Assembly (NCBI RefSeq): GCF_035920345.1
Contig: NZ_CP109149.1
Span: forward strand, 5,704,001 to 5,768,000
Origin: Nocardia vinacea
Lineage (GTDB): Bacteria; Actinomycetota; Actinomycetes; Mycobacteriales; Mycobacteriaceae
Length of the DNA stretch: 64,000 nt
Direction: 5' to 3'
This document shows, piece by piece, positions 1-64,000 of the stretch. A program made the translations under genes and the position numbers. Under the pieces are notes generated by a model. The model saw nothing but the letters and a program-made list of their open reading frames with translations, had not been told where the DNA came from and did not search any database. The first letter of the stretch is position 1, and each line of letters begins with the position of its first letter.

Positions 1-3000
1 CAAAGGCGGCCCGCAGGATATCGTGCCGGTCGACCACGGCCTGGGCAGCACGTCGCAGGCGCTTACCGTCGACCGCGCCGGATAATCTGATCATCGTCTG
101 GACGGTGTAGTTGTCCCCGGCATCCGGGTCGAACGTCGAGTCGAAGTGCATCCCGGATTGCATGGGCGACAACGGCCAAATGTCGGACAGGCCGCCGTAC
201 TGCCGTTCGAGCCGATCGATCTCCTGTTCTGTCAGCGCGACGAGCGGATAATCCGAGGTGCGATCCGTCGTCGGGCGTCGCGGGGGTTCCTCGATGGTCA
301 CCGGAGCCGTATCGCGGCCCGCCAGTGCGGCGAGGGCGGCAACCGTCTTGCCTTCGAACACATCTCGCGGCGTGAACGTGAGCCCGGCGGATCTCGCCAG
401 CGCCACCAGCCGCATCGAGACGATGCTGTCCCCGCCGAGCGCGAAGAAGTTGCTGTCGGCGGACACCGTGTCGAGATGGAGCACATCGGCGAAGAGTTGC
501 GCCACGACCTGCTCCGTAGGCGTCGACGGTGGCCTGCCGCCCGCGGCGTCGAGATCGAAGGTGCGCTGCCGCAATGCTTTCCGATCGATCTTTCCCGTTG
601 GCGTGCACGGCATCTCCTCGAGCTGCACGATCGCCGCGGGATTCAGATAACGGGGTAGCCTGCCCGCGAGATCGCCACCGAGTGCCGCCACATCCACGGC
701 AGCGCCCGGCGCGGCGACGACATAGGACACCAGAACCGGTTCGCCCGCAGGCCCTTGCACCGCAACGGTGGCGGCGCTCGCCACGTCCGGGTGCCGGGCC
801 AGGAGGGCATCGATTTCCCCCGGCTCGATCCGCAGGCCGTGAATCTTGACCTGTTGATCGCAGCGGCCCAGGTATTCCAATGCCAACCCGGCGCGTCCGC
901 GCACCCAGCGCACGGAATCACCGGTGCGGTAGATCCGCTCGCCACGGGTGGATCGCGGATCCGCAACGAAGCGCGACGCGGTCACGCCCGGTCGATCTAT
1001 GTACCCGCGGGCAAGTCCGGGCCCACCGATATAGAGTTCGCCCGCGACACCGATCGGAACCGGTCGCAGCCACGTGTCGAGAACCATCGCGGACGCGCCT
1101 CGGATCGGGCCACCGATCGTCACCGGCTCGCCGGATGCGAGGGCATCCGACCCCGTCGCCCAGATCGTGCACTCGGTCGGTCCGTAATGATTCATCAGCC
1201 GTCGCCCAGGGGCCCACCGGTGCACGGTGTCCGGCCCGGTCGCTTCGCCGACGACCGCGAGCGTTGTCAACGACGGCGTCCGGGACGGATCCATGGTGTT
1301 CAACACGGACGGGGTGATGATCGCGTGCGAAACCTGCTGCGACCGAATCAATTCCTCGAGGTCGGTCCCCGCGTACACCTCTGGTGGCGCCACCACGAGA
1401 CATGCGCCGCTGCTGTGCGCCAACAGCAACTCCGACAGGCAGGCGTCGAATCCTGGCGACGCGACCTGCAACACCACCGAATCCGTACCCACACCGAAGG
1501 CGTCGACTTGCGCCGCGACCAGGTCGGCCATGCCTCGATGGCTGAGGTGGACCGCCTTCGGTTTGCCGGTCGATCCGGACGTGTAGATCACGTATGCCGC
1601 ATTGTCGGCCGACAGCCTGTCGGCCCCGGCCGGACGAGGTAGACCCGCATGAGCGTCCGAAGCCGAAGCGTCCAGCATCAACCAGTCGACAGTGTCCGGA
1701 AGCTGCGGCGCCACAGCGCTGGTCGTCACGCCCAGGGTGGTCCGCGAGTCGGACAACAACTCCCCGATCCGCGCGGCGGGATTGCCGGGATCCAACGGCA
1801 GGAAGGCGGCGCCTGTTTTCGCCACCGCCCAGATCGCGACGACCAGTTCGGCCGAACGGGGAACGGCCAACGCGACGATCGACTCGGCGCGAGCACCATG
1901 GCCGGCCAGCAGGCGAGCGAACCCGTCGGCGCGACGCTCCAACTCGCGATAGGTCCACGTGGTGTCACCGCACCGGACAGCAACGGCATCCGGATACCTG
2001 CGCGCGGTCCCCGACAGGATGTCGCGCAGCACGAGCTCCGCGGACGGCTCCTCGCTGACGACCGAAAGCAGTTCCGCGCGTTCGGAATCCCGGCAAGCGG
2101 AGATCTCGGCGACCTTCCGGGCGGGATCCATGACGATCTGCGTGAGCAGCAGTTCGAATCGTTCGAGCAGCGTGCGGGCATCGTCCGAATCGAATCGGTC
2201 GGTGGCGAATTTCAGCGTCACCGTGTAGGTGCCGGGCTCGTCGGCGTCCGGTCTCCCGCCGCGACTCGACCGCGGCGGGGTCACTTGCAAACTCAGCGGA
2301 TATGGCGTCGCATCGTGTGCGTCGATCTCGACGAGCCGCAATCCGGCGTCGGAGAGATTGCGTGCCAACAGTTCCCGGTCGAGCGGATAGGACTCGAGCA
2401 CCGTCGCGGTGTCGAACATATCGGTGATACCGGTGGCCCGTTGCAGCTCCGCCAAGCCGATGTGCTGGTGATCCAGCATTGCGGCCTGCTCGGATTGCAC
2501 GCGGACGAGCAGGTCGCCGACGGTTTCGTCGGGTTCGAGCCGGACTCGGACCGGCAGCGTGTTGACGAGGAGCCCGACCAGGCGCTCGACATCCGGAATC
2601 TGCGGCGGGCGGTGCGAGAGCGTATTGCCGAACACCACGTCCGACCGTCCGGTCAAGACGGCCACCAGCAATGCCCACGCCGCTTGCAGGGCTGTGTTGG
2701 CAGTGACGCCGTGCGAACGGCCCAGATCGAGAATCGCGGCGGTGGTCGCGGCGTCCAGGTTCAGGCCGACTTCGCCCGCGTGCGCGATGACGGTCCGACC
2801 CGGCCCGCTCGTGACCCGCGTCGGACTGTCGATTCCGGCGAGCATCTCCCGCCACGCGGCGGTTGCGGCGTCGCGATCCTGAGCCTGTAGCCACTGCAGA
2901 TACTCGCGGTACGAACGAGGGAGCGCGAGCTCGGCGGTATCGCAATCGGATATATACAACGAGAGCAACTCGTGGATCAGCAGGGGCATCGACCAGCCGT

Positions 3001-6000
3001 CCAGCACGAGGTGGTGGTTGGTGACCAGCAACTGGAACATATCGACGCCGGTGCGCACGAGGTGGAAACGCACCAGCGGCGGTCGGGCGGGGTCGAACGG
3101 AGCCGCAGCCGCCGTCGCGAGTCGACGAAGTGCTTCTGCCTGCCGGCCGGCATCGGTGATACTCGACTCGTCCCAATCGACCTCGGTGTCGCGCAACACG
3201 ATCTGACGTGGCCCGTCGGCAGTCTCGACGAACGCGGTACGCAGGCTGTCGTGCCGGTCGATGAGCACCTGCGCGGCCCGCCGCATCCGCTCCCCGTCCA
3301 CCTGCCCGGCAAACGTCAGCGCCGCCTGCACGATGTAGCCGTCGTTGCCGTCCCGGTCGTAGATCGTGTGGAACAGCAGCCCGGACTGCAGGGCGGTGAG
3401 TGGCCACACATCGGTCATCGACGGGTATTCCCGCAGCCAGTGGTCGACATCGTCCTGCGATACCGCGATGAGCGGGAAGTCGGATGGGGTGAAGCCGGGT
3501 GTGGTGTCGGATCGGACGTGATCGGCGAGCGCCCCCAGGGCTCGAGCCCACAGCCCGGCGAGTTCGTCGACCTCCTCGTCACTCAACACCTGCGAAGCGA
3601 ACTCCCAGGTCGCGTCGAGTTCGAGCCCGTCGCGACCTTCCTCGGCGATCGCATTGATATCGAGCACGGCGGACAGCGCCATCTCTGGATCGCTCGTCGC
3701 GGTCAGTGCGGTGAATTCGGTGGTGGGTGCCCAGGGCCCCGAGCGTTCACCGACACCCACCCGCCCGAGGTAGTTGAAACTGATCTGAGGTTCGGGCAGG
3801 TCTGCGAGCTCGGCGCTTCCCCGGGAATCGAGATAACGCAGCATCTGATAGCCGATGCCGTTGCCGGGCACCGCGCGCAGTTGCTCCTTCACCTGCTTTA
3901 TCGCCAGTCCCGCACCCTTGCCGCCGGCCAGCGCATCATCGAGGTCGACATTCTCCCATTCGATCCGGACCGGAAAGCGTGTGGTGAACCAGCCCACGGT
4001 GCCGCTGAGATCGGCGCCGGGTACGGCCCGCTCCTCGCGGCCGTGCCCCTCCAGCGAGATCAACTCTCCGGCGGCCGCCGCACTACCGCGCCTGCGCCGC
4101 CACTCACCGAGTGCCAGTACCAGGGCCGCCAGCAGCGGATCGTTGGCACTGCAGTGAAAGCGGTCCGGAATGGTGGTGAGAACCGCCTCGGCAACCGCTG
4201 CCGGAATGCGCTGATGTACCCGGCCCGCCGTGGCCCCGACGTCCCGACCCGGGACCAGGCGGCGCGATCCGAGTAGCTGATCGCCGGGCTCGAGTACGTC
4301 TTTCCACAGGTCGAGCTCCGCCGAGCACCTGCCCGGCGCCTGTTCGACCAAGCCGTGCACCCATCGCCGGAACGAGGTGGTGACCGGGCCGAAGTGCGGT
4401 TCGCCGCCGTCGGAAACCTGCGACCAGGCCTGTGCGAGGTCGGCGAGAATGATGCGCCACGAGACCGCGTCGACGGCGAGATGGTGGATCACCAGCCACA
4501 TCAGGTCGGGCCCGGAGCCATTGCGATCCTGAATCCAGACGGCCTGAACGAGCACACCGTTGCCCGGGTCCAAGCGATCCGCGGCTTTGTGCAGGTGCCG
4601 GTCGACTTCGGCAGCGTCACGTCGATCGAACCGAACATCGACGAGCGCGGCGTCCGGGTCGACCGCTTCCCGATCGAGTACTTCGACGTGCCACCGATCA
4701 GCCGAATCGCCACCGTGCAGTACCGCACGCAGCATGTCGTGGCGGTCCAGCAGGGATCGCAGCGCGCGCACAAGACCCGCTCGATCGACCCCGTCGGGCA
4801 GCTGAACGAGCGCGGCCTGCGCAAATCGGTCGTAATGACCCCGATCGAGCATTGCGCGCATGATCGGCGACAACGGCATCGGCCCTGTGCCGTCACCGGG
4901 CAACTCGGCCAACTCGGGGGTATCGCCGGCTTCCGTCGCCGTGGCCGCCAAGCCCGCGACGGTCTTGTGCACGAACACATCCTGTGTGGAGAAACTCAGG
5001 CCCTCGGCCTTGGCACGCGCCACCAGCCGGATCGACAGAATGCTGTCGCCGCCGAGGGCAAAGAAGCTGTCGTCCGCCCCGACGCGAGGCACGCCGAGCA
5101 CCTCGGCGAACAGCCTTGCGACCGTCTCCTCCCGGCCTGTTTCCGGCGCCCGGCCGACCGGCGCGGTCCCGAATTCGGGCTTCGGCAATGCGCGGCGATC
5201 GAGCTTGCCGAAGGCGTTCACCGGGAGGCTGTCCAACGCGAGGACCACCGCCGGGACCATATGCGGCGGCAACGAATCGCGGGCGAAGCGCTGGAGCTCG
5301 AACGGATCGATCCGACGGCCACTGACCGGGACTACATAGGACGCCAGCACGGTCGTACCGGCATTGTTCTGCACCGGCACCGTGACGGAAAGATCCACGT
5401 CCTCGTGTGTGGAGAGCGCGGCGTCGATTTCACCCGGTTCGATCCGGTATCCGCGGATCTTGACCTGGAAGTCGCTGCGCCCCAGCATTTCCAGCGTCAT
5501 TTCGCCGTTGTCGCCGGTCCAGCGCGCGTTGTCACCGGTGCGGTACATCCGCTCGCCGACATCGCCGTACGGATCGGCGACGAACCGGGCGGCGGTTTCG
5601 ACGGACAGATGGCTGTATCCACGGGCCAATCCCGGCCCGGCGAGATACAACTCGCCCGCTGTGCCCTTGGGCACCGGTTGGAGCGTTCGGTCCAGCACCA
5701 TCGCCGAGAAGCCACGGATGGGGCCACCGACCGTATGCGCACGGCCGGGTCGCAGCATGGCACCGACGGCGGTCACGGTGGTTTCGGTGGGACCGTATTC
5801 GTTGTACATGGACAACGACGGTGTCCACCGCTCGATGACGTGCGGTGGGCATACGTCACCACCGACCACGACCACCCGCAAGTCGGTCATCGGACGCGGG
5901 TCCACAGTTGCCAGCATCGCGGGCGTCAACGTCAGGTGGGTCACATGCTCGTCGGCCAGCAGTTGCGTGAGCGGCTCACCGCCGGTCACCTCGGGCGGCA

Positions 6001-8155
6001 CGATCACCAGCGTGGATCCGTTCGCGAAGCAGGTCAGAAACTGCTCCAGGGAGGCGTCGAAACTGGGCGAGAGGGCATAGGACACGCGGGATGTCGTGTC
6101 GATGCCATACGTGGCGGCGCGGTCGGCAACGAGATTCGCGAGGCCGGTGTGGGTGACCTGGACACCTTTCGGCGTTCCGGTGGATCCCGAGGTGTAGGTC
6201 ATATAGGCGACATGGGATGGCCGTAGTGGTCGGATCCGGTCATCGTCGGAAATCGGCCCGCCCGCGGCCTCTGATTCCCACCGGGTCGCGGGGCCGTCGA
6301 GAACCACATGGTGTATCTCCTGCGGGAGCCGCCCGCGCAGGGCATCGACCGTGATCGCCACAGCTGCGCCGCTGTCGGCGACCATATGTGTTATCCGCTT
6401 CGACGGGTACTCGGGGGCCAACTGGACAAACGCGGCCCCGCATTTCGCGACCGCCCACGTCGCCACGACCGATTCGACCGAGCGTCGCAGCATGATCGCC
6501 ACCGCCGTGTCCGGCCCACAGCCCAGCGTGATCAGATGCCGGGCCAGCTGGGAAGATCTGGTGTCGAGCTCGCCATACGTCATCGTCTGCCCGGCCGAAG
6601 CGATCGCGCACGCACTTCGATTCCGGCGCGCGCTCTCGCTCAGCATCTCCGGAAGCAGCCGTGTTTCGACCCCGCTGGGCCCCCGCACCGGCAGCAGCGC
6701 AGATCGTTCCTGTACTTCGAGCAGCGGCAGTCTACTGACCGGACATCCCGCTCCCCCGGCGAGGAACTCGTGCAGAAACATGAGGAACCGGCGGTGGTGC
6801 CCGCCGAGTTCCTCAGGGCTGTAGGCATTCGGATTCCCCTGGAAGTCGATATGTGTACTGGCCTTGCCCGCGCCCGGGTAGATATTGACGAAAAGGTCGG
6901 CGGTAGGGCCTGAGGTGAGGACGTGCAGGCGGCCTGTCGTGTTGCCCAGCACAACCTCGTTCTCGATCATCATGAGGTTCACGGCCGGTCCGAAGGATGC
7001 CGCCTCGTCGCGCGCAATCCCCATATCGTGGAATAGGTCTTCTTGGCGGTAGCGCTGCCGCCGAAGGGCACTCGTCAACTCGCCCTGCACAGCGGCGATC
7101 AGTTCACCGACGGTGCGGCCCGCGACCTGCACTCGCAGCGGGACCACATTTGCCACCATCCCCCCGGAACGGCGCAGCACGGCAGAGTGCCGACCCGAAA
7201 CCGGCAGGCTCAGCAATACTTCATCGCTTCCGGTCATCCGCGCGAGATACGCGGCAAACGCCGCGACGATGGTCGCAGTCGCGCTCTGGCCATGCTCGGG
7301 CGCGACACTGCCCAGCAGCTGCGCGGTGGCGTCCGGCAGCTCTGTGCTGACCAGCGCCGGATGAATGGTGGGCTTGCCCACCCGCCCGGCCAGGCTGACG
7401 ACCGGAGGCGCGCCTGCCAGGTGCTCCAGCCAGTATCCGCGGTCGTTGTCGAAACGCGCCGAACCCTGGTACGCCAGATCCTGCTCGACGACGGCCCTCA
7501 GATCCTGCGCCGCGCACGGTGCCGGTACCTCGGACTTCAGCCAAGCGTTGTACAACTCCGTTATCCGGTGCAGCATTGTTACCGCGGCAAATCCGTCGAG
7601 CGCAATATGGTGCGCGCGCTGATACCACAGGAAATGGTCCGCGCCGACCTGGAACACAGTGCTCGTCATGAGGTTGTCGTTCATCAAGTCCAGCGGAGCA
7701 GAATAATCCTGAACCATAATTCTGTGCGCAGTCGCAACCGGATCGGAGTGCCGGCGCAAGTCCATAACCGACACCTGAGCGCCATGTTCCTCGTCGACGA
7801 ACTGGCATGGCTCTCCGTCGACCTCGATCAGGCGCATATGTCCGGATCCGAACTCGCGACTGGCGGTTCTGCATGCCTCGGCAAGCAATTCCGCGTCCAA
7901 CTCGCCTTCGATCTCGACGTATTGGGCCACGGATATCGGCGACGACTCCGCGAGATGCTGGGCAAACCAGATTCCCCGCTGCGCCGCGGTCAGCGGAAGA
8001 ATGTCGAATGACGACGGCCGCGCGTCTCCATTACTGTTGGCGCGCGCGCCGGAACCGATACCAGAATCCGGGTTTCCGGAAGAGCGGAATGGGCCGGTTT
8101 GCAACGATTCAGACCGGTTCGGACTGCTATCGGTACCACTCTTCGACTGGTCCAC
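1..8155 (-). CDS. Non-ribosomal peptide synthetase, 5' part (C-A-T-E / C-A-T / C...), runs off left edge
   Basis: At least 2718 codons are open to the window edge, so the C-terminus and release domain are not visible. Domains in order: C1 (about 8020-6900; HHIALDG near 7600), resembling the N-terminal C domain of EntF; A1 (about 6700-5200; A4 FDAS, YGPTETT, GKLDRRALP); carrier T1 (FFALGGDSILS near 5060); epimerization domain (about 4870-3550; HHLAVDAVSW near 4470, EGHGRE, VGWFT); C2 (HHLVLDGWSM near 3005); A2 (FDAC, YGPTECT, about 2100-580); T2 (FFALGGDSIVS near 435); start of C3 (DIWPLSPMQSG). The GTG start at 8155 has GGAGG five bases upstream, just after an in-frame stop. Binding-pocket residues by PheA alignment: A1 D-A-E-T-V-G-E-V-T and A2 D-A-S-I-A-V-H-I-W; I do not recognise either specificity. 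Module 1 should deliver a D-residue. No MbtH-like gene or iron box is seen nearby. Confidence 0.95.
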   Translation of the reverse strand, partial: MDQSKSGTDSSPNRSESLQTGPFRSSGNPDSGIGSGARANSNGDARPSSFDILPLTAAQRGIWFAQHLAESSPISVAQYVEIEGELDAELLAEACRTASREFGSGHMRLIEVDGEPCQFVDEEHGAQVSVMDLRRHSDPVATAHRIMVQDYSAPLDLMNDNLMTSTVFQVGADHFLWYQRAHHIALDGFAAVTMLHRITELYNAWLKSEVPAPCAAQDLRAVVEQDLAYQGSARFDNDRGYWLEHLAGAPPVVSLAGRVGKPTIHPALVSTELPDATAQLLGSVAPEHGQSATATIVAAFAAYLARMTGSDEVLLSLPVSGRHSAVLRRSGGMVANVVPLRVQVAGRTVGELIAAVQGELTSALRRQRYRQEDLFHDMGIARDEAASFGPAVNLMMIENEVVLGNTTGRLHVLTSGPTADLFVNIYPGAGKASTHIDFQGNPNAYSPEELGGHHRRFLMFLHEFLAGGAGCPVSRLPLLEVQERSALLPVRGPSGVETRLLPEMLSESARRNRSACAIASAGQTMTYGELDTRSSQLARHLITLGCGPDTAVAIMLRRSVESVVATWAVAKCGAAFVQLAPEYPSKRITHMVADSGAAVAITVDALRGRLPQEIHHVVLDGPATRWESEAAGGPISDDDRIRPLRPSHVAYMTYTSGSTGTPKGVQVTHTGLANLVADRAATYGIDTTSRVSYALSPSFDASLEQFLTCFANGSTLVIVPPEVTGGEPLTQLLADEHVTHLTLTPAMLATVDPRPMTDLRVVVVGGDVCPPHVIERWTPSLSMYNEYGPTETTVTAVGAMLRPGRAHTVGGPIRGFSAMVLDRTLQPVPKGTAGELYLAGPGLARGYSHLSVETAARFVADPYGDVGERMYRTGDNARWTGDNGEMTLEMLGRSDFQVKIRGYRIEPGEIDAALSTHEDVDLSVTVPVQNNAGTTVLASYVVPVSGRRIDPFELQRFARDSLPPHMVPAVVLALDSLPVNAFGKLDRRALPKPEFGTAPVGRAPETGREETVARLFAEVLGVPRVGADDSFFALGGDSILSIRLVARAKAEGLSFSTQDVFVHKTVAGLAATATEAGDTPELAELPGDGTGPMPLSPIMRAMLDRGHYDRFAQAALVQLPDGVDRAGLVRALRSLLDRHDMLRAVLHGGDSADRWHVEVLDREAVDPDAALVDVRFDRRDAAEVDRHLHKAADRLDPGNGVLVQAVWIQDRNGSGPDLMWLVIHHLAVDAVSWRIILADLAQAWSQVSDGGEPHFGPVTTSFRRWVHGLVEQAPGRCSAELDLWKDVLEPGDQLLGSRRLVPGRDVGATAGRVHQRIPAAVAEAVLTTIPDRFHCSANDPLLAALVLALGEWRRRRGSAAAAGELISLEGHGREERAVPGADLSGTVGWFTTRFPVRIEWENVDLDDALAGGKGAGLAIKQVKEQLRAVPGNGIGYQMLRYLDSRGSAELADLPEPQISFNYLGRVGVGERSGPWAPTTEFTALTATSDPEMALSAVLDINAIAEEGRDGLELDATWEFASQVLSDEEVDELAGLWARALGALADHVRSDTTPGFTPSDFPLIAVSQDDVDHWLREYPSMTDVWPLTALQSGLLFHTIYDRDGNDGYIVQAALTFAGQVDGERMRRAAQVLIDRHDSLRTAFVETADGPRQIVLRDTEVDWDESSITDAGRQAEALRRLATAAAAPFDPARPPLVRFHLVRTGVDMFQLLVTNHHLVLDGWSMPLLIHELLSLYISDCDTAELALPRSYREYLQWLQAQDRDAATAAWREMLAGIDSPTRVTSGPGRTVIAHAGEVGLNLDAATTAAILDLGRSHGVTANTALQAAWALLVAVLTGRSDVVFGNTLSHRPPQIPDVERLVGLLVNTLPVRVRLEPDETVGDLLVRVQSEQAAMLDHQHIGLAELQRATGITDMFDTATVLESYPLDRELLARNLSDAGLRLVEIDAHDATPYPLSLQVTPPRSSRGGRPDADEPGTYTVTLKFATDRFDSDDARTLLERFELLLTQIVMDPARKVAEISACRDSERAELLSVVSEEPSAELVLRDILSGTARRYPDAVAVRCGDTTWTYRELERRADGFARLLAGHGARAESIVALAVPRSAELVVAIWAVAKTGAAFLPLDPGNPAARIGELLSDSRTTLGVTTSAVAPQLPDTVDWLMLDASASDAHAGLPRPAGADRLSADNAAYVIYTSGSTGKPKAVHLSHRGMADLVAAQVDAFGVGTDSVVLQVASPGFDACLSELLLAHSSGACLVVAPPEVYAGTDLEELIRSQQVSHAIITPSVLNTMDPSRTPSLTTLAVVGEATGPDTVHRWAPGRRLMNHYGPTECTIWATGSDALASGEPVTIGGPIRGASAMVLDTWLRPVPIGVAGELYIGGPGLARGYIDRPGVTASRFVADPRSTRGERIYRTGDSVRWVRGRAGLALEYLGRCDQQVKIHGLRIEPGEIDALLARHPDVASAATVAVQGPAGEPVLVSYVVAAPGAAVDVAALGGDLAGRLPRYLNPAAIVQLEEMPCTPTGKIDRKALRQRTFDLDAAGGRPPSTPTEQVVAQLFADVLHLDTVSADSNFFALGGDSIVSMRLVALARSAGLTFTPRDVFEGKTVAALAALAGRDTAPVTIEEPPRRPTTDRTSDYPLVALTEQEIDRLERQYGGLSDIWPLSPMQSGMHFDSTFDPDAGDNYTVQTMIRLSGAVDGKRLRRAAQAVVDRHDILRAAF

Positions 8156-8189
8156 TTCGACCTCCGCTTATATCGTTCGTTTCAGGAAC

Positions 8190-8618
8190 TCAATAAGCGC
8201 GAGCACCGGCTGCCGATACGGTGTCGCGCGCCGGACCGACGAACAAGAACAAGGTCTGGCCGTCCACGATCTCCAACACGCGCACGGTCTCGAATAGTTC
8301 GAGTCCGCGCTCCTCCCTGGCCAGCGCAGCCAGCTCCGAACGATCCGAGACCTGCGACGACGACGCCCACTTCCCCGCCGTCAGCTGCGATACGATCGCC
8401 CGCCGCTCGGATACCGCCTGGTACACGATGGCATCGTCGCCGCCCCCGACATCGTTACCCGATTCGTCGGCCACACCGTCCAGCACACCGGTGATCGCAG
8501 CGCCGACCGCACCCCCGCACGGAGGTCGCTGTAACGAATGCAAAACAATCCCCGGCGGCCCCGCCGCCAGAACAACCCCCCGAACTGCCGATATACCGAC
8601 TGTGGACATACCGGACAT
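8190..8618 (-). CDS. Small hypothetical protein upstream of the NRPS
   Basis: A 142-residue protein ending 34 bases before the NRPS start, on the same strand, so probably cotranscribed. I do not recognise the family. Its N-terminus (VGISAVRGVVLAAG) and C-terminal part (VLEIVDGQTLFLFVG) read like a small alpha/beta domain of the kind found in mycobacterial proteins of unknown function, but this is only an impression. Codons in this frame end mostly in G or C. The opposite-strand frame over the same bases is Ser/Thr/Pro-rich, typical of a shadow, so the minus strand was chosen. The start could be ATG 8618 or the ATG at 8609. There is no signal peptide or clear membrane segment. Confidence 0.55.
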   Translation of the reverse strand: MSGMSTVGISAVRGVVLAAGPPGIVLHSLQRPPCGGAVGAAITGVLDGVADESGNDVGGGDDAIVYQAVSERRAIVSQLTAGKWASSSQVSDRSELAALAREERGLELFETVRVLEIVDGQTLFLFVGPARDTVSAAGARAY

Positions 8619-9007
8619 CCCCTACTCGAAAACAACTTGTCCTGTGGGATTCGCAACGGACACGTCAACCGATTGCATCCCGACCGATTTGCCGCAGTTG
8701 TGAGCAAAGCGTTCGCACCGCATATGGCGGCAAATGCGTTGTCGGGTTCAGCGTGAATTCAGGGTATAAGCACTCAACGAGCTCGCGGATGCGTTTTTCA
8801 TCGAGGGGCGCTCGTCCGATCGAGGCAAGGGCGAGATACCCCACGATGCGATAGACAATCGTCCCCGACGATACGCGCACTGCCAGATCACCGGTGCCAT
8901 GCGCGGAATACAGCGGAATACAGCGGAATACAGACGTTCGATGATCAGCCGATTGACCGGATCGGTAAGGATGCGATTCCCCGGGCCGGCCACGATGTTC
9001 CGGTGTC
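8619..9007. other. Gap between the small hypothetical gene and the thioesterase gene
   Basis: No gene is clearly supported here. A 71-codon minus-strand frame (8665-8880; YRIVGYLALASIGRAPL near its N-terminus) is possible, but it contains a TTA codon and weaker GC3 than its neighbours. It may be a remnant or a horizontally acquired small gene. A short tandem repeat lies at 8903-8932. Confidence 0.4.
8903..8932. repeat. Three tandem copies of a 10-bp unit
   Basis: GCGGAATACA is repeated three times without change at 8903, 8913 and 8923. The unit length is not a multiple of three, so a copy-number change would shift any frame through it. No coding frame is convincing here. Confidence 0.85.
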
Positions 9008-9415
9008 TCACCCAGCAGCGGCCGGACCGCGTGTCTGCACCGTTTGGATCACATGGACGCACAGCTCGCCGGATTCGTCGACGATCTTTACCTCGACCAC
9101 CACAGCGGTGCGGCTGGCGCGCATCGGCTCGGCGACCGCGTGCGCCAGCCCGTGGATCGGACGCAGGAAGTGCGTTGTCGAATCGGTCGTCGCGGGCAGT
9201 GCTCCCGGCGCGGCGTTGAGAACCGCGCACACCGCGGCCGCGGCATCGGCCAACCCCATCAGTGCGCCGCCGTGCAAACCTCCCCCGGTTGTCGACAGCT
9301 CGACGGCGTGGTGCAGGCGGGCAGCTACCACAGCCGATGTGAGTTCGGTGAACTCCACGCCGAGGGTACGCACGAACGGAGCAAGTTTGTAAACGTCTTC
9401 GGAAGTGATGGTCAT
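9008..9415 (-). CDS. PaaI-type hotdog thioesterase
   Basis: A 135-residue single hotdog domain. The GGGLHGGALMGLADAA stretch (about residues 45-60) is the PaaI/YdiI-type active-site helix region, and HFLRPIHG follows at about 82. Such enzymes hydrolyse acyl-CoA thioesters in the cytoplasm; the substrate cannot be read from the sequence. The gene is divergent from a TetR gene, and the 64-base intergenic gap carries two palindromes, so the TetR protein probably controls this thioesterase. ATG 9415 sits just inside the promoter gap. It is not an NRPS type II thioesterase, which would be an alpha/beta hydrolase. Confidence 0.88.
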   Translation of the reverse strand: MTITSEDVYKLAPFVRTLGVEFTELTSAVVAARLHHAVELSTTGGGLHGGALMGLADAAAAVCAVLNAAPGALPATTDSTTHFLRPIHGLAHAVAEPMRASRTAVVVEVKIVDESGELCVHVIQTVQTRGPAAAG

Positions 9416-9430
9416 GGTCGCTCTCTCATC

Positions 9431-9474
9431 ATTGTAGAGATCTCACTCTACAATTTTCTAGAGAGTAATCTCTA
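9431..9474. promoter_or_regulatory. Two inverted-repeat operators, probably for the adjacent TetR
   Basis: The first site has arms ATTGTAGAG (9431-9439) and CTCTACAAT (9446-9454), a perfect 9-bp inverted repeat with a 6-base centre. The second has arms TAGAGA (9459-9464) and TCTCTA (9469-9474). Both share a TAGAGA/TCTCTA half-site and fill the gap between the thioesterase and TetR starts. Confidence 0.75.
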
Positions 9475-9479
9475 CACCC

Positions 9480-10145
9480 GTGGTGAGATTCGTACATGAC
9501 ACCGCGGCGATTCTCGACGCCGCAGCGCGACTGCTGGCTGCCGATGGCGTGGCCGGCGTCACGATGGCTGGCGTGATCCGGGAATCGGGCGCGCCGAGCG
9601 GATCGGTATACCACCGCTTTCCCGACCGTCCCTCCTTGCTGGCTGCCCTGTGGAACAGGGCCGTCGGGCGCTTGCACCACGACGCTTACGTCTTGTTCGG
9701 CGAGGACGATCCCGTCGAGGCCGCAGCCGCGGTCGCCGGCCATGTCGTGACGTGGTGCCGGAGCAATCCACTCGATGCGCAGGTGCTGCTGGCAGGAGTC
9801 CACAGCTTTGCTCACCAGAGCTGGCCCGGCGCTGCCTGCGAGGAGCGCGACAACGAATCCGCTCGGTGGGACACCGCGATCCGCGGGCTCGTCCACGCGT
9901 TACGTGCCGAAACCGGACTGTCCACGGCCACGATCGCCCTCGCCGTGATCGACCTGCCCTATGCCGCGGTGCGGCGATATCTTACGACCAGCCGGCCGAT
10001 ACCCGCCGAACTCGACGACCAGGTGCCCAGCATCGTGCGCACGTTGCTGCACAGCTTGCCGACCGCAGACGAGGACCGCTCCACTGACCCCGCCCTGTCC
10101 GGACAGCCGCCCGCAAGCAAGCGGCATCCCGGCCCCGCACGGTAG
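9480..10145 (+). CDS. TetR-family transcriptional regulator
   Basis: About 221 residues with an N-terminal TetR helix-turn-helix: ILDAAARLLAADGVAGVTM, then GSVYHRFPDRPSLLAALW (about residues 35-55). The C-terminal ligand-binding domain has no recognisable ligand class. It starts at GTG 9480 or at the next codon, GTG 9483. It is divergent from the PaaI-like thioesterase with two palindromes between them, so autoregulation and repression of the thioesterase gene are likely. The C-terminal tail (about the last 20 residues) is Pro/Ser/Asp-rich and probably disordered. Confidence 0.9.
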   Translation: MVRFVHDTAAILDAAARLLAADGVAGVTMAGVIRESGAPSGSVYHRFPDRPSLLAALWNRAVGRLHHDAYVLFGEDDPVEAAAAVAGHVVTWCRSNPLDAQVLLAGVHSFAHQSWPGAACEERDNESARWDTAIRGLVHALRAETGLSTATIALAVIDLPYAAVRRYLTTSRPIPAELDDQVPSIVRTLLHSLPTADEDRSTDPALSGQPPASKRHPGPAR

Positions 10146-10200
10146 CCTCAGCGCTGCATGAGGTCGCGAATGCCAGCAGCTCGCCAAGAGATGCTGTACG

Positions 10201-10274
10201 TGCCCCCAGTCGGACTCGAACCGACACTTTGCAGATTTTAAGTCTGCTGCCTCTGCCAATTGGGCTATAGGGGC
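10201..10274 (-). tRNA. tRNA with anticodon TAA (Leu), short variable loop
   Basis: The cloverleaf folds completely: acceptor GCCCCTA/TGGGGGC, anticodon stem GCAGA/TCTGC with loop CTTAAAA (anticodon TAA), a 5-base variable loop AAAGT, and T arm GTCGG-TTCGAGT-CCGAC. The discriminator is A and no CCA is encoded. It would read the rare UUA leucine codon, but the body is class I, lacking the long variable arm usual in tRNA-Leu. Confidence 0.9.
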
Positions 10275-10372
10275 GCCCGGTCAGCGTACCGACTCGTACT
10301 GCCGTACCGGAATTCTGTTCTGCAGGCTAGTGCATCTCCGGTGGTGGCCAGAGTAATGCCGCCATTGCGCAG

Positions 10373-11896
10373 TCAGGTGCCGTCGTGGGCGGCTACCGAT
10401 GCGGTGCCGTCGGAGGAATTCGCATCTGGCCGGTTGGCGAGGACGGAGTGGCGGCGGCCGTAGGCGAAGTAGACGATCAGGCCGAGGGCCATCCAGACGA
10501 GGAAGCGCAGCCAGGTTTCCACCGAGAGGTTGAGCATCAGCCATAGGCAGGCGAGGACGGCGAGGACGGGGACGAGCGGGACCAAGGGCACGCGGAAGCC
10601 GCGCGGGAGTTCGGGGCGGGTGCGGCGCAGGATGAGGACGCCGATGGCGACCAGGACGAAGGCGAAGAGGGTGCCGATATTGACCATCTCCTCGAGGGTG
10701 CCGAAATCCACGAAACCGGCGAGCGCGGCGCAGACGACGCCGACCACGATGGTCAGCCGAACCGGAGTGCCGTTCTTGCCGGTGTGTGCGAGCTGACGCG
10801 GCATCAGTCCGTCGCGCGACATGGCGAACAGCACGCGGGTCTGTCCGAGGAACATCACCATGACGACCGTGGTGAGTCCGGCGAGCGCGCCGACGGAGAT
10901 GATGTTCTTGGTCCAGGTGGCGCCGTGCTGCGCGAAAGCCGTTGCGAGCGTTGCGCGGTCACCGGACAGCGCGGTGTAGGGCACCATTCCGGTGAGGATC
11001 AGCGATACCGCGACATAGAGAATCGTGACGATCACCAGCGAGCCGAGAATGCCGCGCGGCACCGAGCGCTGCGGATCCTTCGTCTCCTCCGCCGTGGTCG
11101 CGACGACATCGAAACCGATGAACGCGAAGAACACCAGACTGGCCGCGGCGAGCAGGCCGTACCAGCCGAAAGTGCTGTGACCGGCACCGGTGAAGTAGGA
11201 GAACAGCGACTGGTGCAGCCCCTCCCCTTCCGCGCCGGACTGCGACGGCGGGATGTAGGGCGTCAGGTTCGACTTGTCGAAATAGGTGGCGCCGACAACG
11301 AGAACCACCGCGATAACGCTCAGCTTGATGGCGACGGCCACCGCCGAAACCCGCGACGACACCTTGGTGCCGACCGCCAGCAGCACACCCAGAACCGAGA
11401 TGAGAAGTACCGCACCCCAGTCGAAGTCGATCGGACCCAGATGCACGATCGGCGAATGCGATCCCATCACCTCTCCGAGGTATTGCGACCACCCCTTGGC
11501 GACCACCGACACCGCGAGCGCGAACTCCAGGATCAGATCCCAGCCGATGATCCACGCGACGAGCTCGCCGAAGGTGGCGTAGGAGAACGTGTACGCGCTG
11601 CCGGCAACCGGAACCGTCGAGGCGAATTCGGCGTAGCACAGCGCGGTCAGCCCGCAGGCGATGGCGGCGAAGACGAAGGCGAGGGAAACCGAAGGTCCGG
11701 CAACATTGCCCGCCGTCCGTGCGGTGAGCGTGAAGATGCCCGCACCGACGACCACGGCGACACCGAAGACGGTGAGATCCCAGGCGGTCAGCTCCTTACG
11801 CAGTTTCGAATCGGGTTCGTCGGTGTCCCGGATGGACTGCTCGACCGATTTGGTGCGGAACAGACCGCCCCATCGAGTTCCTGGGGTCGCCAACAC
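10373..11896 (-). CDS. APC-superfamily amino acid permease (cationic amino acid transporter type)
   Basis: About 507 residues with many hydrophobic helices. AVVVGAGIFTLTA is the first-helix unwound motif of the APC superfamily, and the layout matches the YfnA/CAT-type permeases that import amino acids by proton symport. The C-terminus is a short hydrophilic tail. Start: an AAGGAG lies at 11905-11900; GTG 11896 is three bases and TTG 11893 six bases downstream, so TTG may be the true start. It lies 34 bases behind the POT peptide transporter on the same strand, suggesting one operon for import of peptides and amino acids. Confidence 0.88.
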   Translation of the reverse strand: MLATPGTRWGGLFRTKSVEQSIRDTDEPDSKLRKELTAWDLTVFGVAVVVGAGIFTLTARTAGNVAGPSVSLAFVFAAIACGLTALCYAEFASTVPVAGSAYTFSYATFGELVAWIIGWDLILEFALAVSVVAKGWSQYLGEVMGSHSPIVHLGPIDFDWGAVLLISVLGVLLAVGTKVSSRVSAVAVAIKLSVIAVVLVVGATYFDKSNLTPYIPPSQSGAEGEGLHQSLFSYFTGAGHSTFGWYGLLAAASLVFFAFIGFDVVATTAEETKDPQRSVPRGILGSLVIVTILYVAVSLILTGMVPYTALSGDRATLATAFAQHGATWTKNIISVGALAGLTTVVMVMFLGQTRVLFAMSRDGLMPRQLAHTGKNGTPVRLTIVVGVVCAALAGFVDFGTLEEMVNIGTLFAFVLVAIGVLILRRTRPELPRGFRVPLVPLVPVLAVLACLWLMLNLSVETWLRFLVWMALGLIVYFAYGRRHSVLANRPDANSSDGTASVAAHDGT

Positions 11897-11930
11897 TGTC
11901 TCCTTGCCGTCGTCGACGGGTTCTCCGTCT

Positions 11931-13397
11931 CTAGTGCACACCGGCCATATGTCGGCTCACCCATGGTGTGAGTGCGACGACGATCAGACCGGCACAGATC
12001 GCTACTGCTCCGGTGATGCCGAAGTACGCGAATTCGTGGTCCGCGTCATAGAACCGAGCCAAAGTACCGGACATCGAGGTTCCAATGCCAACGGAGAAGA
12101 AGTACAGCGCCATCATCTGAGCCCGGAACGCCTCGGGCGCCAACTGCGTGGTGACCGAGAGGCCGATCGGGGAAAGCAGCAGTTCGGAGACCGCGAATGC
12201 GCCCATGATGAGCAGTACCGCCAGCGCAGGCACCGATTTGCCGCTGCTCCCCGAGAACAGCACGAATAACCAGAACGCCAGCCCCATGCCGATGACGCCG
12301 AGGGCGAATTTGCGCGGTGTGCTCGGCGCGCGATTGCCCAGCTTGGTCCACATCAGCGCGAACAGCGGCGACAGGCAGATGATCCACACCGGCTCGACCG
12401 AACCGATCCAGTTCGACGGCGCGGTCCAGCCGAAGATGGTCCACCGCATCCGCTCATCGGAGTACACCGCGAGGACGGTGAAAATCTGCTGGAACAGCGA
12501 CCAGAAAACCGCATTCGCGATGAACAGCGGAATGAAGGCGCGGACCCGGCTGCGCTCGACGGGCGTCACCTTGGCGCTGGTCAGCATGAGTACGAAGTAG
12601 GCGAGCGAGGCCGCGATGATGACGACGGTGGTGACCTCGGAGAGGTTGTCCAGATTCACCAGGCCGGTGATCAATGCCAGCGCGACCACGATGGCCGCAC
12701 CGGCCACGATGCCGAGGATCGGCCCGGCGGCGTTGCGCGGCAACGGGTTGGGCACATGCCTGCCCGCGGTACCGAGGTTGCGCCGGAACACCACGTACTG
12801 CGTCAGCCCCAGCGCCATGCCGACGGCGGCCGCACCGAAACCGTAGTGAAAGCCCCAATTCCGTTGCAGCAGACCGGTGAGCAGCGGACCGACGAACGCA
12901 CCGAGGTTGATGCCCAGATAGAACAGCGTGAAGCCGCCGTCGAAGCGCGGATCACCCGGCCGGTAGAGGGTGCCGAGCAGCGAGGACGCATTGGCCTTCA
13001 GTCCGCCGCTGCCGAGCGCGACCAGCACCAGGCCAACTCCGACACCACTCAGTCCGGGCAGAATCGCCAGCGCGATATGCCCGGCCACCACCACGACGCC
13101 GCCGTAGAAGACGGTGCGCTCCATGCCGATCAACCGGTCTGCGATCCACCCGCCGAGCACCGTGGACAGATACACCAGCCCGCCGTACGCGCCGACGATC
13201 CCGACGCCGGTGCTCTGCGATAGACCAAGTCCGCCCTCGGTCGTCGAGTAATAGAGGTAGTACCCGAGGATGGTGAGCATTCCGTAGAACGAGAAGCGCT
13301 CCCAGAGTTCGACTCCGAAGAGGTTGGCCAACCCGATGGGATGACCGAACAGGCTCGGCTCCCGAACCGGTTGCTCCGCCATTGCTGCGTCGGACAT
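11931..13397 (-). CDS. POT/PTR-family proton-dependent oligopeptide transporter
   Basis: About 488 residues. The start MSDAAMAEQ (ATG 13397) is chosen because the E-x-x-E-R-F-x-x-Y-G motif (ELWERFSFYGM) of helix 1 follows about 35 residues later. The frame stays open far upstream but is not membrane-like there. The second family signature, LGGWIADR, is present. DtpT-like members import di- and tripeptides with protons across the inner membrane. It is the first gene of a pair with the downstream permease, and the 295-base gap upstream is shared with the divergent zinc-peptidase lipoprotein gene. Confidence 0.9.
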   Translation of the reverse strand: MSDAAMAEQPVREPSLFGHPIGLANLFGVELWERFSFYGMLTILGYYLYYSTTEGGLGLSQSTGVGIVGAYGGLVYLSTVLGGWIADRLIGMERTVFYGGVVVVAGHIALAILPGLSGVGVGLVLVALGSGGLKANASSLLGTLYRPGDPRFDGGFTLFYLGINLGAFVGPLLTGLLQRNWGFHYGFGAAAVGMALGLTQYVVFRRNLGTAGRHVPNPLPRNAAGPILGIVAGAAIVVALALITGLVNLDNLSEVTTVVIIAASLAYFVLMLTSAKVTPVERSRVRAFIPLFIANAVFWSLFQQIFTVLAVYSDERMRWTIFGWTAPSNWIGSVEPVWIICLSPLFALMWTKLGNRAPSTPRKFALGVIGMGLAFWLFVLFSGSSGKSVPALAVLLIMGAFAVSELLLSPIGLSVTTQLAPEAFRAQMMALYFFSVGIGTSMSGTLARFYDADHEFAYFGITGAVAICAGLIVVALTPWVSRHMAGVH

Positions 13398-13692
13398 GCT
13401 CAGACCATCCCATATAGGCAGGGAATTCCCGGCATCCTGAACAAAGTTTCCCTGCTCAAGGCCTATATACCTGGGCATGCCAGAGCGGCCGCAGGAGCAA
13501 TCCACCAACCGGCACGTCCATCTTGGAAATACTGCTTCAGTGCGCCTCGCCAGCGAATTCGAGGCAACGTCGAATATTCGTCGACCGCGATCGGTGACGC
13601 ACAGCACTCGACAAGAAAACCGGAGAATTCCCCGGTAAAGTTCGCCTCGCTGGACGGGGAAACCTCGTTTGTTGGCTGGACGGGGGAACCTG

Positions 13693-14505
13693 ATGAAGCG
13701 CTCGAGCGCCCATGCGGCGCTGCTGCTCGCCGTGATCGGCGCGCTGGTGTCGCTGCTCGGCACCGGGTGCGCGTCGGTATCCGCGGTGGACGCCGAGCCC
13801 GTCGTCGGCGCGCTGCAGGAACCTCCGCTGACGGCCAATACGCTGCACGCCGAGCTGCGCCTGCCCCTGCTGCGGTGTCAGCTGCCGGCGATCGAGATGA
13901 GCGCGGCGGGCCAGCGGCAATTCGTGCAGACCGAGCTGGACTGCCTGACCAAGGCCTGGGATCCTGCCCTGCGCGCCGCGGGTATGAGCCTCGCGCCGCT
14001 GCAACTCGTCGTGGTCGACAACGTGACGACCGGCTGCTCGAAACAGGTCCAGTCCACGGATCCCGCGTTCTATTGCGGCGGCAATGTGTACTGGCCGACC
14101 GACGATCCGATCCATCGGGGTTGGGGTTCGCAACTCGGGCAGTACCTGATGTTCGTAGTGATGCACGAATACGGCCACCACCTGCAGTCCTCCACCGGCA
14201 TCCTGCGTAGCGCCGATCGGGATATCGATACCGCGGGCGAGAAGTCGCCGCTCGGACTGGAACTCAGCCGACGCATCGAACTCCAGGCCCAGTGCCTGGC
14301 CGGAGTGATGCTGGCGGCAGCGCAGGCCGGCGGCATGCTGACCCCGGCCGAGGCCGTGGATCTGATCGATATCCAATCCGATACCGAGGAGGATCCGACC
14401 CATGGCACCGGCGTGAACAGCCGACGCTGGGTCGAAGCCGGTTACCGCGGCGCTTCGACGTCATCGTGCAATACCTGGGCTGCCGCGCTCGACGAGGTGG
14501 AGTGA
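13693..14505 (+). CDS. Putative neutral zinc metallopeptidase lipoprotein (YpfJ-like)
   Basis: About 270 residues. It begins MKRSSAHAALLLAVIG and has a lipobox ending LGTGC at about residue 26, so it is a secreted lipoprotein. The zinc motif HEYGHHLQ lies at about residues 156-163, and the helix ELSRRIELQAQCLAG carries the likely downstream Glu ligand, as in the PF04228 neutral zinc metallopeptidase family. The Cys-rich pattern suggests disulphides outside the membrane. The start is ATG 13693; an ATG at 13669 is less likely because it would lengthen the n-region of the signal peptide. The substrate is unknown. Confidence 0.82.
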   Translation: MKRSSAHAALLLAVIGALVSLLGTGCASVSAVDAEPVVGALQEPPLTANTLHAELRLPLLRCQLPAIEMSAAGQRQFVQTELDCLTKAWDPALRAAGMSLAPLQLVVVDNVTTGCSKQVQSTDPAFYCGGNVYWPTDDPIHRGWGSQLGQYLMFVVMHEYGHHLQSSTGILRSADRDIDTAGEKSPLGLELSRRIELQAQCLAGVMLAAAQAGGMLTPAEAVDLIDIQSDTEEDPTHGTGVNSRRWVEAGYRGASTSSCNTWAAALDEVE

Positions 14506-14511
14506 CCAGCC

Positions 14512-15459
14512 TCAGGCTATGGACAGGGCGATGCCGTCGAGGATGTCGTGTTCGCTGACGATGAGGGCGGAAATGTCGGCGCGGCGGGACAGTTCGTAGG
14601 CGAGTACCTCGGTGATGACGGCGCCGCCGCCGATCACATCGACGCGGCCGGGATGCATGGGACCGAGTGCGGCGCGTTCGTCGTGGTTCATGCCGATCAG
14701 GCGATCGCAGACCTCGCGTACCTGGTCCAGGGTGAGGCTGGTGAGATGGACTCGCGCCGAATCGTATTCGGGCAGATCGAGGGCGACGGCGGCGATCGTG
14801 GTCATGGTGCCCGCAACGCCGACCCAGGTGTGCGCGCCGTCGACGGGAACCTTGGCGAAGGCCTCATCCAGTCGTTCGGTGGCGAATTCCCGTGCGGCGG
14901 CGACCTGTTCGGCGGTCGGCGGATTGCCGGGCAGGCACCGTTCGGTAATGCGGACGCAGCCGATATCGGCGGAGAATGCGGCCCGCACACCATTGCTGTC
15001 GCCGACGACTAGTTCGGTGGAACCGCCGCCGAGATCGACGACAACGAAAGGCCCTGCCTCGCTGGCCAATTCGCCGACCGCACCGGCGAAGGACAGCCGC
15101 GCCTCCTCGTCACCGGTGATCACCTCGGCCTCCGCACCCGCCACCACGGTGCCGAGTTCGGCACGGGCCATGGCGAAGAAATCCTCGCGGTTGGCGGCAT
15201 CGCGCGTCGCGGAGGTCGCGACCATCCGCACCCGACCTACCCCCGCCTCCCGCATCAGCGCGACATAATCGGCGAGCGCAACCCTGGTGCGCTCGATCGC
15301 CTCCGGCGCAAGCGCCCCCGTCGCATCCACCCCCTGCCCCAGCCGCACAATGCGCATCTCCCGATGCAGATCCGCCAACCTCCCGTCGCCGAGCACCTCG
15401 GCGATCAATAGTCGAATCGAATTCGTCCCGCAATCAACAGCCGCTACCCGATCATTCAT
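14512..15459 (-). CDS. ppx: Exopolyphosphatase / pppGpp phosphohydrolase family (Ppx/GppA)
   Basis: 315 residues of the ASKHA fold. Phosphate-1 loop is AAVDCGTNSIRLLIAEV at the N-terminus, and the phosphate-2 loop VVVDLGGGSTELV lies at about residues 138-150. Family members hydrolyse polyphosphate or convert pppGpp to ppGpp in the cytoplasm. At this short length (no C-terminal HD-like domain) it matches Rv1026 of M. tuberculosis, which sits in the same eno-ftsB-DUF501 neighbourhood. It is convergent with the metallopeptidase gene, six bases apart. The 295 bases upstream contain an 18-bp tandem repeat. Confidence 0.92.
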   Translation of the reverse strand: MNDRVAAVDCGTNSIRLLIAEVLGDGRLADLHREMRIVRLGQGVDATGALAPEAIERTRVALADYVALMREAGVGRVRMVATSATRDAANREDFFAMARAELGTVVAGAEAEVITGDEEARLSFAGAVGELASEAGPFVVVDLGGGSTELVVGDSNGVRAAFSADIGCVRITERCLPGNPPTAEQVAAAREFATERLDEAFAKVPVDGAHTWVGVAGTMTTIAAVALDLPEYDSARVHLTSLTLDQVREVCDRLIGMNHDERAALGPMHPGRVDVIGGGAVITEVLAYELSRRADISALIVSEHDILDGIALSIA

Positions 15460-15569
15460 GCTCAGCTCCGCTCATCTCAGCCCCGGCCAATTTCCCACTC
15501 ACGCTCACCGGCGCGCCCGGTCATCCCAGTTCCTACGCCGCCCGCAGCGCCCCCGCGCATTTCGGCACC

Positions 15570-15659
15570 ACGCTCATTCCAGCGCCCACGCTCATCTCAG
15601 CGCCCACGCTCATTCCAGCGCCCACGCTCATTCCAGCGCCCACGCTCATTTCAGCGCCC
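15570..15659. repeat. Five tandem copies of an 18-bp unit
   Basis: The unit ACGCTCATTCCAGCGCCC is repeated at 15570, 15588, 15606, 15624 and 15642 with at most one or two changes per copy (TTC to CTC or TTT). Degenerate copies extend to about 15735. It lies in the gap between DUF501 and ppx. No gene was seen in 15460-15754; the repeat is the main content of this gap. Confidence 0.9.
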
Positions 15660-15754
15660 ATGCTCATCCGCCTGCGCTCATCTCAGCGCCCGCACTCAAC
15701 CCAGCGCGCACGTTCTCCCCAGCGCCCGTGATCAATTCAAGCGCCGCGCGCACG

Positions 15755-16285
15755 TCATTGCCCGTCGGTCGGAGCGAGCGGCGGCTCGTATTTCGGCCAG
15801 TCGGCGGGGATTGCGGTGCCGCGGAGGCCGTGGTCGGCGGCCATGGCTACTGCTTCGTCGCCGAAGGGGTTGACGCCTGGGCCCTTGGCGAGGGCGTGGG
15901 CGATCAGGACGTGCAGGCATTTCACTCGTTCGGGCATGCCGCCGCCGGTGAAATCGGTGCCGAGCGATTCGATTTCATTGCGCTCGGCCAGATAGCTCTC
16001 GTGGGCGGCGCGGTAGGCGGCGGCCAATTCCGGGTCGGTGGCGAGGCGTTCGGTCATTTCCCGCATGACGCCCGCGGATTCCTGCCTGCTCGCCTCTGCG
16101 GTGAGGCGGGGATCGGTCAGGTAGTAGAGGGTCGGGAAGGGGGTGCCGTCGGGCAGCCGCGGCGCGGTCTTGACCACCGCGGGCAGCCCGTCCGGGGTGC
16201 GGTAAGCGACGGCGAGTACGCCGCGCGGTTCGCGTCCCAGCTGCTTGGCGATGATCTCGAGATCGCGGTCGTTCGGTGCGGTCAC
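15755..16285 (-). CDS. DUF501-family protein
   Basis: About 176 residues, recognised as the DUF501 protein that in actinobacteria sits between ftsB/divIC and ppx (Rv1025 in M. tuberculosis). Motifs: RDLEIIAKQLGREPRGVLAV at the N-terminus and ERVKCLHVLIAHALAKGPG near the C-terminus, with conserved Cys and His. The biochemical role is unknown. GTG 16285 overlaps the stop of the upstream gene by four bases (GTGA), so translation is coupled. No membrane segment is seen. Confidence 0.88.
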   Translation of the reverse strand: MTAPNDRDLEIIAKQLGREPRGVLAVAYRTPDGLPAVVKTAPRLPDGTPFPTLYYLTDPRLTAEASRQESAGVMREMTERLATDPELAAAYRAAHESYLAERNEIESLGTDFTGGGMPERVKCLHVLIAHALAKGPGVNPFGDEAVAMAADHGLRGTAIPADWPKYEPPLAPTDGQ

Positions 16286-16923
16286 CTGGGTCCTTCCGGT
16301 GCTGGCTGCGGCGCGGCGGGCGGCCCGGCCGGTGCGGCCGCCGGGGCCTGCTGCGGTTGCGAAATACTGCGCCACAGTTCGGTGTACCAGGGCTCGGGCG
16401 CCTTCGACTGGGTCGGTGCGGCGGGCGGCGCGGGAGCTTCGATACCCGGCACCTGGACGATATAGGGCGTCTCACCCGGCATGACCAGCCGCAACCGGTC
16501 CCTGGCCTCGGAGCGGACGTAGGCCGGATCCTGTTGCTGCGCACGGCGATCCCGCAACTTGGCGAGATCGGCCTCGAGTTCGATGCGCTCCTGCGCCAGG
16601 TGCGCGGCCTCGGCGCGCTGGGTGAAATAGGTGCGCAGCGGCACGGCCAGCGTCAGCGCGAGTGCGCCCACGACAATGGCCAGGATGACCGCTTTACCAG
16701 TGGACAGGCCCAGGATCGTGCGATCATGCCTGTCCTCGTGCCCGCCGGAGCGCAGCCCAATCTTCTGTGACTTGGCCTTCTCTGCGGATTCGGACCGCCT
16801 GCGGGTCGTCCGCTTCGGTGCGGCCGCCGGCGATTCGGCGGCCGGGCGCGATCTGGCAGAGCGCGACGTGCGGCGGTTCCCGCGTCCGGCCGGACTGGAT
16901 CCACGCGCACGTCGCTCTGTCAT
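16282..16923 (-). CDS. ftsB: FtsB/DivIC septum formation initiator
   Basis: 213 residues. A basic, disordered N-terminus (about 1-70) is followed by one membrane helix (AVILAIVVGALALTLAVPL, about 77-95), then a coiled-coil stretch (AEAAHLAQERIELEADLAKL) and a DivIC core (DPAYVRSEARDRLRLVMPGE), ending in a Pro/Ala-rich tail. FtsB proteins link FtsQ and FtsL in the division complex. The position between eno and DUF501 is conserved in mycobacteria (Rv1024). The gap to the eno stop is 17 bases. Confidence 0.92.
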   Translation of the reverse strand: MTERRARGSSPAGRGNRRTSRSARSRPAAESPAAAPKRTTRRRSESAEKAKSQKIGLRSGGHEDRHDRTILGLSTGKAVILAIVVGALALTLAVPLRTYFTQRAEAAHLAQERIELEADLAKLRDRRAQQQDPAYVRSEARDRLRLVMPGETPYIVQVPGIEAPAPPAAPTQSKAPEPWYTELWRSISQPQQAPAAAPAGPPAAPQPAPEGPR

Positions 16924-16940
16924 ACCGCTCCCCTAGCTGA

Positions 16941-19176
<2,236 letters not shown>

Positions 19177-19321
19177 GTGTCCCTCCCCCTGCAGACCCCG
19201 CATGCCTGGTGGTCACGCGCTCCGTGTTCCGAGATTACCGAGCAGATCGCCGATAACGCAGCCGCCGATTCGTCCGCACAGAACTACCGTGCGTCACGCA
19301 CAAGCTGTGTGCGGGAAACGC

Positions 19322-20920
19322 CTAGCCGAGAAGTTCGCGGGTCGCGGTGTGCGCCGGGGCGGTGAGGACCGCTGTCGCCGAGCCGGATTCGACAATGCGG
19401 CCGTGGTCGAGGACGACGAGTTGGGAGCAGTGTCCGGTGACCAGCGTCATGTCGTGGGTGATGACGAGCAGACCGGTGTCGTGTTCGGCGCGGATGCGGT
19501 CCAGCAGGGTCATGATCGAGACGGCGGTGTTGTGGTCCAGGGCCGAGGTGATCTCGTCACAGACCAGCACGGCTGGTTCGGCCGCGAGCGCTCTGGCGAG
19601 TGCCACCCGCTGGCGTTGGCCGCCGGAGAGTTCGTGCGGGTAGCGGACGGCGAGCTCCGATGCGAGTTCGACCGAGTGGAGTAAGTCGGTAATGCCCTGC
19701 GCCAGTTGTCGTTTCGGTACACCGCCGATTCGGCGCAGCGGACGGCCGAGCGTCTGGGCGACGGTACGACGGGGATTGAGCGCGGACCGCGGGTTCTGCG
19801 TGACCAACTGAATACCATTGCGGCCGTTGCGGGCTCGTCGACGGGGGCCGATCGGGATCGACTCACTTCGCAGTTCCAGCGATCCGGTCGCTTCCCGGTG
19901 CAGACCGGCGATAACCCGCGCGAGAGTGGTCTTTCCAGCTCCTGACGCCCCCACTATGGCCAGTGCCGCGCCGCCCGGCAGCACGAAATCGATATCCGCC
20001 AATACCTCGTGCCCGTCGATCGAGGCACCGATGTCCTGGCCGCGCAGGACGGGTTCCGCGACCGGCTCGACCGTCCTGGAGCGCACAGCTACCGCACCCT
20101 GTCCTTCGATGGGCTGCAGAGCCGAGTCCCCGGTGTCGGCCGCTCGGCCGAGTGGCATCTCCGGAGCCATCGCCACCCGCACGATCGACGCGGCACCCCC
20201 GTTCGATCGCGGTGAATTCGATATACCCGAAAGAGTCGGCACAGGTGTGCGGCTGATTACATCGGTATGCACCGCACCCAACTCGACCACATCATCGGCG
20301 ATCGCATGAATAGTCGCGGTGTCGTGCCCGGACAGCAAGATTGCGGCAGAGCGCTGCGCGGCGATATCGGCCAGCAGACGGGCGATATCGGTGCGGAGGG
20401 AACCGTGCAGCCCGGCGAGGGGCTCGTCGAGAATGAGGATCCCGGTGTGACGAACCAGCGCACGCGCAAGGGCCACTCGGCGCTGTTGACCGCCGGAGAG
20501 TTCGCCGGGTCGGCGGCGCAGGTGTTCGTCGGATAGGCCGACCAGCTCCAGGGCTTCGGGCACGGCGGTGGCGGGGTGGCGAACCTCGTTCAGCAGGGAA
20601 CGCACACGCATCAACGGATTGAGGGCCGAACCAGGATCCTGTCCGACATAGGCGATGTGGTCCCGCCGGAACCGTTGCAGTGCGCCAGGATTCAACGCGA
20701 ATACGTCCTGCCCCGCAACCACGGCCGAACCCGCGGATCGCCGGGCTCCCGTTGGCAGATGCCCGAGCAGTGCCCGCATCAACGTGGTCTTGCCCGACCC
20801 CGACGGACCGGTCAGGGCGGTGACCTTACCCGCCGCGACGCTGAAACTGGTGGGCTCGAACAACTCCTGACCATTCGATCCGCACACGGTCAGCGCATCG
20901 ACGACTACAGACGCATTCAT
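19322..20920 (-). CDS. ABC transporter, double ATPase (DppD-DppF fusion type)
   Basis: 532 residues with two complete ATPase domains in one chain: Walker A GPSGSGKTT and signature LSGGQQRR in the first half, Walker A GASGAGKTT and signature LSGGQRQR in the second, each with its Walker B (LILDEP; LVCDEI). This is the fused form of the two ATPases of peptide/nickel/opine importers. A linker of about 60 residues near the middle is low-complexity. ATG 20920 overlaps the permease stop (ATGA), so it is the last gene of the importer operon under the divergent iron box. Confidence 0.93.
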   Translation of the reverse strand: MNASVVVDALTVCGSNGQELFEPTSFSVAAGKVTALTGPSGSGKTTLMRALLGHLPTGARRSAGSAVVAGQDVFALNPGALQRFRRDHIAYVGQDPGSALNPLMRVRSLLNEVRHPATAVPEALELVGLSDEHLRRRPGELSGGQQRRVALARALVRHTGILILDEPLAGLHGSLRTDIARLLADIAAQRSAAILLSGHDTATIHAIADDVVELGAVHTDVISRTPVPTLSGISNSPRSNGGAASIVRVAMAPEMPLGRAADTGDSALQPIEGQGAVAVRSRTVEPVAEPVLRGQDIGASIDGHEVLADIDFVLPGGAALAIVGASGAGKTTLARVIAGLHREATGSLELRSESIPIGPRRRARNGRNGIQLVTQNPRSALNPRRTVAQTLGRPLRRIGGVPKRQLAQGITDLLHSVELASELAVRYPHELSGGQRQRVALARALAAEPAVLVCDEITSALDHNTAVSIMTLLDRIRAEHDTGLLVITHDMTLVTGHCSQLVVLDHGRIVESGSATAVLTAPAHTATRELLG

Positions 20921-21840
20921 CCCCGCTCCTCCAACGCATTGCCTGCGACCGGCGACTCCGCGCCGGCCGGTCCCAGCGGCTCGGAACCGCGCGCCCTTCG
21001 TACAGCCCAGCGGCGCGGACGGTGCTGATCGAACGAGGTCACCGCGAGATTCACACTGACCGCGACCACCGCGATCGCCAGGCTCGGAGCCAGCACGGAC
21101 CAGGGGTTGAGAAGCATGCCGGAGGAGTTCTCGCGCACCATGACCGCCCAGTTGCTCGCGCCGAGCGTGGTCGGCAGTTGGAGGAACGATGCGGTGCTGA
21201 CCACATACACGCCCTCTACGAAGCGAAGACCGAGTTGCGCGGCCAAGACCTCGCGCAGATTCGGAATCACCTCACGGAATACCAAGTGCGGCAGAGTTTC
21301 GCCGCTCGCTTGGGCGGCCTCGACATAGCCGCTCGCAGCGACTCCCGCCGCGGCCGCCGCGAAAACTCGTGCACAGTACGGAGTTCCGAAGAGCAGAGCC
21401 ACCACAACGAGCCCGTAGACGCCCGCATCCGGCCAGGCCGTCAGCACCAGCAGGATCCCGAGTACGGCCGGAAGCAGGATCGCGAAATCGGCGACGCCCT
21501 CGATCATCGCACCGACCCGAGGACGCAGTGCCGCGATCGCGCCGAGCACGCACGACAACCCGGTCACCGCGACCGCGATCACACCCGCCAGCAACAGCAG
21601 ACCCCAACCGCCGTAGAGCAGTTGAGCCAGCACATCCCGTCCGAGTCGGTCCGTGCCCAATAAGGTGTCCGCGCCCGGCCGCCCGAATGGTATCCCGGCC
21701 GCCTCCTCAGCAGGCCGAGTCGCCGAACTCGGCCCGAGCGCGGCAGCGATAACCACCACCAGCGCAGGCAATACCGTGAGGAATCTCTTCACCTGCGACC
21801 TTCCGATCCGAGCCGCCGGATTCCGCTGCACATCGGTCAT
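20917..21840 (-). CDS. ABC transporter permease (DppC/NikC type)
   Basis: About 307 residues. N-terminal membrane helix (FLTVLPALVVVIAAALG), then LGTDRLGRDVLAQLLYGG, the typical DppC/OppC N-terminal signature, and the permease EAA-type loop YVEAAQASGETLPHLVFREV near residue 190. It forms the channel half of a peptide/nickel/opine importer. The frame extends upstream into the neighbouring gene, but ATG 21840 overlaps that gene's stop (ATGA), and MTDVQRNPAARI matches a cytoplasmic N-terminus. The C-terminus overlaps the ATPase start. Confidence 0.9.
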   Translation of the reverse strand: MTDVQRNPAARIGRSQVKRFLTVLPALVVVIAAALGPSSATRPAEEAAGIPFGRPGADTLLGTDRLGRDVLAQLLYGGWGLLLLAGVIAVAVTGLSCVLGAIAALRPRVGAMIEGVADFAILLPAVLGILLVLTAWPDAGVYGLVVVALLFGTPYCARVFAAAAAGVAASGYVEAAQASGETLPHLVFREVIPNLREVLAAQLGLRFVEGVYVVSTASFLQLPTTLGASNWAVMVRENSSGMLLNPWSVLAPSLAIAVVAVSVNLAVTSFDQHRPRRWAVRRARGSEPLGPAGAESPVAGNALEERG

Positions 21841-22760
21841 ATTCGCCCCCGCAATGCCCAGGCCCGAATCCCGTCCGCCATGGCCAGCATGGCCATGATG
21901 ACGATTCCGGTCAGCGCGACCACCGCGGCGATCAAGGAGGTGTCCCGATCGGCGACCGACCCCGCGAGCACCGCACCGAGTCCCGGGTAGTTGAAGATGG
22001 TCTCCACCACCAGCGCACCACCGAGCAGCATGCCGACCGTGGTCGCGAAACTCGCCACAATCGTCGGCAGCGCGAACGGCAGCACATGCCTGGTCAGCAC
22101 CGTGGTGGTCGAAAGTCCGTCCAGCACCGCACTTTCCACATGCGGCGAGCGCGCGGAGTCGAGCAGGGCCGCGCGCACCACCCGGGTGTTCCAGCCGGTC
22201 TGCGGTATCGCCAGTGCGAGTACGGGCAGCACCAGCATGTCCGGACTGGCCGGAAATCCGGAGCGCCCGGTAATGGTGACGGCGGGTAACCAACCGGCGC
22301 CCAAGGAGAACACCAGGATCAACAAGGTCGCGATGACGAACTCCGGAATCGCCGCCGCCGCAGTGGTAGTCGGCTGCAGGAACCGAGTAGCCGCACCCCG
22401 CCGTGTCGCCCACCAGCCGCCGAGCAGCAGCGACGCGACCACGGTCACCAGGAAGGCGAGCCCGCCGAGCAGCAGCGTCGGCGGAAACTTGTCGGCCAGC
22501 AGCTCATTGATCGATCGCCCACGCGCGGTGCGGCCGAAATCACCGGTCGCCACACCGGATATCCACTCGACGAACCGCACCGGCAGCGGCCGGTCCAGGC
22601 CCAGTTCGTGTTCCTTCGCCGCGATCTGCTCCGCGGTGGCGTCGCGGCCGAGCACCGCGCGGGCGGAATTGCCCGGCAGCAGATCGACGGCCGCGAACAC
22701 CGTCGCCAGCAGCGCGACCAGCAGGAGGACGCGCCGGATGAGGAGTCGGGCGAAGGACAT
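21837..22760 (-). CDS. ABC transporter permease (DppB/NikB type)
   Basis: About 307 residues. The start MSFARLLIRRVLLL leads straight into the first helix, as in DppB. The loop LGLDRPLPVRFVEWISGVATGDFGRT is family-typical, as is the C-terminal ETIFNYPGLGAVL. It pairs with the next permease to form the importer channel. ATG 22760 overlaps the stop of the binding-protein gene by one base (TGATG), so it is translationally coupled. The order SBP-permease-permease-ATPase is that of the peptide/nickel/opine family, which includes the staphylopine-metal importer CntABCDF. Confidence 0.9.
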   Translation of the reverse strand: MSFARLLIRRVLLLVALLATVFAAVDLLPGNSARAVLGRDATAEQIAAKEHELGLDRPLPVRFVEWISGVATGDFGRTARGRSINELLADKFPPTLLLGGLAFLVTVVASLLLGGWWATRRGAATRFLQPTTTAAAAIPEFVIATLLILVFSLGAGWLPAVTITGRSGFPASPDMLVLPVLALAIPQTGWNTRVVRAALLDSARSPHVESAVLDGLSTTTVLTRHVLPFALPTIVASFATTVGMLLGGALVVETIFNYPGLGAVLAGSVADRDTSLIAAVVALTGIVIMAMLAMADGIRAWALRGRI

Positions 22761-24277
22761 CACTCCGCGAGCCAGGCCCGTTCCAACTGCACCCTGGCGA
22801 AGCCGCCCAGGGTCGGCACATCGCGCACCCGGGATGTCGCGATATCGATACCGTCGGCCATGCCCCACACCAGGTAGCCGCCGCGGGCGTACTGGATCCG
22901 CTGTACGTCACGGCAGGCCGCCGCGTATTCCGAGTCACCGGGCGCGGCAAGGGCTTTCGCGGTGGCCGCATCGAATTCGGCATCCTTGAAGGCGGTTTCG
23001 TTGCGATTCGATGTCGAGGACATCAGCTTGGTCGCGAAGAACAGCGCGGAATCATTGGTGCCCCAGGAGACCGTGTAAAACGGCGCCTTCAACCAGGTCT
23101 GGTCGTAGAAGGTATTCGACTCCTGCGTCACGACATCGAGGCGCAGCCCGATATCGGCCAGCTGGGTGGCGATCACCTTCGCCGATTCGACCTCGCCAGG
23201 GGCCTCGGCCTTGGTGAGGAACTGGTAGCTGCGCCCGGTATCGAATCCGGCATCGCGCAGCAGCGTCTTCGCCCGGTCCACATCGCGGGTGCGCTGCGCA
23301 ATGGTGTTGTCGTACAACGGATCACCGGTACCGAGGATGTCGTTCGCGACGGTGCCGTACCCCGAATGCACCTGATTCACCAGGGCCTTGCGATCGATGC
23401 CCAACCGGATAGCCCCGCGCACCCGCACATCGGCGAACGGTCCGTCGGAGGTCCGCATCGCGACCCCGACCATGGTGTCGTTCGACCGCCGCACCACCCG
23501 CAGATCACCGCGCCCCTCGGCGGTACGTCCCGCGATCGCACCGACATTCGAGGCCAGGTCGATCTGCCCGCCGAGCACCGCATTGCCCAATGCCGTCACG
23601 CTGTCGAACATGGTGACCTCGATGGCATCCAGCAGTGGCGCCGGACCGTACCACCGATCGTTGCGCACCAGCCGGGCATTGCCACCCTGATAGGACTCCA
23701 ACCGGAACGGCCCGGTGCCGATGGCCTTTGTGAAATCGGTGGTGTCCTTCTTGACGGTGAAGGTCATCAACCGAACCAGTAGCGGTAGTTGCGAATTCGG
23801 TTCGGGCAGCGCGATCACCACCCGGTTCGGACCGTCCGGGGTGATGTCCTCAACGGCGGCAGGCATTTTCGACGCACCGCCGACGGTCCGCAGGCGACGC
23901 AGCGACCACACCACATCATCGGAGGTGACCGGGGTTCCGTCGTGGAAGGTCGCGCCGTCGGCGATGGTGAAACTCCAGCGGCGCCGCTGAGCGTCGGCTT
24001 CCCACCGACTGGAAAGGCGCGCAGCAACATTCGGGTTCGCGCCCGGTACCGTGAGCGCGTCGTACACCAGCGAGGTGATGAGGAAGTCGCTGTCATTGCT
24101 GAGATTCGCATGCGGATCGCGTTCGATTCGCGCCGCACTGCCGAGCGCACCGACCCGCAGGGTGCCACCGCGCCGAGCCGGGCCGTCCGAATTGCCGCCG
24201 TCCGAACATGCGGCGACCAACAGCACCGCGCCGACACCGAGTCCCGATCGCAGGAGTTGTCGTCGATTCCATTCCAT
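22760..24277 (-). CDS. Substrate-binding lipoprotein of a peptide/nickel/opine ABC importer
   Basis: About 505 residues. N-terminus MEWNRRQLLRSGLGVG has a twin-arginine-like pair, followed by lipobox VAAC, so it may be exported by Tat and lipidated. The family-5 solute-binding signature is visible: FHDGTPVTSDDVVWSLRR, GTGPFRLESYQGG, VRGAIRLGIDRKALV. These proteins bind peptides, nickel complexes or opine metallophores. ATG 24277 has a GAGGAAGG upstream. A 15/19 iron box lies 65 bases upstream (24342-24360), so the operon should be induced in low iron. A metal-metallophore complex is the likely cargo (inference). Confidence 0.9.
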   Translation of the reverse strand: MEWNRRQLLRSGLGVGAVLLVAACSDGGNSDGPARRGGTLRVGALGSAARIERDPHANLSNDSDFLITSLVYDALTVPGANPNVAARLSSRWEADAQRRRWSFTIADGATFHDGTPVTSDDVVWSLRRLRTVGGASKMPAAVEDITPDGPNRVVIALPEPNSQLPLLVRLMTFTVKKDTTDFTKAIGTGPFRLESYQGGNARLVRNDRWYGPAPLLDAIEVTMFDSVTALGNAVLGGQIDLASNVGAIAGRTAEGRGDLRVVRRSNDTMVGVAMRTSDGPFADVRVRGAIRLGIDRKALVNQVHSGYGTVANDILGTGDPLYDNTIAQRTRDVDRAKTLLRDAGFDTGRSYQFLTKAEAPGEVESAKVIATQLADIGLRLDVVTQESNTFYDQTWLKAPFYTVSWGTNDSALFFATKLMSSTSNRNETAFKDAEFDAATAKALAAPGDSEYAAACRDVQRIQYARGGYLVWGMADGIDIATSRVRDVPTLGGFARVQLERAWLAE

Positions 24278-24341
24278 GATGCTGCCTTCCTCGAGCCTTA
24301 ACGAGTTACCCACGCGCGACCGCGAACCCTAGCGAATCTAG

Positions 24342-24360
24342 CTAGGACAGGCTAGCCTAA
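24342..24360 (-). promoter_or_regulatory. IdeR/DtxR-like iron box, importer side
   Basis: CTAGGACAGGCTAGCCTAA matches the IdeR consensus TTAGGTTAGGCTAACCTAA at 15 of 19 positions, counted by hand. It lies 65 bases upstream of the binding-protein ATG, in the 315-base divergent gap (24278-24592). Confidence 0.75.
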
Positions 24361-24495
24361 TAGGGTTCCGGCCGTTGAGTTTTGCCGCACCACAGCTACC
24401 AGTCACCACCCCGAAGGCAATGCCGCAGATTAGCTACAGCTAGCTGCGGCAGGCTTCGACCCCAGTCATACGCGCTCGTTATTTTTATGACTCGC

Positions 24496-24514
24496 TTAGG
24501 TAAGCCTTGCTTAA
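24496..24514 (+). promoter_or_regulatory. IdeR/DtxR-like iron box, biosynthesis side
   Basis: TTAGGTAAGCCTTGCTTAA matches the IdeR consensus at 14 of 19 positions. It lies 79 bases upstream of the oxygenase GTG, so each divergent operon has its own box. Confidence 0.7.
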
Positions 24515-24592
24515 CGCGGCCGGACCCACTAGCTTCGCAGATCGAATCGTCATACCCCCGCTTTTCGACCCGATGCGAAGAAGGGACTCCTG

Positions 24593-25786
24593 GTGAAAGG
24601 CGTTCTCTCCGAATGTAAGACGCTTCACCCACTAGATATCGAACGGCGCGAGCTGCCGACCACCGCCGGTCATGCGGTGCGTACTCTCGCCCATGAGATA
24701 TGTGTCACAGTCGATGCCCGGCCGGATGGCACCGCCGATATCGCGCGCACGCTGACCGATCCGGCATTGCTCGAGCAAATCGATGCCCGCGTCGGCGAGT
24801 TGCCCGACGCGGTACGCGTCGCCCTGCGACCGCCCGCCACCGCGGCCGGTGCCACCATCGTCGGCAAACTGCCTTTGACCGATGCCGAATTCGGCCCGAC
24901 CCCGCCGAGCTGGGTCGAGGCGGCCCGCTGGAGTGGTGAAATCGACCGCCGCGCGAGCTCATTCGAACTCGATATCGCAATGCTGCTGCTCGCCCGCAGC
25001 GCGGGTGAGCCGTTCGGCTGGCAGGGCCAGCAGGGCGGGCGACTGGTCAACAACATCGTGCCCTCGCCCGGTCACGAACACGAACAGTCAGGCGCGAGTA
25101 GCAAAACCCTGCTCAGCCCGCATACCGAGGACGCCTTCCACCCGGACCGGGCAAACCTGTTGTTGTTGGCGTGTCTGCGCAATCCGGACGGCGTCGGCAC
25201 CACCGTGTCCTCGGTGCGTCGGACCGAGCTCTCCGATGACGAGCGCCGACTGCTGGGCACGCCGACCCTGCCGATCCTGCCCGACGTCTCCTACGGCACC
25301 GGTCACGAGCGCTATTCCGCACTTCCGTTGCCGACGCTGTGGAGCGCCGAATCAGCTGGCGACACAGCAGATTTGACGCTTCGTTACGATCCGGCATACA
25401 CCCCGCTCGACGATGCCGGTACCGAATTCCGGCTGGCATACGCGCGCCTCACCACGGAGCTCGAACGCGTCTGCATCACCGCCGCACTGGCCCCCGGCGA
25501 GCTATTGCTGGTGGACAATGACGTGGCCGTGCACGGTCGGGTACCGTTCACCGCGCGCTACGACGGCACCGACCGCTGGCTCAAGCGCGTCAATGTCCGC
25601 CTGCCCGAACGCCGACGGCGGGCCGCCGAGGCCGACGAAAATGGTTATGGGCAACGGATCGTCGCCCCGTTCCGAGCGACAAGCAACCCGCTCGCGATCG
25701 ACGGTGCACCGGCCCGGGCTACCACCCGGACCGCAGTAAGGCTGGATACGACACAACATGATCGAGGAACCGTTGAGCACTCGTGA
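24593..25786 (+). CDS. Fe(II)/2-oxoglutarate oxygenase of the clavaminate-synthase / VioC / AsnO type
   Basis: 397 residues. The facial triad is visible: H177-T-E179 in SPHTEDAFHP and distal H314 in DNDVAVHGR, with R328 or R332 as 2-oxoglutarate-binding Arg. The TauD-like fold with the HTEDAFHP motif is typical of the branch that hydroxylates free or tethered amino acids (asparagine, arginine and similar). GTG 24593 has GAAGGGA six bases upstream. First gene of the operon behind an iron box. Its co-substrate, 2-oxoglutarate, is what the next enzyme would release. The substrate is unknown; a beta-hydroxylated amino acid is the natural guess. It overlaps the dehydrogenase gene by up to 29 bases. 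Confidence 0.85.
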   Translation: MKGVLSECKTLHPLDIERRELPTTAGHAVRTLAHEICVTVDARPDGTADIARTLTDPALLEQIDARVGELPDAVRVALRPPATAAGATIVGKLPLTDAEFGPTPPSWVEAARWSGEIDRRASSFELDIAMLLLARSAGEPFGWQGQQGGRLVNNIVPSPGHEHEQSGASSKTLLSPHTEDAFHPDRANLLLLACLRNPDGVGTTVSSVRRTELSDDERRLLGTPTLPILPDVSYGTGHERYSALPLPTLWSAESAGDTADLTLRYDPAYTPLDDAGTEFRLAYARLTTELERVCITAALAPGELLLVDNDVAVHGRVPFTARYDGTDRWLKRVNVRLPERRRRAAEADENGYGQRIVAPFRATSNPLAIDGAPARATTRTAVRLDTTQHDRGTVEHS

Positions 25787-26768
25787 CCGGAGCACACCAC
25801 TGCGTGTGCTGAGCCGCAGCGATCTCGCCGACGTGCCAATCACGCCCGCCGATGTGGTGCGCGCGGTAGAGGAAGCGTATCTCGCCTTCGCCGCGGGTGA
25901 TTCGGATAATCCGCGCAAACTCAGCGTCGCGAATCCGGACGGCTGGTCGGTGGCTTACGCCATGCTCGGGCGCGACGGCCGTCGCCGGGTGGTCGCGATG
26001 AAGACCTCCTACAAATTCGATCCCGGCCACGACCGCAGCACCAAGCGCTACTACACGACCATCACGCTCTACGACGACAGCACCGGCGCGCCGATCGCCA
26101 TGATGGACTGCGCCAGGGTCGGCGCGCTGCGCACCCCGGCGGTGTCGGCGCTGCTGGTGCGCGAGACCGCACGGCGCGGCGCGGAGAGCGTGCTGCTGAT
26201 CGGCACCGGCACCCAGGGCCGAAATGCCCTGCCGCACTTGCTTGCCGCCAATCCGCAGCTGCGCAAGTTGATGCTGTACGGCACCCATCCGGAGGGTCTG
26301 GCGGCGGTGCGCGACTACCTCGCCGAATACAACCCGCACGCATTGCTGGAGACCGTCGACGATCCGCGCGCGGCCGCCGGTACCGCCGATGTGGTGTTGG
26401 CGACGGCCGGACCGGGTACCGAGGTCGGGATCGAATCCGAGGATCTCGCACCGGGATCCACCGTGGTGCTCGTCGGCTACGGTTTGGCGCCGTCCACGCT
26501 GGTCGACGCCGATCGCGTAATCGCAACCAGCGCCGAGCAAATGGCGCTGACCGGCACCGATATGGCCGGTCCCGACGGCAGACTGCGGACCGTCGATGCC
26601 GAACTGCCACAGATCCTGAGCCGTCGCGCGATCGCCAGGCGCTCCGACGACGAGCGGATCTTCGTCTACAACAGCGGGTTGGTGCTGACCGATATCGCCG
26701 TCGCGCACGCACTCGCCGAACGAGCCATTGCCGAGGGCCGCGGCACGGAGGTGCCCCTGTGGGACTAG
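25758..26768 (+). CDS. SbnB-like dehydrogenase (ornithine cyclodeaminase / mu-crystallin family)
   Basis: 336 residues. NAD-binding glycine motif GTGTQG at 149-154, catalytic-type Lys82 (AMKTSY), and the family sequence YYTTITLYDDSTGAPIAMMD before the Rossmann fold. In the staphyloferrin B pathway SbnB oxidatively splits N-(1-amino-1-carboxy-2-ethyl)glutamate into L-2,3-diaminopropionate and 2-oxoglutarate. The neighbouring SbnA-like gene supports that role over ornithine cyclodeaminase. ATG 25758 overlaps the oxygenase gene by 29 bases; TTG 25773, with GAGGA upstream, is a good alternative start. The stop lies within the decarboxylase start region. Confidence 0.85.
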   Translation: MIEEPLSTRDRSTPLRVLSRSDLADVPITPADVVRAVEEAYLAFAAGDSDNPRKLSVANPDGWSVAYAMLGRDGRRRVVAMKTSYKFDPGHDRSTKRYYTTITLYDDSTGAPIAMMDCARVGALRTPAVSALLVRETARRGAESVLLIGTGTQGRNALPHLLAANPQLRKLMLYGTHPEGLAAVRDYLAEYNPHALLETVDDPRAAAGTADVVLATAGPGTEVGIESEDLAPGSTVVLVGYGLAPSTLVDADRVIATSAEQMALTGTDMAGPDGRLRTVDAELPQILSRRAIARRSDDERIFVYNSGLVLTDIAVAHALAERAIAEGRGTEVPLWD

Positions 26769-28279
26769 ACATCGGCGCCGTCGAGTTCGACAAGAAGGCG
26801 CCCGCCCCCGGCACCGCCGAACCCGACGGCACGCTGCTGTTCGACGATGGCTCGACCCGCGACAAGGTCAAACTCGGCGATCATCGGTCGAGTACCGAAA
26901 CTGCCCCCGATCCCGCTGTGCTGGCGGCAGTGCAGGGGCTGCTGAGCATCTGCGCGCCTGCCCTGCCCGCTCACACCGACGACTGGGAGCGCAGGCTCCT
27001 CGCCGATCCGAATCTGCTCGGCGATATCGCCTTTGCGATCGGCGGGCCGTTCCATGTGATGTATCCGTCACGGGTCGCGGTGAATATCAATGGATTTCAG
27101 CGGGCGTTCGAGCAGGCCGGTGTGGATGGGGTTGTCTACTTCGGCAAGAAGGCCAACAAGGCGGCCTGCGTTGCTCGTGCCTGCGCCGAAAATGGTGCGG
27201 GCGTCGATGTTTCCAGTGTGGGCGAGCTGAATGCCGCACTGTCACAGGGTGTCCGCGGTGACGAGCTGATGGTCACCGGTCCCGCCAAATCCGACGATCT
27301 CCTTTGGCTTGCCGTGCGGCACCGCGCACTGATCGCCGTGGACAGTCTCGACGAGCTCGACCGATTGGCCGCATTCACCACCCCGGCCGCCGCGGCCCGC
27401 GTACTACTTCGCGTGCTGCCCAACGGATCCGCGAGCCGATTCGGCATGACCGCCGGGGAATTGGACCGCGCGATTTCGGTGATCGGCGCATCCGGCACGG
27501 TCGGTCACGAATCGATTCGATTGCACGGCTTCAGCTTCCACCTGTCCGGCTACGATGCCGTCGCGCGCGCCGAACAGGCTGACAAATTGATCACCCGCTG
27601 CCTGGATGCGCGCACACTGGGCCATCCGGCCGGCACCATCTCCATCGGCGGTGGATTCGGCGTCGACTATGTGCCCGCGAGCGCCTGGTCGGAGTTCAGC
27701 GATCACGCGAACGGTCAGTGGTTCCACGCCGGGAAGTCCTTCGATTCGTACTACCCCTACCACTTCCCGGCACCCGGCCCGGCCATGCTCACGACCGTCC
27801 TCGAGCACAACGCCCTAGCGGAACGGTTGCGCGACAACGATATCCGGCTCGCCGTCGAACCCGGCCGGGCACTGCTCGACCGCGCCGGATCCAGCGTCTT
27901 CCGGGTGCAGGGCAGCAAGACCCGCCATATCGACGGTCACCCCTACCGACTGCTCACCGTCGACGGCACCAGCCTGAGCCTGTCCGAGCAGTGGTTCGAC
28001 AGTGAATACCTCCCCGATCCGATGCTGTGGCCGCCGCGCCCCGGCGAGCTCACCCCGACCTGCGTCGGTGCGGCCAGCTGTCTGGAGTCCGACATGCTCA
28101 GCTGGCGGCGCATCCCGTTACCGAGACGGGCCGAGGTCGGCGATCTGCTGATCTATCCGAATACCGCCGGTTACCAAATGGATTCGAACGAATCAGCCTT
28201 TCACGAACTGCCGATTCCGCCGAAGGTGGTGCTGCACGACACCGGTGATCGACTCCGCTGGACGCTCGACGCCGGATGA
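26759..28279 (+). CDS. Type III PLP-dependent decarboxylase (SbnH / diaminopimelate-ornithine decarboxylase family)
   Basis: 506 residues. Alanine-racemase-like barrel: PLP Lys in YFGKKANKA (K131 by alignment with Y-x-x-K-A-N), HGFSFHLSG, glycine loop ISIGGGFGVDY, and EPGRAL; the C-terminal domain carries GAASCLESDML and YPNTAGYQMD. In the sbn cluster SbnH decarboxylates the citryl-diaminopropionate intermediate to an ethylenediamine moiety. Here the substrate could be a similar conjugate, a hydroxylated amino acid, or diaminopropionate itself. GTG 26759 has GGAGGTG upstream and overlaps the preceding gene by ten bases. It is longer than usual family members because of about 90 extra N-terminal residues. 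Confidence 0.85.
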   Translation: MGLDIGAVEFDKKAPAPGTAEPDGTLLFDDGSTRDKVKLGDHRSSTETAPDPAVLAAVQGLLSICAPALPAHTDDWERRLLADPNLLGDIAFAIGGPFHVMYPSRVAVNINGFQRAFEQAGVDGVVYFGKKANKAACVARACAENGAGVDVSSVGELNAALSQGVRGDELMVTGPAKSDDLLWLAVRHRALIAVDSLDELDRLAAFTTPAAAARVLLRVLPNGSASRFGMTAGELDRAISVIGASGTVGHESIRLHGFSFHLSGYDAVARAEQADKLITRCLDARTLGHPAGTISIGGGFGVDYVPASAWSEFSDHANGQWFHAGKSFDSYYPYHFPAPGPAMLTTVLEHNALAERLRDNDIRLAVEPGRALLDRAGSSVFRVQGSKTRHIDGHPYRLLTVDGTSLSLSEQWFDSEYLPDPMLWPPRPGELTPTCVGAASCLESDMLSWRRIPLPRRAEVGDLLIYPNTAGYQMDSNESAFHELPIPPKVVLHDTGDRLRWTLDAG

Positions 28280-28332
28280 TCCGGCACCCCTATCGACCAA
28301 TACCCCTTACGGCCCCGAACGAGGAGACCTCC

Positions 28333-29364
28333 ATGCCGCTCGTCACGCGCGTGACGGATCTGATCGGTCGCACCCCGCTATTCGAACTGGCGACCACTGC
28401 GACCGGCACCCGGCTGCTGCTCAAACTCGAGCAGTTCAATCCGACGGGTGCGGCCAAGATCAGGATGGCGCGCGCGATGATCGACGATGCGGAGCGTCGG
28501 GGTTTGCTGCGCGATGGCGGGCATATTATCGAGTCGACATCCGGGAATACCGGGCTCGGCCTCGCGGTAGTAGCTGCCGAACGTGGGTATCGCTTCACCG
28601 CAGTGGTCGATCACCACGCATGTAAGGACAAGCTGCGCGCGATGCGAGCAATGGGTGCGGAATTGGTATTCGTCGCCGATGACGGTGACGACAACCTGGC
28701 CACCTCGGCGCGGGAAGACCTGGCCGAGGCGATGGCGGCCGGACAGTCGGACGCATACTTCACCGAACAGCACAACAACGACGCGAACGCGGTCGGCTAC
28801 TACGCCGTGGCCGAAGAATTGCTGGAAGACGTGGAGCGCGTCGATATCCTGCTCTCCGCGGTGGGCACCGGCGGTTCGCTGTTCGGCACCGCGACCCGAC
28901 TGCGCCAACTCGGCTGCACGCCACGGGTCATCGGCGTGGAGCCCGTCGGATCGATCGCCTTCGGCGGGCCGGGCGGCCCGTACTGGCAGTCCGGTACCGG
29001 CACCCCGCCCGGTGCCACCATCGGCACCGCCGTGGACTATTCGCTGCTCGATGAGGGCGTCAAGGTTTCCGATGTCGCGGCCTTCGCCGCCGCTCGCGCG
29101 GTCGCGGCCAAGCTGGGCCTGATGATCGGCGGCTCCGCGGGCGGCTCGGTACACGCCGCGCTCACCCGCCTCGAGGAATTCCCGCCCGGCTCGACCGTGG
29201 TCACCCTCGTCTGTGATGGCGGCGAGAAGTATCTCGATACGGTCTTCGACGACGAGTGGATGCGCGAACGCGATCTTCTCGACGCCGCCACCGAACGCGA
29301 TGTGCACGCCATGCTCGACCGCTACGCTCCCACCCGACGTGACCAACTCGTGGAAGCGCGATGA
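28333..29364 (+). CDS. SbnA-like PLP synthase (cysteine synthase family; diaminopropionate pathway)
   Basis: 343 residues. Fold-type II PLP enzyme: Lys42 in FNPTGAAKIR, substrate loop ESTSGNTGLGLA, phosphate loop GTGGSLFG, and CDGGEKYLDTVFDDEWM near the C-terminus, close in pattern to SbnA. SbnA joins O-phospho-L-serine and L-glutamate. Where cysteine synthases have SVKDR, this protein has AAKIR, so the residues beside the PLP Lys differ. ATG 28333 has AGGAG ten bases upstream. Together with the SbnB-like gene this should give L-2,3-diaminopropionate. An ordinary cysteine synthase is possible but unlikely in this context. Confidence 0.85.
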   Translation: MPLVTRVTDLIGRTPLFELATTATGTRLLLKLEQFNPTGAAKIRMARAMIDDAERRGLLRDGGHIIESTSGNTGLGLAVVAAERGYRFTAVVDHHACKDKLRAMRAMGAELVFVADDGDDNLATSAREDLAEAMAAGQSDAYFTEQHNNDANAVGYYAVAEELLEDVERVDILLSAVGTGGSLFGTATRLRQLGCTPRVIGVEPVGSIAFGGPGGPYWQSGTGTPPGATIGTAVDYSLLDEGVKVSDVAAFAAARAVAAKLGLMIGGSAGGSVHAALTRLEEFPPGSTVVTLVCDGGEKYLDTVFDDEWMRERDLLDAATERDVHAMLDRYAPTRRDQLVEAR

Positions 29365-29426
29365 AGCACGCGCGCGCTTTCGATCACCGTTGCGCGACAC
29401 CTCATATGTCTGAAATGATCACCTCG

Positions 29427-29445
29427 TTAGGGTTGCCTAACCCAT
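29427..29445 (-). promoter_or_regulatory. IdeR/DtxR-like iron box upstream of the MATE gene
   Basis: Read on the minus strand, ATGGGTTAGGCAACCCTAA matches the IdeR consensus at 15 of 19 positions. It lies 70 bases upstream of the MATE ATG, in the 151-base gap after the SbnA-like gene, so MATE and the next gene may form a separate iron-controlled unit. Confidence 0.75.
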
Positions 29446-29515
29446 ATGAAGCTCAGCGACGAGTTGGGACGAGGCTCATGGCGATCGATTTCGGGATTCG
29501 ACCGGTGGAGGTGCG

Positions 29516-30922
29516 ATGGTGAATCTGTCCACCTTCCGTGCCGATGGCCGACAGCTCACCGCGCTGGCGGCACCGATCGCACTCACCCAACTCGCACAGA
29601 TCGCGGTATCCACTACCAATATCGCCCTGATGGGCACGCTCGGTGTACGCGAGGTCGCCGCGGGCGGGCTGGCGATGGTGCTGTTCAACCAGATTCGCAC
29701 CATGTGCGTCGGGCTGATCACCGGGACCGGGAATCAGATCGCTTCCTCGGTGAGTGCGGCAGATAAACGTGGTGAGTCCGCGGCCGGGGAGGTCCGCGAT
29801 ATCGTCCGCTCGAGTTTCCTGATCGCCACCTTCGCCGGAATCATCGGCGGCGCAGTGCTGATCGGACTCGGCTGGGCCCTGCAATGGCTCGGCCAGGACG
29901 CGGGCGTACTCGCCGACGCGCGACCGCTCATGCTCGCCCTCGCGCCCGGACTGCTGCCCTGCCTGTGGTTCCAAGTACTGCGGCAGTACACCGTCGGTAT
30001 GCAGCGTCCGCAGGCCCTGCTGCTGGTCACCCTCGGCTCGGTGGCGCTGAATCTCGTACTGGCCCTTACCTTCATGCACGGCTGGGTCGGACTGCCCGTA
30101 CTGGGACTGACCGGCGTCGGCGTCGCGACCTCACTGGTCTTCCTGATCACCTTCGGCGTCTTCTTCGCGATGGTGCGCGCCGATGCGGCACTCGGCGCCA
30201 CTCTGCCGCTGCGTCCGTGGCCGGTGCACATGCCGACCATCCGAGCCGAGCTCAAACTCGGTGCGCCGATCGCGCTCACCTATGGTTCGGAAGCGGGCAT
30301 GTTTTCCGTGCTCGCCCTGGTGATGGGCAGTATCGGACCGGCCGCGCTGGCCGCGCACAATGTGGTCTACCAGATCATCTACATCGTCTTCCAGGTCGCG
30401 ATCGGCCTGTCGCACGGCGCGTCCATCCTGGTCAGCCATGCCGTCGCGCGTGACGAATACGGCCACGCCCGTGCGCTGGCCTGGTTGGCGCTGCAGCATG
30501 CGGGCATCGTTGCCGCGGTCACCGGCGTGGTTTATGTCGCCGCGCCGAAACTCGTGCTGAGCCCCTTCCTCGAACCGGGCGACACCGCGACGATCGAACT
30601 GGCCCGCTCGCTGCTGCTCATCGGCATCGTGCTCCAATTCTTCGATGCCGCACAGAACATCGGCACCGGCCTGCTGCGTGGTCTGAAGGAAACCAAGGCG
30701 GGCTTCCGCCTGTCCCTGGTCGGCTACTGGCTCGTCGGCCTGCCCACAGCCTTGCTGCTGGCCTTCCCGCTCGGCCTAGGCGCCGCGGGCGTCTGGTGGG
30801 GTCTTACCGCGGGTCTGGCCAGCACGGCCGTTCTCATGCTCCGCCGCTACTTCGCCCTGCTCGACGCCGCCGCCTCCACCCACCCCCATCCCCTCCCACA
30901 ATCCCTACCCACCCCTTCCTGA
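29516..30922 (+). CDS. MATE-family efflux transporter
   Basis: 468 residues, twelve-helix type. Features of the NorM/DinF-like family: APIALTQLAQIAVSTTNIALMGTLG in the first helices (broken here), an equivalent second-half APIALTYGSEAGMFS, and LGVREVAAGGLA. MATE proteins export small molecules using proton or sodium gradients. ATG 29516 has GGAGGTGCG directly upstream. With its own iron box and its place after the SbnA/SbnB/decarboxylase genes, it most likely exports the product made by the operon, a role that in the staphyloferrin B cluster is played by the MFS protein SbnD. The C-terminus is Pro/His-rich. Confidence 0.9.
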   Translation: MVNLSTFRADGRQLTALAAPIALTQLAQIAVSTTNIALMGTLGVREVAAGGLAMVLFNQIRTMCVGLITGTGNQIASSVSAADKRGESAAGEVRDIVRSSFLIATFAGIIGGAVLIGLGWALQWLGQDAGVLADARPLMLALAPGLLPCLWFQVLRQYTVGMQRPQALLLVTLGSVALNLVLALTFMHGWVGLPVLGLTGVGVATSLVFLITFGVFFAMVRADAALGATLPLRPWPVHMPTIRAELKLGAPIALTYGSEAGMFSVLALVMGSIGPAALAAHNVVYQIIYIVFQVAIGLSHGASILVSHAVARDEYGHARALAWLALQHAGIVAAVTGVVYVAAPKLVLSPFLEPGDTATIELARSLLLIGIVLQFFDAAQNIGTGLLRGLKETKAGFRLSLVGYWLVGLPTALLLAFPLGLGAAGVWWGLTAGLASTAVLMLRRYFALLDAAASTHPHPLPQSLPTPS

Positions 30923-30961
30923 CCTCGTAAAATCCGGACCTAATGGGCGGCGGAAAGTGTT

Positions 30962-31903
30962 GTGCAGCAACCTGATAGCGTGCGGGGAATGCGGCAGAGC
31001 CTGGCATTGAGTTGTGAGCGGATCTCCGCTGAACTGCTCGACCACTTCGACGGGGTCGGGATGGTGCGCGGCGAGTACGTGTTCCGCGCGGCCGGGAAAT
31101 ATCCGACACCCGAATCGGTTTCGGGTTATCTCGTGCCATATCTGCGCCATATTGCGAAGCGGGCCGGCGGAACGATCTGGTATCGCACCATGGAAGCCGA
31201 TACCGCCGAATGCAATATCCTCGACGGCGTCGAAGAGATCATCGACGAGCCGCATAAACTGCTCGGCCTGCGCGGTATTCGACGAGCGCGTCGCTTTCCC
31301 GACGCATTCGTCGCCGAACTCGAGGGCATTGCGCAGGTGCGTGACGAGGGCGCGGATATCGGCGTGCTTTTCCCGTTCGTCACCTATGTCGACGAATTGC
31401 AGTGGGCCATCGAGCAAACCAGGGCAGTGATCGGCGACTGCCCGATCGCAACCATGATCGAGATCCCGTCGCTGCTGCTCGAGGTCGACCGGGTCGTGAC
31501 CACCGGGGTGTCACGGGTGGTGATCGGCTGCAACGATCTGTCCTCGCTGCTGCTCGGCCAGGCGCGCGCCAGCCTACGCCCGGTTCGCCCGGTTCCGCCG
31601 CTGCTGCGCGCGATCGAGCGCGTCACCATGGTGGCCGCCGCCGCGGGCGTGCGGACCGCGGTCGCGGGTTATCTGCATCCGGACCTGCTCGCGGCGTGTG
31701 CGAACCTCGGCGTCGACGAATGCGTGCTGCACTACTCCGATCTGCCCGAAGTGCTGGGTGAGCAGTTCGCGGACCTGCCGGATCTCGATGTGCTGCAAGC
31801 GATCAAGCGTAAGACGCGTGCCGCGATCGCGATATACGAGGCAGAGCGGGCGGCCGGGTCCGATCCCGACCACCCGCACGCCCATCAGACGTTGACGCCG
31901 TAA
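30962..31903 (+). CDS. Stand-alone PEP-utilizing TIM-barrel enzyme lacking the catalytic Cys
   Basis: 313 residues, matching only the C-terminal PEP-binding barrel (PF02896 type) of Enzyme I / PEP synthase. Arg36 (GMVRGEY), Arg75 (WYRTME) and Arg104 (LGLRGIR) occupy the PEP-binding Arg positions; E167 (MIEIPS) and D193 (GCNDLSSLLLG) match the metal ligands. The Cys of the CGELAGD motif is replaced by Ala235 (AGYLHPD). No swivelling phosphohistidine or ATP-grasp domain is fused. It should therefore bind PEP, pyruvate or oxaloacetate without normal proton or phosphoryl transfer. A role like the aldolase-fold citrate synthase SbnG is an attractive inference. GTG 30962, 39 bases after MATE; it overlaps TerD convergently by 19 bases. 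Confidence 0.8.
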   Translation: MQQPDSVRGMRQSLALSCERISAELLDHFDGVGMVRGEYVFRAAGKYPTPESVSGYLVPYLRHIAKRAGGTIWYRTMEADTAECNILDGVEEIIDEPHKLLGLRGIRRARRFPDAFVAELEGIAQVRDEGADIGVLFPFVTYVDELQWAIEQTRAVIGDCPIATMIEIPSLLLEVDRVVTTGVSRVVIGCNDLSSLLLGQARASLRPVRPVPPLLRAIERVTMVAAAAGVRTAVAGYLHPDLLAACANLGVDECVLHYSDLPEVLGEQFADLPDLDVLQAIKRKTRAAIAIYEAERAAGSDPDHPHAHQTLTP

Positions 31904-32460
31904 TCGCGGGCGATACCCGCGAGCCCGGAGGCATAGCCCTGACCGATGGCACGGAACTTCCATTCGTTGCCGTACCGGTACAACTCCCCGAACACCATGG
32001 CGGTCTCGGTCGACGCATCCTCGGTGAGGTCATAACGGGCCAGCTCGGCGCCCGTGGTCGCGTCGACCACGCGGATGTAGGCGTTGCGGATCTGGCCGAA
32101 CGACTGTCCGCGCGCATCGGCATCGTGAATGGAGACCGGGAAGAAGATATTGGTGATCGTCGGCGGCGTCGCCGCCAGATCGACATTGATCACCTCGTCA
32201 TCGCCTTCGCCCTCACCGGTGAGATTGTCACCGGTATGTTCGATCGTGCCCTCGGGCGAGCGCAGATTGTTGTAGAACACGAAGTGCTGATCGGACAGCA
32301 CGCGCTGATTCGTCCCGGTGGCGAGCGCACTCGCATCGAGGTCGTAATCGGCCCCGGTGGTCGTTCGCACATCCCAACCGAGCCCCACCGCAACCTTGGT
32401 GAGGTTGGCGGCCTGCTTCGACAGCGAGACATTTCCGCCTTTGGCCAATGTGACGCTCAT
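31885..32460 (-). CDS. TerD-family (tellurium resistance / stress) protein
   Basis: 191 residues, one TerD domain. Motifs: MSVTLAKGGNVSLSKQ at the N-terminus, WDVRTTTGADYDLDASA, GEGDDEVINVDL and FGQIRNAYIRVVDATTG, all family-typical, including the acidic residues that bind calcium in characterised members. The biochemical role is not established; such proteins are linked to stress and membrane-associated complexes. It stands alone without TerZ, TerC or TerB here. Its 3' end overlaps that of the PEP-barrel gene. Start ATG 32460. Confidence 0.92.
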   Translation of the reverse strand: MSVTLAKGGNVSLSKQAANLTKVAVGLGWDVRTTTGADYDLDASALATGTNQRVLSDQHFVFYNNLRSPEGTIEHTGDNLTGEGEGDDEVINVDLAATPPTITNIFFPVSIHDADARGQSFGQIRNAYIRVVDATTGAELARYDLTEDASTETAMVFGELYRYGNEWKFRAIGQGYASGLAGIARDYGVNV

Positions 32461-32579
32461 GATCCCCTTCCATTCGACGCGTTCGCGCCGCCTTTCATCA
32501 CGATTATTACTCTGTACCGGACAGCTTGTGCCGGTTCAGTTCTCGATGCCGACCTTTTCGAGCGACCTGCAAGCAGTCG

Positions 32580-33056
32580 CTAGCGGCTCCACGCGCGCAG
32601 TGTCTGCACGCGCCCTTCGAGCGCATGCAATTCGCTCGCGTCGAGGACGGTGCGCTCGATTCCGTGCGCCACCGCGAAGGCCGACTGCCGGTGGTCATCG
32701 ATGACTTCGACATCGATCTGGACCGCGACATAGTCTGTCGCACCGGGCATTTCCTCGGCGATAACCCTCGCCTGCCCGCGCGCACACAGCGCGACATTGC
32801 CACCGCCGAGAATCAGCAGTGCGACATCGGGCCGTTCGCGCAAGCGGGCCAGCGAACCGCGATCGAATTTCAGGCTGAGCAGAATCCGCCGATCATCCGC
32901 GCGCACCGGCCAGGACACCGGAATCGCATGCGGCGCTGGGTCGGTGGTGACCAGCACCGCGATCGTCTCCTGGGGCCATTCCGGGAGTACGTCCAGTTCG
33001 GGATGATCGGCCGTAGAGTGGTCTTGACGTTGCACGGGGCTCGCTCCGGCTGCCAT
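32580..33056 (-). CDS. Pyridoxamine 5'-phosphate oxidase-like (FMN split-barrel) protein
   Basis: About 158 residues. The split-barrel pattern is seen in ETIAVLVTTDPAPHAIPVSWPVRADDRRILLS split across two strands, followed by FDRGSLARLRERPDVALLILG and VAVQIDVEVIDDHR. Family members bind FMN, F420 or haem and act as small oxidoreductases; the ligand cannot be told from the sequence. ATG 33056 has AGAGGTGA upstream and gives a sensible N-terminus (MAAGASPVQRQDH). It is the last gene before a 660-base stretch without a large gene. The 119 bases downstream to TerD hold nothing obvious. Confidence 0.82.
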   Translation of the reverse strand: MAAGASPVQRQDHSTADHPELDVLPEWPQETIAVLVTTDPAPHAIPVSWPVRADDRRILLSLKFDRGSLARLRERPDVALLILGGGNVALCARGQARVIAEEMPGATDYVAVQIDVEVIDDHRQSAFAVAHGIERTVLDASELHALEGRVQTLRAWSR

Positions 33057-33255
33057 GTTCGTCACCTCTTGATCGCTGCAACGCGGCGGGCTGTGCCACG
33101 TTGCCTGCAAGTCTAAGGTGCTGTGGCCCTTGTTCGCTGGCGCTGCGACCTTTGTCCGAAGTGCTCACAGGCACCTCTCAGGACACCGATACGGCGTCGC
33201 TGGTGATGGGCGGCGCTCTGGCCGAGTCGCGGGCCATCTCCTCGCTCGGGCATTA

Positions 33256-33274
33256 TGCGGTAAGGCTACCCTTA
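33256..33274 (+). promoter_or_regulatory. Possible fourth iron box, orphan
   Basis: TGCGGTAAGGCTACCCTTA matches the IdeR consensus at 14 of 19 positions. It lies inside the 33057-33716 gap, 200 bases from the FMN-barrel start and 265 bases before a tiny ORF. Its target is unclear. Confidence 0.4.
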
Positions 33275-33520
33275 TTTCAATCGGACAAGTTGGCGAATCT
33301 CCTGTCCGGGACACCCCTCGGCTGTCCGGATTGACGGGTCGGCACAGTCGATGCATCATTGCTGATAGCACCCTGCTCAGCAGGGCTTCTCCATTCGCCG
33401 GCCGATGTCTGTCCGGCCCGCGTGCTGCTCTCGGTACCGCTCGGCCGCCGCGCCTTGCCGCGCCGACAGCACTACCCCAAGAAGACGCGCTGGCGTCCGG
33501 CCGTGAGTGAGGTGAGAACG

Positions 33521-33592
33521 ATGATGTACCGATCGTCTGAGACCCGGCTGATCACTTCGTTCCTGCACTACGGCATCGTCCCGAATTTCTGA
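33521..33592 (+). CDS. Tiny ORF, 23-residue peptide, possible leader
   Basis: ATG 33521 (or ATG 33524) follows GAGGTGAGAACG, a good ribosome site. The peptide begins MMYRSSETRLITSF and ends LHYGIVPNF. It is unlike a signal peptide. It is followed after eleven bases by a 55-base hairpin (33604-33658), and the Stealth gene starts 125 bases after its stop. It could be a leader peptide for attenuation, a small toxin-like or RiPP-like peptide, or chance. No tail enzyme for a RiPP is nearby. Confidence 0.35.
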   Translation: MMYRSSETRLITSFLHYGIVPNF

Positions 33593-33603
33593 ATTCAGCC
33601 GCG

Positions 33604-33658
33604 CCGGGCACGGCAACCGCAGACGACGTCCGTCGACGTCGTCCGCGGCGGTGCCCGG
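33604..33658 (+). terminator. Long GC-rich stem-loop upstream of the Stealth gene
   Basis: Outer arms CCGGGCAC (33604-33611) and GTGCCCGG (33651-33658) are exact complements. The inner arms GACGACGTC and GACGTCGTC are also complementary around a 4-base loop, with imperfect pairing between. No T-run follows, so it may be a leader structure instead of an intrinsic terminator. The rest of 33057-33716 holds no gene I can support besides the tiny ORF. Confidence 0.7.
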
Positions 33659-33716
33659 GTTGTAGCGCGGCACCACGGGACATTTCGGCACACATACGGA
33701 CGTGGGGAGCAGACAC

Positions 33717-35177
33717 ATGGTTGATATGCGGGCAAGGAATTCCGGCGCGGTCGATATGGTGGCGTGGCCGACGGCAGGCAATCTCGTCGTCTCGGCCGCG
33801 ATACTGGACGACCTGGGCTATCTGCGCGGCGAGTTGGCGGCCGCGGAGGTGCCGTTCCTACTGATTCGCGATGGCGGACATCGGCTGGCACTGGCCGCGG
33901 ATGCCGCGCACCAGACGATGGTGCGTCGGGTGACTGCCACCGTGATTGCCGCGGGTTTCGCATGTGCCGAGGTGCAACACAATGTTTTTCGGCTGAGTCG
34001 CGATGCCGATCCGGCGCATTACGTGGATCTGGAGCTCTGGGAGTACCACGGCGACATCGTCGAATGCCCGCGGCCGAATGCGTTCACCCGCAATGTCTTC
34101 GACCTCGCCGATGTCGAGCACACGGAAGTTCGCCTGTTCGACCGCAATTGGCCGACATTGACGGATATGTTCGCGCCACAGCCGACCGATGTCGGCTTCG
34201 ATATCGATCTGGTGTTCTCCTGGGTCGATGGCACCGATCCCGAATTCCGTGCCCGCCGTGCGGGAATGCTGGCCCAGGTCGTGGTCGGCGAGGGCGATGA
34301 CGCGGATGCTCGGATCCGCCAAATCGACGAACTGAAGTACGCACTGCGCTCGGTGGACAAGAACGCGCCGTGGATTCGGCGGATCTTCATCGCGACCGAT
34401 TCCGCGGTGCCGGAATGGCTCGACGAACATCCGCGGGTGACGGTGGTGCGCGCGGTCGATCACTTCAGCGATATCAGCGGGCTGCCCACCTTCAATTCCC
34501 ATGCGGTGGAATGCCAACTGCAACATATCGATGGGCTCAGCGAGCATTTCCTGTACTCGAACGACGATATGTTCTTCGCCCGGCCGGTGCGTCCGTCGAT
34601 GTTCTTCAGCCCGGCCGGGGTCAGCCGGTTCATCGAGGCAGGCACCCGGATCGGACCGGGTCGAAATAACGAGCGGCGCAGTGGTTTCGAGAATGCGGCG
34701 CGGGTGAACCGGGAATTGCTGGCCGGGCGGTTCGGACATGTCATCACCCGGCATCTGGAACACACCCCGGTTCCGTTGCGGCGCAGCGTATTACTCGAGA
34801 TGGAGCAGGAGTTCGCGACCGACTTCGCACGGACCAGGGCGAGCAGATTCCGTGCGGCCACCGATATTTCGGTGACGAATTCGCTGTACCACTACTACGC
34901 CATGCTCACCGGACGCGCGGTGCCGCAGGAGATGGCGCGGATGCGCTATGTCGACACCACGAGTCAACGCGGGCTCGCACTGCTCGACGTCCTCGCCGTA
35001 CATCGTGATGTCGACTTCTTCTGCCTGAACGACGGCAGTTTCCCCGAGGTCGCGGAGGCCGACCGGGTGCGCGCGGTGTCGGAGTTCCTGTCCGCCTACT
35101 TCCCGGACCGCGCGCCATGGGAGCGGATCAGTGCACGGCCTCGTCATCTTCCGGAGTCTGCGCCGGGCGCCGCATGA
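33717..35177 (+). CDS. Stealth-family sugar-phosphate transferase
   Basis: 486 residues. The four conserved Stealth regions are present: CR1 [15 protein letters not shown] (about 160), CR2 [25 protein letters not shown] (about 205, split here for length), CR3 around [14 protein letters not shown] (about 280) and CR4 [10 protein letters not shown] near the C-terminus. These enzymes transfer hexose-1-phosphate from UDP-sugars onto capsular or cell-wall glycans. The N-terminal about 150 residues are an extra domain ([15 protein letters not shown]). ATG 33717 follows GGGGAG. Its 3' end overlaps the convergent phosphodiesterase by 50 bases. No other glycan genes are nearby. Confidence 0.9.
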
Positions 35178-36078
35178 CCCGTGGGATGCGCGCGGCGGGC
35201 GGGATCACTATGCCCTCCTCGGCCAGCACGCGCGCCGCCTCTTCCGGGGTGGACGGAGCGCCGACGGTCGGGCCGCGATCGATCGGGACCACCGAGTGGA
35301 CGATGGTGTCCGGATAGATGTGCACGTAGTTGAAGGCCTGCGCGCCGTCGCGGCCGCGCAGGCCGCCCTCGGCGACGGCCAGATCCTGGCTGTAGCAGGT
35401 CGCCGAGGCGACCGAGACCGGGATGCCCGCGAAGGTGGCGCTGGTCGAAAAGTGCAGGTGCCCAGCAAGAATCGCGCGCACGTCGGTGCCGTCGAGCACA
35501 TCGGCCAGCCTGCGCTGATCACGCAGTTCGACGGTCACCGCGAGATCGAGCACGCACGGCACCGGCGGGTGGTGCATCGCCAGAATCGTGCCGAACGGGG
35601 CGGGTTCGGCGAGTACCGATCGCAGCCAGGCCAGCTGTTCGTCGCGGATTTCGCCGTAGTGGTGGCCGGGGACGCTGGTGTCCAGGGCGATGATGCGCAG
35701 GCCGTCGATCATGTGCACCCGATCCAGTGGCTTCGTCGACGGGCGCTCGCCGAGCAGCGTCCGGCGCAGTTCGCCGCGATCGTCGTGATTGCCGGTGACC
35801 CATACGATCGGCGCGCGCAATCGGCGCGCGAACGGCTCCACCATGGCGCGGAGCTTCTCGTATGCGTCCGGCTCGCCCCTATCGGTGAGGTCACCGGTGA
35901 AGACGATCGCCGTCGGGCGGATGCCGCTGGCCGCGGCCTGGTCGAGCAACTGTCGAAGACGCAGATCCGCGTCCACGTCGCCGTACAACTCGCCGTCGCC
36001 AGCGATCAAATGGGTATCGCTGAAATGGAACAGCACATGATTCGGTCGCGGGTGCTCCGCGACTCTGCTGGTGGGCAC
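35128..36078 (-). CDS. cpdA: Class III cyclic nucleotide phosphodiesterase (Rv0805/CpdA type)
   Basis: 316 residues. Calcineurin-like metallophosphoesterase motifs in order: [31 protein letters not shown] and LAGHLHF, giving the two-metal site. The sequence follows Rv0805 of M. tuberculosis along nearly its whole length as I recall it ([33 protein letters not shown]), including the C-terminal extension. Rv0805 hydrolyses 3',5'-cAMP and 2',3'-cyclic nucleotides. In M. tuberculosis its gene is elsewhere, so its position beside Stealth is specific to this lineage. ATG 36078 is chosen. A short gap of 255 bases to the next gene holds no supported gene. Confidence 0.92.
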
Positions 36079-36333
36079 CGGACCGAACGTCCTCCCCGGC
36101 GGATTCGCCCGCCATTGGCTTCGGGTTCCATCGCCAGGATAGCGAAGCCGTATTGACAGACTGCCTGCCCCACGGTGACAAACTGCTTGCGGGTAGGTGA
36201 GAGTTCGGTGTCATCGGAGTTTCGTCGTCGATCACTGGGATTCATCGGCACGCTCGAGGCCGAACCGGATCCAGCCCTGCCATACCAAACTGCTTCCGCG
36301 AGCCTGCACCGTCGCCGCCAGGAGACTTCGCGC

Positions 36334-37425
36334 TCACTTCGTACCGAGGGCGTCGGCGGTGCGGAGGGCGTCGAGGACCATGGGGGTGTCGACGGTGAAG
36401 GGTTCGTTGTGGATTGTTTCGCCGGGGGCGGTGGCGCGTTCGGCGATGGCGATCAGGGTTCGGTTGTCGGGGTCGGTCAGCCCGAGTGCGGCGAAGGTAG
36501 TCGGTAGGCCGACCGACGTGCAGAACTCGAGGACCGTTGAAATCTCTTCGGTGGGAGCGCCTTCCAGTACCAGCTGGGTGAGGACGCCGAAGGCTACCTT
36601 TTCGCCGTGCAGGTATGGGTGGGTTCGGGGAGCGGCGGTCAGGCCGTTGTGGATGGCGTGGGCGGCGGCGAGACCGGAGGATTCGAAGCCTAAACCGGAC
36701 AGCAGGGTGTTGGCTTCGACGATGCGTTCGAGGGCCGGGGTGACGGTGTGGTTGCGGACTGCGGCGAGGGCGTGGGTTCCGTCGGCAAGCAGGGTGTTGT
36801 AGCAGAGTTCGGCCAATGCGGTGGCACTGCGGGTGGAGGCGCCGCCGCGCATATTCCGGACCCGCGCGACACTGCAGGTCCGAGCCTCGAACCAGGTCGC
36901 GAGCGCATCGCCCATCCCCGCGGTGAGCAGCCGCGCCGGAGCCTGCGCGATAGCGGACGTATCGACCAGCACCAACGCCGGATTCCGCCGCACCAGCTGA
37001 TAGGCCTCGAATTCCCCGGCGTCCGTATAGATCACCGACAACGCACTGCACGGCGCGTCACTGGACGCCGTCGTAGGACAACTGATCATCGGCAGTTCCA
37101 GATCATCGGCCACCGCCCGAGCCGTATCGAGCACCTTGCCGCCACCGGCCCCCAACACCACCGTGCTCCCGCTCTCCTGCACAGCCGCGGTCACCCGCCC
37201 GATCTCCGCCCGGCTGCACTCACCCCCGGACCGATGCACCGAATACTCGATCTTCGCCTCGGTAAGCGACTCCTGCCACGTCTGCGCCAACAACCGATGC
37301 GCACTGGCCCCCGCCACAATCATCACCGGCCCCGCGATCCCCAACCGCGTCATCTCCGCCCCGAGCGCCCCCGTCGCATCCCGCCCCTGCACATAATGCC
37401 CCGGCGAAGAAAACACACTCAGCAT
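36334..37425 (-). CDS. GldA-type glycerol dehydrogenase / iron-containing alcohol dehydrogenase
   Basis: 363 residues. NAD loop GAGGGKVLDTARAVAD at about residues 90-105, the substrate region PTTASSDAPCSALSV, and metal ligands in AHAIHNGLT and HPYLHGEKVAFG give the GldA arrangement (zinc-dependent, glycerol to dihydroxyacetone). Related enzymes act on other small polyols, so the substrate is not certain. ATG 37425 has GGGAGG nine bases upstream. The gap to mazG (37426-37556) is 131 bases. It stands at the right end of the accessory island. Confidence 0.88.
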   Translation of the reverse strand: MLSVFSSPGHYVQGRDATGALGAEMTRLGIAGPVMIVAGASAHRLLAQTWQESLTEAKIEYSVHRSGGECSRAEIGRVTAAVQESGSTVVLGAGGGKVLDTARAVADDLELPMISCPTTASSDAPCSALSVIYTDAGEFEAYQLVRRNPALVLVDTSAIAQAPARLLTAGMGDALATWFEARTCSVARVRNMRGGASTRSATALAELCYNTLLADGTHALAAVRNHTVTPALERIVEANTLLSGLGFESSGLAAAHAIHNGLTAAPRTHPYLHGEKVAFGVLTQLVLEGAPTEEISTVLEFCTSVGLPTTFAALGLTDPDNRTLIAIAERATAPGETIHNEPFTVDTPMVLDALRTADALGTK

Positions 37426-37556
37426 CTGCCACCTCCCGATCGCGGGCACCGCCGATGCGCCCAAACCACCGCTACCCGACCGCCGACTCCGTATCGCAAA
37501 CGCTACGCGCCCCCGAGTGAGCCATCAGGTTTATTCGAAGCTTGCCGAACGCCCGG

Positions 37557-38381
37557 CTACTGCGGCCAGTACTTGCGCCAATCGGCGGCCGATAACGGGA
37601 CACGTTCGCCGCGGGCGGCTTCGGCGGCGTCTTCGGTGGCGCGGATTTCCGATGCGAAGGACAAGGTGGCCTTGCGGAGGCTTTCTTCGGCGCTATCTTC
37701 GCCGCCCAGGTGGACGGTGCGGAGGGTGTCGGGGATCAGGTCTTCGGGCAGGCCTGCTCTGAGGCTGCGGGAGCGGATCTTCTCGGCCAGGGCTAGGGCG
37801 GGTTGGGCCATGGCTATGCCGTCGAGGCAGGAGCGGCGGGACTTTTCGGCGGATTTGCGTTCCTCCCAGGCTTTTTCCTGGGCGGCGATCTTTTCCGCGA
37901 CGGTGGCCGACGGGTCGATGGGTTCGTCGGCGAGGTGCGGGCTGCGGTTGACGAGTTTGGCGACCAGTGCGGCGGCTACCTCGTCGACGGTGAATTCGCC
38001 TGCGGCCTGGGCGATTCGGGAGTGGAACAGTACCTGCAGCAGCAGGTCGCCGAGTTCTTCCTTGATGGTTTCGGCGTCGTTGTGCTGGATGGCGTCGAGG
38101 AGTTCGTAGGTTTCCTCCAGCAGATAGGGACGCAGCGAGTCGTGGGTTTGCGTCACCTCCCAGCCGCCGAAGTTCCACAGCCGGTCCATCACCTCGACGG
38201 CGTCGGCTAACCCCGCCGCCACCAGGGCGGCATCGGTTCGGCTGGATTCGCCCGCGGCCCGCCCAGGATCATCGGCGATCGCTTCGGGCACCGCGTGATC
38301 GTGGGCACCATTGGCCCGCCCCGCCTCCGCTGCCGCATGCCTGGCGGCTCGCAGAACGGCTTCGTCGCGGTCCGAACTCAT
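37557..38381 (-). CDS. mazG: MazG nucleoside triphosphate pyrophosphohydrolase
   Basis: 274 residues. The MazG helix pair is visible: [16 protein letters not shown] and [19 protein letters not shown] give the EExxE and ExxD metal ligands. MazG hydrolyses (d)NTPs, including damaged ones, to monophosphates, and lowers ppGpp in some bacteria. The N-terminal ~60 residues are an Ala/Glu-rich extension. ATG 38381 overlaps the mfd stop by four bases (ATGA). The pairing with mfd matches Rv1020-Rv1021 in M. tuberculosis. Confidence 0.93.
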
Positions 38382-41300
38382 CGAGCCGCCGTGGCTTCTG
38401 TGGCGACCCGCAGCTCTACGAAGCCCTTCGGCTTGCCATCCAACTGCAGCAACAGGTCGGCAACGAATTGCAACAGGACGACGTCGCGCACCCGGTCGGC
38501 GCCGACACTGTCCTCCACCCGGGGCAGCGGCAGTTGCACCACCCCACTCGCCGCGCGATAGCCCGCGCTCGGGTACAGGCGCTTCAACCGCGTCTGCTTG
38601 GAATCGGGCAGGCTCATCGGCGAAACCTTCAATGTGGTTCCGGTGACCGCGATTTCGGTGACATCGTATTCGCGAGCCAGCAGGCGCAGTTTCGCCACCG
38701 ACACCAACCTGCCGACCTCGACGGGCAGCGGCCCGTACCGGTCGACCAGCTCCTCGACAACCGATTCCAACCCCGGACCATCTTGCGCCGCAGCAAGTTT
38801 GCGGTAGGCCTCCAACCGGAGCCGATCGCTGGTGATGTAGTCGGGCGGAATATGCGCGTCCACCGGGAGGTCGATACGGACCTCCTTGGCCTCCTCGGTC
38901 GTAATCGGCTTACCGTCGGCGGCGGCCCGATACGCCTCCACCGCCTCACCGACCAGCCGCACATACAGGTCGAAGCCGACACCGGCCACGTGCCCGGACT
39001 GCTCGGCACCCAGCACATTTCCGGCACCACGGATCTCGAGGTCCTTCATGGCCACCGCCATACCCGCACCGAGATCCGAATTCTGCGAAATGGTGGCGAG
39101 CCGGTCGTAGGCCGTCTCGGTGAGCGGCTTCTCCGGCGGGTAGAGGAAGTACGCGTACCCGCGTTCACGACTACGGCCGACGCGTCCACGCAACTGGTGC
39201 AGCTGCGAAAGACCGAGAGCGTCCGCGCGTTCCACGATCAACGTATTCGCATTGGAAATATCGAGCCCGGTCTCGATGATGGTGGTACAGACCAGCACAT
39301 CGAATTCACGCTCCCAGAATCCCTGCACGGTCTGCTCGAGCATGTCCTCGTGCATCTGACCGTGCGCGACCACCACCCGCGCCTCGGGCACCAGATCCCG
39401 AATCCGCTTGGCGGCCTTATCGATCGACGAAACCCGGTTGTGCACGTAGAAGACCTGGCCGTCGCGCAGCAGCTCACGCCGAATGGCCGCGGTGACCTGC
39501 TTGTCGTTGTACCCGCCGACATAGGTGAGCACGGGATGCCGCTCCTCCGGCGGCGTGAGGATGGTCGACATCTCGCGAATGCCCGCCAGGCTCATCTCCA
39601 AGGTGCGCGGAATCGGCGTCGCGGACATGGTCAACACGTCGACGTGCGTGCGCAGCGCCTTGATGTGCTCCTTGTGTTCGACACCGAAACGCTGTTCCTC
39701 GTCCACGACGACCAGGCCCAGGTCTTTCCACCGCACACCGGTCTGCAGCAGCCGGTGCGTACCGACCACGATATCGACGGCGCCGTCCGCCATCCCCTCC
39801 AGCACGGCGCGGGATTCGGCCGGATCGGTGAAGCGGGACAGCCCCTTCACGGTCACCGGGAATCCGCCGACGCGCTCGGTGAAGGTCTGCAGATGCTGTT
39901 GCGCCAGCAGGGTTGTCGGCACCAGCACAACGACCTGTTTACCGTCCTGCACCGCCTTGAACGCAGCGCGCACGGCGATCTCGGTCTTGCCGTAGCCGAC
40001 ATCACCACAGACCACGCGGTCCATCGGGACCGCCTTCTCCATATCGGCCTTCACCTCGGCGATGGCGGTCATCTGGTCGACGGTCTCGGTGAACGCGAAC
40101 GCGTCCTCCATCTCCTTCTGCCACGGACTGTCCGGACCGAACGCATGTCCGGGCGCGGCCTGGCGCGCCGCGTACAGCTGCACCAGCTCACCGGCGATCT
40201 CGCGAACCGCCTTGCGCGCCTTGCGTTTCGTATTCGCCCAGTCGGATCCGCCGAGCTTGGACAGACTCGGCATCTCACCGCCGACATAGCGCGAGAGCTG
40301 ATCCAGCGACTCCATCGGCACGAACAGCCGGTCGCCTGGCTGACCGCGCTTACCGGGCGCATATTCGATGACCAGGTATTCCCGCCGCGCCCCGCCGACG
40401 GTGCGTTCGATCATCTCGACGAACCGGCCGATGCCGTGTTGATCGTGCACCACCATATCGCCGGCGTTCAGCGCCAGCGGGTCGACTTGGTTGCGGCGCT
40501 TTGCCGGTAGCCGCTTCCCCTCCGCCGGTGCGGTGACCCGGTTGCCGGTGAGGTCGGATTCGGCGACGACCACCAGACCGGCGTCATCGAAGACCAACCC
40601 GTCGTGCAGCGAACCGCACAGCACACCGACCAGTCCGGGCGTCGGCTCGGCACCGGCTGTCAAAGCAGCTGCGGGCACTTCGGCATCCGAGAGCCGTTCC
40701 AGAATGCGTTGCGCCGTACCGTGACCAGCCACGACCACGACCGCACGTCCACCGGTCAGCACATGCGCGCGCAGCGACGCGAATATCGTCGCCACCAGCT
40801 CATCGGATCCACGCGCCACCGGACCGGCCAGCACCGGCAGCACGACCTCGGCGGGATCACCGGAGGTCAGCGGGCTCAAACTCCACCACGGCAGACCGTG
40901 TGCATTTGCGCTGTCATGGATTTCGGGCAGCGCGCGGTAACCGGAGGCGGCCAGATCGAGTCCGTGTCCGCCCAGCGGCGCGGCACCGCCGAACGAGGCG
41001 GCGGTCCACGATGCCTCCAGGAACTCCTCGCCGGTGCGCACCAGATCGGCTGCGCGCGTGCGGATCTTCTCCGGATCGCACAGCAGCAATTGGGTGCCCT
41101 CCGGCAAAACCTCGGTGAGCAGCCGCAATTCGCCGGGCTGCAGCACCGGCAGCAGCGCCTCCATCCCCTCGACCGGAATGCCCTCGGCGAGCTTCTCCAA
41201 CATCTCGACCAGCGCCGCATCGGCGGCGTTCGCCACCGCGACCTCGGCGGCGCGCTCGCGAACAGCCTGGGTGAGCAACAGTTCTCGACACGGCGTCGCG

Positions 41301-41992
41301 ACGACGACATCCGCCGTCAGATCGGTCAGCGAGCGCTGGTCGGCGACCGCGAAGGGCCGCAGCTCGGTCACCTCGTCGCCCCAGAACTCCACGCGCACCG
41401 GATGATCGGCGGTCGGCGGGAACAGATCGAGGATGCCGCCGCGCACCGCGAACTCACCGCGTTTGCCGACCATATCGACGCGGGTGTAGGCGAATTCGAT
41501 CAGGCGCAAGAGCAATTCGTCGAAATCGAACTCGGCGCCGACGCGCAGCACGATCGGTTCGATATCGCCGAGGCTCGCAGCCATCGGCTGCATCAGGGAG
41601 CGAACGGTCGTCACCACGACCCGCAGCGGTTCCGGGAATACCGGATCTTCCGGATGCGCCAGCCGCCGCAGCACCTCGAGCCTGCGCCCCACGGTGTCGG
41701 CACCCGGCGACAGCCGCTCATGCGGCAGCGTCTCCCAGGACGGGAACTGTGCGATCGCCGCGCCGAGGATTTCCTCCAGCTCGACCGTCAGATCGTCGGC
41801 TTCGCGCCCAGTCGCCGTCACCACCACCAGCGGCCGCTGGGCGGCGATCGTCGCCGCGACGAACGGCCGCACCGCCGACGGCCCGACCAACTCGACCGGC
41901 GACTTCCCGACCAGGTCAGCGACGGTCCGCAAGGCCGAATCGGCCCCGGCCACCGCGGCCAGTCCGGCAAGAGGTGGACGGTGGGTGGACAT
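38378..41992 (-). CDS. mfd: Transcription-repair coupling factor
   Basis: 1204 residues, full length. N-terminal UvrB-like domains, RNA-polymerase-interaction region [16 protein letters not shown] (about 510), RecG-like helicase motifs GDVGYGKTE (Walker A), DEEQRFG (DEEQ box) and QLRGRVGRS (motif VI), and a C-terminal TRCF domain ([13 protein letters not shown]). Mfd removes stalled RNA polymerase from lesions and recruits UvrA. Start ATG 41992. The open frames of the other strand here are shadows caused by the GC bias. The 216 bases upstream contain the left copy of an inverted repeat. Confidence 0.97.
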
Positions 41993-42064
41993 CGAACACT
42001 CCTGAGCTCAGGCGGGGTTTAGGACGGCCAACCGAGTCTAGGCTCCCCCGCCACCCCGAGTCAT

Positions 42065-42173
42065 TTGCCGGTCGTCAGGTGCCACCACACAGTCGTAGCG
42101 GGCCGGCGGCCGAGCGGGAGGTCGAGTTCTGGGCGTACCCGATGAGTTACCCATGTGCTCACGAGATCAGTCG
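42065..42173 (+). repeat. Left copy of an imperfect ~109-bp inverted repeat
   Basis: This stretch is the reverse complement of 43786-43894 with substitutions. The best-conserved core is GGCGTACCCGATGAGTTACC followed by CATGTGC, and CGAGATCAGT a few bases on. Both copies would encode FWAYPxSYPCAxEIS in one frame, though no gene is supported there. The pair flanks the two TetR genes. Confidence 0.75.
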
Positions 42174-42208
42174 ACACGTCACAACCTACCAACGCGCTGT
42201 GACACGTT

Positions 42209-42856
42209 TTACGGCACGTAGCGGCGTAGGCGGCGGGCGGCGAATTCCCGGAAGTACGAGAGCTTCTCCGGGGGCACGATCGCCGGGAGCAGGAAGTACC
42301 AGGCCCGTTCCATCCGGGTCGCCATCTGATCGATCGAATCGGTGCCGACCGCCGTGATATGCACGCCCGCGGTCATTTCCTGCAGTAGCAGACCGATCAC
42401 CTCGGCGTCCAGATCGGCCTCGAGGTCGCCCTGGGCGATGGCCCGCTCGGATAGTACGCGGTAGGTATCGCCCCAGGTCTTGGCGATATTGTCGCCCTGG
42501 GCGCCGCGGTAGTCGCCGATCTGATGGGTCAGCTTGAGCATCGCGCCGACCATCGGATCGTTCATGGATAGGTCCGCGACGACATAGGTGATCCCGATAC
42601 ATGCCTCGAGCGCGGGCACTCTCGGATCGAAGAAACCCTGGCACGAACTGACCAGACGTTCATTGCCCTGGTCGACCACGGCGCGCGCTAGCTCTTCCTT
42701 CGAACCGAAGTGAAAGTACAAGGCGCCCTTGGTCACGTTCGACTGCGCGATGATCTCGCTCAGGCTCGCATTCGCATATCCCAAGCGCAGAAAGACATCG
42801 GCAGCGCCCGCCAGAACGGAATCGCGGGTGATCTCCGCGCGCGCTTGCCTAGCCAT
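42209..42856 (-). CDS. TetR-family regulator, gamma-butyrolactone-receptor-like (ScbR/ArpA group)
   Basis: 215 residues. The N-terminus reads MARQARAEITRDSVLAGAA, then LSEIIAQSNVTKGALYFHFGSKEELARAVVD, which is the helix-turn-helix pattern typical of Streptomyces gamma-butyrolactone receptors. Conserved ligand-domain residues such as WYFLLPAIVP are present. In that group the protein represses its own and antibiotic genes until a butyrolactone binds. No AfsA-type synthase is nearby, so the ligand is unproven. An 18-bp direct repeat sits in its promoter (42886-42921). It lies between the left inverted repeat and a second TetR gene. Start ATG 42856. Confidence 0.85.
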   Translation of the reverse strand: MARQARAEITRDSVLAGAADVFLRLGYANASLSEIIAQSNVTKGALYFHFGSKEELARAVVDQGNERLVSSCQGFFDPRVPALEACIGITYVVADLSMNDPMVGAMLKLTHQIGDYRGAQGDNIAKTWGDTYRVLSERAIAQGDLEADLDAEVIGLLLQEMTAGVHITAVGTDSIDQMATRMERAWYFLLPAIVPPEKLSYFREFAARRLRRYVP

Positions 42857-42885
42857 CAGATCCGCCTGTCATCCTTAAAACCAGC

Positions 42886-42921
42886 CATCCTGAAGTAGAC
42901 CGACATCCCGAAGTAGACCGA
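42886..42921 (-). promoter_or_regulatory. Tandem 18-bp direct repeats upstream of the butyrolactone-receptor-like gene
   Basis: CATCCTGAAGTAGACCGA (42886-42903) and CATCCCGAAGTAGACCGA (42904-42921) differ at one base. The core AAGTAGACCGACTT is partly palindromic (AAGT/ACTT). They begin 30 bases upstream of the ATG, a likely autoregulatory site. Confidence 0.65.
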
Positions 42922-43037
42922 CTTACCGCTCGAACAGCACCCTGAGGATGGGTGAACCGTACCACCAGGTGAGCGCGCGCCAGCGAATTCGAGCATTCGG
43001 ACGGGCATACTGCGCAATTTGCTGGCTACCACTGCGG

Positions 43038-43691
43038 TCAATCCCCCCGACCGGCGCGCCATTCCGAGCTCAGCTGCGGTTCGGCTTCCAAATGACTGAG
43101 GCCATTCCAGCACAGGTTCACCAGATGTGCCGCCACAACCTCTTTCGACGGTGTGCGTTCGTCCAGCCACCAGGTCGCGGCGGTCGAGACCATGCCCACC
43201 AATGCCTGCGCGTACAAACCGGTCAGACTGGTATCGAAGCCGCGGCGCTCGAAATCGCCGCCGAGAATATGCGCGACCTGGTTGGTGGCCTCGTTGAGCA
43301 GGCTCGAGTAGCGGCCCTCCGCGGTAGCTGCGGGCTGGTCGCGCACCAGGATTCGAAATCCGTCGGTGCGTTCCTCGATATAGGTCAGCAGTGCGAGCGC
43401 GACCTGTTCGAGCCGAATTCTGGACCGATTCTGGGTGAGCGAGGAGGTGATCATATCCAGCAGCATCGACATCTCGCGGTCCACGACCACGGCGTAGAGC
43501 CCCTCCTTGCCGCCGAAGTGTTCGTACACCACGGGTTTGGAGACCTGGGCCCGCTGTGCGATCTCCTCGATCGAGGTCGCGTCGTAGCCGCGCTCGGCGA
43601 ATATTGCGCGACCGATCTCGATCAACTGCTGCCGCCGCTGAGTACCCGTCATCCGCGGCCGGGACACCCTGGGCGGCTCACCCGAAGACAC
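43038..43691 (-). CDS. TetR-family regulator (Rv1019-like)
   Basis: 217 residues. Helix-turn-helix: RRQQLIEIGRAIFAERGYDATS followed by EIAQRAQVSKPVVYEHFGGKEGLY, then a TetR C-terminal domain with WWLDERTPSKEVVAAHLVNLCWNGL. It is the regulator found between glmU and mfd in M. tuberculosis (Rv1019). Start: the frame is open for about 1.3 kb further upstream, but GTG 43691 has GGAGGCGGGAC just before it and gives a short N-terminal tail before the helix-turn-helix. The target is unknown. Confidence 0.88.
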   Translation of the reverse strand: MSSGEPPRVSRPRMTGTQRRQQLIEIGRAIFAERGYDATSIEEIAQRAQVSKPVVYEHFGGKEGLYAVVVDREMSMLLDMITSSLTQNRSRIRLEQVALALLTYIEERTDGFRILVRDQPAATAEGRYSSLLNEATNQVAHILGGDFERRGFDTSLTGLYAQALVGMVSTAATWWLDERTPSKEVVAAHLVNLCWNGLSHLEAEPQLSSEWRAGRGD

Positions 43692-43785
43692 CGTCCCGCC
43701 TCCTCGCGCATGCCAATAGTCGTCGGCCCCAACTGTTCCAGACAGCTCTAGCTCCCCTACCGTCACCCCTGTCCGGCCAGAGCGA

Positions 43786-43894
43786 CAACTGATCTCGGAC
43801 GCACATGGGTAACTCGTCGGGTACGCCCAGAATCCAGCCCCGACCTGGCCGCCAGCCCGCGACGGAAGCGGTCGAAGCACCCAACGGCCGGCAA
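43786..43894 (-). repeat. Right copy of an imperfect ~109-bp inverted repeat
   Basis: Reverse-complement partner of 42065-42173. It lies in the 43692-44072 gap between the TetR promoter and tRNA-Gln. Nothing else was recognised in this gap apart from the TetR promoter. Confidence 0.75.
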
Positions 43895-44072
43895 AGGTTC
43901 CGGGGAGGCGGGGGAGTATTTGCCCAGATAATGCGAACGGTGCGGACAGATCGGGGCGATGGGTACCCCCTAATTCGGCGAAGCAGTTCGACGAACGGGA
44001 GGTCTTCATGCGAGGATTCATGCCGTGCCGCTGGCGCAGTGGCGGGTTTCGCAGATCCCGCCGGTGTGACAA

Positions 44073-44143
44073 TCCGCCGTAGTGTAATGGCAGCACCTCT
44101 GATTTTGGTTCAGATAGTTCAGGTTCGAGTCCTGGCGGCGGAG
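44073..44143 (+). tRNA. tRNA-Gln (TTG)
   Basis: Acceptor TCCGCCG/CGGCGGA, anticodon stem TCTGA/TCAGA with loop TTTTGGT (anticodon TTG), T arm with GGTTCGAGTCC, discriminator G followed by CA. It sits immediately upstream of glmU; a tRNA-Gln beside glmU is also seen in mycobacteria, as far as I recall. Confidence 0.93.
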
Positions 44144-44237
44144 CACATCGGCACGATGGCTTATCGTTGGCCGCGCACATCGCTGACCAAGCACGACGAC
44201 AGCCCCAAGCACGATGACAGGCAGCCGAGGGAGATCC

Positions 44238-45728
44238 ATGCCACAGCAGACCGCCGTCGTCGTTCTCGCAGCCGGTGCCGGGACGCGAATGCGGTCGAAG
44301 ACTCCTAAAGTGCTGCATTCGCTGGCCGGTCGAAGCATGCTCGCGCACGCGCTGCATGCGGCCAACGAGATCGACCCCGCGTTCCTCATCACCGTGGTAG
44401 GACACGATCGGGAACAAGTCGGCGCCGCGGTCGCCGCCGTCGCCGCCGACCTCGGCCGCGACATCACCACCGCCATTCAGGAAGAACAGCTCGGAACCGG
44501 CCACGCGGTGCAATGCGCGCTCGCGGCGGTTCCCGAGGATTTCACCGGTGACCTGCTGGTCACCTCCGCGGACGTGCCGCTGCTGGACGGGCACACCCTG
44601 TCCGCACTGCTCGACGAACACCGCAGCTACGCCGAACGTTCCGCGGTCACGGTGCTGACCTTCGAACCGGACGACCCGAACGGCTACGGCCGCATCGTCC
44701 GCAATGCCGACGGCCAGGTCACCGAAATCGTCGAACATGCCGATGCCACCCCGGTGCAATCGGCGATCACCGAGGTCAACTCGGGTGTCTACGCTTTCGA
44801 CGCGACCGTGCTGCGCACCATGATCGGGCGCCTGTCCACCGCCAACGCCCAGCACGAGCTGTACCTGACCGACGTGCTGCGGCTGGCTCGCGAGGCCGGA
44901 CATCCGGTGCACGGCGCACGGCTGCTCGACTCGGCCAAGGTCACCGGCGTCAACGACCGGGTGCAAATGTCCGAGGCCGCGCGCACCCTCAACCGCTACA
45001 TCCTCGAGCGGCATATGCGCGCCGGGGTCACGATCATCGATCCCGCGACCACCTGGGTGGACGCGAACGTGAAAATCGCCAGGGACGCCGAAATCCGGCC
45101 GGGTGTGCAGTTACTCGGCGGCACCGTCATCGGTGAGGACGCCGTGATCGGACCGGATTCCACGCTCACCGATGTCATCGTCGGCAACGGCGCGCACGTC
45201 GTTCGCACCCACGGTGATCAGGCCGTGATCGGTTCCGGTGCGAATATCGGGCCGTTCAGCTATCTGCGCCCCGGCACCGTTGTCGGCGATTCCGGAAAGC
45301 TGGGCGCATTCGTCGAAACCAAGAACGCATCGATCGGCGCGCACTCCAAAGTGCCGCACCTCACTTATGTCGGCGATGCCACCATCGGTGAGCACAGCAA
45401 CATCGGCGCCTCCAGCGTTTTCGTCAATTACGACGGTGTGAAAAAGCACCACACCGTGGTCGGCTCGCATGTGCGGACCGGCAGCGACACCATGTTCGTC
45501 GCGCCGGTGACGGTGGGTGACGGCGCTTATACGGCGGCGGGTACTGTGCTGCGTAGAAGCGTTCCGCCGGGGGCACTCGCGGTTTCAGGTGGGCCACAGA
45601 AAAACATTGAGGGCTGGGTGCAGCGCAACCGTCCGGGGACGGACGCGGCACGGGCGGCGGCGGAAGCCATCGCGAGCAAAGAGATGTCGGGTCAGGCAAT
45701 CGAGCAAAAGGATGGCAAACAGCAGTGA
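44238..45728 (+). CDS. glmU: Bifunctional GlmU (N-acetylglucosamine-1-P uridyltransferase / glucosamine-1-P acetyltransferase)
   Basis: 496 residues. Nucleotide-binding motif [12 protein letters not shown] at the N-terminus, [11 protein letters not shown], and NSGVYAFD belong to the uridyltransferase; the C-terminal half is a left-handed beta-helix of hexapeptides ([35 protein letters not shown]) with the acetyltransferase site. It makes UDP-GlcNAc for peptidoglycan. ATG 44238 has GGGAGATCC upstream. Its stop overlaps the prs start (GTGA), so the two genes are coupled, as in M. tuberculosis. The C-terminal ~30 residues are a charged tail found in actinobacterial GlmU. Confidence 0.97.
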
Positions 45729-46705
45729 CCGCGTCATGGATCGACAACCAGAAGAACCTGATGCTCTTCTCGGGACGCGCCCATCCTGAGCTGGCCGAGC
45801 AGGTGGCCAAGGAACTCGACGTCCACGTCACCCCGCAGACTGCGCGCGACTTCGCCAACGGCGAGATCTTCGTCCGGTTCGAGGAGTCCGTGCGCGGATC
45901 GGATGCCTTTGTGCTGCAGAGCTTTCCGGCTCCGCTGAACCAATGGCTGATGGAACAGCTCATCATGATCGACGCGCTCAAGCGCGGTTCGGCCAAGCGG
46001 ATCACCGCGGTGCTGCCGTTCTACCCGTACGCCCGTCAGGACAAGAAGCACCGCGGCCGCGAGCCCATCTCCGCCCGCCTGGTCGCCGACCTGCTCAAGA
46101 CCGCAGGCGCGGACCGCATCATCACCGTCGACCTGCACACCGATCAGATCCAGGGCTTCTTCGACGGCCCGGTCGATCACATGCACGCCCAGCTGCAGCT
46201 GGCCGAGTACGTGCGCAACAACTACAGCCTCGAGCACATCACCGTGGTCTCCCCTGATTCCGGTCGCGTGCGCGTCGCGGAGAAGTGGGCCGACTCGCTG
46301 GGCGGCTCGCCGCTGGCGTTCATCCACAAGACCCGCGACCCGCTGGTGCCGAACCAGATCAAGGCCAACCGTGTGGTCGGTGAGGTCGAGGGCCGCACCT
46401 GCATCCTGATCGACGACATGATCGACACCGGCGGCACCATCGCGGGCGCGGTCAAGGTGCTCAAGGAGGCCGGCGCCGGTGATGTGGTCATCGCCGCGAC
46501 CCACGGCGTGCTCAGCGATCCGGCTGCAGAGCGCCTGGCCAATTGTGGTGCCAAGGAGGTCGTGGTCACCAATACGCTGCCGCTCAGCGAGGACAGGAAG
46601 TTCCCGCAGCTGACCGTGCTGTCGATCGCGCCGCTGCTGGCTCGCACGATTCGCGAGGTCTTCGAGAACGGTTCGGTCACCGGACTTTTCAACGGCAACG
46701 CGTAG
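45725..46705 (+). CDS. prs: Ribose-phosphate pyrophosphokinase
   Basis: 326 residues. ATP and ribose-5-P region [20 protein letters not shown], flexible loop [20 protein letters not shown], and PRPP-binding loop [13 protein letters not shown]. It makes PRPP for nucleotides, histidine and arabinogalactan precursors. GTG 45725 overlaps the glmU stop by four bases. A strong hairpin terminator follows at 46718. In M. tuberculosis rplY and pth lie on the same side after lpqT; here they are 13 kb away and inverted. Confidence 0.97.
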
Positions 46706-46717
46706 CGCTGACACTTC

Positions 46718-46760
46718 GTCGCGGCTCGGACTCGGGTCCGGGCCGCGACATTTCTGTTTG
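46718..46760 (+). terminator. Rho-independent-type terminator after prs
   Basis: Arms GTCGCGGCTCGGAC (46718-46731) and GTCCGGGCCGCGAC (46736-46749) pair with one T-G mismatch around a 4-base loop, followed by ATTTCTGTTTG. Confidence 0.85.
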
Positions 46761-46819
46761 TAAGGCTCGCTTCGGCGTGGTACCCATGGCGGGTAAGGAT
46801 GACAAACAGGGGGCGCGCC

Positions 46820-47395
46820 ATGTCGGATTCGGAACCGAATATCAATCTCGGGAAGTCGCAGGCCCCACCGCCTGCCGAGCCGCCGCAGGACAACGTGGAC
46901 GCGACCAAGGTCTGGTCACCGGAGCCGGGTGTCGATCCGACGATGGCTTATCAACCGGGACAACAGTTTTCGCCGGAAACCGCCCCACCGTACACCCCGC
47001 CCGCGGGTTATCAGCAGCCCACCGCATATCCGCCGCCACCATATCCGCCGAGCTACCCGCAAGCCGGTCCGTACGTCGGACAACCCGGCTATCCGCAAGC
47101 GCCCGGCGCTTATCCCGGTTACCCGTACCAGCCCTATACGCCACCTCGGCAATCCGATGTCCCGATCTTCTCGATCATCAGCTTCTCCTGCCTGGCGGCG
47201 ACCGCACTGTCGGTGGTGATGTTCTGTGGCCTGCCCATCGTGATCACCGGACCGGCGGGCATCGTCCTGGGCATCATCGGCCACAACAAAGGCGAATCGC
47301 TCGGCAAATGGGCGGCCATCGCCAACGGCGCGGTACTGGCGATCGCGGTCGTCCTGGTCATCGCCTTAGTCGGGTTCCTCGGGGCCTTCAGCTGA
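46820..47395 (+). CDS. DUF4190-type membrane protein with Pro/Tyr-rich N-terminus
   Basis: About 191 residues. The first ~110 residues are low-complexity Pro/Tyr/Gln/Gly (repeats such as YPPPPYPPSYPQAGPYVGQP), followed by two membrane helices and the motif GPAGIVLGIIGHNKGESLGKWAAIANG, typical of the DUF4190 domain (shown here in parts under 20: GIVLGIIGHNKGESLGKWA). The function is unknown. ATG 46820 is chosen; ATG 46799 would add seven residues. A paralogue with the same C-terminal motif lies at 47741-48349. Confidence 0.75.
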   Translation: MSDSEPNINLGKSQAPPPAEPPQDNVDATKVWSPEPGVDPTMAYQPGQQFSPETAPPYTPPAGYQQPTAYPPPPYPPSYPQAGPYVGQPGYPQAPGAYPGYPYQPYTPPRQSDVPIFSIISFSCLAATALSVVMFCGLPIVITGPAGIVLGIIGHNKGESLGKWAAIANGAVLAIAVVLVIALVGFLGAFS

Positions 47396-47452
47396 CGGAT
47401 TCGCACGCGTCGGATCCCGTTTGCCCCTGATGCCGAGGGGGATACTGGGAGT

Positions 47453-47713
47453 ATGGACCGTGACCCGCTTGATATGGACATGGGGGACGACAAGCAGGAA
47501 GACGAGATCCGCGCATACCGGCGAAATGTCGAGGATCCGCCAACTGACCTGCGCATTCGCTATCGCGAAAATGAGGATGACGGCCGACTCGGCATCGGCG
47601 AAGAACTCGAACAGGAGTGGACCCGTCATCGTAAGGCCGCCGAACTCGCCGAGGAGGACGAGCGCCCCGCCGAGGTCGCCGCGATGGAGATCGTCAACGA
47701 TACCGACCTATAG
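47453..47713 (+). CDS. Small acidic hypothetical protein
   Basis: 86 residues, strongly acidic (many Asp and Glu), e.g. MDRDPLDMDMGDDKQEDEIR at the N-terminus and ELEQEWTRHRKAAELAEEDE, which could form a helix. I do not recognise a family. It lies between two DUF4190-type paralogues on the same strand and is likely expressed with them. No signal peptide, membrane segment or cysteine is seen. Confidence 0.65.
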   Translation: MDRDPLDMDMGDDKQEDEIRAYRRNVEDPPTDLRIRYRENEDDGRLGIGEELEQEWTRHRKAAELAEEDERPAEVAAMEIVNDTDL

Positions 47714-47740
47714 CCCGCTCCCCGCCGACAGGAGAGTTCG

Positions 47741-48349
47741 ATGAGCACGCCGCAGCAGGGACCCGAGCGAGGCGATACGTCGCCCGAGAAACCGGTCGGC
47801 GAATCCGAGTCGGCCGAATCCTCGGATGCGGCTCGGGCCACTCCGGCCGCCGACGGAACGTCGGAGTCGCAACCCGTCGAGCCCGCCGCGCAGACACCGG
47901 CCCAGCGAGCGGCCGCCGAAACGGCACCGGATCTCGTCGCACAACCGCAGCCGTCGCCGGAGTCCGCGCAACCGGAATCGTGGAATGCCACCGCCGCGGG
48001 ACGCTACGACCAAGACCGGCCCGGCACCGTCTATCCGCCGATCACCGACGCCACCCCGGAAACCCCATACGGTGGCTCTCCCGGCTATACCCCACGGCCG
48101 TACACCACGCCGGGACCGCCGTCGGGTTCGCAGACGCTGTCGATCATCGGCTTCGTCTGTGCGGGCATCTCATTGCTGTTCTGCCCCTACCTATTCGGCC
48201 CGGTCGGCATCATTCTCGGCATCATCGGCCACAAAAAGGGCGAATCCCTCGGCAAATGGGCCGCCCTCGTATCCGCCATTTCCCTGGTCATCGGGCTCAT
48301 CCTGGTCTATGCCGTCTTCAGCGGCAGCATGATCCCGGACTCCAACTGA
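47741..48349 (+). CDS. Second DUF4190-type membrane protein
   Basis: 202 residues. An Ala/Pro/Glu/Ser-rich N-terminal ~120 residues (AAETAPDLVAQPQPSPESA) precede two membrane helices with FGPVGIILGIIGHKKGESLG between them, nearly the same motif as the paralogue at 46820. The long disordered N-terminus probably lies on the cytoplasmic side. The pair looks like a local duplication with diverged N-termini. ATG 47741 follows AGGAGAG. Function is unknown. Confidence 0.75.
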   Translation: MSTPQQGPERGDTSPEKPVGESESAESSDAARATPAADGTSESQPVEPAAQTPAQRAAAETAPDLVAQPQPSPESAQPESWNATAAGRYDQDRPGTVYPPITDATPETPYGGSPGYTPRPYTTPGPPSGSQTLSIIGFVCAGISLLFCPYLFGPVGIILGIIGHKKGESLGKWAALVSAISLVIGLILVYAVFSGSMIPDSN

Positions 48350-48440
48350 CCGTGCGCTGGACTCGCGTCGTCGGGTGGGTGAGTCTAGGGGGATGGCAGC
48401 CGGCGGAGCTGGCGGGGTGGGTAAGGCTAGCGTGGTCAGC

Positions 48441-49091
48441 ATGAGTCGATTCGGTGGTTTCCCACTCGCGGGGCTGGACTTTTACGAGGATTTGGAAGCC
48501 GATAACTCGAAGGCCTTCTGGACCGCGCACAAGGATGTCTACGAGGAGTCGGTCAAGGCGCCGATGGTCGCGCTGACCGCGGAGTTGGAGGCGGACTTCG
48601 GGACCGCCAAGATTTTCCGGCCGTACCGGGACGTGCGTTTCTCCAAGGACAAGGTGCCCTACAAGACGGCGCAGGGCGCGGTGGTCAGCGTTGCGCCGGG
48701 TACGGGCTGGTATGTGCAGATCAGCGCGGCCGGACTCTTCGTCGGCGGCGGATTCTATGCGGGCTCCCCCGCGCAGATCGCCCAGTTGCGCACAACCATC
48801 GATGACCAGGTCCGCGGCCCGGAGCTGGAGGCCATCCTGGCGAAGCTCACCAAGGCCGGATTCACCATCGGCGGCGAGCGGCTCAAGACCAAGCCGAAGG
48901 GGTACGACGCCGACCATCCGCGCATCGATCTGCTGCGGCACAAATCGCTGACCTGCAGTAAGGAATACGGCGCACCGGCCTGGTTGGACAAACCCCGCGC
49001 CGCGAAGGAGGTCCGCACCGCCTGGGAGACGATGCGGCCCTTCATCGAATGGCTGGGCGCGGTGGTCAGTGGTGCGCCGGCTCGGACCTAA
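48441..49091 (+). CDS. DUF2461 / TIGR02453-family protein
   Basis: 216 residues. Motifs: FPLAGLDFYEDLEADNSKAF at the N-terminus and KIFRPYRDVRFSKDKVPYKT in the middle (with KDKxPYKT diagnostic), then GGGFYAGSPAQIAQLR. The family is widespread and of unknown function. ATG 48441 is chosen over upstream ATG and GTG options because the family N-terminus starts here. The 3' end overlaps the convergent egtD by four bases. Confidence 0.88.
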   Translation: MSRFGGFPLAGLDFYEDLEADNSKAFWTAHKDVYEESVKAPMVALTAELEADFGTAKIFRPYRDVRFSKDKVPYKTAQGAVVSVAPGTGWYVQISAAGLFVGGGFYAGSPAQIAQLRTTIDDQVRGPELEAILAKLTKAGFTIGGERLKTKPKGYDADHPRIDLLRHKSLTCSKEYGAPAWLDKPRAAKEVRTAWETMRPFIEWLGAVVSGAPART

Positions 49092-50059
49092 CAGCGAGCG
49101 GCGAGGACGAGGGCGAAGCGGTTGTCCGGATCGGTCCAGACCTGTTCGGTCTCGAATCCCGCTGCGGCCAGTTCGGCGTCCAATCCGTCGATACGGAATT
49201 TGGCCGAGATTTCGGTGCGCATCTGCTCGCCGCGCGTGAACTGGAGGGTGAGGTCCAGTTCACGGACCGTCACGGTCATGTCTTCGGTGGCCTCCAGCCG
49301 CATTTCGATCCACTCGTCTTCGGTTTCCCAAGTGGCGACGTGGGCGAACTTATCCGGCTCGAAGTCGGCGTCGAGGCGACTGTTCAAGACATGCAAGACA
49401 TTTCGGTTGAATTCGGCGGTGACACCGGCCGCGTCGTCATAGGCGGGGACCAGTACGGCGGGGTCGATCACCAGGCCCGCGCCAAGTAGCAGCTGCTCCC
49501 CCGGCTCCAGCACCTCGCGGATGCTGGACAGGAATTCGGCCCGTTCGGCGGGGACCAGGTTGCCGATGGTGCCGCCGAGGAAGGCGATCATGCGGCGGCC
49601 GCCGCGCGGCAGATTGTGCAGGGTGTCGGTGAAATCGCTGACCACGCCGTGCACCGCGAGGCCCGGGAACTCGGTAGCGATCTCCGCGGCGGCGGCCCGC
49701 AGCGCCGAGGACGAGACATCCTGCGGAACATAGGTTTTCAGCGGTCCCTCGGCGGTCAGTGCGGACAGCAGCAGCCTGGTCTTCGCGGCCGATCCCGCTC
49801 CGAGTTCGACCAGGACCTCGGCCTGCGCGGTGCGGGCGATCTCGCCGACTACCCGCTCCAGCAGCGCGCGTTCGGTGCGAGTCGGGTAGTACTCGGGGAG
49901 TTCGGTGATCTGCTCGAACAGTTCACTGCCGCGGGCGTCGTAGAACCACTTGGGTGGCAACCACTTCGGGTCCGCGGTGAGGCCGAGTCTGGCATCCGCG
50001 CGCAACGCCGAGGTGAGGTCGTCATCGGATAGGTAGATCTCCAGCGTCGGTGCGGTCAT
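49088..50059 (-). CDS. egtD: L-histidine N-alpha-methyltransferase EgtD
   Basis: 323 residues. SAM site VELGAGSAAKTRLLLSAL, then AFLGGTIGNLVPAERAEFL and WIEMRLEATEDMTVTV, typical of EgtD. It trimethylates histidine to hercynine, the first step of ergothioneine synthesis. The histidine-binding elements (YYPTRTE at about 58; DAAGVTAEFNRN) are present. ATG 50059 overlaps the egtC stop (ATGA). Last gene of the egtABCD operon. Confidence 0.96.
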   Translation of the reverse strand: MTAPTLEIYLSDDDLTSALRADARLGLTADPKWLPPKWFYDARGSELFEQITELPEYYPTRTERALLERVVGEIARTAQAEVLVELGAGSAAKTRLLLSALTAEGPLKTYVPQDVSSSALRAAAAEIATEFPGLAVHGVVSDFTDTLHNLPRGGRRMIAFLGGTIGNLVPAERAEFLSSIREVLEPGEQLLLGAGLVIDPAVLVPAYDDAAGVTAEFNRNVLHVLNSRLDADFEPDKFAHVATWETEDEWIEMRLEATEDMTVTVRELDLTLQFTRGEQMRTEISAKFRIDGLDAELAAAGFETEQVWTDPDNRFALVLAARC

Positions 50060-50890
50060 AGGAGCGAGCCTTTCGTGCTTGGAACGTCTACTAGCGGTGT
50101 GACGGACAGCGCGCCTGGGCGGGCGCTGACCAGCTGGCGATCCGGAATCGGCTGCCAGCGCGGGTCGTCGTCGAAGGGTTCCGAGGACAGGATGGCGAAA
50201 TCATCGGTCACCAGGGCGGATAGCGAGTGGTAGACGGTGGTCGCCCACAGCTGCCTGCCATCACCGAGCAGGAAATTCAGTCGGGCGCCCGGGGATTGGG
50301 CCAGCACGGCCGAGACCAGCAGACTCAATGCCGCCGGCGCCGCCGCCCACGAACCGTCGGGAGTGTCGGTCGAGAGCAGACTGCGCAGCATCACCCAGAG
50401 CGTCGCCGCATCGGTCGCGGATTCGGCCTCCAGCAACTGCACCGGCTCGAACAGCGGCCCCGCGCCCAGTTCGGTTGCGGTGGAGCCGAATTCTTCGGCG
50501 ACCGCGCTGAGGGCCCGCCGCCAATCGGGCACCATGCCGTTATGGCTGAACGCCCACCGGCCATGTGTGAACGGTGCACAGGCATTCCGCTCGACCGGCA
50601 TACCCACAGTCGCCGAGCGAACCGCCGCCAATACCGCCCACGACTCCAGTTGCGGCAGGACCTCTTCCACCGCCGGATCGGTCCAGATGGGCGCCGAGTT
50701 GCGATACCGACTGACGGTCACGCCGTCGTCGTCACGCCACCAGGCCACCCCGAACCCATCCGCATTGATCGTCCCGCCTCCGCGCATATCCTTGGGCGCC
50801 CACGCCTGGGTCCGCAGGGAATGCGAACCGAGCGTCAACATGTCGCCCACGCGTACCGGCGGACCGACGTAACCGAGTTGACGACACATC
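50056..50890 (-). CDS. egtC: Gamma-glutamyl hercynylcysteine S-oxide amidohydrolase EgtC
   Basis: About 277 residues. Starts MCRQLGYVG, placing the nucleophile Cys2 of a class II glutamine amidotransferase fold after Met removal. RGGGTINADGFGVAWW and FTHGRWAFSHNGMV are the typical substrate and oxyanion motifs. It removes the glutamyl group from the EgtB product. The frame is open further upstream, but only this ATG exposes Cys2. It lies 27 bases after egtB and overlaps egtD by four bases. Confidence 0.95.
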
Positions 50891-50917
50891 AGCGCCGCCC
50901 TTCCGCCGTCGAGACCC

Positions 50918-52258
50918 TCACTCGCCCTCGCCTTTTCGCAGGTCGCGGGCCAGGCGGAAGCCAGCGAAGATCTGGCGGCGGACGGGGTGGTCCCAGTTGC
51001 GGAAGGTGCCGCGGCAAGCGACCGGATCGGTGCCGAAGGAGCCGCCGCGCAGGACTCGGTAGTCACCGCCGAAGAACACATCGGAGTATTCGGCGTAAGG
51101 GAAGGCGCGGAAGCCCGGATAAGCCTCGAAACCCGAGGCGGTCCACTCCCATACGTCGCCGATGAGCTGATGCACACCGGCCGGGGAGACACCGGCCGGA
51201 TATGCGCCGACCTCAGCGGGTTCCAGGTGCCGCTGACCGAGATTGGCGGTGACGGAATCGGGTTCGGCATCACCCCACGGGTAGCGGCGGGACGTGCCGG
51301 TCTCCGGATCGAAACGCGCCGCCTTCTCCCATTCGGCCTCGGTGGGTAGACGCTTACCAGCCCAAGCGGCATACGCCTCGGCCTCGAACCAGCAGACGTG
51401 CACCACCGGCTGCTGCGGGCGCACCGGCGTCATCACGCCGAATCCCCGGCGCCACCAGTGCCCGGCCGGATCGCACTCCCAGAACTGCGGCGCCACCAGA
51501 CCCGCCTCCTGCCGGTGCGCCCAACCGCGTTCGGACCACAGCTCGGGCCGCTCGTAGCCGCCGTCGGCAATGAAGGCCTGGTACTGCGCGTTGGTGATCG
51601 GTGCGACGTCGATGGCGAAGGCGGGCACATGCACCGGATGCGCCGGACGCTCATTGTCCAGTGCCCACGCGTCGGTCGACGCGCCCATGACGAATTCGCC
51701 TGCGGGAATGACGACTTCGCCACCGACAGGAGCAGTCGCCGTCGGTGCGGCGGGTGCGGACAGCACGACCGGGCCGGTGCGCAATTGATGGGTGGCGAGC
51801 ATGGTTTCGTCGTGCTGCTGCTCGTGCTGGGCGATCATGCCGAATGCGAAGCCGCCGTCGACCAGTGGATCACCATGTAAAGCGCTGGTTTCCAACACAT
51901 CCCACACCTTGTCGCGCACGGTGCCGACATAGCCGCGGGCCTGGGTGGGGTTGAGCAGGGGCAGTTCGGGGCGATTGGCGCGGGCGTGTTTGAAGGCGTC
52001 GTACAGCTCGTCGATATCGGCGCGCACCGCGTCGCGTCGGCCGACATCGCGCACCAGCCAGAGCTCTTCCTGATTGCCGATATGGGCGAGATCCCAGACG
52101 AGCGGGCTCATCAGTCGCGAATGCTGGGCGACCAGCTCCGCTTCATCGAGCGTGGTGAGGCCGGTGGTGCGATCCCTTGCGCGGGTGAGCACTTCGGCGA
52201 TCCGGTCACGCAATTGTTCGGTGCCGGAATTATCCGTTGCGGGGTACTGAATGGTCAC
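50918..52258 (-). CDS. egtB: Iron-dependent hercynine sulfoxide synthase EgtB
   Basis: About 446 residues. The N-terminal DinB-like domain carries the three-His iron site: H in VWDLAHIGNQEE and the HEQQH pair in MIAQHEQQHDETML. The C-terminal formylglycine-enzyme fold shows EFVMGASTDAWALDNERP, PTEAEWEKAARFD, and WEWTASGF, and RVLRGGSFGT. It joins gamma-glutamylcysteine to hercynine with oxygen. GTG 52258 follows GGGAGATACCCATC. Starting further upstream would add Arg-rich residues unlike the family. Confidence 0.96.
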   Translation of the reverse strand: MTIQYPATDNSGTEQLRDRIAEVLTRARDRTTGLTTLDEAELVAQHSRLMSPLVWDLAHIGNQEELWLVRDVGRRDAVRADIDELYDAFKHARANRPELPLLNPTQARGYVGTVRDKVWDVLETSALHGDPLVDGGFAFGMIAQHEQQHDETMLATHQLRTGPVVLSAPAAPTATAPVGGEVVIPAGEFVMGASTDAWALDNERPAHPVHVPAFAIDVAPITNAQYQAFIADGGYERPELWSERGWAHRQEAGLVAPQFWECDPAGHWWRRGFGVMTPVRPQQPVVHVCWFEAEAYAAWAGKRLPTEAEWEKAARFDPETGTSRRYPWGDAEPDSVTANLGQRHLEPAEVGAYPAGVSPAGVHQLIGDVWEWTASGFEAYPGFRAFPYAEYSDVFFGGDYRVLRGGSFGTDPVACRGTFRNWDHPVRRQIFAGFRLARDLRKGEGE

Positions 52259-52313
52259 GATGGGTATCTCCCGAACTCGTTCTGGTCGGCGACTCGAGGC
52301 TGCGGCGCCACGG

Positions 52314-53645
52314 TCACGAATGCTCCTCGGGCTGATCCGCACTGCGCGAAACGAGTTCATCGGTCGGGGTGCGACCGCTGCGACATCGTTCGGCGGCGGA
52401 TTCGATCTCGCGCGCCGCCGCCGGACTCGCCGCATGTGCCGCGGCCAGGATCAGCAACTCGACCGCGACGCCACGGATCTCCGGATCGACCAACCCGCAG
52501 CGCGCCGCGTCGAGCCAACGGCCCGCGAGTGGCGCGGCGAGCGCCGTCGCCTCGGCGACAACCGCCGGAGTCGACAGCAGGGCGTCGAAGACATGGATCG
52601 GGACGGTCCAGTCGTTATCGGGCTGCGCATCCAGATAGCGGACCTCGAGATGTCCGGAGGCTCGTACCGGTGGGAACAGCGTGGTCAGGTGATAGTCGAG
52701 ATCGCCGACATCGGGACGTCGGCCGATCTCGTCGTCCAACGCACCGGACAACCAGTCCGCAAAGGTCGCCTCCGGCGGCGCTGACCAGCCGATATCGCCG
52801 CCGTTGCCGGATACGCCATCGGGGCGGCGAACGCACAGCAGCGGGACATCCAGGGCCCAACGCGCATAGCCGGCGATCGGGTCGGGCCAGGCCTCCACCG
52901 CGGGACGGGTACGAGCGTGGTCGAGACGCAACCAGGTCCGCATGCGCTGGGATGCCCACACGCCCACCGGTGCACCGTGTAATTCGGGCGAGCAGGCGAA
53001 GGCCGCGAGTAGCGCGGGACCGATTGTGTACAGCGCATTCCACCGTGCGGTGACCTCGTCGCGGTCCGCACCGGCATCGACGCTGACCTGCGTAGCGGCG
53101 GTATTGCACATCATCAATTTGCCGAAGGGGCCGATACCGCTGAAGGACTCTTCCATGGCGCGATAGCGCGGTAACCGCAGGACCCGTTTCGGGCGGCGGT
53201 CCGCATCGGCGGCGGCGGAGACGGTGCGGATGGATCGGGATCCGAGTAGATCCCGCAGCATCCGAGCATCGGCGTGCAAACCCTCGCACAACTGCGCGGC
53301 AGCGGCGAACGGGGCACTGGAGAGTTCGATCTGACCGCCGGGTTCGATGGTGACCCGGCTACCCCCTGGCAGCGGAAGTGCCGGTGAATCGGGGGCGATG
53401 GACCGCGGTGCATAGGGTCCGAGTGCATCTGCGAATGCAGCCAGTTGCGGGCGGGGGGCGGCCGATGGGCCGGACGACGAACACTCACCCTGCACGGTGA
53501 GCCATTCCAGTTCGGCGCCGATGAGCGTTGGTGGCCCCAGCTTGAAACAGATTTTTTCGAGATACGCCTCGGCCGCGGCCCGCGAGGAGAGCTCGCCATT
53601 TTCCAGCGCAATGACCCGCTTCGGATGCTCGAGCGTGACCGCCAT
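52314..53645 (-). CDS. egtA: Glutamate-cysteine ligase EgtA
   Basis: About 443 residues, GCS2 family. Motifs: GAELEWLTV at about 47, TIEPGGQIELSSAP at about 100, and MCNTAATQVSVDAG at about 175, typical of actinobacterial glutamate-cysteine ligases. It supplies gamma-glutamylcysteine for EgtB. ATG 53645 follows GGAGGTTGGT; the frame upstream to 53765 is not part of the protein. It is the first gene of the minus-strand egt operon, divergent from egtE across a 268-base gap that should contain both promoters. Confidence 0.95.
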   Translation of the reverse strand: MAVTLEHPKRVIALENGELSSRAAAEAYLEKICFKLGPPTLIGAELEWLTVQGECSSSGPSAAPRPQLAAFADALGPYAPRSIAPDSPALPLPGGSRVTIEPGGQIELSSAPFAAAAQLCEGLHADARMLRDLLGSRSIRTVSAAADADRRPKRVLRLPRYRAMEESFSGIGPFGKLMMCNTAATQVSVDAGADRDEVTARWNALYTIGPALLAAFACSPELHGAPVGVWASQRMRTWLRLDHARTRPAVEAWPDPIAGYARWALDVPLLCVRRPDGVSGNGGDIGWSAPPEATFADWLSGALDDEIGRRPDVGDLDYHLTTLFPPVRASGHLEVRYLDAQPDNDWTVPIHVFDALLSTPAVVAEATALAAPLAGRWLDAARCGLVDPEIRGVAVELLILAAAHAASPAAAREIESAAERCRSGRTPTDELVSRSADQPEEHS

Positions 53646-53913
53646 ACCAACCTCCACCATGTGAAACCAGGTAACCGTGGCTGTGCCGCGTGTGTGCTGC
53701 CGACAGTTGTTCAGGTAGTTCTGTATCGCATCGGGCGCCGTTCGTATTCCGGTGCGCCGACCCAAACCAGCGTAGCGAGGGGCACCGACAAGAAATGTGA
53801 CAAGAATCTGAATTCGTGGTCATGCACAGCGGGGCGCCCGCGCACGGTGGCCCGGACCTGCGTCGACTCGTGCGACGGCCCAATGCCACGATTTCGGCGA
53901 TACTGTCGAGGCC

Positions 53914-55092
53914 ATGCTCGACGAGAATCGCGTACGCGCCGACATACCGGCCTACGGCGCCGGATCCGATCTGGTCTTCCTCGACAGCGCGGGCTCCTCG
54001 TTACCGCCCCGAGTCGTCGTCGATACCGTTGTGGCGCATCTGCGACGCGAGGCCGAAATCGGCGGCTATCGCGCGGCGAACGAGCGACTCGACGATCTCG
54101 CCGCGGTGAAAACCGATATCGGCCGACTCATCAACGCCGATCCGACCGGCATCGCGCTCAGCGATAGCGCGACCCGCGCGTGGGCCGACTTCTTCTATTC
54201 GGTCCCACTCGCTCCCGGCGACCGCATCCTCATCTCCGGCGCCGACTATGCGAGCAATGCCATTGCGGCGCTGCAGCGGGCCAAGGCGACCGGCGCAGTG
54301 GTCGAACAGATTCCCAGCGACGGCAGCGGCCAGCTCGACCTCGACGCGCTCGCCGACATGGTCGACGAACGGGTCCAGCTGGTGTCGGTGCTCCACGCCC
54401 CGACCAATGGCGGTCTGGTCAACCCGGCCGCCGACGCCACGCGGATCGCGCATTCGGTCGGCGCGCTGGTACTGCTCGATGCCTGCCAGTCGGCCGGACA
54501 GCTGCCGATCGATGTGGCCGAACTCGACGTCGACGCGCTCTCGGTCACCGGGCGCAAATGGCTGCGCGGACCGCGTGGTACCGGATTCCTTTATGTGCGA
54601 CCAGGATTGGCAGCGTCGATGGAGCCACAGCGGCTGGATCTACACAGCGCGCAGTGGACCGGCCCTCAGGAGTACGCCCTGGTGCCCGATGCGAGGCGCT
54701 TCGAATTCTGGGAATGCGATGTCGCGGCCCGACTCGGTCTCGGTGCGGCTGTGCGGTATCTGCTCGAACTGGGGCCCGATGACGTCTACGACGCCATCGC
54801 GGTCCGGGCGGAACATCTGCGCAAATCGCTGCCGGAAATCGACGGAGTCACGGTGCGCGACATCGGGATTCGACACAGCGGCATCGTTTCGTTCACCGTC
54901 GAAGGGAAATCCGCCGTCGAGGTGCGCGATCGCCTTGCGGCGCAGAATATTACGGTGACGGCCAGCCATGCCAGTTCTACGCTGCTGGATATGACCGCCC
55001 GTGGCCTGGATTCGGTGGTGCGCGCCTCGCCGCACTGCTTCGTGAGTTTCGAGGAGCTGGACCGGTTCGTCGGCGCGGTCGCGACGCTCTGA
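53914..55092 (+). CDS. egtE: PLP-dependent aminotransferase-class-V lyase EgtE
   Basis: 392 residues. Fold-type I PLP enzyme: PLP Lys in [18 protein letters not shown], the cofactor Asp/Gln pair in [12 protein letters not shown] and [12 protein letters not shown]. In ergothioneine synthesis EgtE cleaves the C-S bond of hercynylcysteine sulfoxide. Divergent from egtA, completing the pathway. A selenocysteine-lyase-type homologue would look similar, but the context is decisive. Its stop overlaps the RNase Z start (TGATG). Confidence 0.92.
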
Positions 55093-56009
55093 TGTCACCT
55101 CGCGAACTGGTCGTCCTCGGCACCGCGAGTCAGGTTCCGACCAAGCAGCGCAACCACAATGGGTATCTGCTGCGCTGGGGCGACGAGGGCATCCTCTTCG
55201 ATCCGGGCGAGGGCACCCAGCGGCAGATGACGTACGCGGGCGTGTCGGTCACCGACATCACCCGGATCGCGGTGACGCATTTCCACGGCGACCACTGCCT
55301 CGGACTACCCGGCATCATCCAGCGGATCAATCTGGACAAGGTCGCCCATCCGGTCGATGTGTACTACCCCGCCTCTGGTGAGGCGTTCTTCGATCGGCTG
55401 AGCAATGCCAGCTCGTTCTATCGCACCGTCGAGCTCCGGGCGCATCCGATCGCCGATCCGGGTGCGCTGGACGCGCCTGGTGCACCGTTCGTCCTCGAAG
55501 CGGTCGCGCTATCGCATCCGGTCGACACCTTCGGCTACCGCCTCACCGAACCGAGCGGTGTGCGCATCCTGCCGGAGCGGCTCGCCGTATTCGGCCTGCA
55601 CGGCCCGGCGGTCGGACAACTGCAGCGCACGGGCAGTATCGAATTAGCCGGGCGCACAATCACGCTGGCCGATGTCAGCGAGCCGAGGCCGGGCCAGAGC
55701 TTCGCATTCGTGATGGACACCCGCCTATGCCCGGGCGTGCTGTCCCTCGCCTCGGGCGTGGACATGCTGGTGATCGAGGCGACCTTCCTGGACGTCGATG
55801 CGCAGCTCGCCGAGGAATACGGCCACCTGACCGCGGGCCAAGCCGCCCGAGTCGCCGCCGAAGCCGGTGTGCGCACCCTGGTTCTGACCCACTTCTCCCA
55901 GCGCTACCGCGACCTCGACGCCCACCTCGCCGAGGCAGCCCTGCACTTCACGGGCGAGATCGTCATCGCCACAGACCTCGCGAGAATCCCCCTCCCGCCC
56001 CGCCACTGA
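55092..56009 (+). CDS. rnz: Ribonuclease Z-type metallo-beta-lactamase fold protein
   Basis: 305 residues. Metal site [12 protein letters not shown] at about residues 64-75, further ligand His/Asp in [13 protein letters not shown] and [11 protein letters not shown]. RNase Z trims tRNA 3' ends. The start [20 protein letters not shown] is typical of the family. ATG 55092 overlaps the egtE stop by one base. Both tRNAs in the window lack a full encoded CCA, consistent with a need for this enzyme. A different hydrolytic role cannot be excluded. Confidence 0.88.
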
Positions 56010-56091
56010 GCACCACCCGAACGGCCGCATAAGTAGTGGCTATGTCGCACAAGGTCATTCGGTCGGCGAGGTAGTCAGAGGTCGTGCTCGG

Positions 56092-56679
56092 TCAGCCGAT
56101 GTGTAGGTCGATTGCGTGGGTTGCGAGGGTGCGGGCGTTGGCGGTGGGAGCCACCAGGCGGAGGCTGCGGTTGACCTGGAGGGCGGCGATGCCATGGAGG
56201 CTGGTCCACAGGGCGATCGCGCGCTTTTCTGGGCCGGCCGATGGTGGGGCGGCTTCGCGAACCAGCGCCGCAAAGCGCTCGAAGAGCGGCAGGGTGATCC
56301 CGCGGAGATTCTCGCCGGAGCCCTCGAGTAGGTCGTGGCGGAACATCAGCGTGAACATCTCCGGGCGCTCGCCGGCGAATTCGACGTACTCGGCGGCCAT
56401 CCGTTCCAGATGTTCCCTCGGCGTGCTCGCGCCTACCTCCACCTTCGCGAACCGCTCGATGAGATCGGCGAAACCGCGCGCGGCGATGGCGGCCAAGAGT
56501 GCGCGGTGCGTCGGAAAGTGCCTGCGTGGCGCACCGTGGGACACCCCGGCCGCGCGGGTAATCGCACGCAGGCCCAACTGGGCCGCGCCGACCTCCTCGA
56601 GCATGTCGACCCCGGCGCCGACCAATCGTTCCCGCAACGGTTCGCTTCCGACCATGAAGACATTGTCTACGGCGCTCAT
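56092..56679 (-). CDS. TetR-family regulator
   Basis: 195 residues. Helix-turn-helix LRERLVGAGVDMLEEVGAAQLGL followed by RAITRAAGVSHGAPRRHFPTHRALL. The conserved helix APRRHFPTHR has Arg in place of the usual Tyr-x-x-Phe. ATG 56679 has GGAGGGAG upstream. It is divergent from plsC with two palindromes in the gap and a third half-match within its own first codons (near 56656-56670), so autoregulation and control of plsC are very likely. Confidence 0.9.
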   Translation of the reverse strand: MSAVDNVFMVGSEPLRERLVGAGVDMLEEVGAAQLGLRAITRAAGVSHGAPRRHFPTHRALLAAIAARGFADLIERFAKVEVGASTPREHLERMAAEYVEFAGERPEMFTLMFRHDLLEGSGENLRGITLPLFERFAALVREAAPPSAGPEKRAIALWTSLHGIAALQVNRSLRLVAPTANARTLATHAIDLHIG

Positions 56680-56728
56680 CGAATCACTCCCTCCGACTTC
56701 GTCACATAAGTAGAAATCCGCTACCGAT

Positions 56729-56770
56729 GATCGTAGACAGTGTCTACGATCATTGGTAGACATTGTCTAC
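56729..56770. promoter_or_regulatory. Two strong palindromic operators between TetR and plsC
   Basis: Site 1 (56729-56751): arms GATCGTAGACA and TGTCTACGATC around one central base, an exact 11-bp inverted repeat. Site 2 (56756-56770): arms GTAGACA and TGTCTAC around one base. Consensus GTAGACAnTGTCTAC. Confidence 0.85.
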
Positions 56771-56792
56771 GGCAACTTTCTCGGAGGCTCAT

Positions 56793-57473
56793 GTGTGGTA
56801 CCGGTTGTTCAAGTACGTCCTGCTCGGCCCCCTGCTGCGGCTGCTCGGCCGCCCCGAGGTGGAAGGGCTGCGGCACGTACCCCGCACCGGACCGGTGATC
56901 ATCGCGGCCAACCATCTCGCGATGCTCGACTCGATGTATCTCGCGCTGGCCCTGCCGCGCCGGGTCACCTTCCTGGCCAAGCAGGAGTACTTCACCGGGA
57001 CCGGATTCAAGGGCCGGTTCCAACGCTGGTTCTTCACCGTCGCGGGTCAGGTCCCGGTGAACCGCACCGGCGGCACCGCCGCCGCGGACGCACTGACCGC
57101 CGCAACGAAAATCCTCGAATCCGGCGACGTCTGGGCCATCCATCCGGAGGGCACCCGCTCCCCGGACGGCCGCATCTATCGCGGCCGCACCGGCGCATTG
57201 CGCGTCGCCATGGCCACCGGCGCTCCGGTCATCCCGGTCGTGCTGGCGGGCACCGACAAGGTGAATCCGCGCGGCCATCGGCTGCCGCGCTTCGGCAAGG
57301 TGCACATCAGCTTCGGCACGCCGCGCTACTACCCACAGCTCACTCCGACCCACCCGGCACCGGACACCTGTCAGGTCCGCGCCGCGACCGACGAACTGAT
57401 GCGGGAATTGGCCGCCCGATCCGGCCGGCGCTACGTCGATCGCTACGCGGCAACTTTCTCGAATCGCCCATAA
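56793..57473 (+). CDS. plsC: 1-acyl-sn-glycerol-3-phosphate acyltransferase (PlsC family)
   Basis: 226 residues. Acyltransferase motifs: NHLAMLDS (HX4D, about residue 40), PEGTRSPDG (motif III), and VIPVVLAGTD (motif IV). It would acylate lysophosphatidic acid or a related lipid at the membrane. GTG 56793 follows GGAGG five bases away; an upstream TTG at 56763 lies inside the operator and is rejected. Transcription is probably repressed by the divergent TetR. The 123 bases to the next gene hold no gene. Confidence 0.9.
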   Translation: MWYRLFKYVLLGPLLRLLGRPEVEGLRHVPRTGPVIIAANHLAMLDSMYLALALPRRVTFLAKQEYFTGTGFKGRFQRWFFTVAGQVPVNRTGGTAAADALTAATKILESGDVWAIHPEGTRSPDGRIYRGRTGALRVAMATGAPVIPVVLAGTDKVNPRGHRLPRFGKVHISFGTPRYYPQLTPTHPAPDTCQVRAATDELMRELAARSGRRYVDRYAATFSNRP

Positions 57474-57596
57474 CGCCACCGCGACACGGGCATGTCCTCG
57501 GAATGGTTAACGCGGGGACGAATTGGCGGGATAGTTGGGGAGCAGGCCGTTCACCCATGTCCGGCCACCGCATCGGGGTGACAAGGGAGTTGGACT

Positions 57597-59234
57597 TTGA
57601 GCAGGTTCACCGACGAGATGTACGCAACGGCACAAACCTCGAGTCGCGGATTGGTGACCGGGGAGCCCAACGCGCCGTTTCGGCAAACCTGGGGTGAGAT
57701 CCATCGAATCGCACGACAGATGGCGGGCGGACTCGCCGAAGCCGGCATCAGACACGGTGACGCGGTCGGCGTGCTGGCCGGGATGCCGGTCGATATCGCA
57801 CCGGCCTGTCAGGGCATCTGGATGCGCGGCGCGTCGATCACCATGTTGCACCAGCCGACGCCGCGCACGGATCTGGTGGTCTGGGCCCGCGATACCGAGA
57901 CCGTGCTGTCGATGATCGAGGCGCGCGCGGTGGTACTCGGCGCGCCCTTCGAGGCCGCCGAACCACTGCTGCGCGAGCGCGGCATCAGCGTGGTGCGCAT
58001 CGATCAGCTGCGCGAGAGCCCGGAGACCGATCCGGTGCCGACCGTCGAGACGGATATCGCGTTGCAGCAGTTGACATCCGGTTCGACCGGATCGCCGAAG
58101 GCGGTGCGGATCACGCACGGGAACTTCTATACCAACGCCTACGCCATGTTCGACCGGGTGAAGTTCCAGCTCGACGACGATGTGATGATCAGCTGGCTGC
58201 CCCTGTTCCACGATATGGGGATGGTCGGATTCCTCAGCGTCCCGATGCAATTCGGCGCCGAAGTCGTCTGTGTGACGCCGATCGACTTCCTGATGCGTCC
58301 ACTGCTGTGGGCCGAGCTGATCGATAAGTACCGTGGCACCGTCACGGCGGCACCGAATTTCGCGTACTCACTGCTGGCTCGCCGGCTCAAGCAGGCCGAG
58401 GACGGCGCCTACGATCTCAGCAGCGTCCGATACATGTGGAACGGCGCCGAACCCGTCGATCCAGACACCATGGAGAACCTCGCCGCGGCCGGCAAACGCT
58501 TCCGACTCAATCCGATGGCGCTCACCCCGGTCTACGGCATGGCCGAAACCACACTGGCCGTATCGGTTCCGGATCCCGGACACGGACAGGTCCTCGACAT
58601 CATCGATGCCGATCTACTCGAAGCGATCGGCAAGGCCGTGCCGGCCCACGATCACCACGGCAATGTCCGCCGCATGCCCACGCTCGGCTATCTGGTCGAC
58701 AATCTCGAGGGTCGGGTCGTCGACGCGGAGCGCCAGTCGCTGCCGACCCGTTCCGTCGGCGTGATCGAACTCCGCGGTCCCGCGGTCACTTCGGGCTATG
58801 TCACGGTCAACGGGTTCCGCCCGGCACAGGATGCGGACGGCTGGCTCGATACCGGCGATATCGGCTACTTCACCGATGAGGGCCTGATCGTGGTGTGCGG
58901 CCGGATCAAGGACGTCATCATCATGGGCGGTCGCAATATCTACCCGACCGATATCGAGCGTGCCGCCATGCGCGTGCCGGGGGTGCGTCCCGGGAATGCC
59001 GTCGCGGTCCGCCTGGACGCGGGCGAGAAACGCGAAAGCTTCGCCGTTGTGGTGGAAAGCAACGACCATCAGAACGCCGACGAGGTCAAGCGCATCGAAC
59101 GCGAAATCGTGCATGCGGTGTTCTCCGAAGTCGGCGCTCGCCCGCGCACCGTCGCCGTGCTCGGCCCCGGTGCCCTCCCGAAAACCTCCTCGGGCAAACT
59201 GCGCCGCTCCGCCACCGCGATCCACCTGCGCTGA
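57597..59234 (+). CDS. Fatty-acyl-AMP ligase / acyl-CoA synthetase (Pks16-like)
   Basis: 545 residues. P-loop-like [62 protein letters not shown] and the final [11 protein letters not shown], typical of the FAAL/FadD branch that adenylates fatty acids. The size and neighbours (pth, rplY) match Pks16 (Rv1013) of M. tuberculosis. No polyketide synthase or carrier is adjacent, so the acceptor is unknown. Start TTG 57597 follows AAGGGAGTTGGAC. Whether it loads CoA or a carrier protein depends on the FAAL insertion, which I cannot align with confidence. Confidence 0.9.
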
Positions 59235-59252
59235 GCCGCAGTCGAACTCGGC

Positions 59253-59834
59253 CTAGTGCAGTTGGTTCTGGGCCGGTTCGAGCCCGACGCGCAGTAGCAG
59301 TTCGACCGCGTCCGCGGCCTGTTCGACGATCACCGGCACTTCCTTGCGCTCCATCGACGAAAACGGTTTGAGCACGTAGTCCGCCGGGTCCTGGCGACCC
59401 GGCGGGCGGCCGATGCCGATGCGGGCGCGCAGATAGTCCTTGGTGGTCAGGGCATTGGAAACCGAACGCAATCCGTTGTGCCCGCCCTCACCGCCGCCGC
59501 GCTTGAGCCGGACCTGACCGAACGGCAGATCCAATTCGTCGTGCACGACGATCACCTCGGTCGGCGGCACCGAGAAGAATTTCGCCAACGCCGCGACCGG
59601 GCGCCCGGACAGATTCATGAACGAGCGCGGCTTGGCGATCAATACCTGACGCCCGTCCAGCCTGGCCTGCAACAGATCCGCACCGGACTTCTTGTGCACA
59701 GCAAAACGGCCGCCGACGCGCTGCGCGAGCACGTCGGCGACCAGAAAGCCGATATTGTGCCGGGTGCGCTCGTACTCGGAACCTGGGTTGCCAAGTCCGA
59801 CCACGAGCGCGGGCCCGGTCGAGGATTCGGTCAT
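59253..59834 (-). CDS. pth: Peptidyl-tRNA hydrolase
   Basis: 193 residues. [20 protein letters not shown] at the N-terminus carries the catalytic His (RTRHNIG, about residue 28), followed by [10 protein letters not shown] and [20 protein letters not shown], all diagnostic. It recycles peptidyl-tRNA released from stalled ribosomes. ATG 59834. It lies 24 bases behind rplY on the same strand, the usual actinobacterial pair. Confidence 0.96.
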
Positions 59835-59858
59835 TCGGATAACCGACCCGGGGAGTTC

Positions 59859-60464
59859 TTACTCGGCGCTCTCGGACTCCACGGCGGCCGCGGCAGCCTC
59901 TTCGGTCTCCTGCGCGGAAGCCGGGGCCGCGATGATGTTGACGATCAGGGCCTCCGGGTCACCGGCCAGGGTGACACCCTTCGGCAGCTCGATCTCGCCC
60001 GCGGTGATCTGGGTGCCCGCCTCGACGCCTTCGATCGAGACCTCGATGGACTCCGGAATGTTCAGCGCGTCGGCCTCGATGGACAGCGTGGTGACGTCCT
60101 GGGTGACCAGGGTGGCCGCGGCGGCCTCACCGATCAGCGCGATGTTCACATCGGCGGTGACCTTCTCGCCGCGCTTGACGATCAGCAGATCGGCGTGCTC
60201 GATGTAACGGCGAATCGGGTGCACCACAACGGATTTGGTCAGCGCAAGCTGCTTCTTGCCATCGATGACGAGGTTCAGCACCGCATTGGTGCCGTGCTCG
60301 CGCAGGATGGCGGCGAAGGCTTGAGCGTTGAGCGAGAGGTGCTGCGGGTCGGCGGCGTGGCCGTACAGCACGGCGGGAACGTTGCCCGCGCGACGGGTGC
60401 GGCGGGCGGCGCCCTTGCCGAACTCCGTGCGGACGGCGGCTTCGAGAAGGTTGGCGTCAGACAT
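59859..60464 (-). CDS. rplY: Ribosomal protein bL25 (general stress protein Ctc type)
   Basis: 201 residues. N-terminal L25 domain [20 protein letters not shown] and [17 protein letters not shown] bind 5S rRNA; the C-terminal TL5/Ctc domain ([28 protein letters not shown] in two parts) and an Ala/Glu-rich tail follow. Long actinobacterial L25 proteins have this form. It is the first gene of rplY-pth. The prfC start is on the other strand about 300 bases upstream; the gap (60465-60765) includes their divergent promoters and no gene. Confidence 0.95.
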
Positions 60465-60765
60465 GACTGGATCTACTCCCTACGGCTCTTCCGGGCTGTC
60501 AACAGTGCGCCAGGGACTGTTATCCCCCCTGGCAAAGGTTGGTCTACTCGTCGGGCGAAGACCGAACGAGGACGGCCGAGAGCCGAGCCGCGTCGATCAC
60601 GGTGAACGCATTACGTCTGCGGTCACCCTCGCCGAGACAACCCGAACACCATAGCGCAAGTGTTTATGTCCAGCTGAATCGGGTGGTCGGACTGGCCGGA
60701 TTGTCGTCACCCCGGTCGCGTACGCTGGAGCGGTTGCCGATCGGCCGTCTGAAAGGTTGTTGCAG

Positions 60766-62409
60766 TTGACCGCCTCCACTGAGGGTGTCGTCACGCCCGC
60801 CCCGCGTGGGTTGCCCGCCGAGGTCGCCCGGCGACGCACATTCGCGGTGATCTCCCACCCCGACGCGGGCAAGTCGACGCTCACCGAGGCGCTGGCGTTG
60901 CACGCCAGGATGATCTCCGAGGCGGGCGCCATCCACGGCAAGGCCGGACGCAAGTCCACCGTGTCGGACTGGATGGAGATGGAGAAGGCGCGCGGCATCT
61001 CGGTGAGTTCGACCGCGCTGCAATTCAACTACCGCGCCGCGGGCTCCGATATCGATAACGTCATCAACCTGGTCGACACCCCCGGCCACTCGGATTTCTC
61101 CGAGGACACCTACCGCGTGCTCACCGCCGTCGACGCCGCCGTCATGCTCATCGACGCCGCCAAGGGTTTGGAGCCGCAGACACTGAAGTTGTTCCAGGTG
61201 TGTCGCCATCGCGGTATCCCGGTCGTCACCGTGATCAACAAGTGGGACCGTCCGGGCCGCGCGCCGCTGGAACTGCTCGACGAGATCAGCGAGCGGATCG
61301 GCCTCACCCCGACGCCGCTGTTCCTGCCGGTCGGCATCGCTGGTGACTTCCGCGGTCTGCTACGGCGCGGCCCCGAGGGCGCGGCCGTCGAATACATCCA
61401 CTTCACTCGGACCGCGGGTGGCGCGACCATCGCGCCGGAGGAATCGATAGATCCGAAATCGGCCGAGACCCGCGAGGGTGAGGCGTGGACGACCGCCGCC
61501 GAGGAGAGCGAACTGCTCTCGGCCACCGGGCAGGACCACGATCAGGAAATGTTCCTGGCCGGGCAGACCTCCCCTGTCATCTACGCCTCCGCGATGCTGA
61601 ATTTCGGTGTGCGGCAACTGTTGGAGACCCTGGTCGCGCTGGCACCGGCGCCCGGCTCGCGCGCCGATGTCGGCGGCACGCCGCGCGACACCACCGATCC
61701 GTTCAGCGCGGTCGTATTCAAGGTGCAGGCCGGAATGGATGCGGCACACCGGGATCGGCTCGCATTCATGCGGATCGTGTCCGGCGAATTCGAGCGCGGG
61801 ATGGTCGTCACGCACGCGCAGACCGGTCGGCCGTTCGCGACCAAATACGCGCTCACCGTTTTCGGGCGGGAGCGCTCGACCGTCGACACGGCCTACCCGG
61901 GCGACGTGGTCGGCCTCGTGAATGCCACCGCACTGGCGCCGGGGCACACACTGTTCGTGGACAAGAAGGTCGAGTTCCCGCCGATCCCGTCCTTCGCGCC
62001 GGAGCATTTCGCGGTGCTGCGGGCGCAGAGCGCGGGTAAGTACAAGCAGTTCCGCAAAGCCATCGACCAGCTCGATTCCGAAGGCGTGGTGCAGGTCCTG
62101 CGCAATGACGCGCGCGGTGATGCCTCACCCGTGCTCGCGGCGGTCGGTCCGATGCAGTTCGAAGTGGTCACAGCGCGGATGCTCGCGGAGTTCAATGTCG
62201 AGACGCATATGGAGCACCTGCCCTACACGCTTGCCCGGCGCACCGATGCGGAGTCGATGGCCGAACTCGATCGGCAGCGCGGGGTCGAGGTGTTCACCCG
62301 CTCCGACGGGGCGTTGCTGGCATTGTTCAGCGATAAGTGGCGGTTGCAGTACATCGAGAAGGAGCATCCGAAGCTCACGCTCGAGCCGCTGGTCGCCGCG
62401 GCGGATTAG
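60766..62409 (+). CDS. prfC: Peptide chain release factor 3
   Basis: About 547 residues. GTPase motifs SHPDAGKSTLTE (G1), VDTPGHSDFSEDTYR (G3) and NKWDRPGRAP (G4), then RF3-specific regions such as VEFPPIPSFAPEHFAVLR and LARRTDAESMAELDR. RF3 removes RF1/RF2 from the ribosome after termination. Start: TTG 60766 is nine bases from AAAGG; TTG 60757 and 60760 are too close to it. It is convergent with the NTF2-like gene, ten bases apart. Confidence 0.95.
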   Translation: MTASTEGVVTPAPRGLPAEVARRRTFAVISHPDAGKSTLTEALALHARMISEAGAIHGKAGRKSTVSDWMEMEKARGISVSSTALQFNYRAAGSDIDNVINLVDTPGHSDFSEDTYRVLTAVDAAVMLIDAAKGLEPQTLKLFQVCRHRGIPVVTVINKWDRPGRAPLELLDEISERIGLTPTPLFLPVGIAGDFRGLLRRGPEGAAVEYIHFTRTAGGATIAPEESIDPKSAETREGEAWTTAAEESELLSATGQDHDQEMFLAGQTSPVIYASAMLNFGVRQLLETLVALAPAPGSRADVGGTPRDTTDPFSAVVFKVQAGMDAAHRDRLAFMRIVSGEFERGMVVTHAQTGRPFATKYALTVFGRERSTVDTAYPGDVVGLVNATALAPGHTLFVDKKVEFPPIPSFAPEHFAVLRAQSAGKYKQFRKAIDQLDSEGVVQVLRNDARGDASPVLAAVGPMQFEVVTARMLAEFNVETHMEHLPYTLARRTDAESMAELDRQRGVEVFTRSDGALLALFSDKWRLQYIEKEHPKLTLEPLVAAAD

Positions 62410-62419
62410 GAATTGCCGT

Positions 62420-62974
62420 TCACCCGGCCTCAGGCTCCGCCGCCTCCGGCGCGGTCTCCCGCCGCAGCGGGGTGGCGCCGGGCTCGCGCTCGACCGACGC
62501 GATGCCGTCCTCGCGCGTGATCAGCCCCCATCGACTCGATGTCAGGCGCAGGCTCGGCAGATCGCTGAGCGAGAGCACCACCTCATAGGTGCGCTCATAT
62601 CCGGTATGCGCGATGCGCCAGCGACCGTCATTGCAGCGGACGTAGCGATCGGTGTAGAACGCCGCGCCGCGCAACAGCATGTTGTGCGCCGGTATCAGCA
62701 CCGTATCGGCGAGATACCAAGTGCCGGTAGCGGTGTCGCCGTCGACATCGATCTCCGGATGGTCGCATCGATGCTCGGTGATGACGTGCGGACCGAGGGT
62801 GTTGCGCATGAACGCCAGGAACGCATCCCGCGACTCGAACTGCAGGTATTCGCTGTAGGTAGCGGTCGCCTCCGGGATCATGGTGTCCGCAAATTCGTCC
62901 CACGACTTGGTGTCGAGGGTGCGCAGATACCTGAACTTCAGGCGACTGATCGCTGACACAGCATCCTGGTCCAT
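62420..62974 (-). CDS. SnoaL/NTF2-like small domain protein
   Basis: 184 residues. An NTF2-like cone fold is suggested by LKFRYLRTLDTKSWDEFADT (first helices), GTWYLADTVL and AAFYTDRYVRCNDGRWRIAHT, as in SnoaL-like proteins annotated as nuclear transport factor 2 family. These act as small isomerases, hydrolases or binding proteins; no specific role can be assigned. The C-terminal ~30 residues are Glu/Ala-rich and probably disordered. Start ATG 62974. Confidence 0.85.
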   Translation of the reverse strand: MDQDAVSAISRLKFRYLRTLDTKSWDEFADTMIPEATATYSEYLQFESRDAFLAFMRNTLGPHVITEHRCDHPEIDVDGDTATGTWYLADTVLIPAHNMLLRGAAFYTDRYVRCNDGRWRIAHTGYERTYEVVLSLSDLPSLRLTSSRWGLITREDGIASVEREPGATPLRRETAPEAAEPEAG

Positions 62975-63074
62975 AACTCAACAATCCCATTCGAAGTCGC
63001 CGCGCTACGGAGATTGGGAGATTTGTATCAGATTGCTATCAGTTCGAGCTGAAATCGGCGGTCTACCGCACGGG

Positions 63075-63953
63075 TCAGTTCCCGATGGTGAAGCAGGTGT
63101 TGCAGAAATCGCTGCCGAATTCGGTCAGCCGCAGACTCTTGCGCACGATCTTGGGGGCGCGTCCGGCCTTCTTCAGCGCCGCCTCGACCACGGGCTGCAC
63201 CTCGAGCACCATGTACCGGCTGAGCACCACCGGGTCATCGGAAACCTGGGTCAGGCCGAGACGGTTGAGGTTGATCAGATAGGTGCGGGCACGGTCCGGA
63301 TAACGGACACCGGCCTGTTCCGGAACCGAGGTGAGATCACCGGTTACCAACTCCGAGCCGATGCCGAGCGGACGGTTGGTGCGCACATCGACCGACGGCT
63401 GCGGACCGTTCAATGCCATGAACCGCAGAATGCGCGCCTCGTCCGGAGCCAACTCGTCGAGGATCCGGTCATAGGCGGGGTGTACGTCGTCGGTGAAGTA
63501 GACATCGGCCGAGCGGGCGAGCAGCGCATCGCCGCGGCGGCGTAACTCTTCGCTGCTCGCCGAGCGCAGCGGCGCGCCGATACCGACCGGCGCCGGCTGC
63601 GGCGCACCGTTGGAAGTCGGTACGTAGCTGACGATTTCGCGCACCGACCCCTCGGTGACGCCGAGCGCGCTGCGCGCGATGGAGCGCAATGCATTACCGG
63701 TGCGCTCGGCGATATCCGCCGACGACTCACCGTCGAGCGCGGCCTGGGTGATCTCCTTGGTCACCTCATAGGTCGTCTCGACGGCCCACTGGCTGCCGCG
63801 CACCATGGTGCCCGCCGCGAGCCCGGCCGCTCGGAACACACCGCGAATCAGCCGCGCCTCATTGCTGATCTGCCGCTGTTCGACATCCGAGCTGCGTTCC
63901 ACCGAGCGGGAACCGGCCCGGGCTACGTCCTGTCCGGTCCTGTCGTCTGTCAC
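63075..63953 (-). CDS. Abi-alpha-like protein (DUF4393/PF14337 type)
   Basis: 292 residues. It reads like the Abi-alpha family: DPxYDRILDELAPDEARILRFMA-type segment (seen as HPAYDRILDELAPDEARILR), then GPQPSVDVRTNRPLGIGSEL and a C-terminal domain with LINLNRLGLTQVSDDP and a final Cys-x-x-Cys (FCNTCF). An N-terminal amphipathic stretch (RLIRGVFRAAGLAAGTMVRG) may contact membranes. Family members were first linked to abortive phage infection, but most are uncharacterised. ATG 63953 lies 47 bases from the right edge. No other defence gene is seen nearby. Confidence 0.72.
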   Translation of the reverse strand: MTDDRTGQDVARAGSRSVERSSDVEQRQISNEARLIRGVFRAAGLAAGTMVRGSQWAVETTYEVTKEITQAALDGESSADIAERTGNALRSIARSALGVTEGSVREIVSYVPTSNGAPQPAPVGIGAPLRSASSEELRRRGDALLARSADVYFTDDVHPAYDRILDELAPDEARILRFMALNGPQPSVDVRTNRPLGIGSELVTGDLTSVPEQAGVRYPDRARTYLINLNRLGLTQVSDDPVVLSRYMVLEVQPVVEAALKKAGRAPKIVRKSLRLTEFGSDFCNTCFTIGN

Positions 63954-64000
63954 GTTCTCTCCGATGTATTGCCAAGTGAACGAATACGCCCACAGATTAT

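Follow-up and report, generated by a model that had tools for sequence, protein, structure and literature searches.

The locus lies at positions 19322-31903 of the window, by which we mean the whole 64-kb stretch of Nocardia vinacea NZ_CP109149.1 that was analyzed (5,704,001 to 5,768,000). It comprises a nine-gene system and a barrel gene, 10 open frames in all. The nine-gene system (19322-30922) consists of four importer genes on the minus strand followed by five biosynthesis and export genes on the plus strand. All the genes named in the original prediction were confirmed as open frames, and IdeR-type boxes were found at three promoters. The features are as follows.

19322..20920, minus strand: ABC importer ATPase of the Nik/Dpp/opine type, with two fused ATPase domains (PF00005, two stretches)
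20917..21840, minus strand: ABC importer permease, C type (PF00528 at residues 289-463 of a longer open frame)
21837..22868, minus strand: ABC importer permease, B type (PF00528; Opp2B/NikB-like, under cutoff)
22760..24313, minus strand: substrate-binding protein, family 5 (SBP_bac_5, PF00496, 222 bits)
24342..24360: IdeR-type box before the importer operon (4 mismatches to either consensus form)
24496..24514: IdeR-type box before the biosynthetic operon (2 mismatches to the published TWAGGTWAGSCTWACCTWA)
24593..25786, plus strand: Fe(II)/2-oxoglutarate oxygenase, clavaminate synthase type, of the arginine beta-hydroxylase kind
25758..26768, plus strand: SbnB-like dehydrogenase of the OCD family (best model, TIGR03944; PDB 4m54)
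26759..28279, plus strand: type III PLP decarboxylase (PF02784)
28276..29364, plus strand: SbnA-like PLP beta-replacement synthase (PALP, PF00291)
29427..29445: IdeR-type box before the MATE exporter (4 mismatches to either consensus form)
29516..30922, plus strand: MATE-family exporter (PF01554; TIGR00797, 159 bits against a cutoff of 147)
30962..31903, plus strand: PEP-utilizers_C barrel, a clade-specific neighbor outside the conserved nine-gene system

The C-type permease is listed as a frame of 498 amino acids (20917-22413) that shares 577 bp, about its first 190 codons, with the neighboring B-type permease gene. Its true start probably lies near 21840, judging by the R. opacus annotation, where the permease genes share 4 bp. 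The closest solved relative of the binding protein is AgaA; more distant ones include peptide, heme, and nickel binders. At the level of the genus, an MltB-like gene adjoins 24 of the 30 Nocardia loci that were fetched, with an enolase gene also present in all but one; among the six loci without the MltB-like flank, one ends at a contig end.

The synthase, dehydrogenase, and decarboxylase had been read as three of the staphyloferrin B functions. In a staphyloferrin B-like route, the SbnA/SbnB pair would release free L-2,3-diaminopropionate along with 2-oxoglutarate, and an unlinked synthetase would join the pieces. The top NCBIfam models for the synthase and the dehydrogenase are indeed TIGR03945 (SbnA) and TIGR03944 (SbnB), and the best PDB match of the dehydrogenase is the SbnB entry 4m54 (5.9e-16). 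Both scores nevertheless fall under the curated cutoffs (239 bits against 350 for the synthase; 100 bits against 327 for the dehydrogenase), which makes a simple release of free diaminopropionate and 2-oxoglutarate doubtful. Among solved structures, the top matches of the synthase are to cystathionine beta-synthases and cysteine synthases, at up to 163 bits; SbnA scores 140 bits. On whether the pair groups with ordinary enzymes, the evidence from models and structures is mixed. Where 4m54 has an Asp following the second Rossmann strand, the SbnB-like protein of the window has Gly, as do 121 of 122 relatives, and this too counts against the staphyloferrin B route. A search with the IucA/IucC model (PF04183) gave no match across the entire 10.36-Mb genome, whereas the identical search was positive in 2 of 14 control genomes; the original observation that the locus lacks an NIS synthetase thus extends to the whole genome. 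Given this absence, the sub-cutoff scores of the pair, and the recurrence of the nine-gene set without a synthetase member, we rejected staphyloferrin B with a hidden synthetase and consider a staphyloferrin B-like pathway very unlikely.

The same nine genes were found elsewhere. In both Streptomyces sp. MA5143a (L080) and S. scabiei 87.22 (L072), 9 of 9 are present in an order and orientation identical to those of 19322-30922: ATPase, permease, permease, and binding protein on the minus strand and then oxygenase, SbnB-like, decarboxylase, SbnA-like, and MATE genes on the plus strand. The barrel gene is absent in both. Protein identity between the window and these two loci is 47 to 68%. In R. 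opacus PD630, a plasmid carries all nine genes, with the importer in line instead of divergent. The set travels together, the opposite of what the original prediction had named as refuting it. An EDHA siderophore cluster is reportedly described by Spohn et al. 2018 and has the MIBiG entry BGC0002567. MA5143a is the EDHA reference strain in PMC10702961, and the S. scabiei EDHA cluster is scab_5231-5311 (11 kb), which would be nine genes if the tags step by ten; antiSMASH missed it (PMC8914351). EDHA is ethylenediaminesuccinic acid hydroxyarginine, a structure that we take from the name and from citing papers. Its clusters are described as iron-responsive and have already been reported in Nocardia. 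The gene-for-gene match suggests a real iron-uptake system of a known kind. We concluded, with a probability of roughly 0.87, that the locus is a Nocardia form of the EDHA-type aminopolycarboxylate siderophore cluster already in the literature, and that an IdeR/DmdR-type regulator probably represses it under iron-rich conditions. The original interpretation is thus partly supported: the proposal of a chelator pathway with its own exporter, importer, and iron-type control, and with no NIS synthetase, holds up. The system is not an undescribed one, however, the barrel does not belong to it, and it probably requires no hidden synthetase.

The oxygenase shares its fold family and catalytic residues with the arginine hydroxylases and would fit the hydroxyarginine arm of EDHA. 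Its matches in the PDB include the arginine beta-hydroxylases 4m23 (6.7e-46) and 2wbq (6.1e-32), and its proposed substrate is arginine or another, related guanidino compound of the amino acid class. Catalytic iron residues, together with Asp266, are kept in 29/29 Nocardia loci and in 70 to 71 of 73 other loci. Identity to the oxygenases of MA5143a and S. scabiei is only about 51%, and N153, V232, and S233 depart from otherwise conserved positions, so that the product may deviate from EDHA itself. These positions are mostly His, Asp, and Ala, respectively, in Streptomyces-group loci; across 29 Nocardia oxygenases, N153 and S233 are fixed and V232 is nearly so. The top family model, moreover, is GntD (L-enduracididine hydroxylase; 232 bits against a cutoff of 345) and not VioC, which also scores under its cutoff. 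A cluster of the same kind could accordingly yield a relative of EDHA that differs in its hydroxy amino acid arm or in the metal it prefers. The shared catalytic residues and Asp266 argue against this, as do the retained order and motifs of the other four biosynthesis and export genes, and we regard such a change of product as rather unlikely.

Catalytic motifs are likewise conserved in the two PLP enzymes: Lys61 and TSGNTG in the SbnA-like synthase and, in the C-terminal part of the decarboxylase, KKAN and a Cys/Asp motif. The conservation alignments kept only proteins of at least 75% of the query length, namely 102 oxygenases, 122 SbnB-like proteins, 117 SbnA-like proteins, and 120 decarboxylases. 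For the EDHA-type pathway we infer the following order of steps and substrates. The oxygenase would place a beta-hydroxyl group on arginine or a similar guanidino amino acid. From a serine derivative, the SbnA-like synthase would form a PLP-aminoacrylate and add the nitrogen of an amino acid to it, which yields an N-(2-amino-2-carboxyethyl) amino acid. The decarboxylase is proposed to strip the serine-derived carboxylate, turning this unit into an ethylenediamine bridge with a free amine. By our reasoning, the SbnB-like enzyme would then be the imine reductase of a reductive coupling, joining the free amine to a 2-oxo acid and reducing the imine. The product would be an ethylenediamine that bears succinate and hydroxyarginine as its two arms. 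The MATE protein would export this chelator, and the family 5 binding protein and ABC importer, where encoded, would return the metal complex. The pathway can probably do without an NIS synthetase; its likely reactions are the PLP-dependent formation of a C-N bond, a decarboxylation, and a reductive amination.

We scanned the locus for regulatory sites. The IdeR consensus gave no match in the window at up to 3 mismatches; the sites emerge at 4 mismatches with this consensus and at 2 to 4 with the published degenerate form. At ≤4 mismatches, the 64 kb contain only three IdeR-type sites, one at each promoter, and 100 shuffles gave 0. The shuffle control covered the IdeR-type sites of the window alone. 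A site at ≤6 mismatches precedes the oxygenase gene in 30/30 Nocardia loci and in 83/84 Streptomyces-group loci, versus 24 of 5943 control stretches. The Streptomyces-group counts draw on 85 loci, of which 81 are distinct (L049-L052 duplicate L133, L120, L100, and L138) and one is too short for scoring at the oxygenase promoter. In both MA5143a and S. scabiei, the region between the importer and biosynthetic operons has an IdeR-type site with 4 mismatches. The box at the MATE promoter is not general in the genus; of 30 other Nocardia loci, only 2 have one at ≤5 mismatches. Across the whole genome, a looser pattern found 5 sites versus 3 for the reversed control, a number that by itself does not exceed background, and its two matches in the window are not independent because the pattern was set after the sites there had been seen. 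Two DtxR-family regulators are encoded in the genome. Iron control of the locus, as originally predicted, is thus well supported at the sequence level, with boxes at three promoters far above background.

The importer belongs to the Nik/Cnt/opine class of family 5 systems, and the locus could on that ground be read as one for an opine-type, staphylopine-like metallophore for nickel, cobalt, or zinc. The ATPase resembles the NikE, NikD, CntF, and CntD models, every listed NCBIfam model scoring under its cutoff, and the CntA, CntC, CntD, and CntF models all fall far under theirs on the importer. The regulatory sites, moreover, belong to the iron type. The six oxygenase-bearing loci tested (nine-gene or core) match the Zur box weakly at best, with 3 to 5 mismatches; among these six, the near-identical relative L059 (best, 3) stood in for the window itself; in four oxygenase-free Nocardia loci, the best match has 1 to 2 mismatches. 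Synteny with clusters described as iron-responsive points the same way. We therefore rejected a staphylopine or opine metallophore, although the importer class fits, and consider it highly improbable.

The PEP-type barrel had been counted as a member of the system. Close homologues (93 to 100% identity) occur in 5 of 148 Nocardia genomes, adjoining the MATE gene each time, and in 0 of 67 full-length loci of other genera (66 from one set plus L068). These counts rule out the barrel as a general pathway component; it may be an add-on specific to its clade. The barrel of the window reads AGYLH in place of CGQAG, the PEP synthase 8a8e loop with the catalytic Cys.

The oxygenase is present in 147 of 148 Nocardia genomes, which places the EDHA-type pathway in nearly every sampled genome of the genus. 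Such clusters can escape cluster finders because familiar signature enzymes are absent. Of 36 Nocardia genomes, 15 have the importer adjacent to the pathway, 10 encode it elsewhere, 10 show no recognizable importer, and 1 is undecided; the 10 without one weigh against the EDHA-type reading. In four genomes, the oxygenase-bearing pathway is accompanied by a second version that lacks the oxygenase and has Zur-type boxes. The importer distribution and this second version are possibly new. Tentatively, the chelator pathway may be a near-universal core trait of Nocardia whose importer is freely relocated or lost; production and import would then be uncoupled, and in some species the chelate would enter via an unrelated transporter or serve another purpose. 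Since the importer is often relocated or apparently absent, who uses the chelate becomes a testable question. The two versions also offer a clean comparison within one pathway, iron boxed with the oxygenase versus Zur boxed without it, with both present together in each of four genomes.

Several known systems share parts of this gene set. The sbnA-I cluster of Staphylococcus aureus likewise has SbnA-like, SbnB-like, and decarboxylase-type enzymes; unlike it, the window has no NIS synthetase, scores under cutoff with the SbnA and SbnB models, and has an additional arginine hydroxylase-type oxygenase. The staphylopine cnt system has the importer class (SBP-5/Nik/Cnt) in common with the window; the window, for its part, scores far under the Cnt cutoffs and has iron-type regulatory sites. 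The [S,S]-EDDS cluster of Amycolatopsis japonicum (Spohn et al. 2016) reportedly shares the SbnA-like and SbnB-like enzymes. PMC6103462 describes that cluster as Zur controlled. By this description, the window is set apart by its oxygenase and IdeR-type boxes, and the oxygenase-free relative in four Nocardia genomes is set beside the EDDS cluster. PMC11479980 presents an SbnB homologue adjoining an NRPS gene, apparently not a locus of the window type. Compared with EDHA clusters, the window has an extra IdeR-type box before the MATE gene and the clade-specific barrel gene, and elsewhere in Nocardia the importer is often unlinked or not found; the window and the EDHA clusters of MA5143a and S. 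scabiei are alike in all nine genes and in their order and orientation.

Every gene listed in the original prediction was confirmed as a real open frame with the claimed domains. The features relevant here are as follows.

19322-30922, both strands: nine-gene system, with importer ATPase, two permeases and SBP on the minus strand, and five core genes (oxygenase, SbnB-like, decarboxylase, SbnA-like, MATE) on the plus strand
30962-31903, plus strand: PEP-utilizers_C barrel gene, directly after MATE

The genome is a single contig of 10.36 Mb that encodes two DtxR-family regulators. A genome-wide search detected no IucA/IucC-family siderophore synthetase. A protein from a Nocardia farcinica record shares 90% identity with the SbnB-like protein. 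From a same-genus sample of 35 genomes, we fetched 30 loci at length (all but those of G002, G004, G013, G015 and G025). The oxygenase, SbnB-like, decarboxylase, SbnA-like and MATE genes were found in this order in 30 of 30 loci (MATE is truncated by a contig end in L030), indicating that the gene set does travel together, as predicted. The oxygenase was present (E <= 1e-20) in 147 of 148 sampled genomes of the genus, including the window's own; a number of these matches had an in-frame stop within the aligned stretch, that in G429 reached only 52%, and that in G002 was weak. The sole genome with no match was G013, where a contig end interrupts the locus. Across a broader sample of the class, the SbnB-like protein had matches (E <= 1e-20) in 9 of 296 genomes, representing 3 of 114 genera.

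The barrel had also been proposed as a member of the system. Close homologues (93 to 100%) were found in 5 of 148 Nocardia genomes, adjoining MATE every time; the 67 full-length loci compared from other genera contained none. Because of this rarity in the genus and absence from those loci, we excluded the barrel from the system. It is a stand-alone PEP-utilizers_C barrel that lacks the Cys-bearing loop of PEP synthase, and the five Nocardia genomes in which it was found form one close group.

We scanned the window for IdeR-type (iron-repressor-type) sites using the consensus TTAGGTTAGSCTAACCTAA. There were no sites at <=3 mismatches and three at 4 mismatches; 100 shuffled windows had none at <=4 mismatches and 0.03 per window at 5. 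The three sites were also compared with a published IdeR consensus that was used in its source with up to five mismatches (PMC9505556).

IdeR-type sites in the window (position; location; mismatches to TTAGGTTAGSCTAACCTAA; mismatches to the PMC9505556 consensus)
24342; precedes the importer; 4; 4
24496; precedes the biosynthetic operon; 4; 2
29427; precedes the exporter; 4; 4

Shuffles scanned with the published consensus yielded 0.43 sites per window, every one at 5 mismatches. The same consensus matched a further window site, 33256-33274, at 3 mismatches, with an overlapping one at 5. This site lies between a PNPOx-like gene (32580-33110, minus strand) and a Stealth-domain gene (33702-35177, plus strand), one of which may be iron regulated; similar sites were seen outside the cluster in several other fetched Nocardia loci. 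A looser pattern, relaxed with the window's sites already in view, matched five sites in the whole genome, each on both strands. Since a reversed control gave three, the genome-wide count alone is not telling. Two of the five fall in a single intergenic region of the cluster, and the other three lie in other loci of the same genome (the L172/L173/L174 set), as follows.

Before a thioesterase/ketosynthase pair, with a lysine/ornithine-monooxygenase-like gene nearby
By a FecCD gene and an FhuF-like gene that scores under the Pfam cut-off
Before a DUF2470 gene

At <=6 mismatches, a site precedes the oxygenase in all 30 Nocardia loci (21 of them at <=4) and in 83 of 84 loci of the Streptomyces group, 79 of which have one at <=4; this group includes four duplicate loci. 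A comparable site (<=6 mismatches) occurred in 24 of 5943 control stretches. The best site before the Rhodococcus opacus oxygenase (locus L068) had 5 mismatches. A site preceding MATE at <=5 mismatches was found in only 2 of 30 other Nocardia loci and is therefore not general in the genus.

The importer adjoins the core genes in 15 of 36 Nocardia genomes (the window's own included) and is encoded elsewhere in 10 (L150-L159). In all 10 relocated importers, matches to the SBP, both permeases and the ATPase are grouped, with some truncated at contig ends, and the SBP match is preceded at a distance of 25-142 bp by an IdeR-type site with 4-5 mismatches. In G004 and G015, two of the ten whose core loci are outside the 30 fetched at length, the importer is on another contig, and the DNA examined before it has no oxygenase match. 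Another 10 of the 36, mostly drafts and including N. farcinica, had no SBP match at >=50% identity, and the importer of G013 could not be placed owing to contig ends.

The closest solved relatives of the oxygenase are the L-arginine beta-hydroxylase entries 4m23 and 2wbq, the non-heme iron hydroxylase 6daw, and CmnC. These include OrfP, VioC and MppO, whose substrates are arginine or cyclic relatives. All 29 Nocardia sequences (window included) retain the HTE/H iron residues, Asp266 and the final Arg, as do 70-71 of 73 from other loci. Asp266 aligns with VioC Asp268, the residue that holds the guanidine group. At positions 153, 232 and 233, Nocardia differ from most Streptomyces-group loci. 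In the SbnB-like protein, Gly replaces the Asp that follows the second Rossmann strand of SbnB (4m54) in all 31 Nocardia sequences, all 5 from oxygenase-free loci and 85 of 86 others; this replacement suggests that the enzyme has shifted towards NADPH and reductive catalysis. In nearly all sequences, the synthase and decarboxylase retain their PLP lysines and substrate loops. The siderophore ethylenediaminesuccinic acid hydroxyarginine (EDHA), known here through its name and citing papers, implies by that name succinate, ethylenediamine and hydroxyarginine as its parts. On chemical grounds, we infer that PLP beta-replacement, decarboxylation and reductive amination could assemble these parts with no synthetase required. 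Such a route would account for the lack of a visible synthetase raised in the original prediction.

We compared the window with 82 loci: the best 80 of 246 related stretches from a named-genome scan with a Streptomyces-led SbnB alignment, which is no census, and two plasmid records. The exact nine-gene pattern was found in 63 of the 82. Among 67 full-length loci, the five core genes were present in 67, the SBP in 65, each permease in 64 and the ATPase in 63. As in the window, all nine genes are present in Streptomyces scabiei 87.22 (L072) and in Streptomyces sp. MA5143a (L080), the EDHA reference in PMC10702961. That paper, citing Spohn 2018, places N. brasiliensis among known EDHA carriers. 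The S. scabiei EDHA cluster is described as scab_5231-5311, 11 kb long and missed by antiSMASH (PMC8914351); L072 probably corresponds to it, as length and gene number agree. The EDHA family, BGC0002567, was counted in 328 Nocardia windows (PMC11888242), and an antiSMASH "aminopolycarboxylic acid metallophore" with an iron-type site and MATE is reported in N. mangyaensis (PMC10920908). The nine genes also occur on pRoPD630_1, a large linear plasmid of R. opacus PD630 (L068), with the importer upstream in the same orientation. Rhizobium/Agrobacterium plasmid records contain SbnB-like proteins of 45-48% identity, some encoded next to genes labelled Y4yA-family PLP enzyme or alanine racemase; these loci possibly represent related pathways in rhizobia.

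Four Nocardia genomes that hold the iron-boxed version (G031, G017, G008 and G025) have a second locus (L054-L057) with SbnB-like, decarboxylase, SbnA-like and MATE genes and no oxygenase match. All four second loci have Zur-type (zinc-type) sites at 1-2 mismatches and no IdeR-type site at <=4. In L054 and L055 the Zur-type site immediately precedes the SbnB-like gene; in L056 and L057 it is ~5 kb upstream, past importer-like matches. A similar locus from another genus (L053) had neither type of site at these thresholds. Published work separates EDDS, which is zinc controlled, from EDHA, which is iron responsive (PMC6103462, PMC10702961). With EDDS likened by published description rather than by genes, this split is paralleled in Nocardia by the oxygenase-free, Zur-boxed loci versus the oxygenase-bearing, IdeR-boxed loci.
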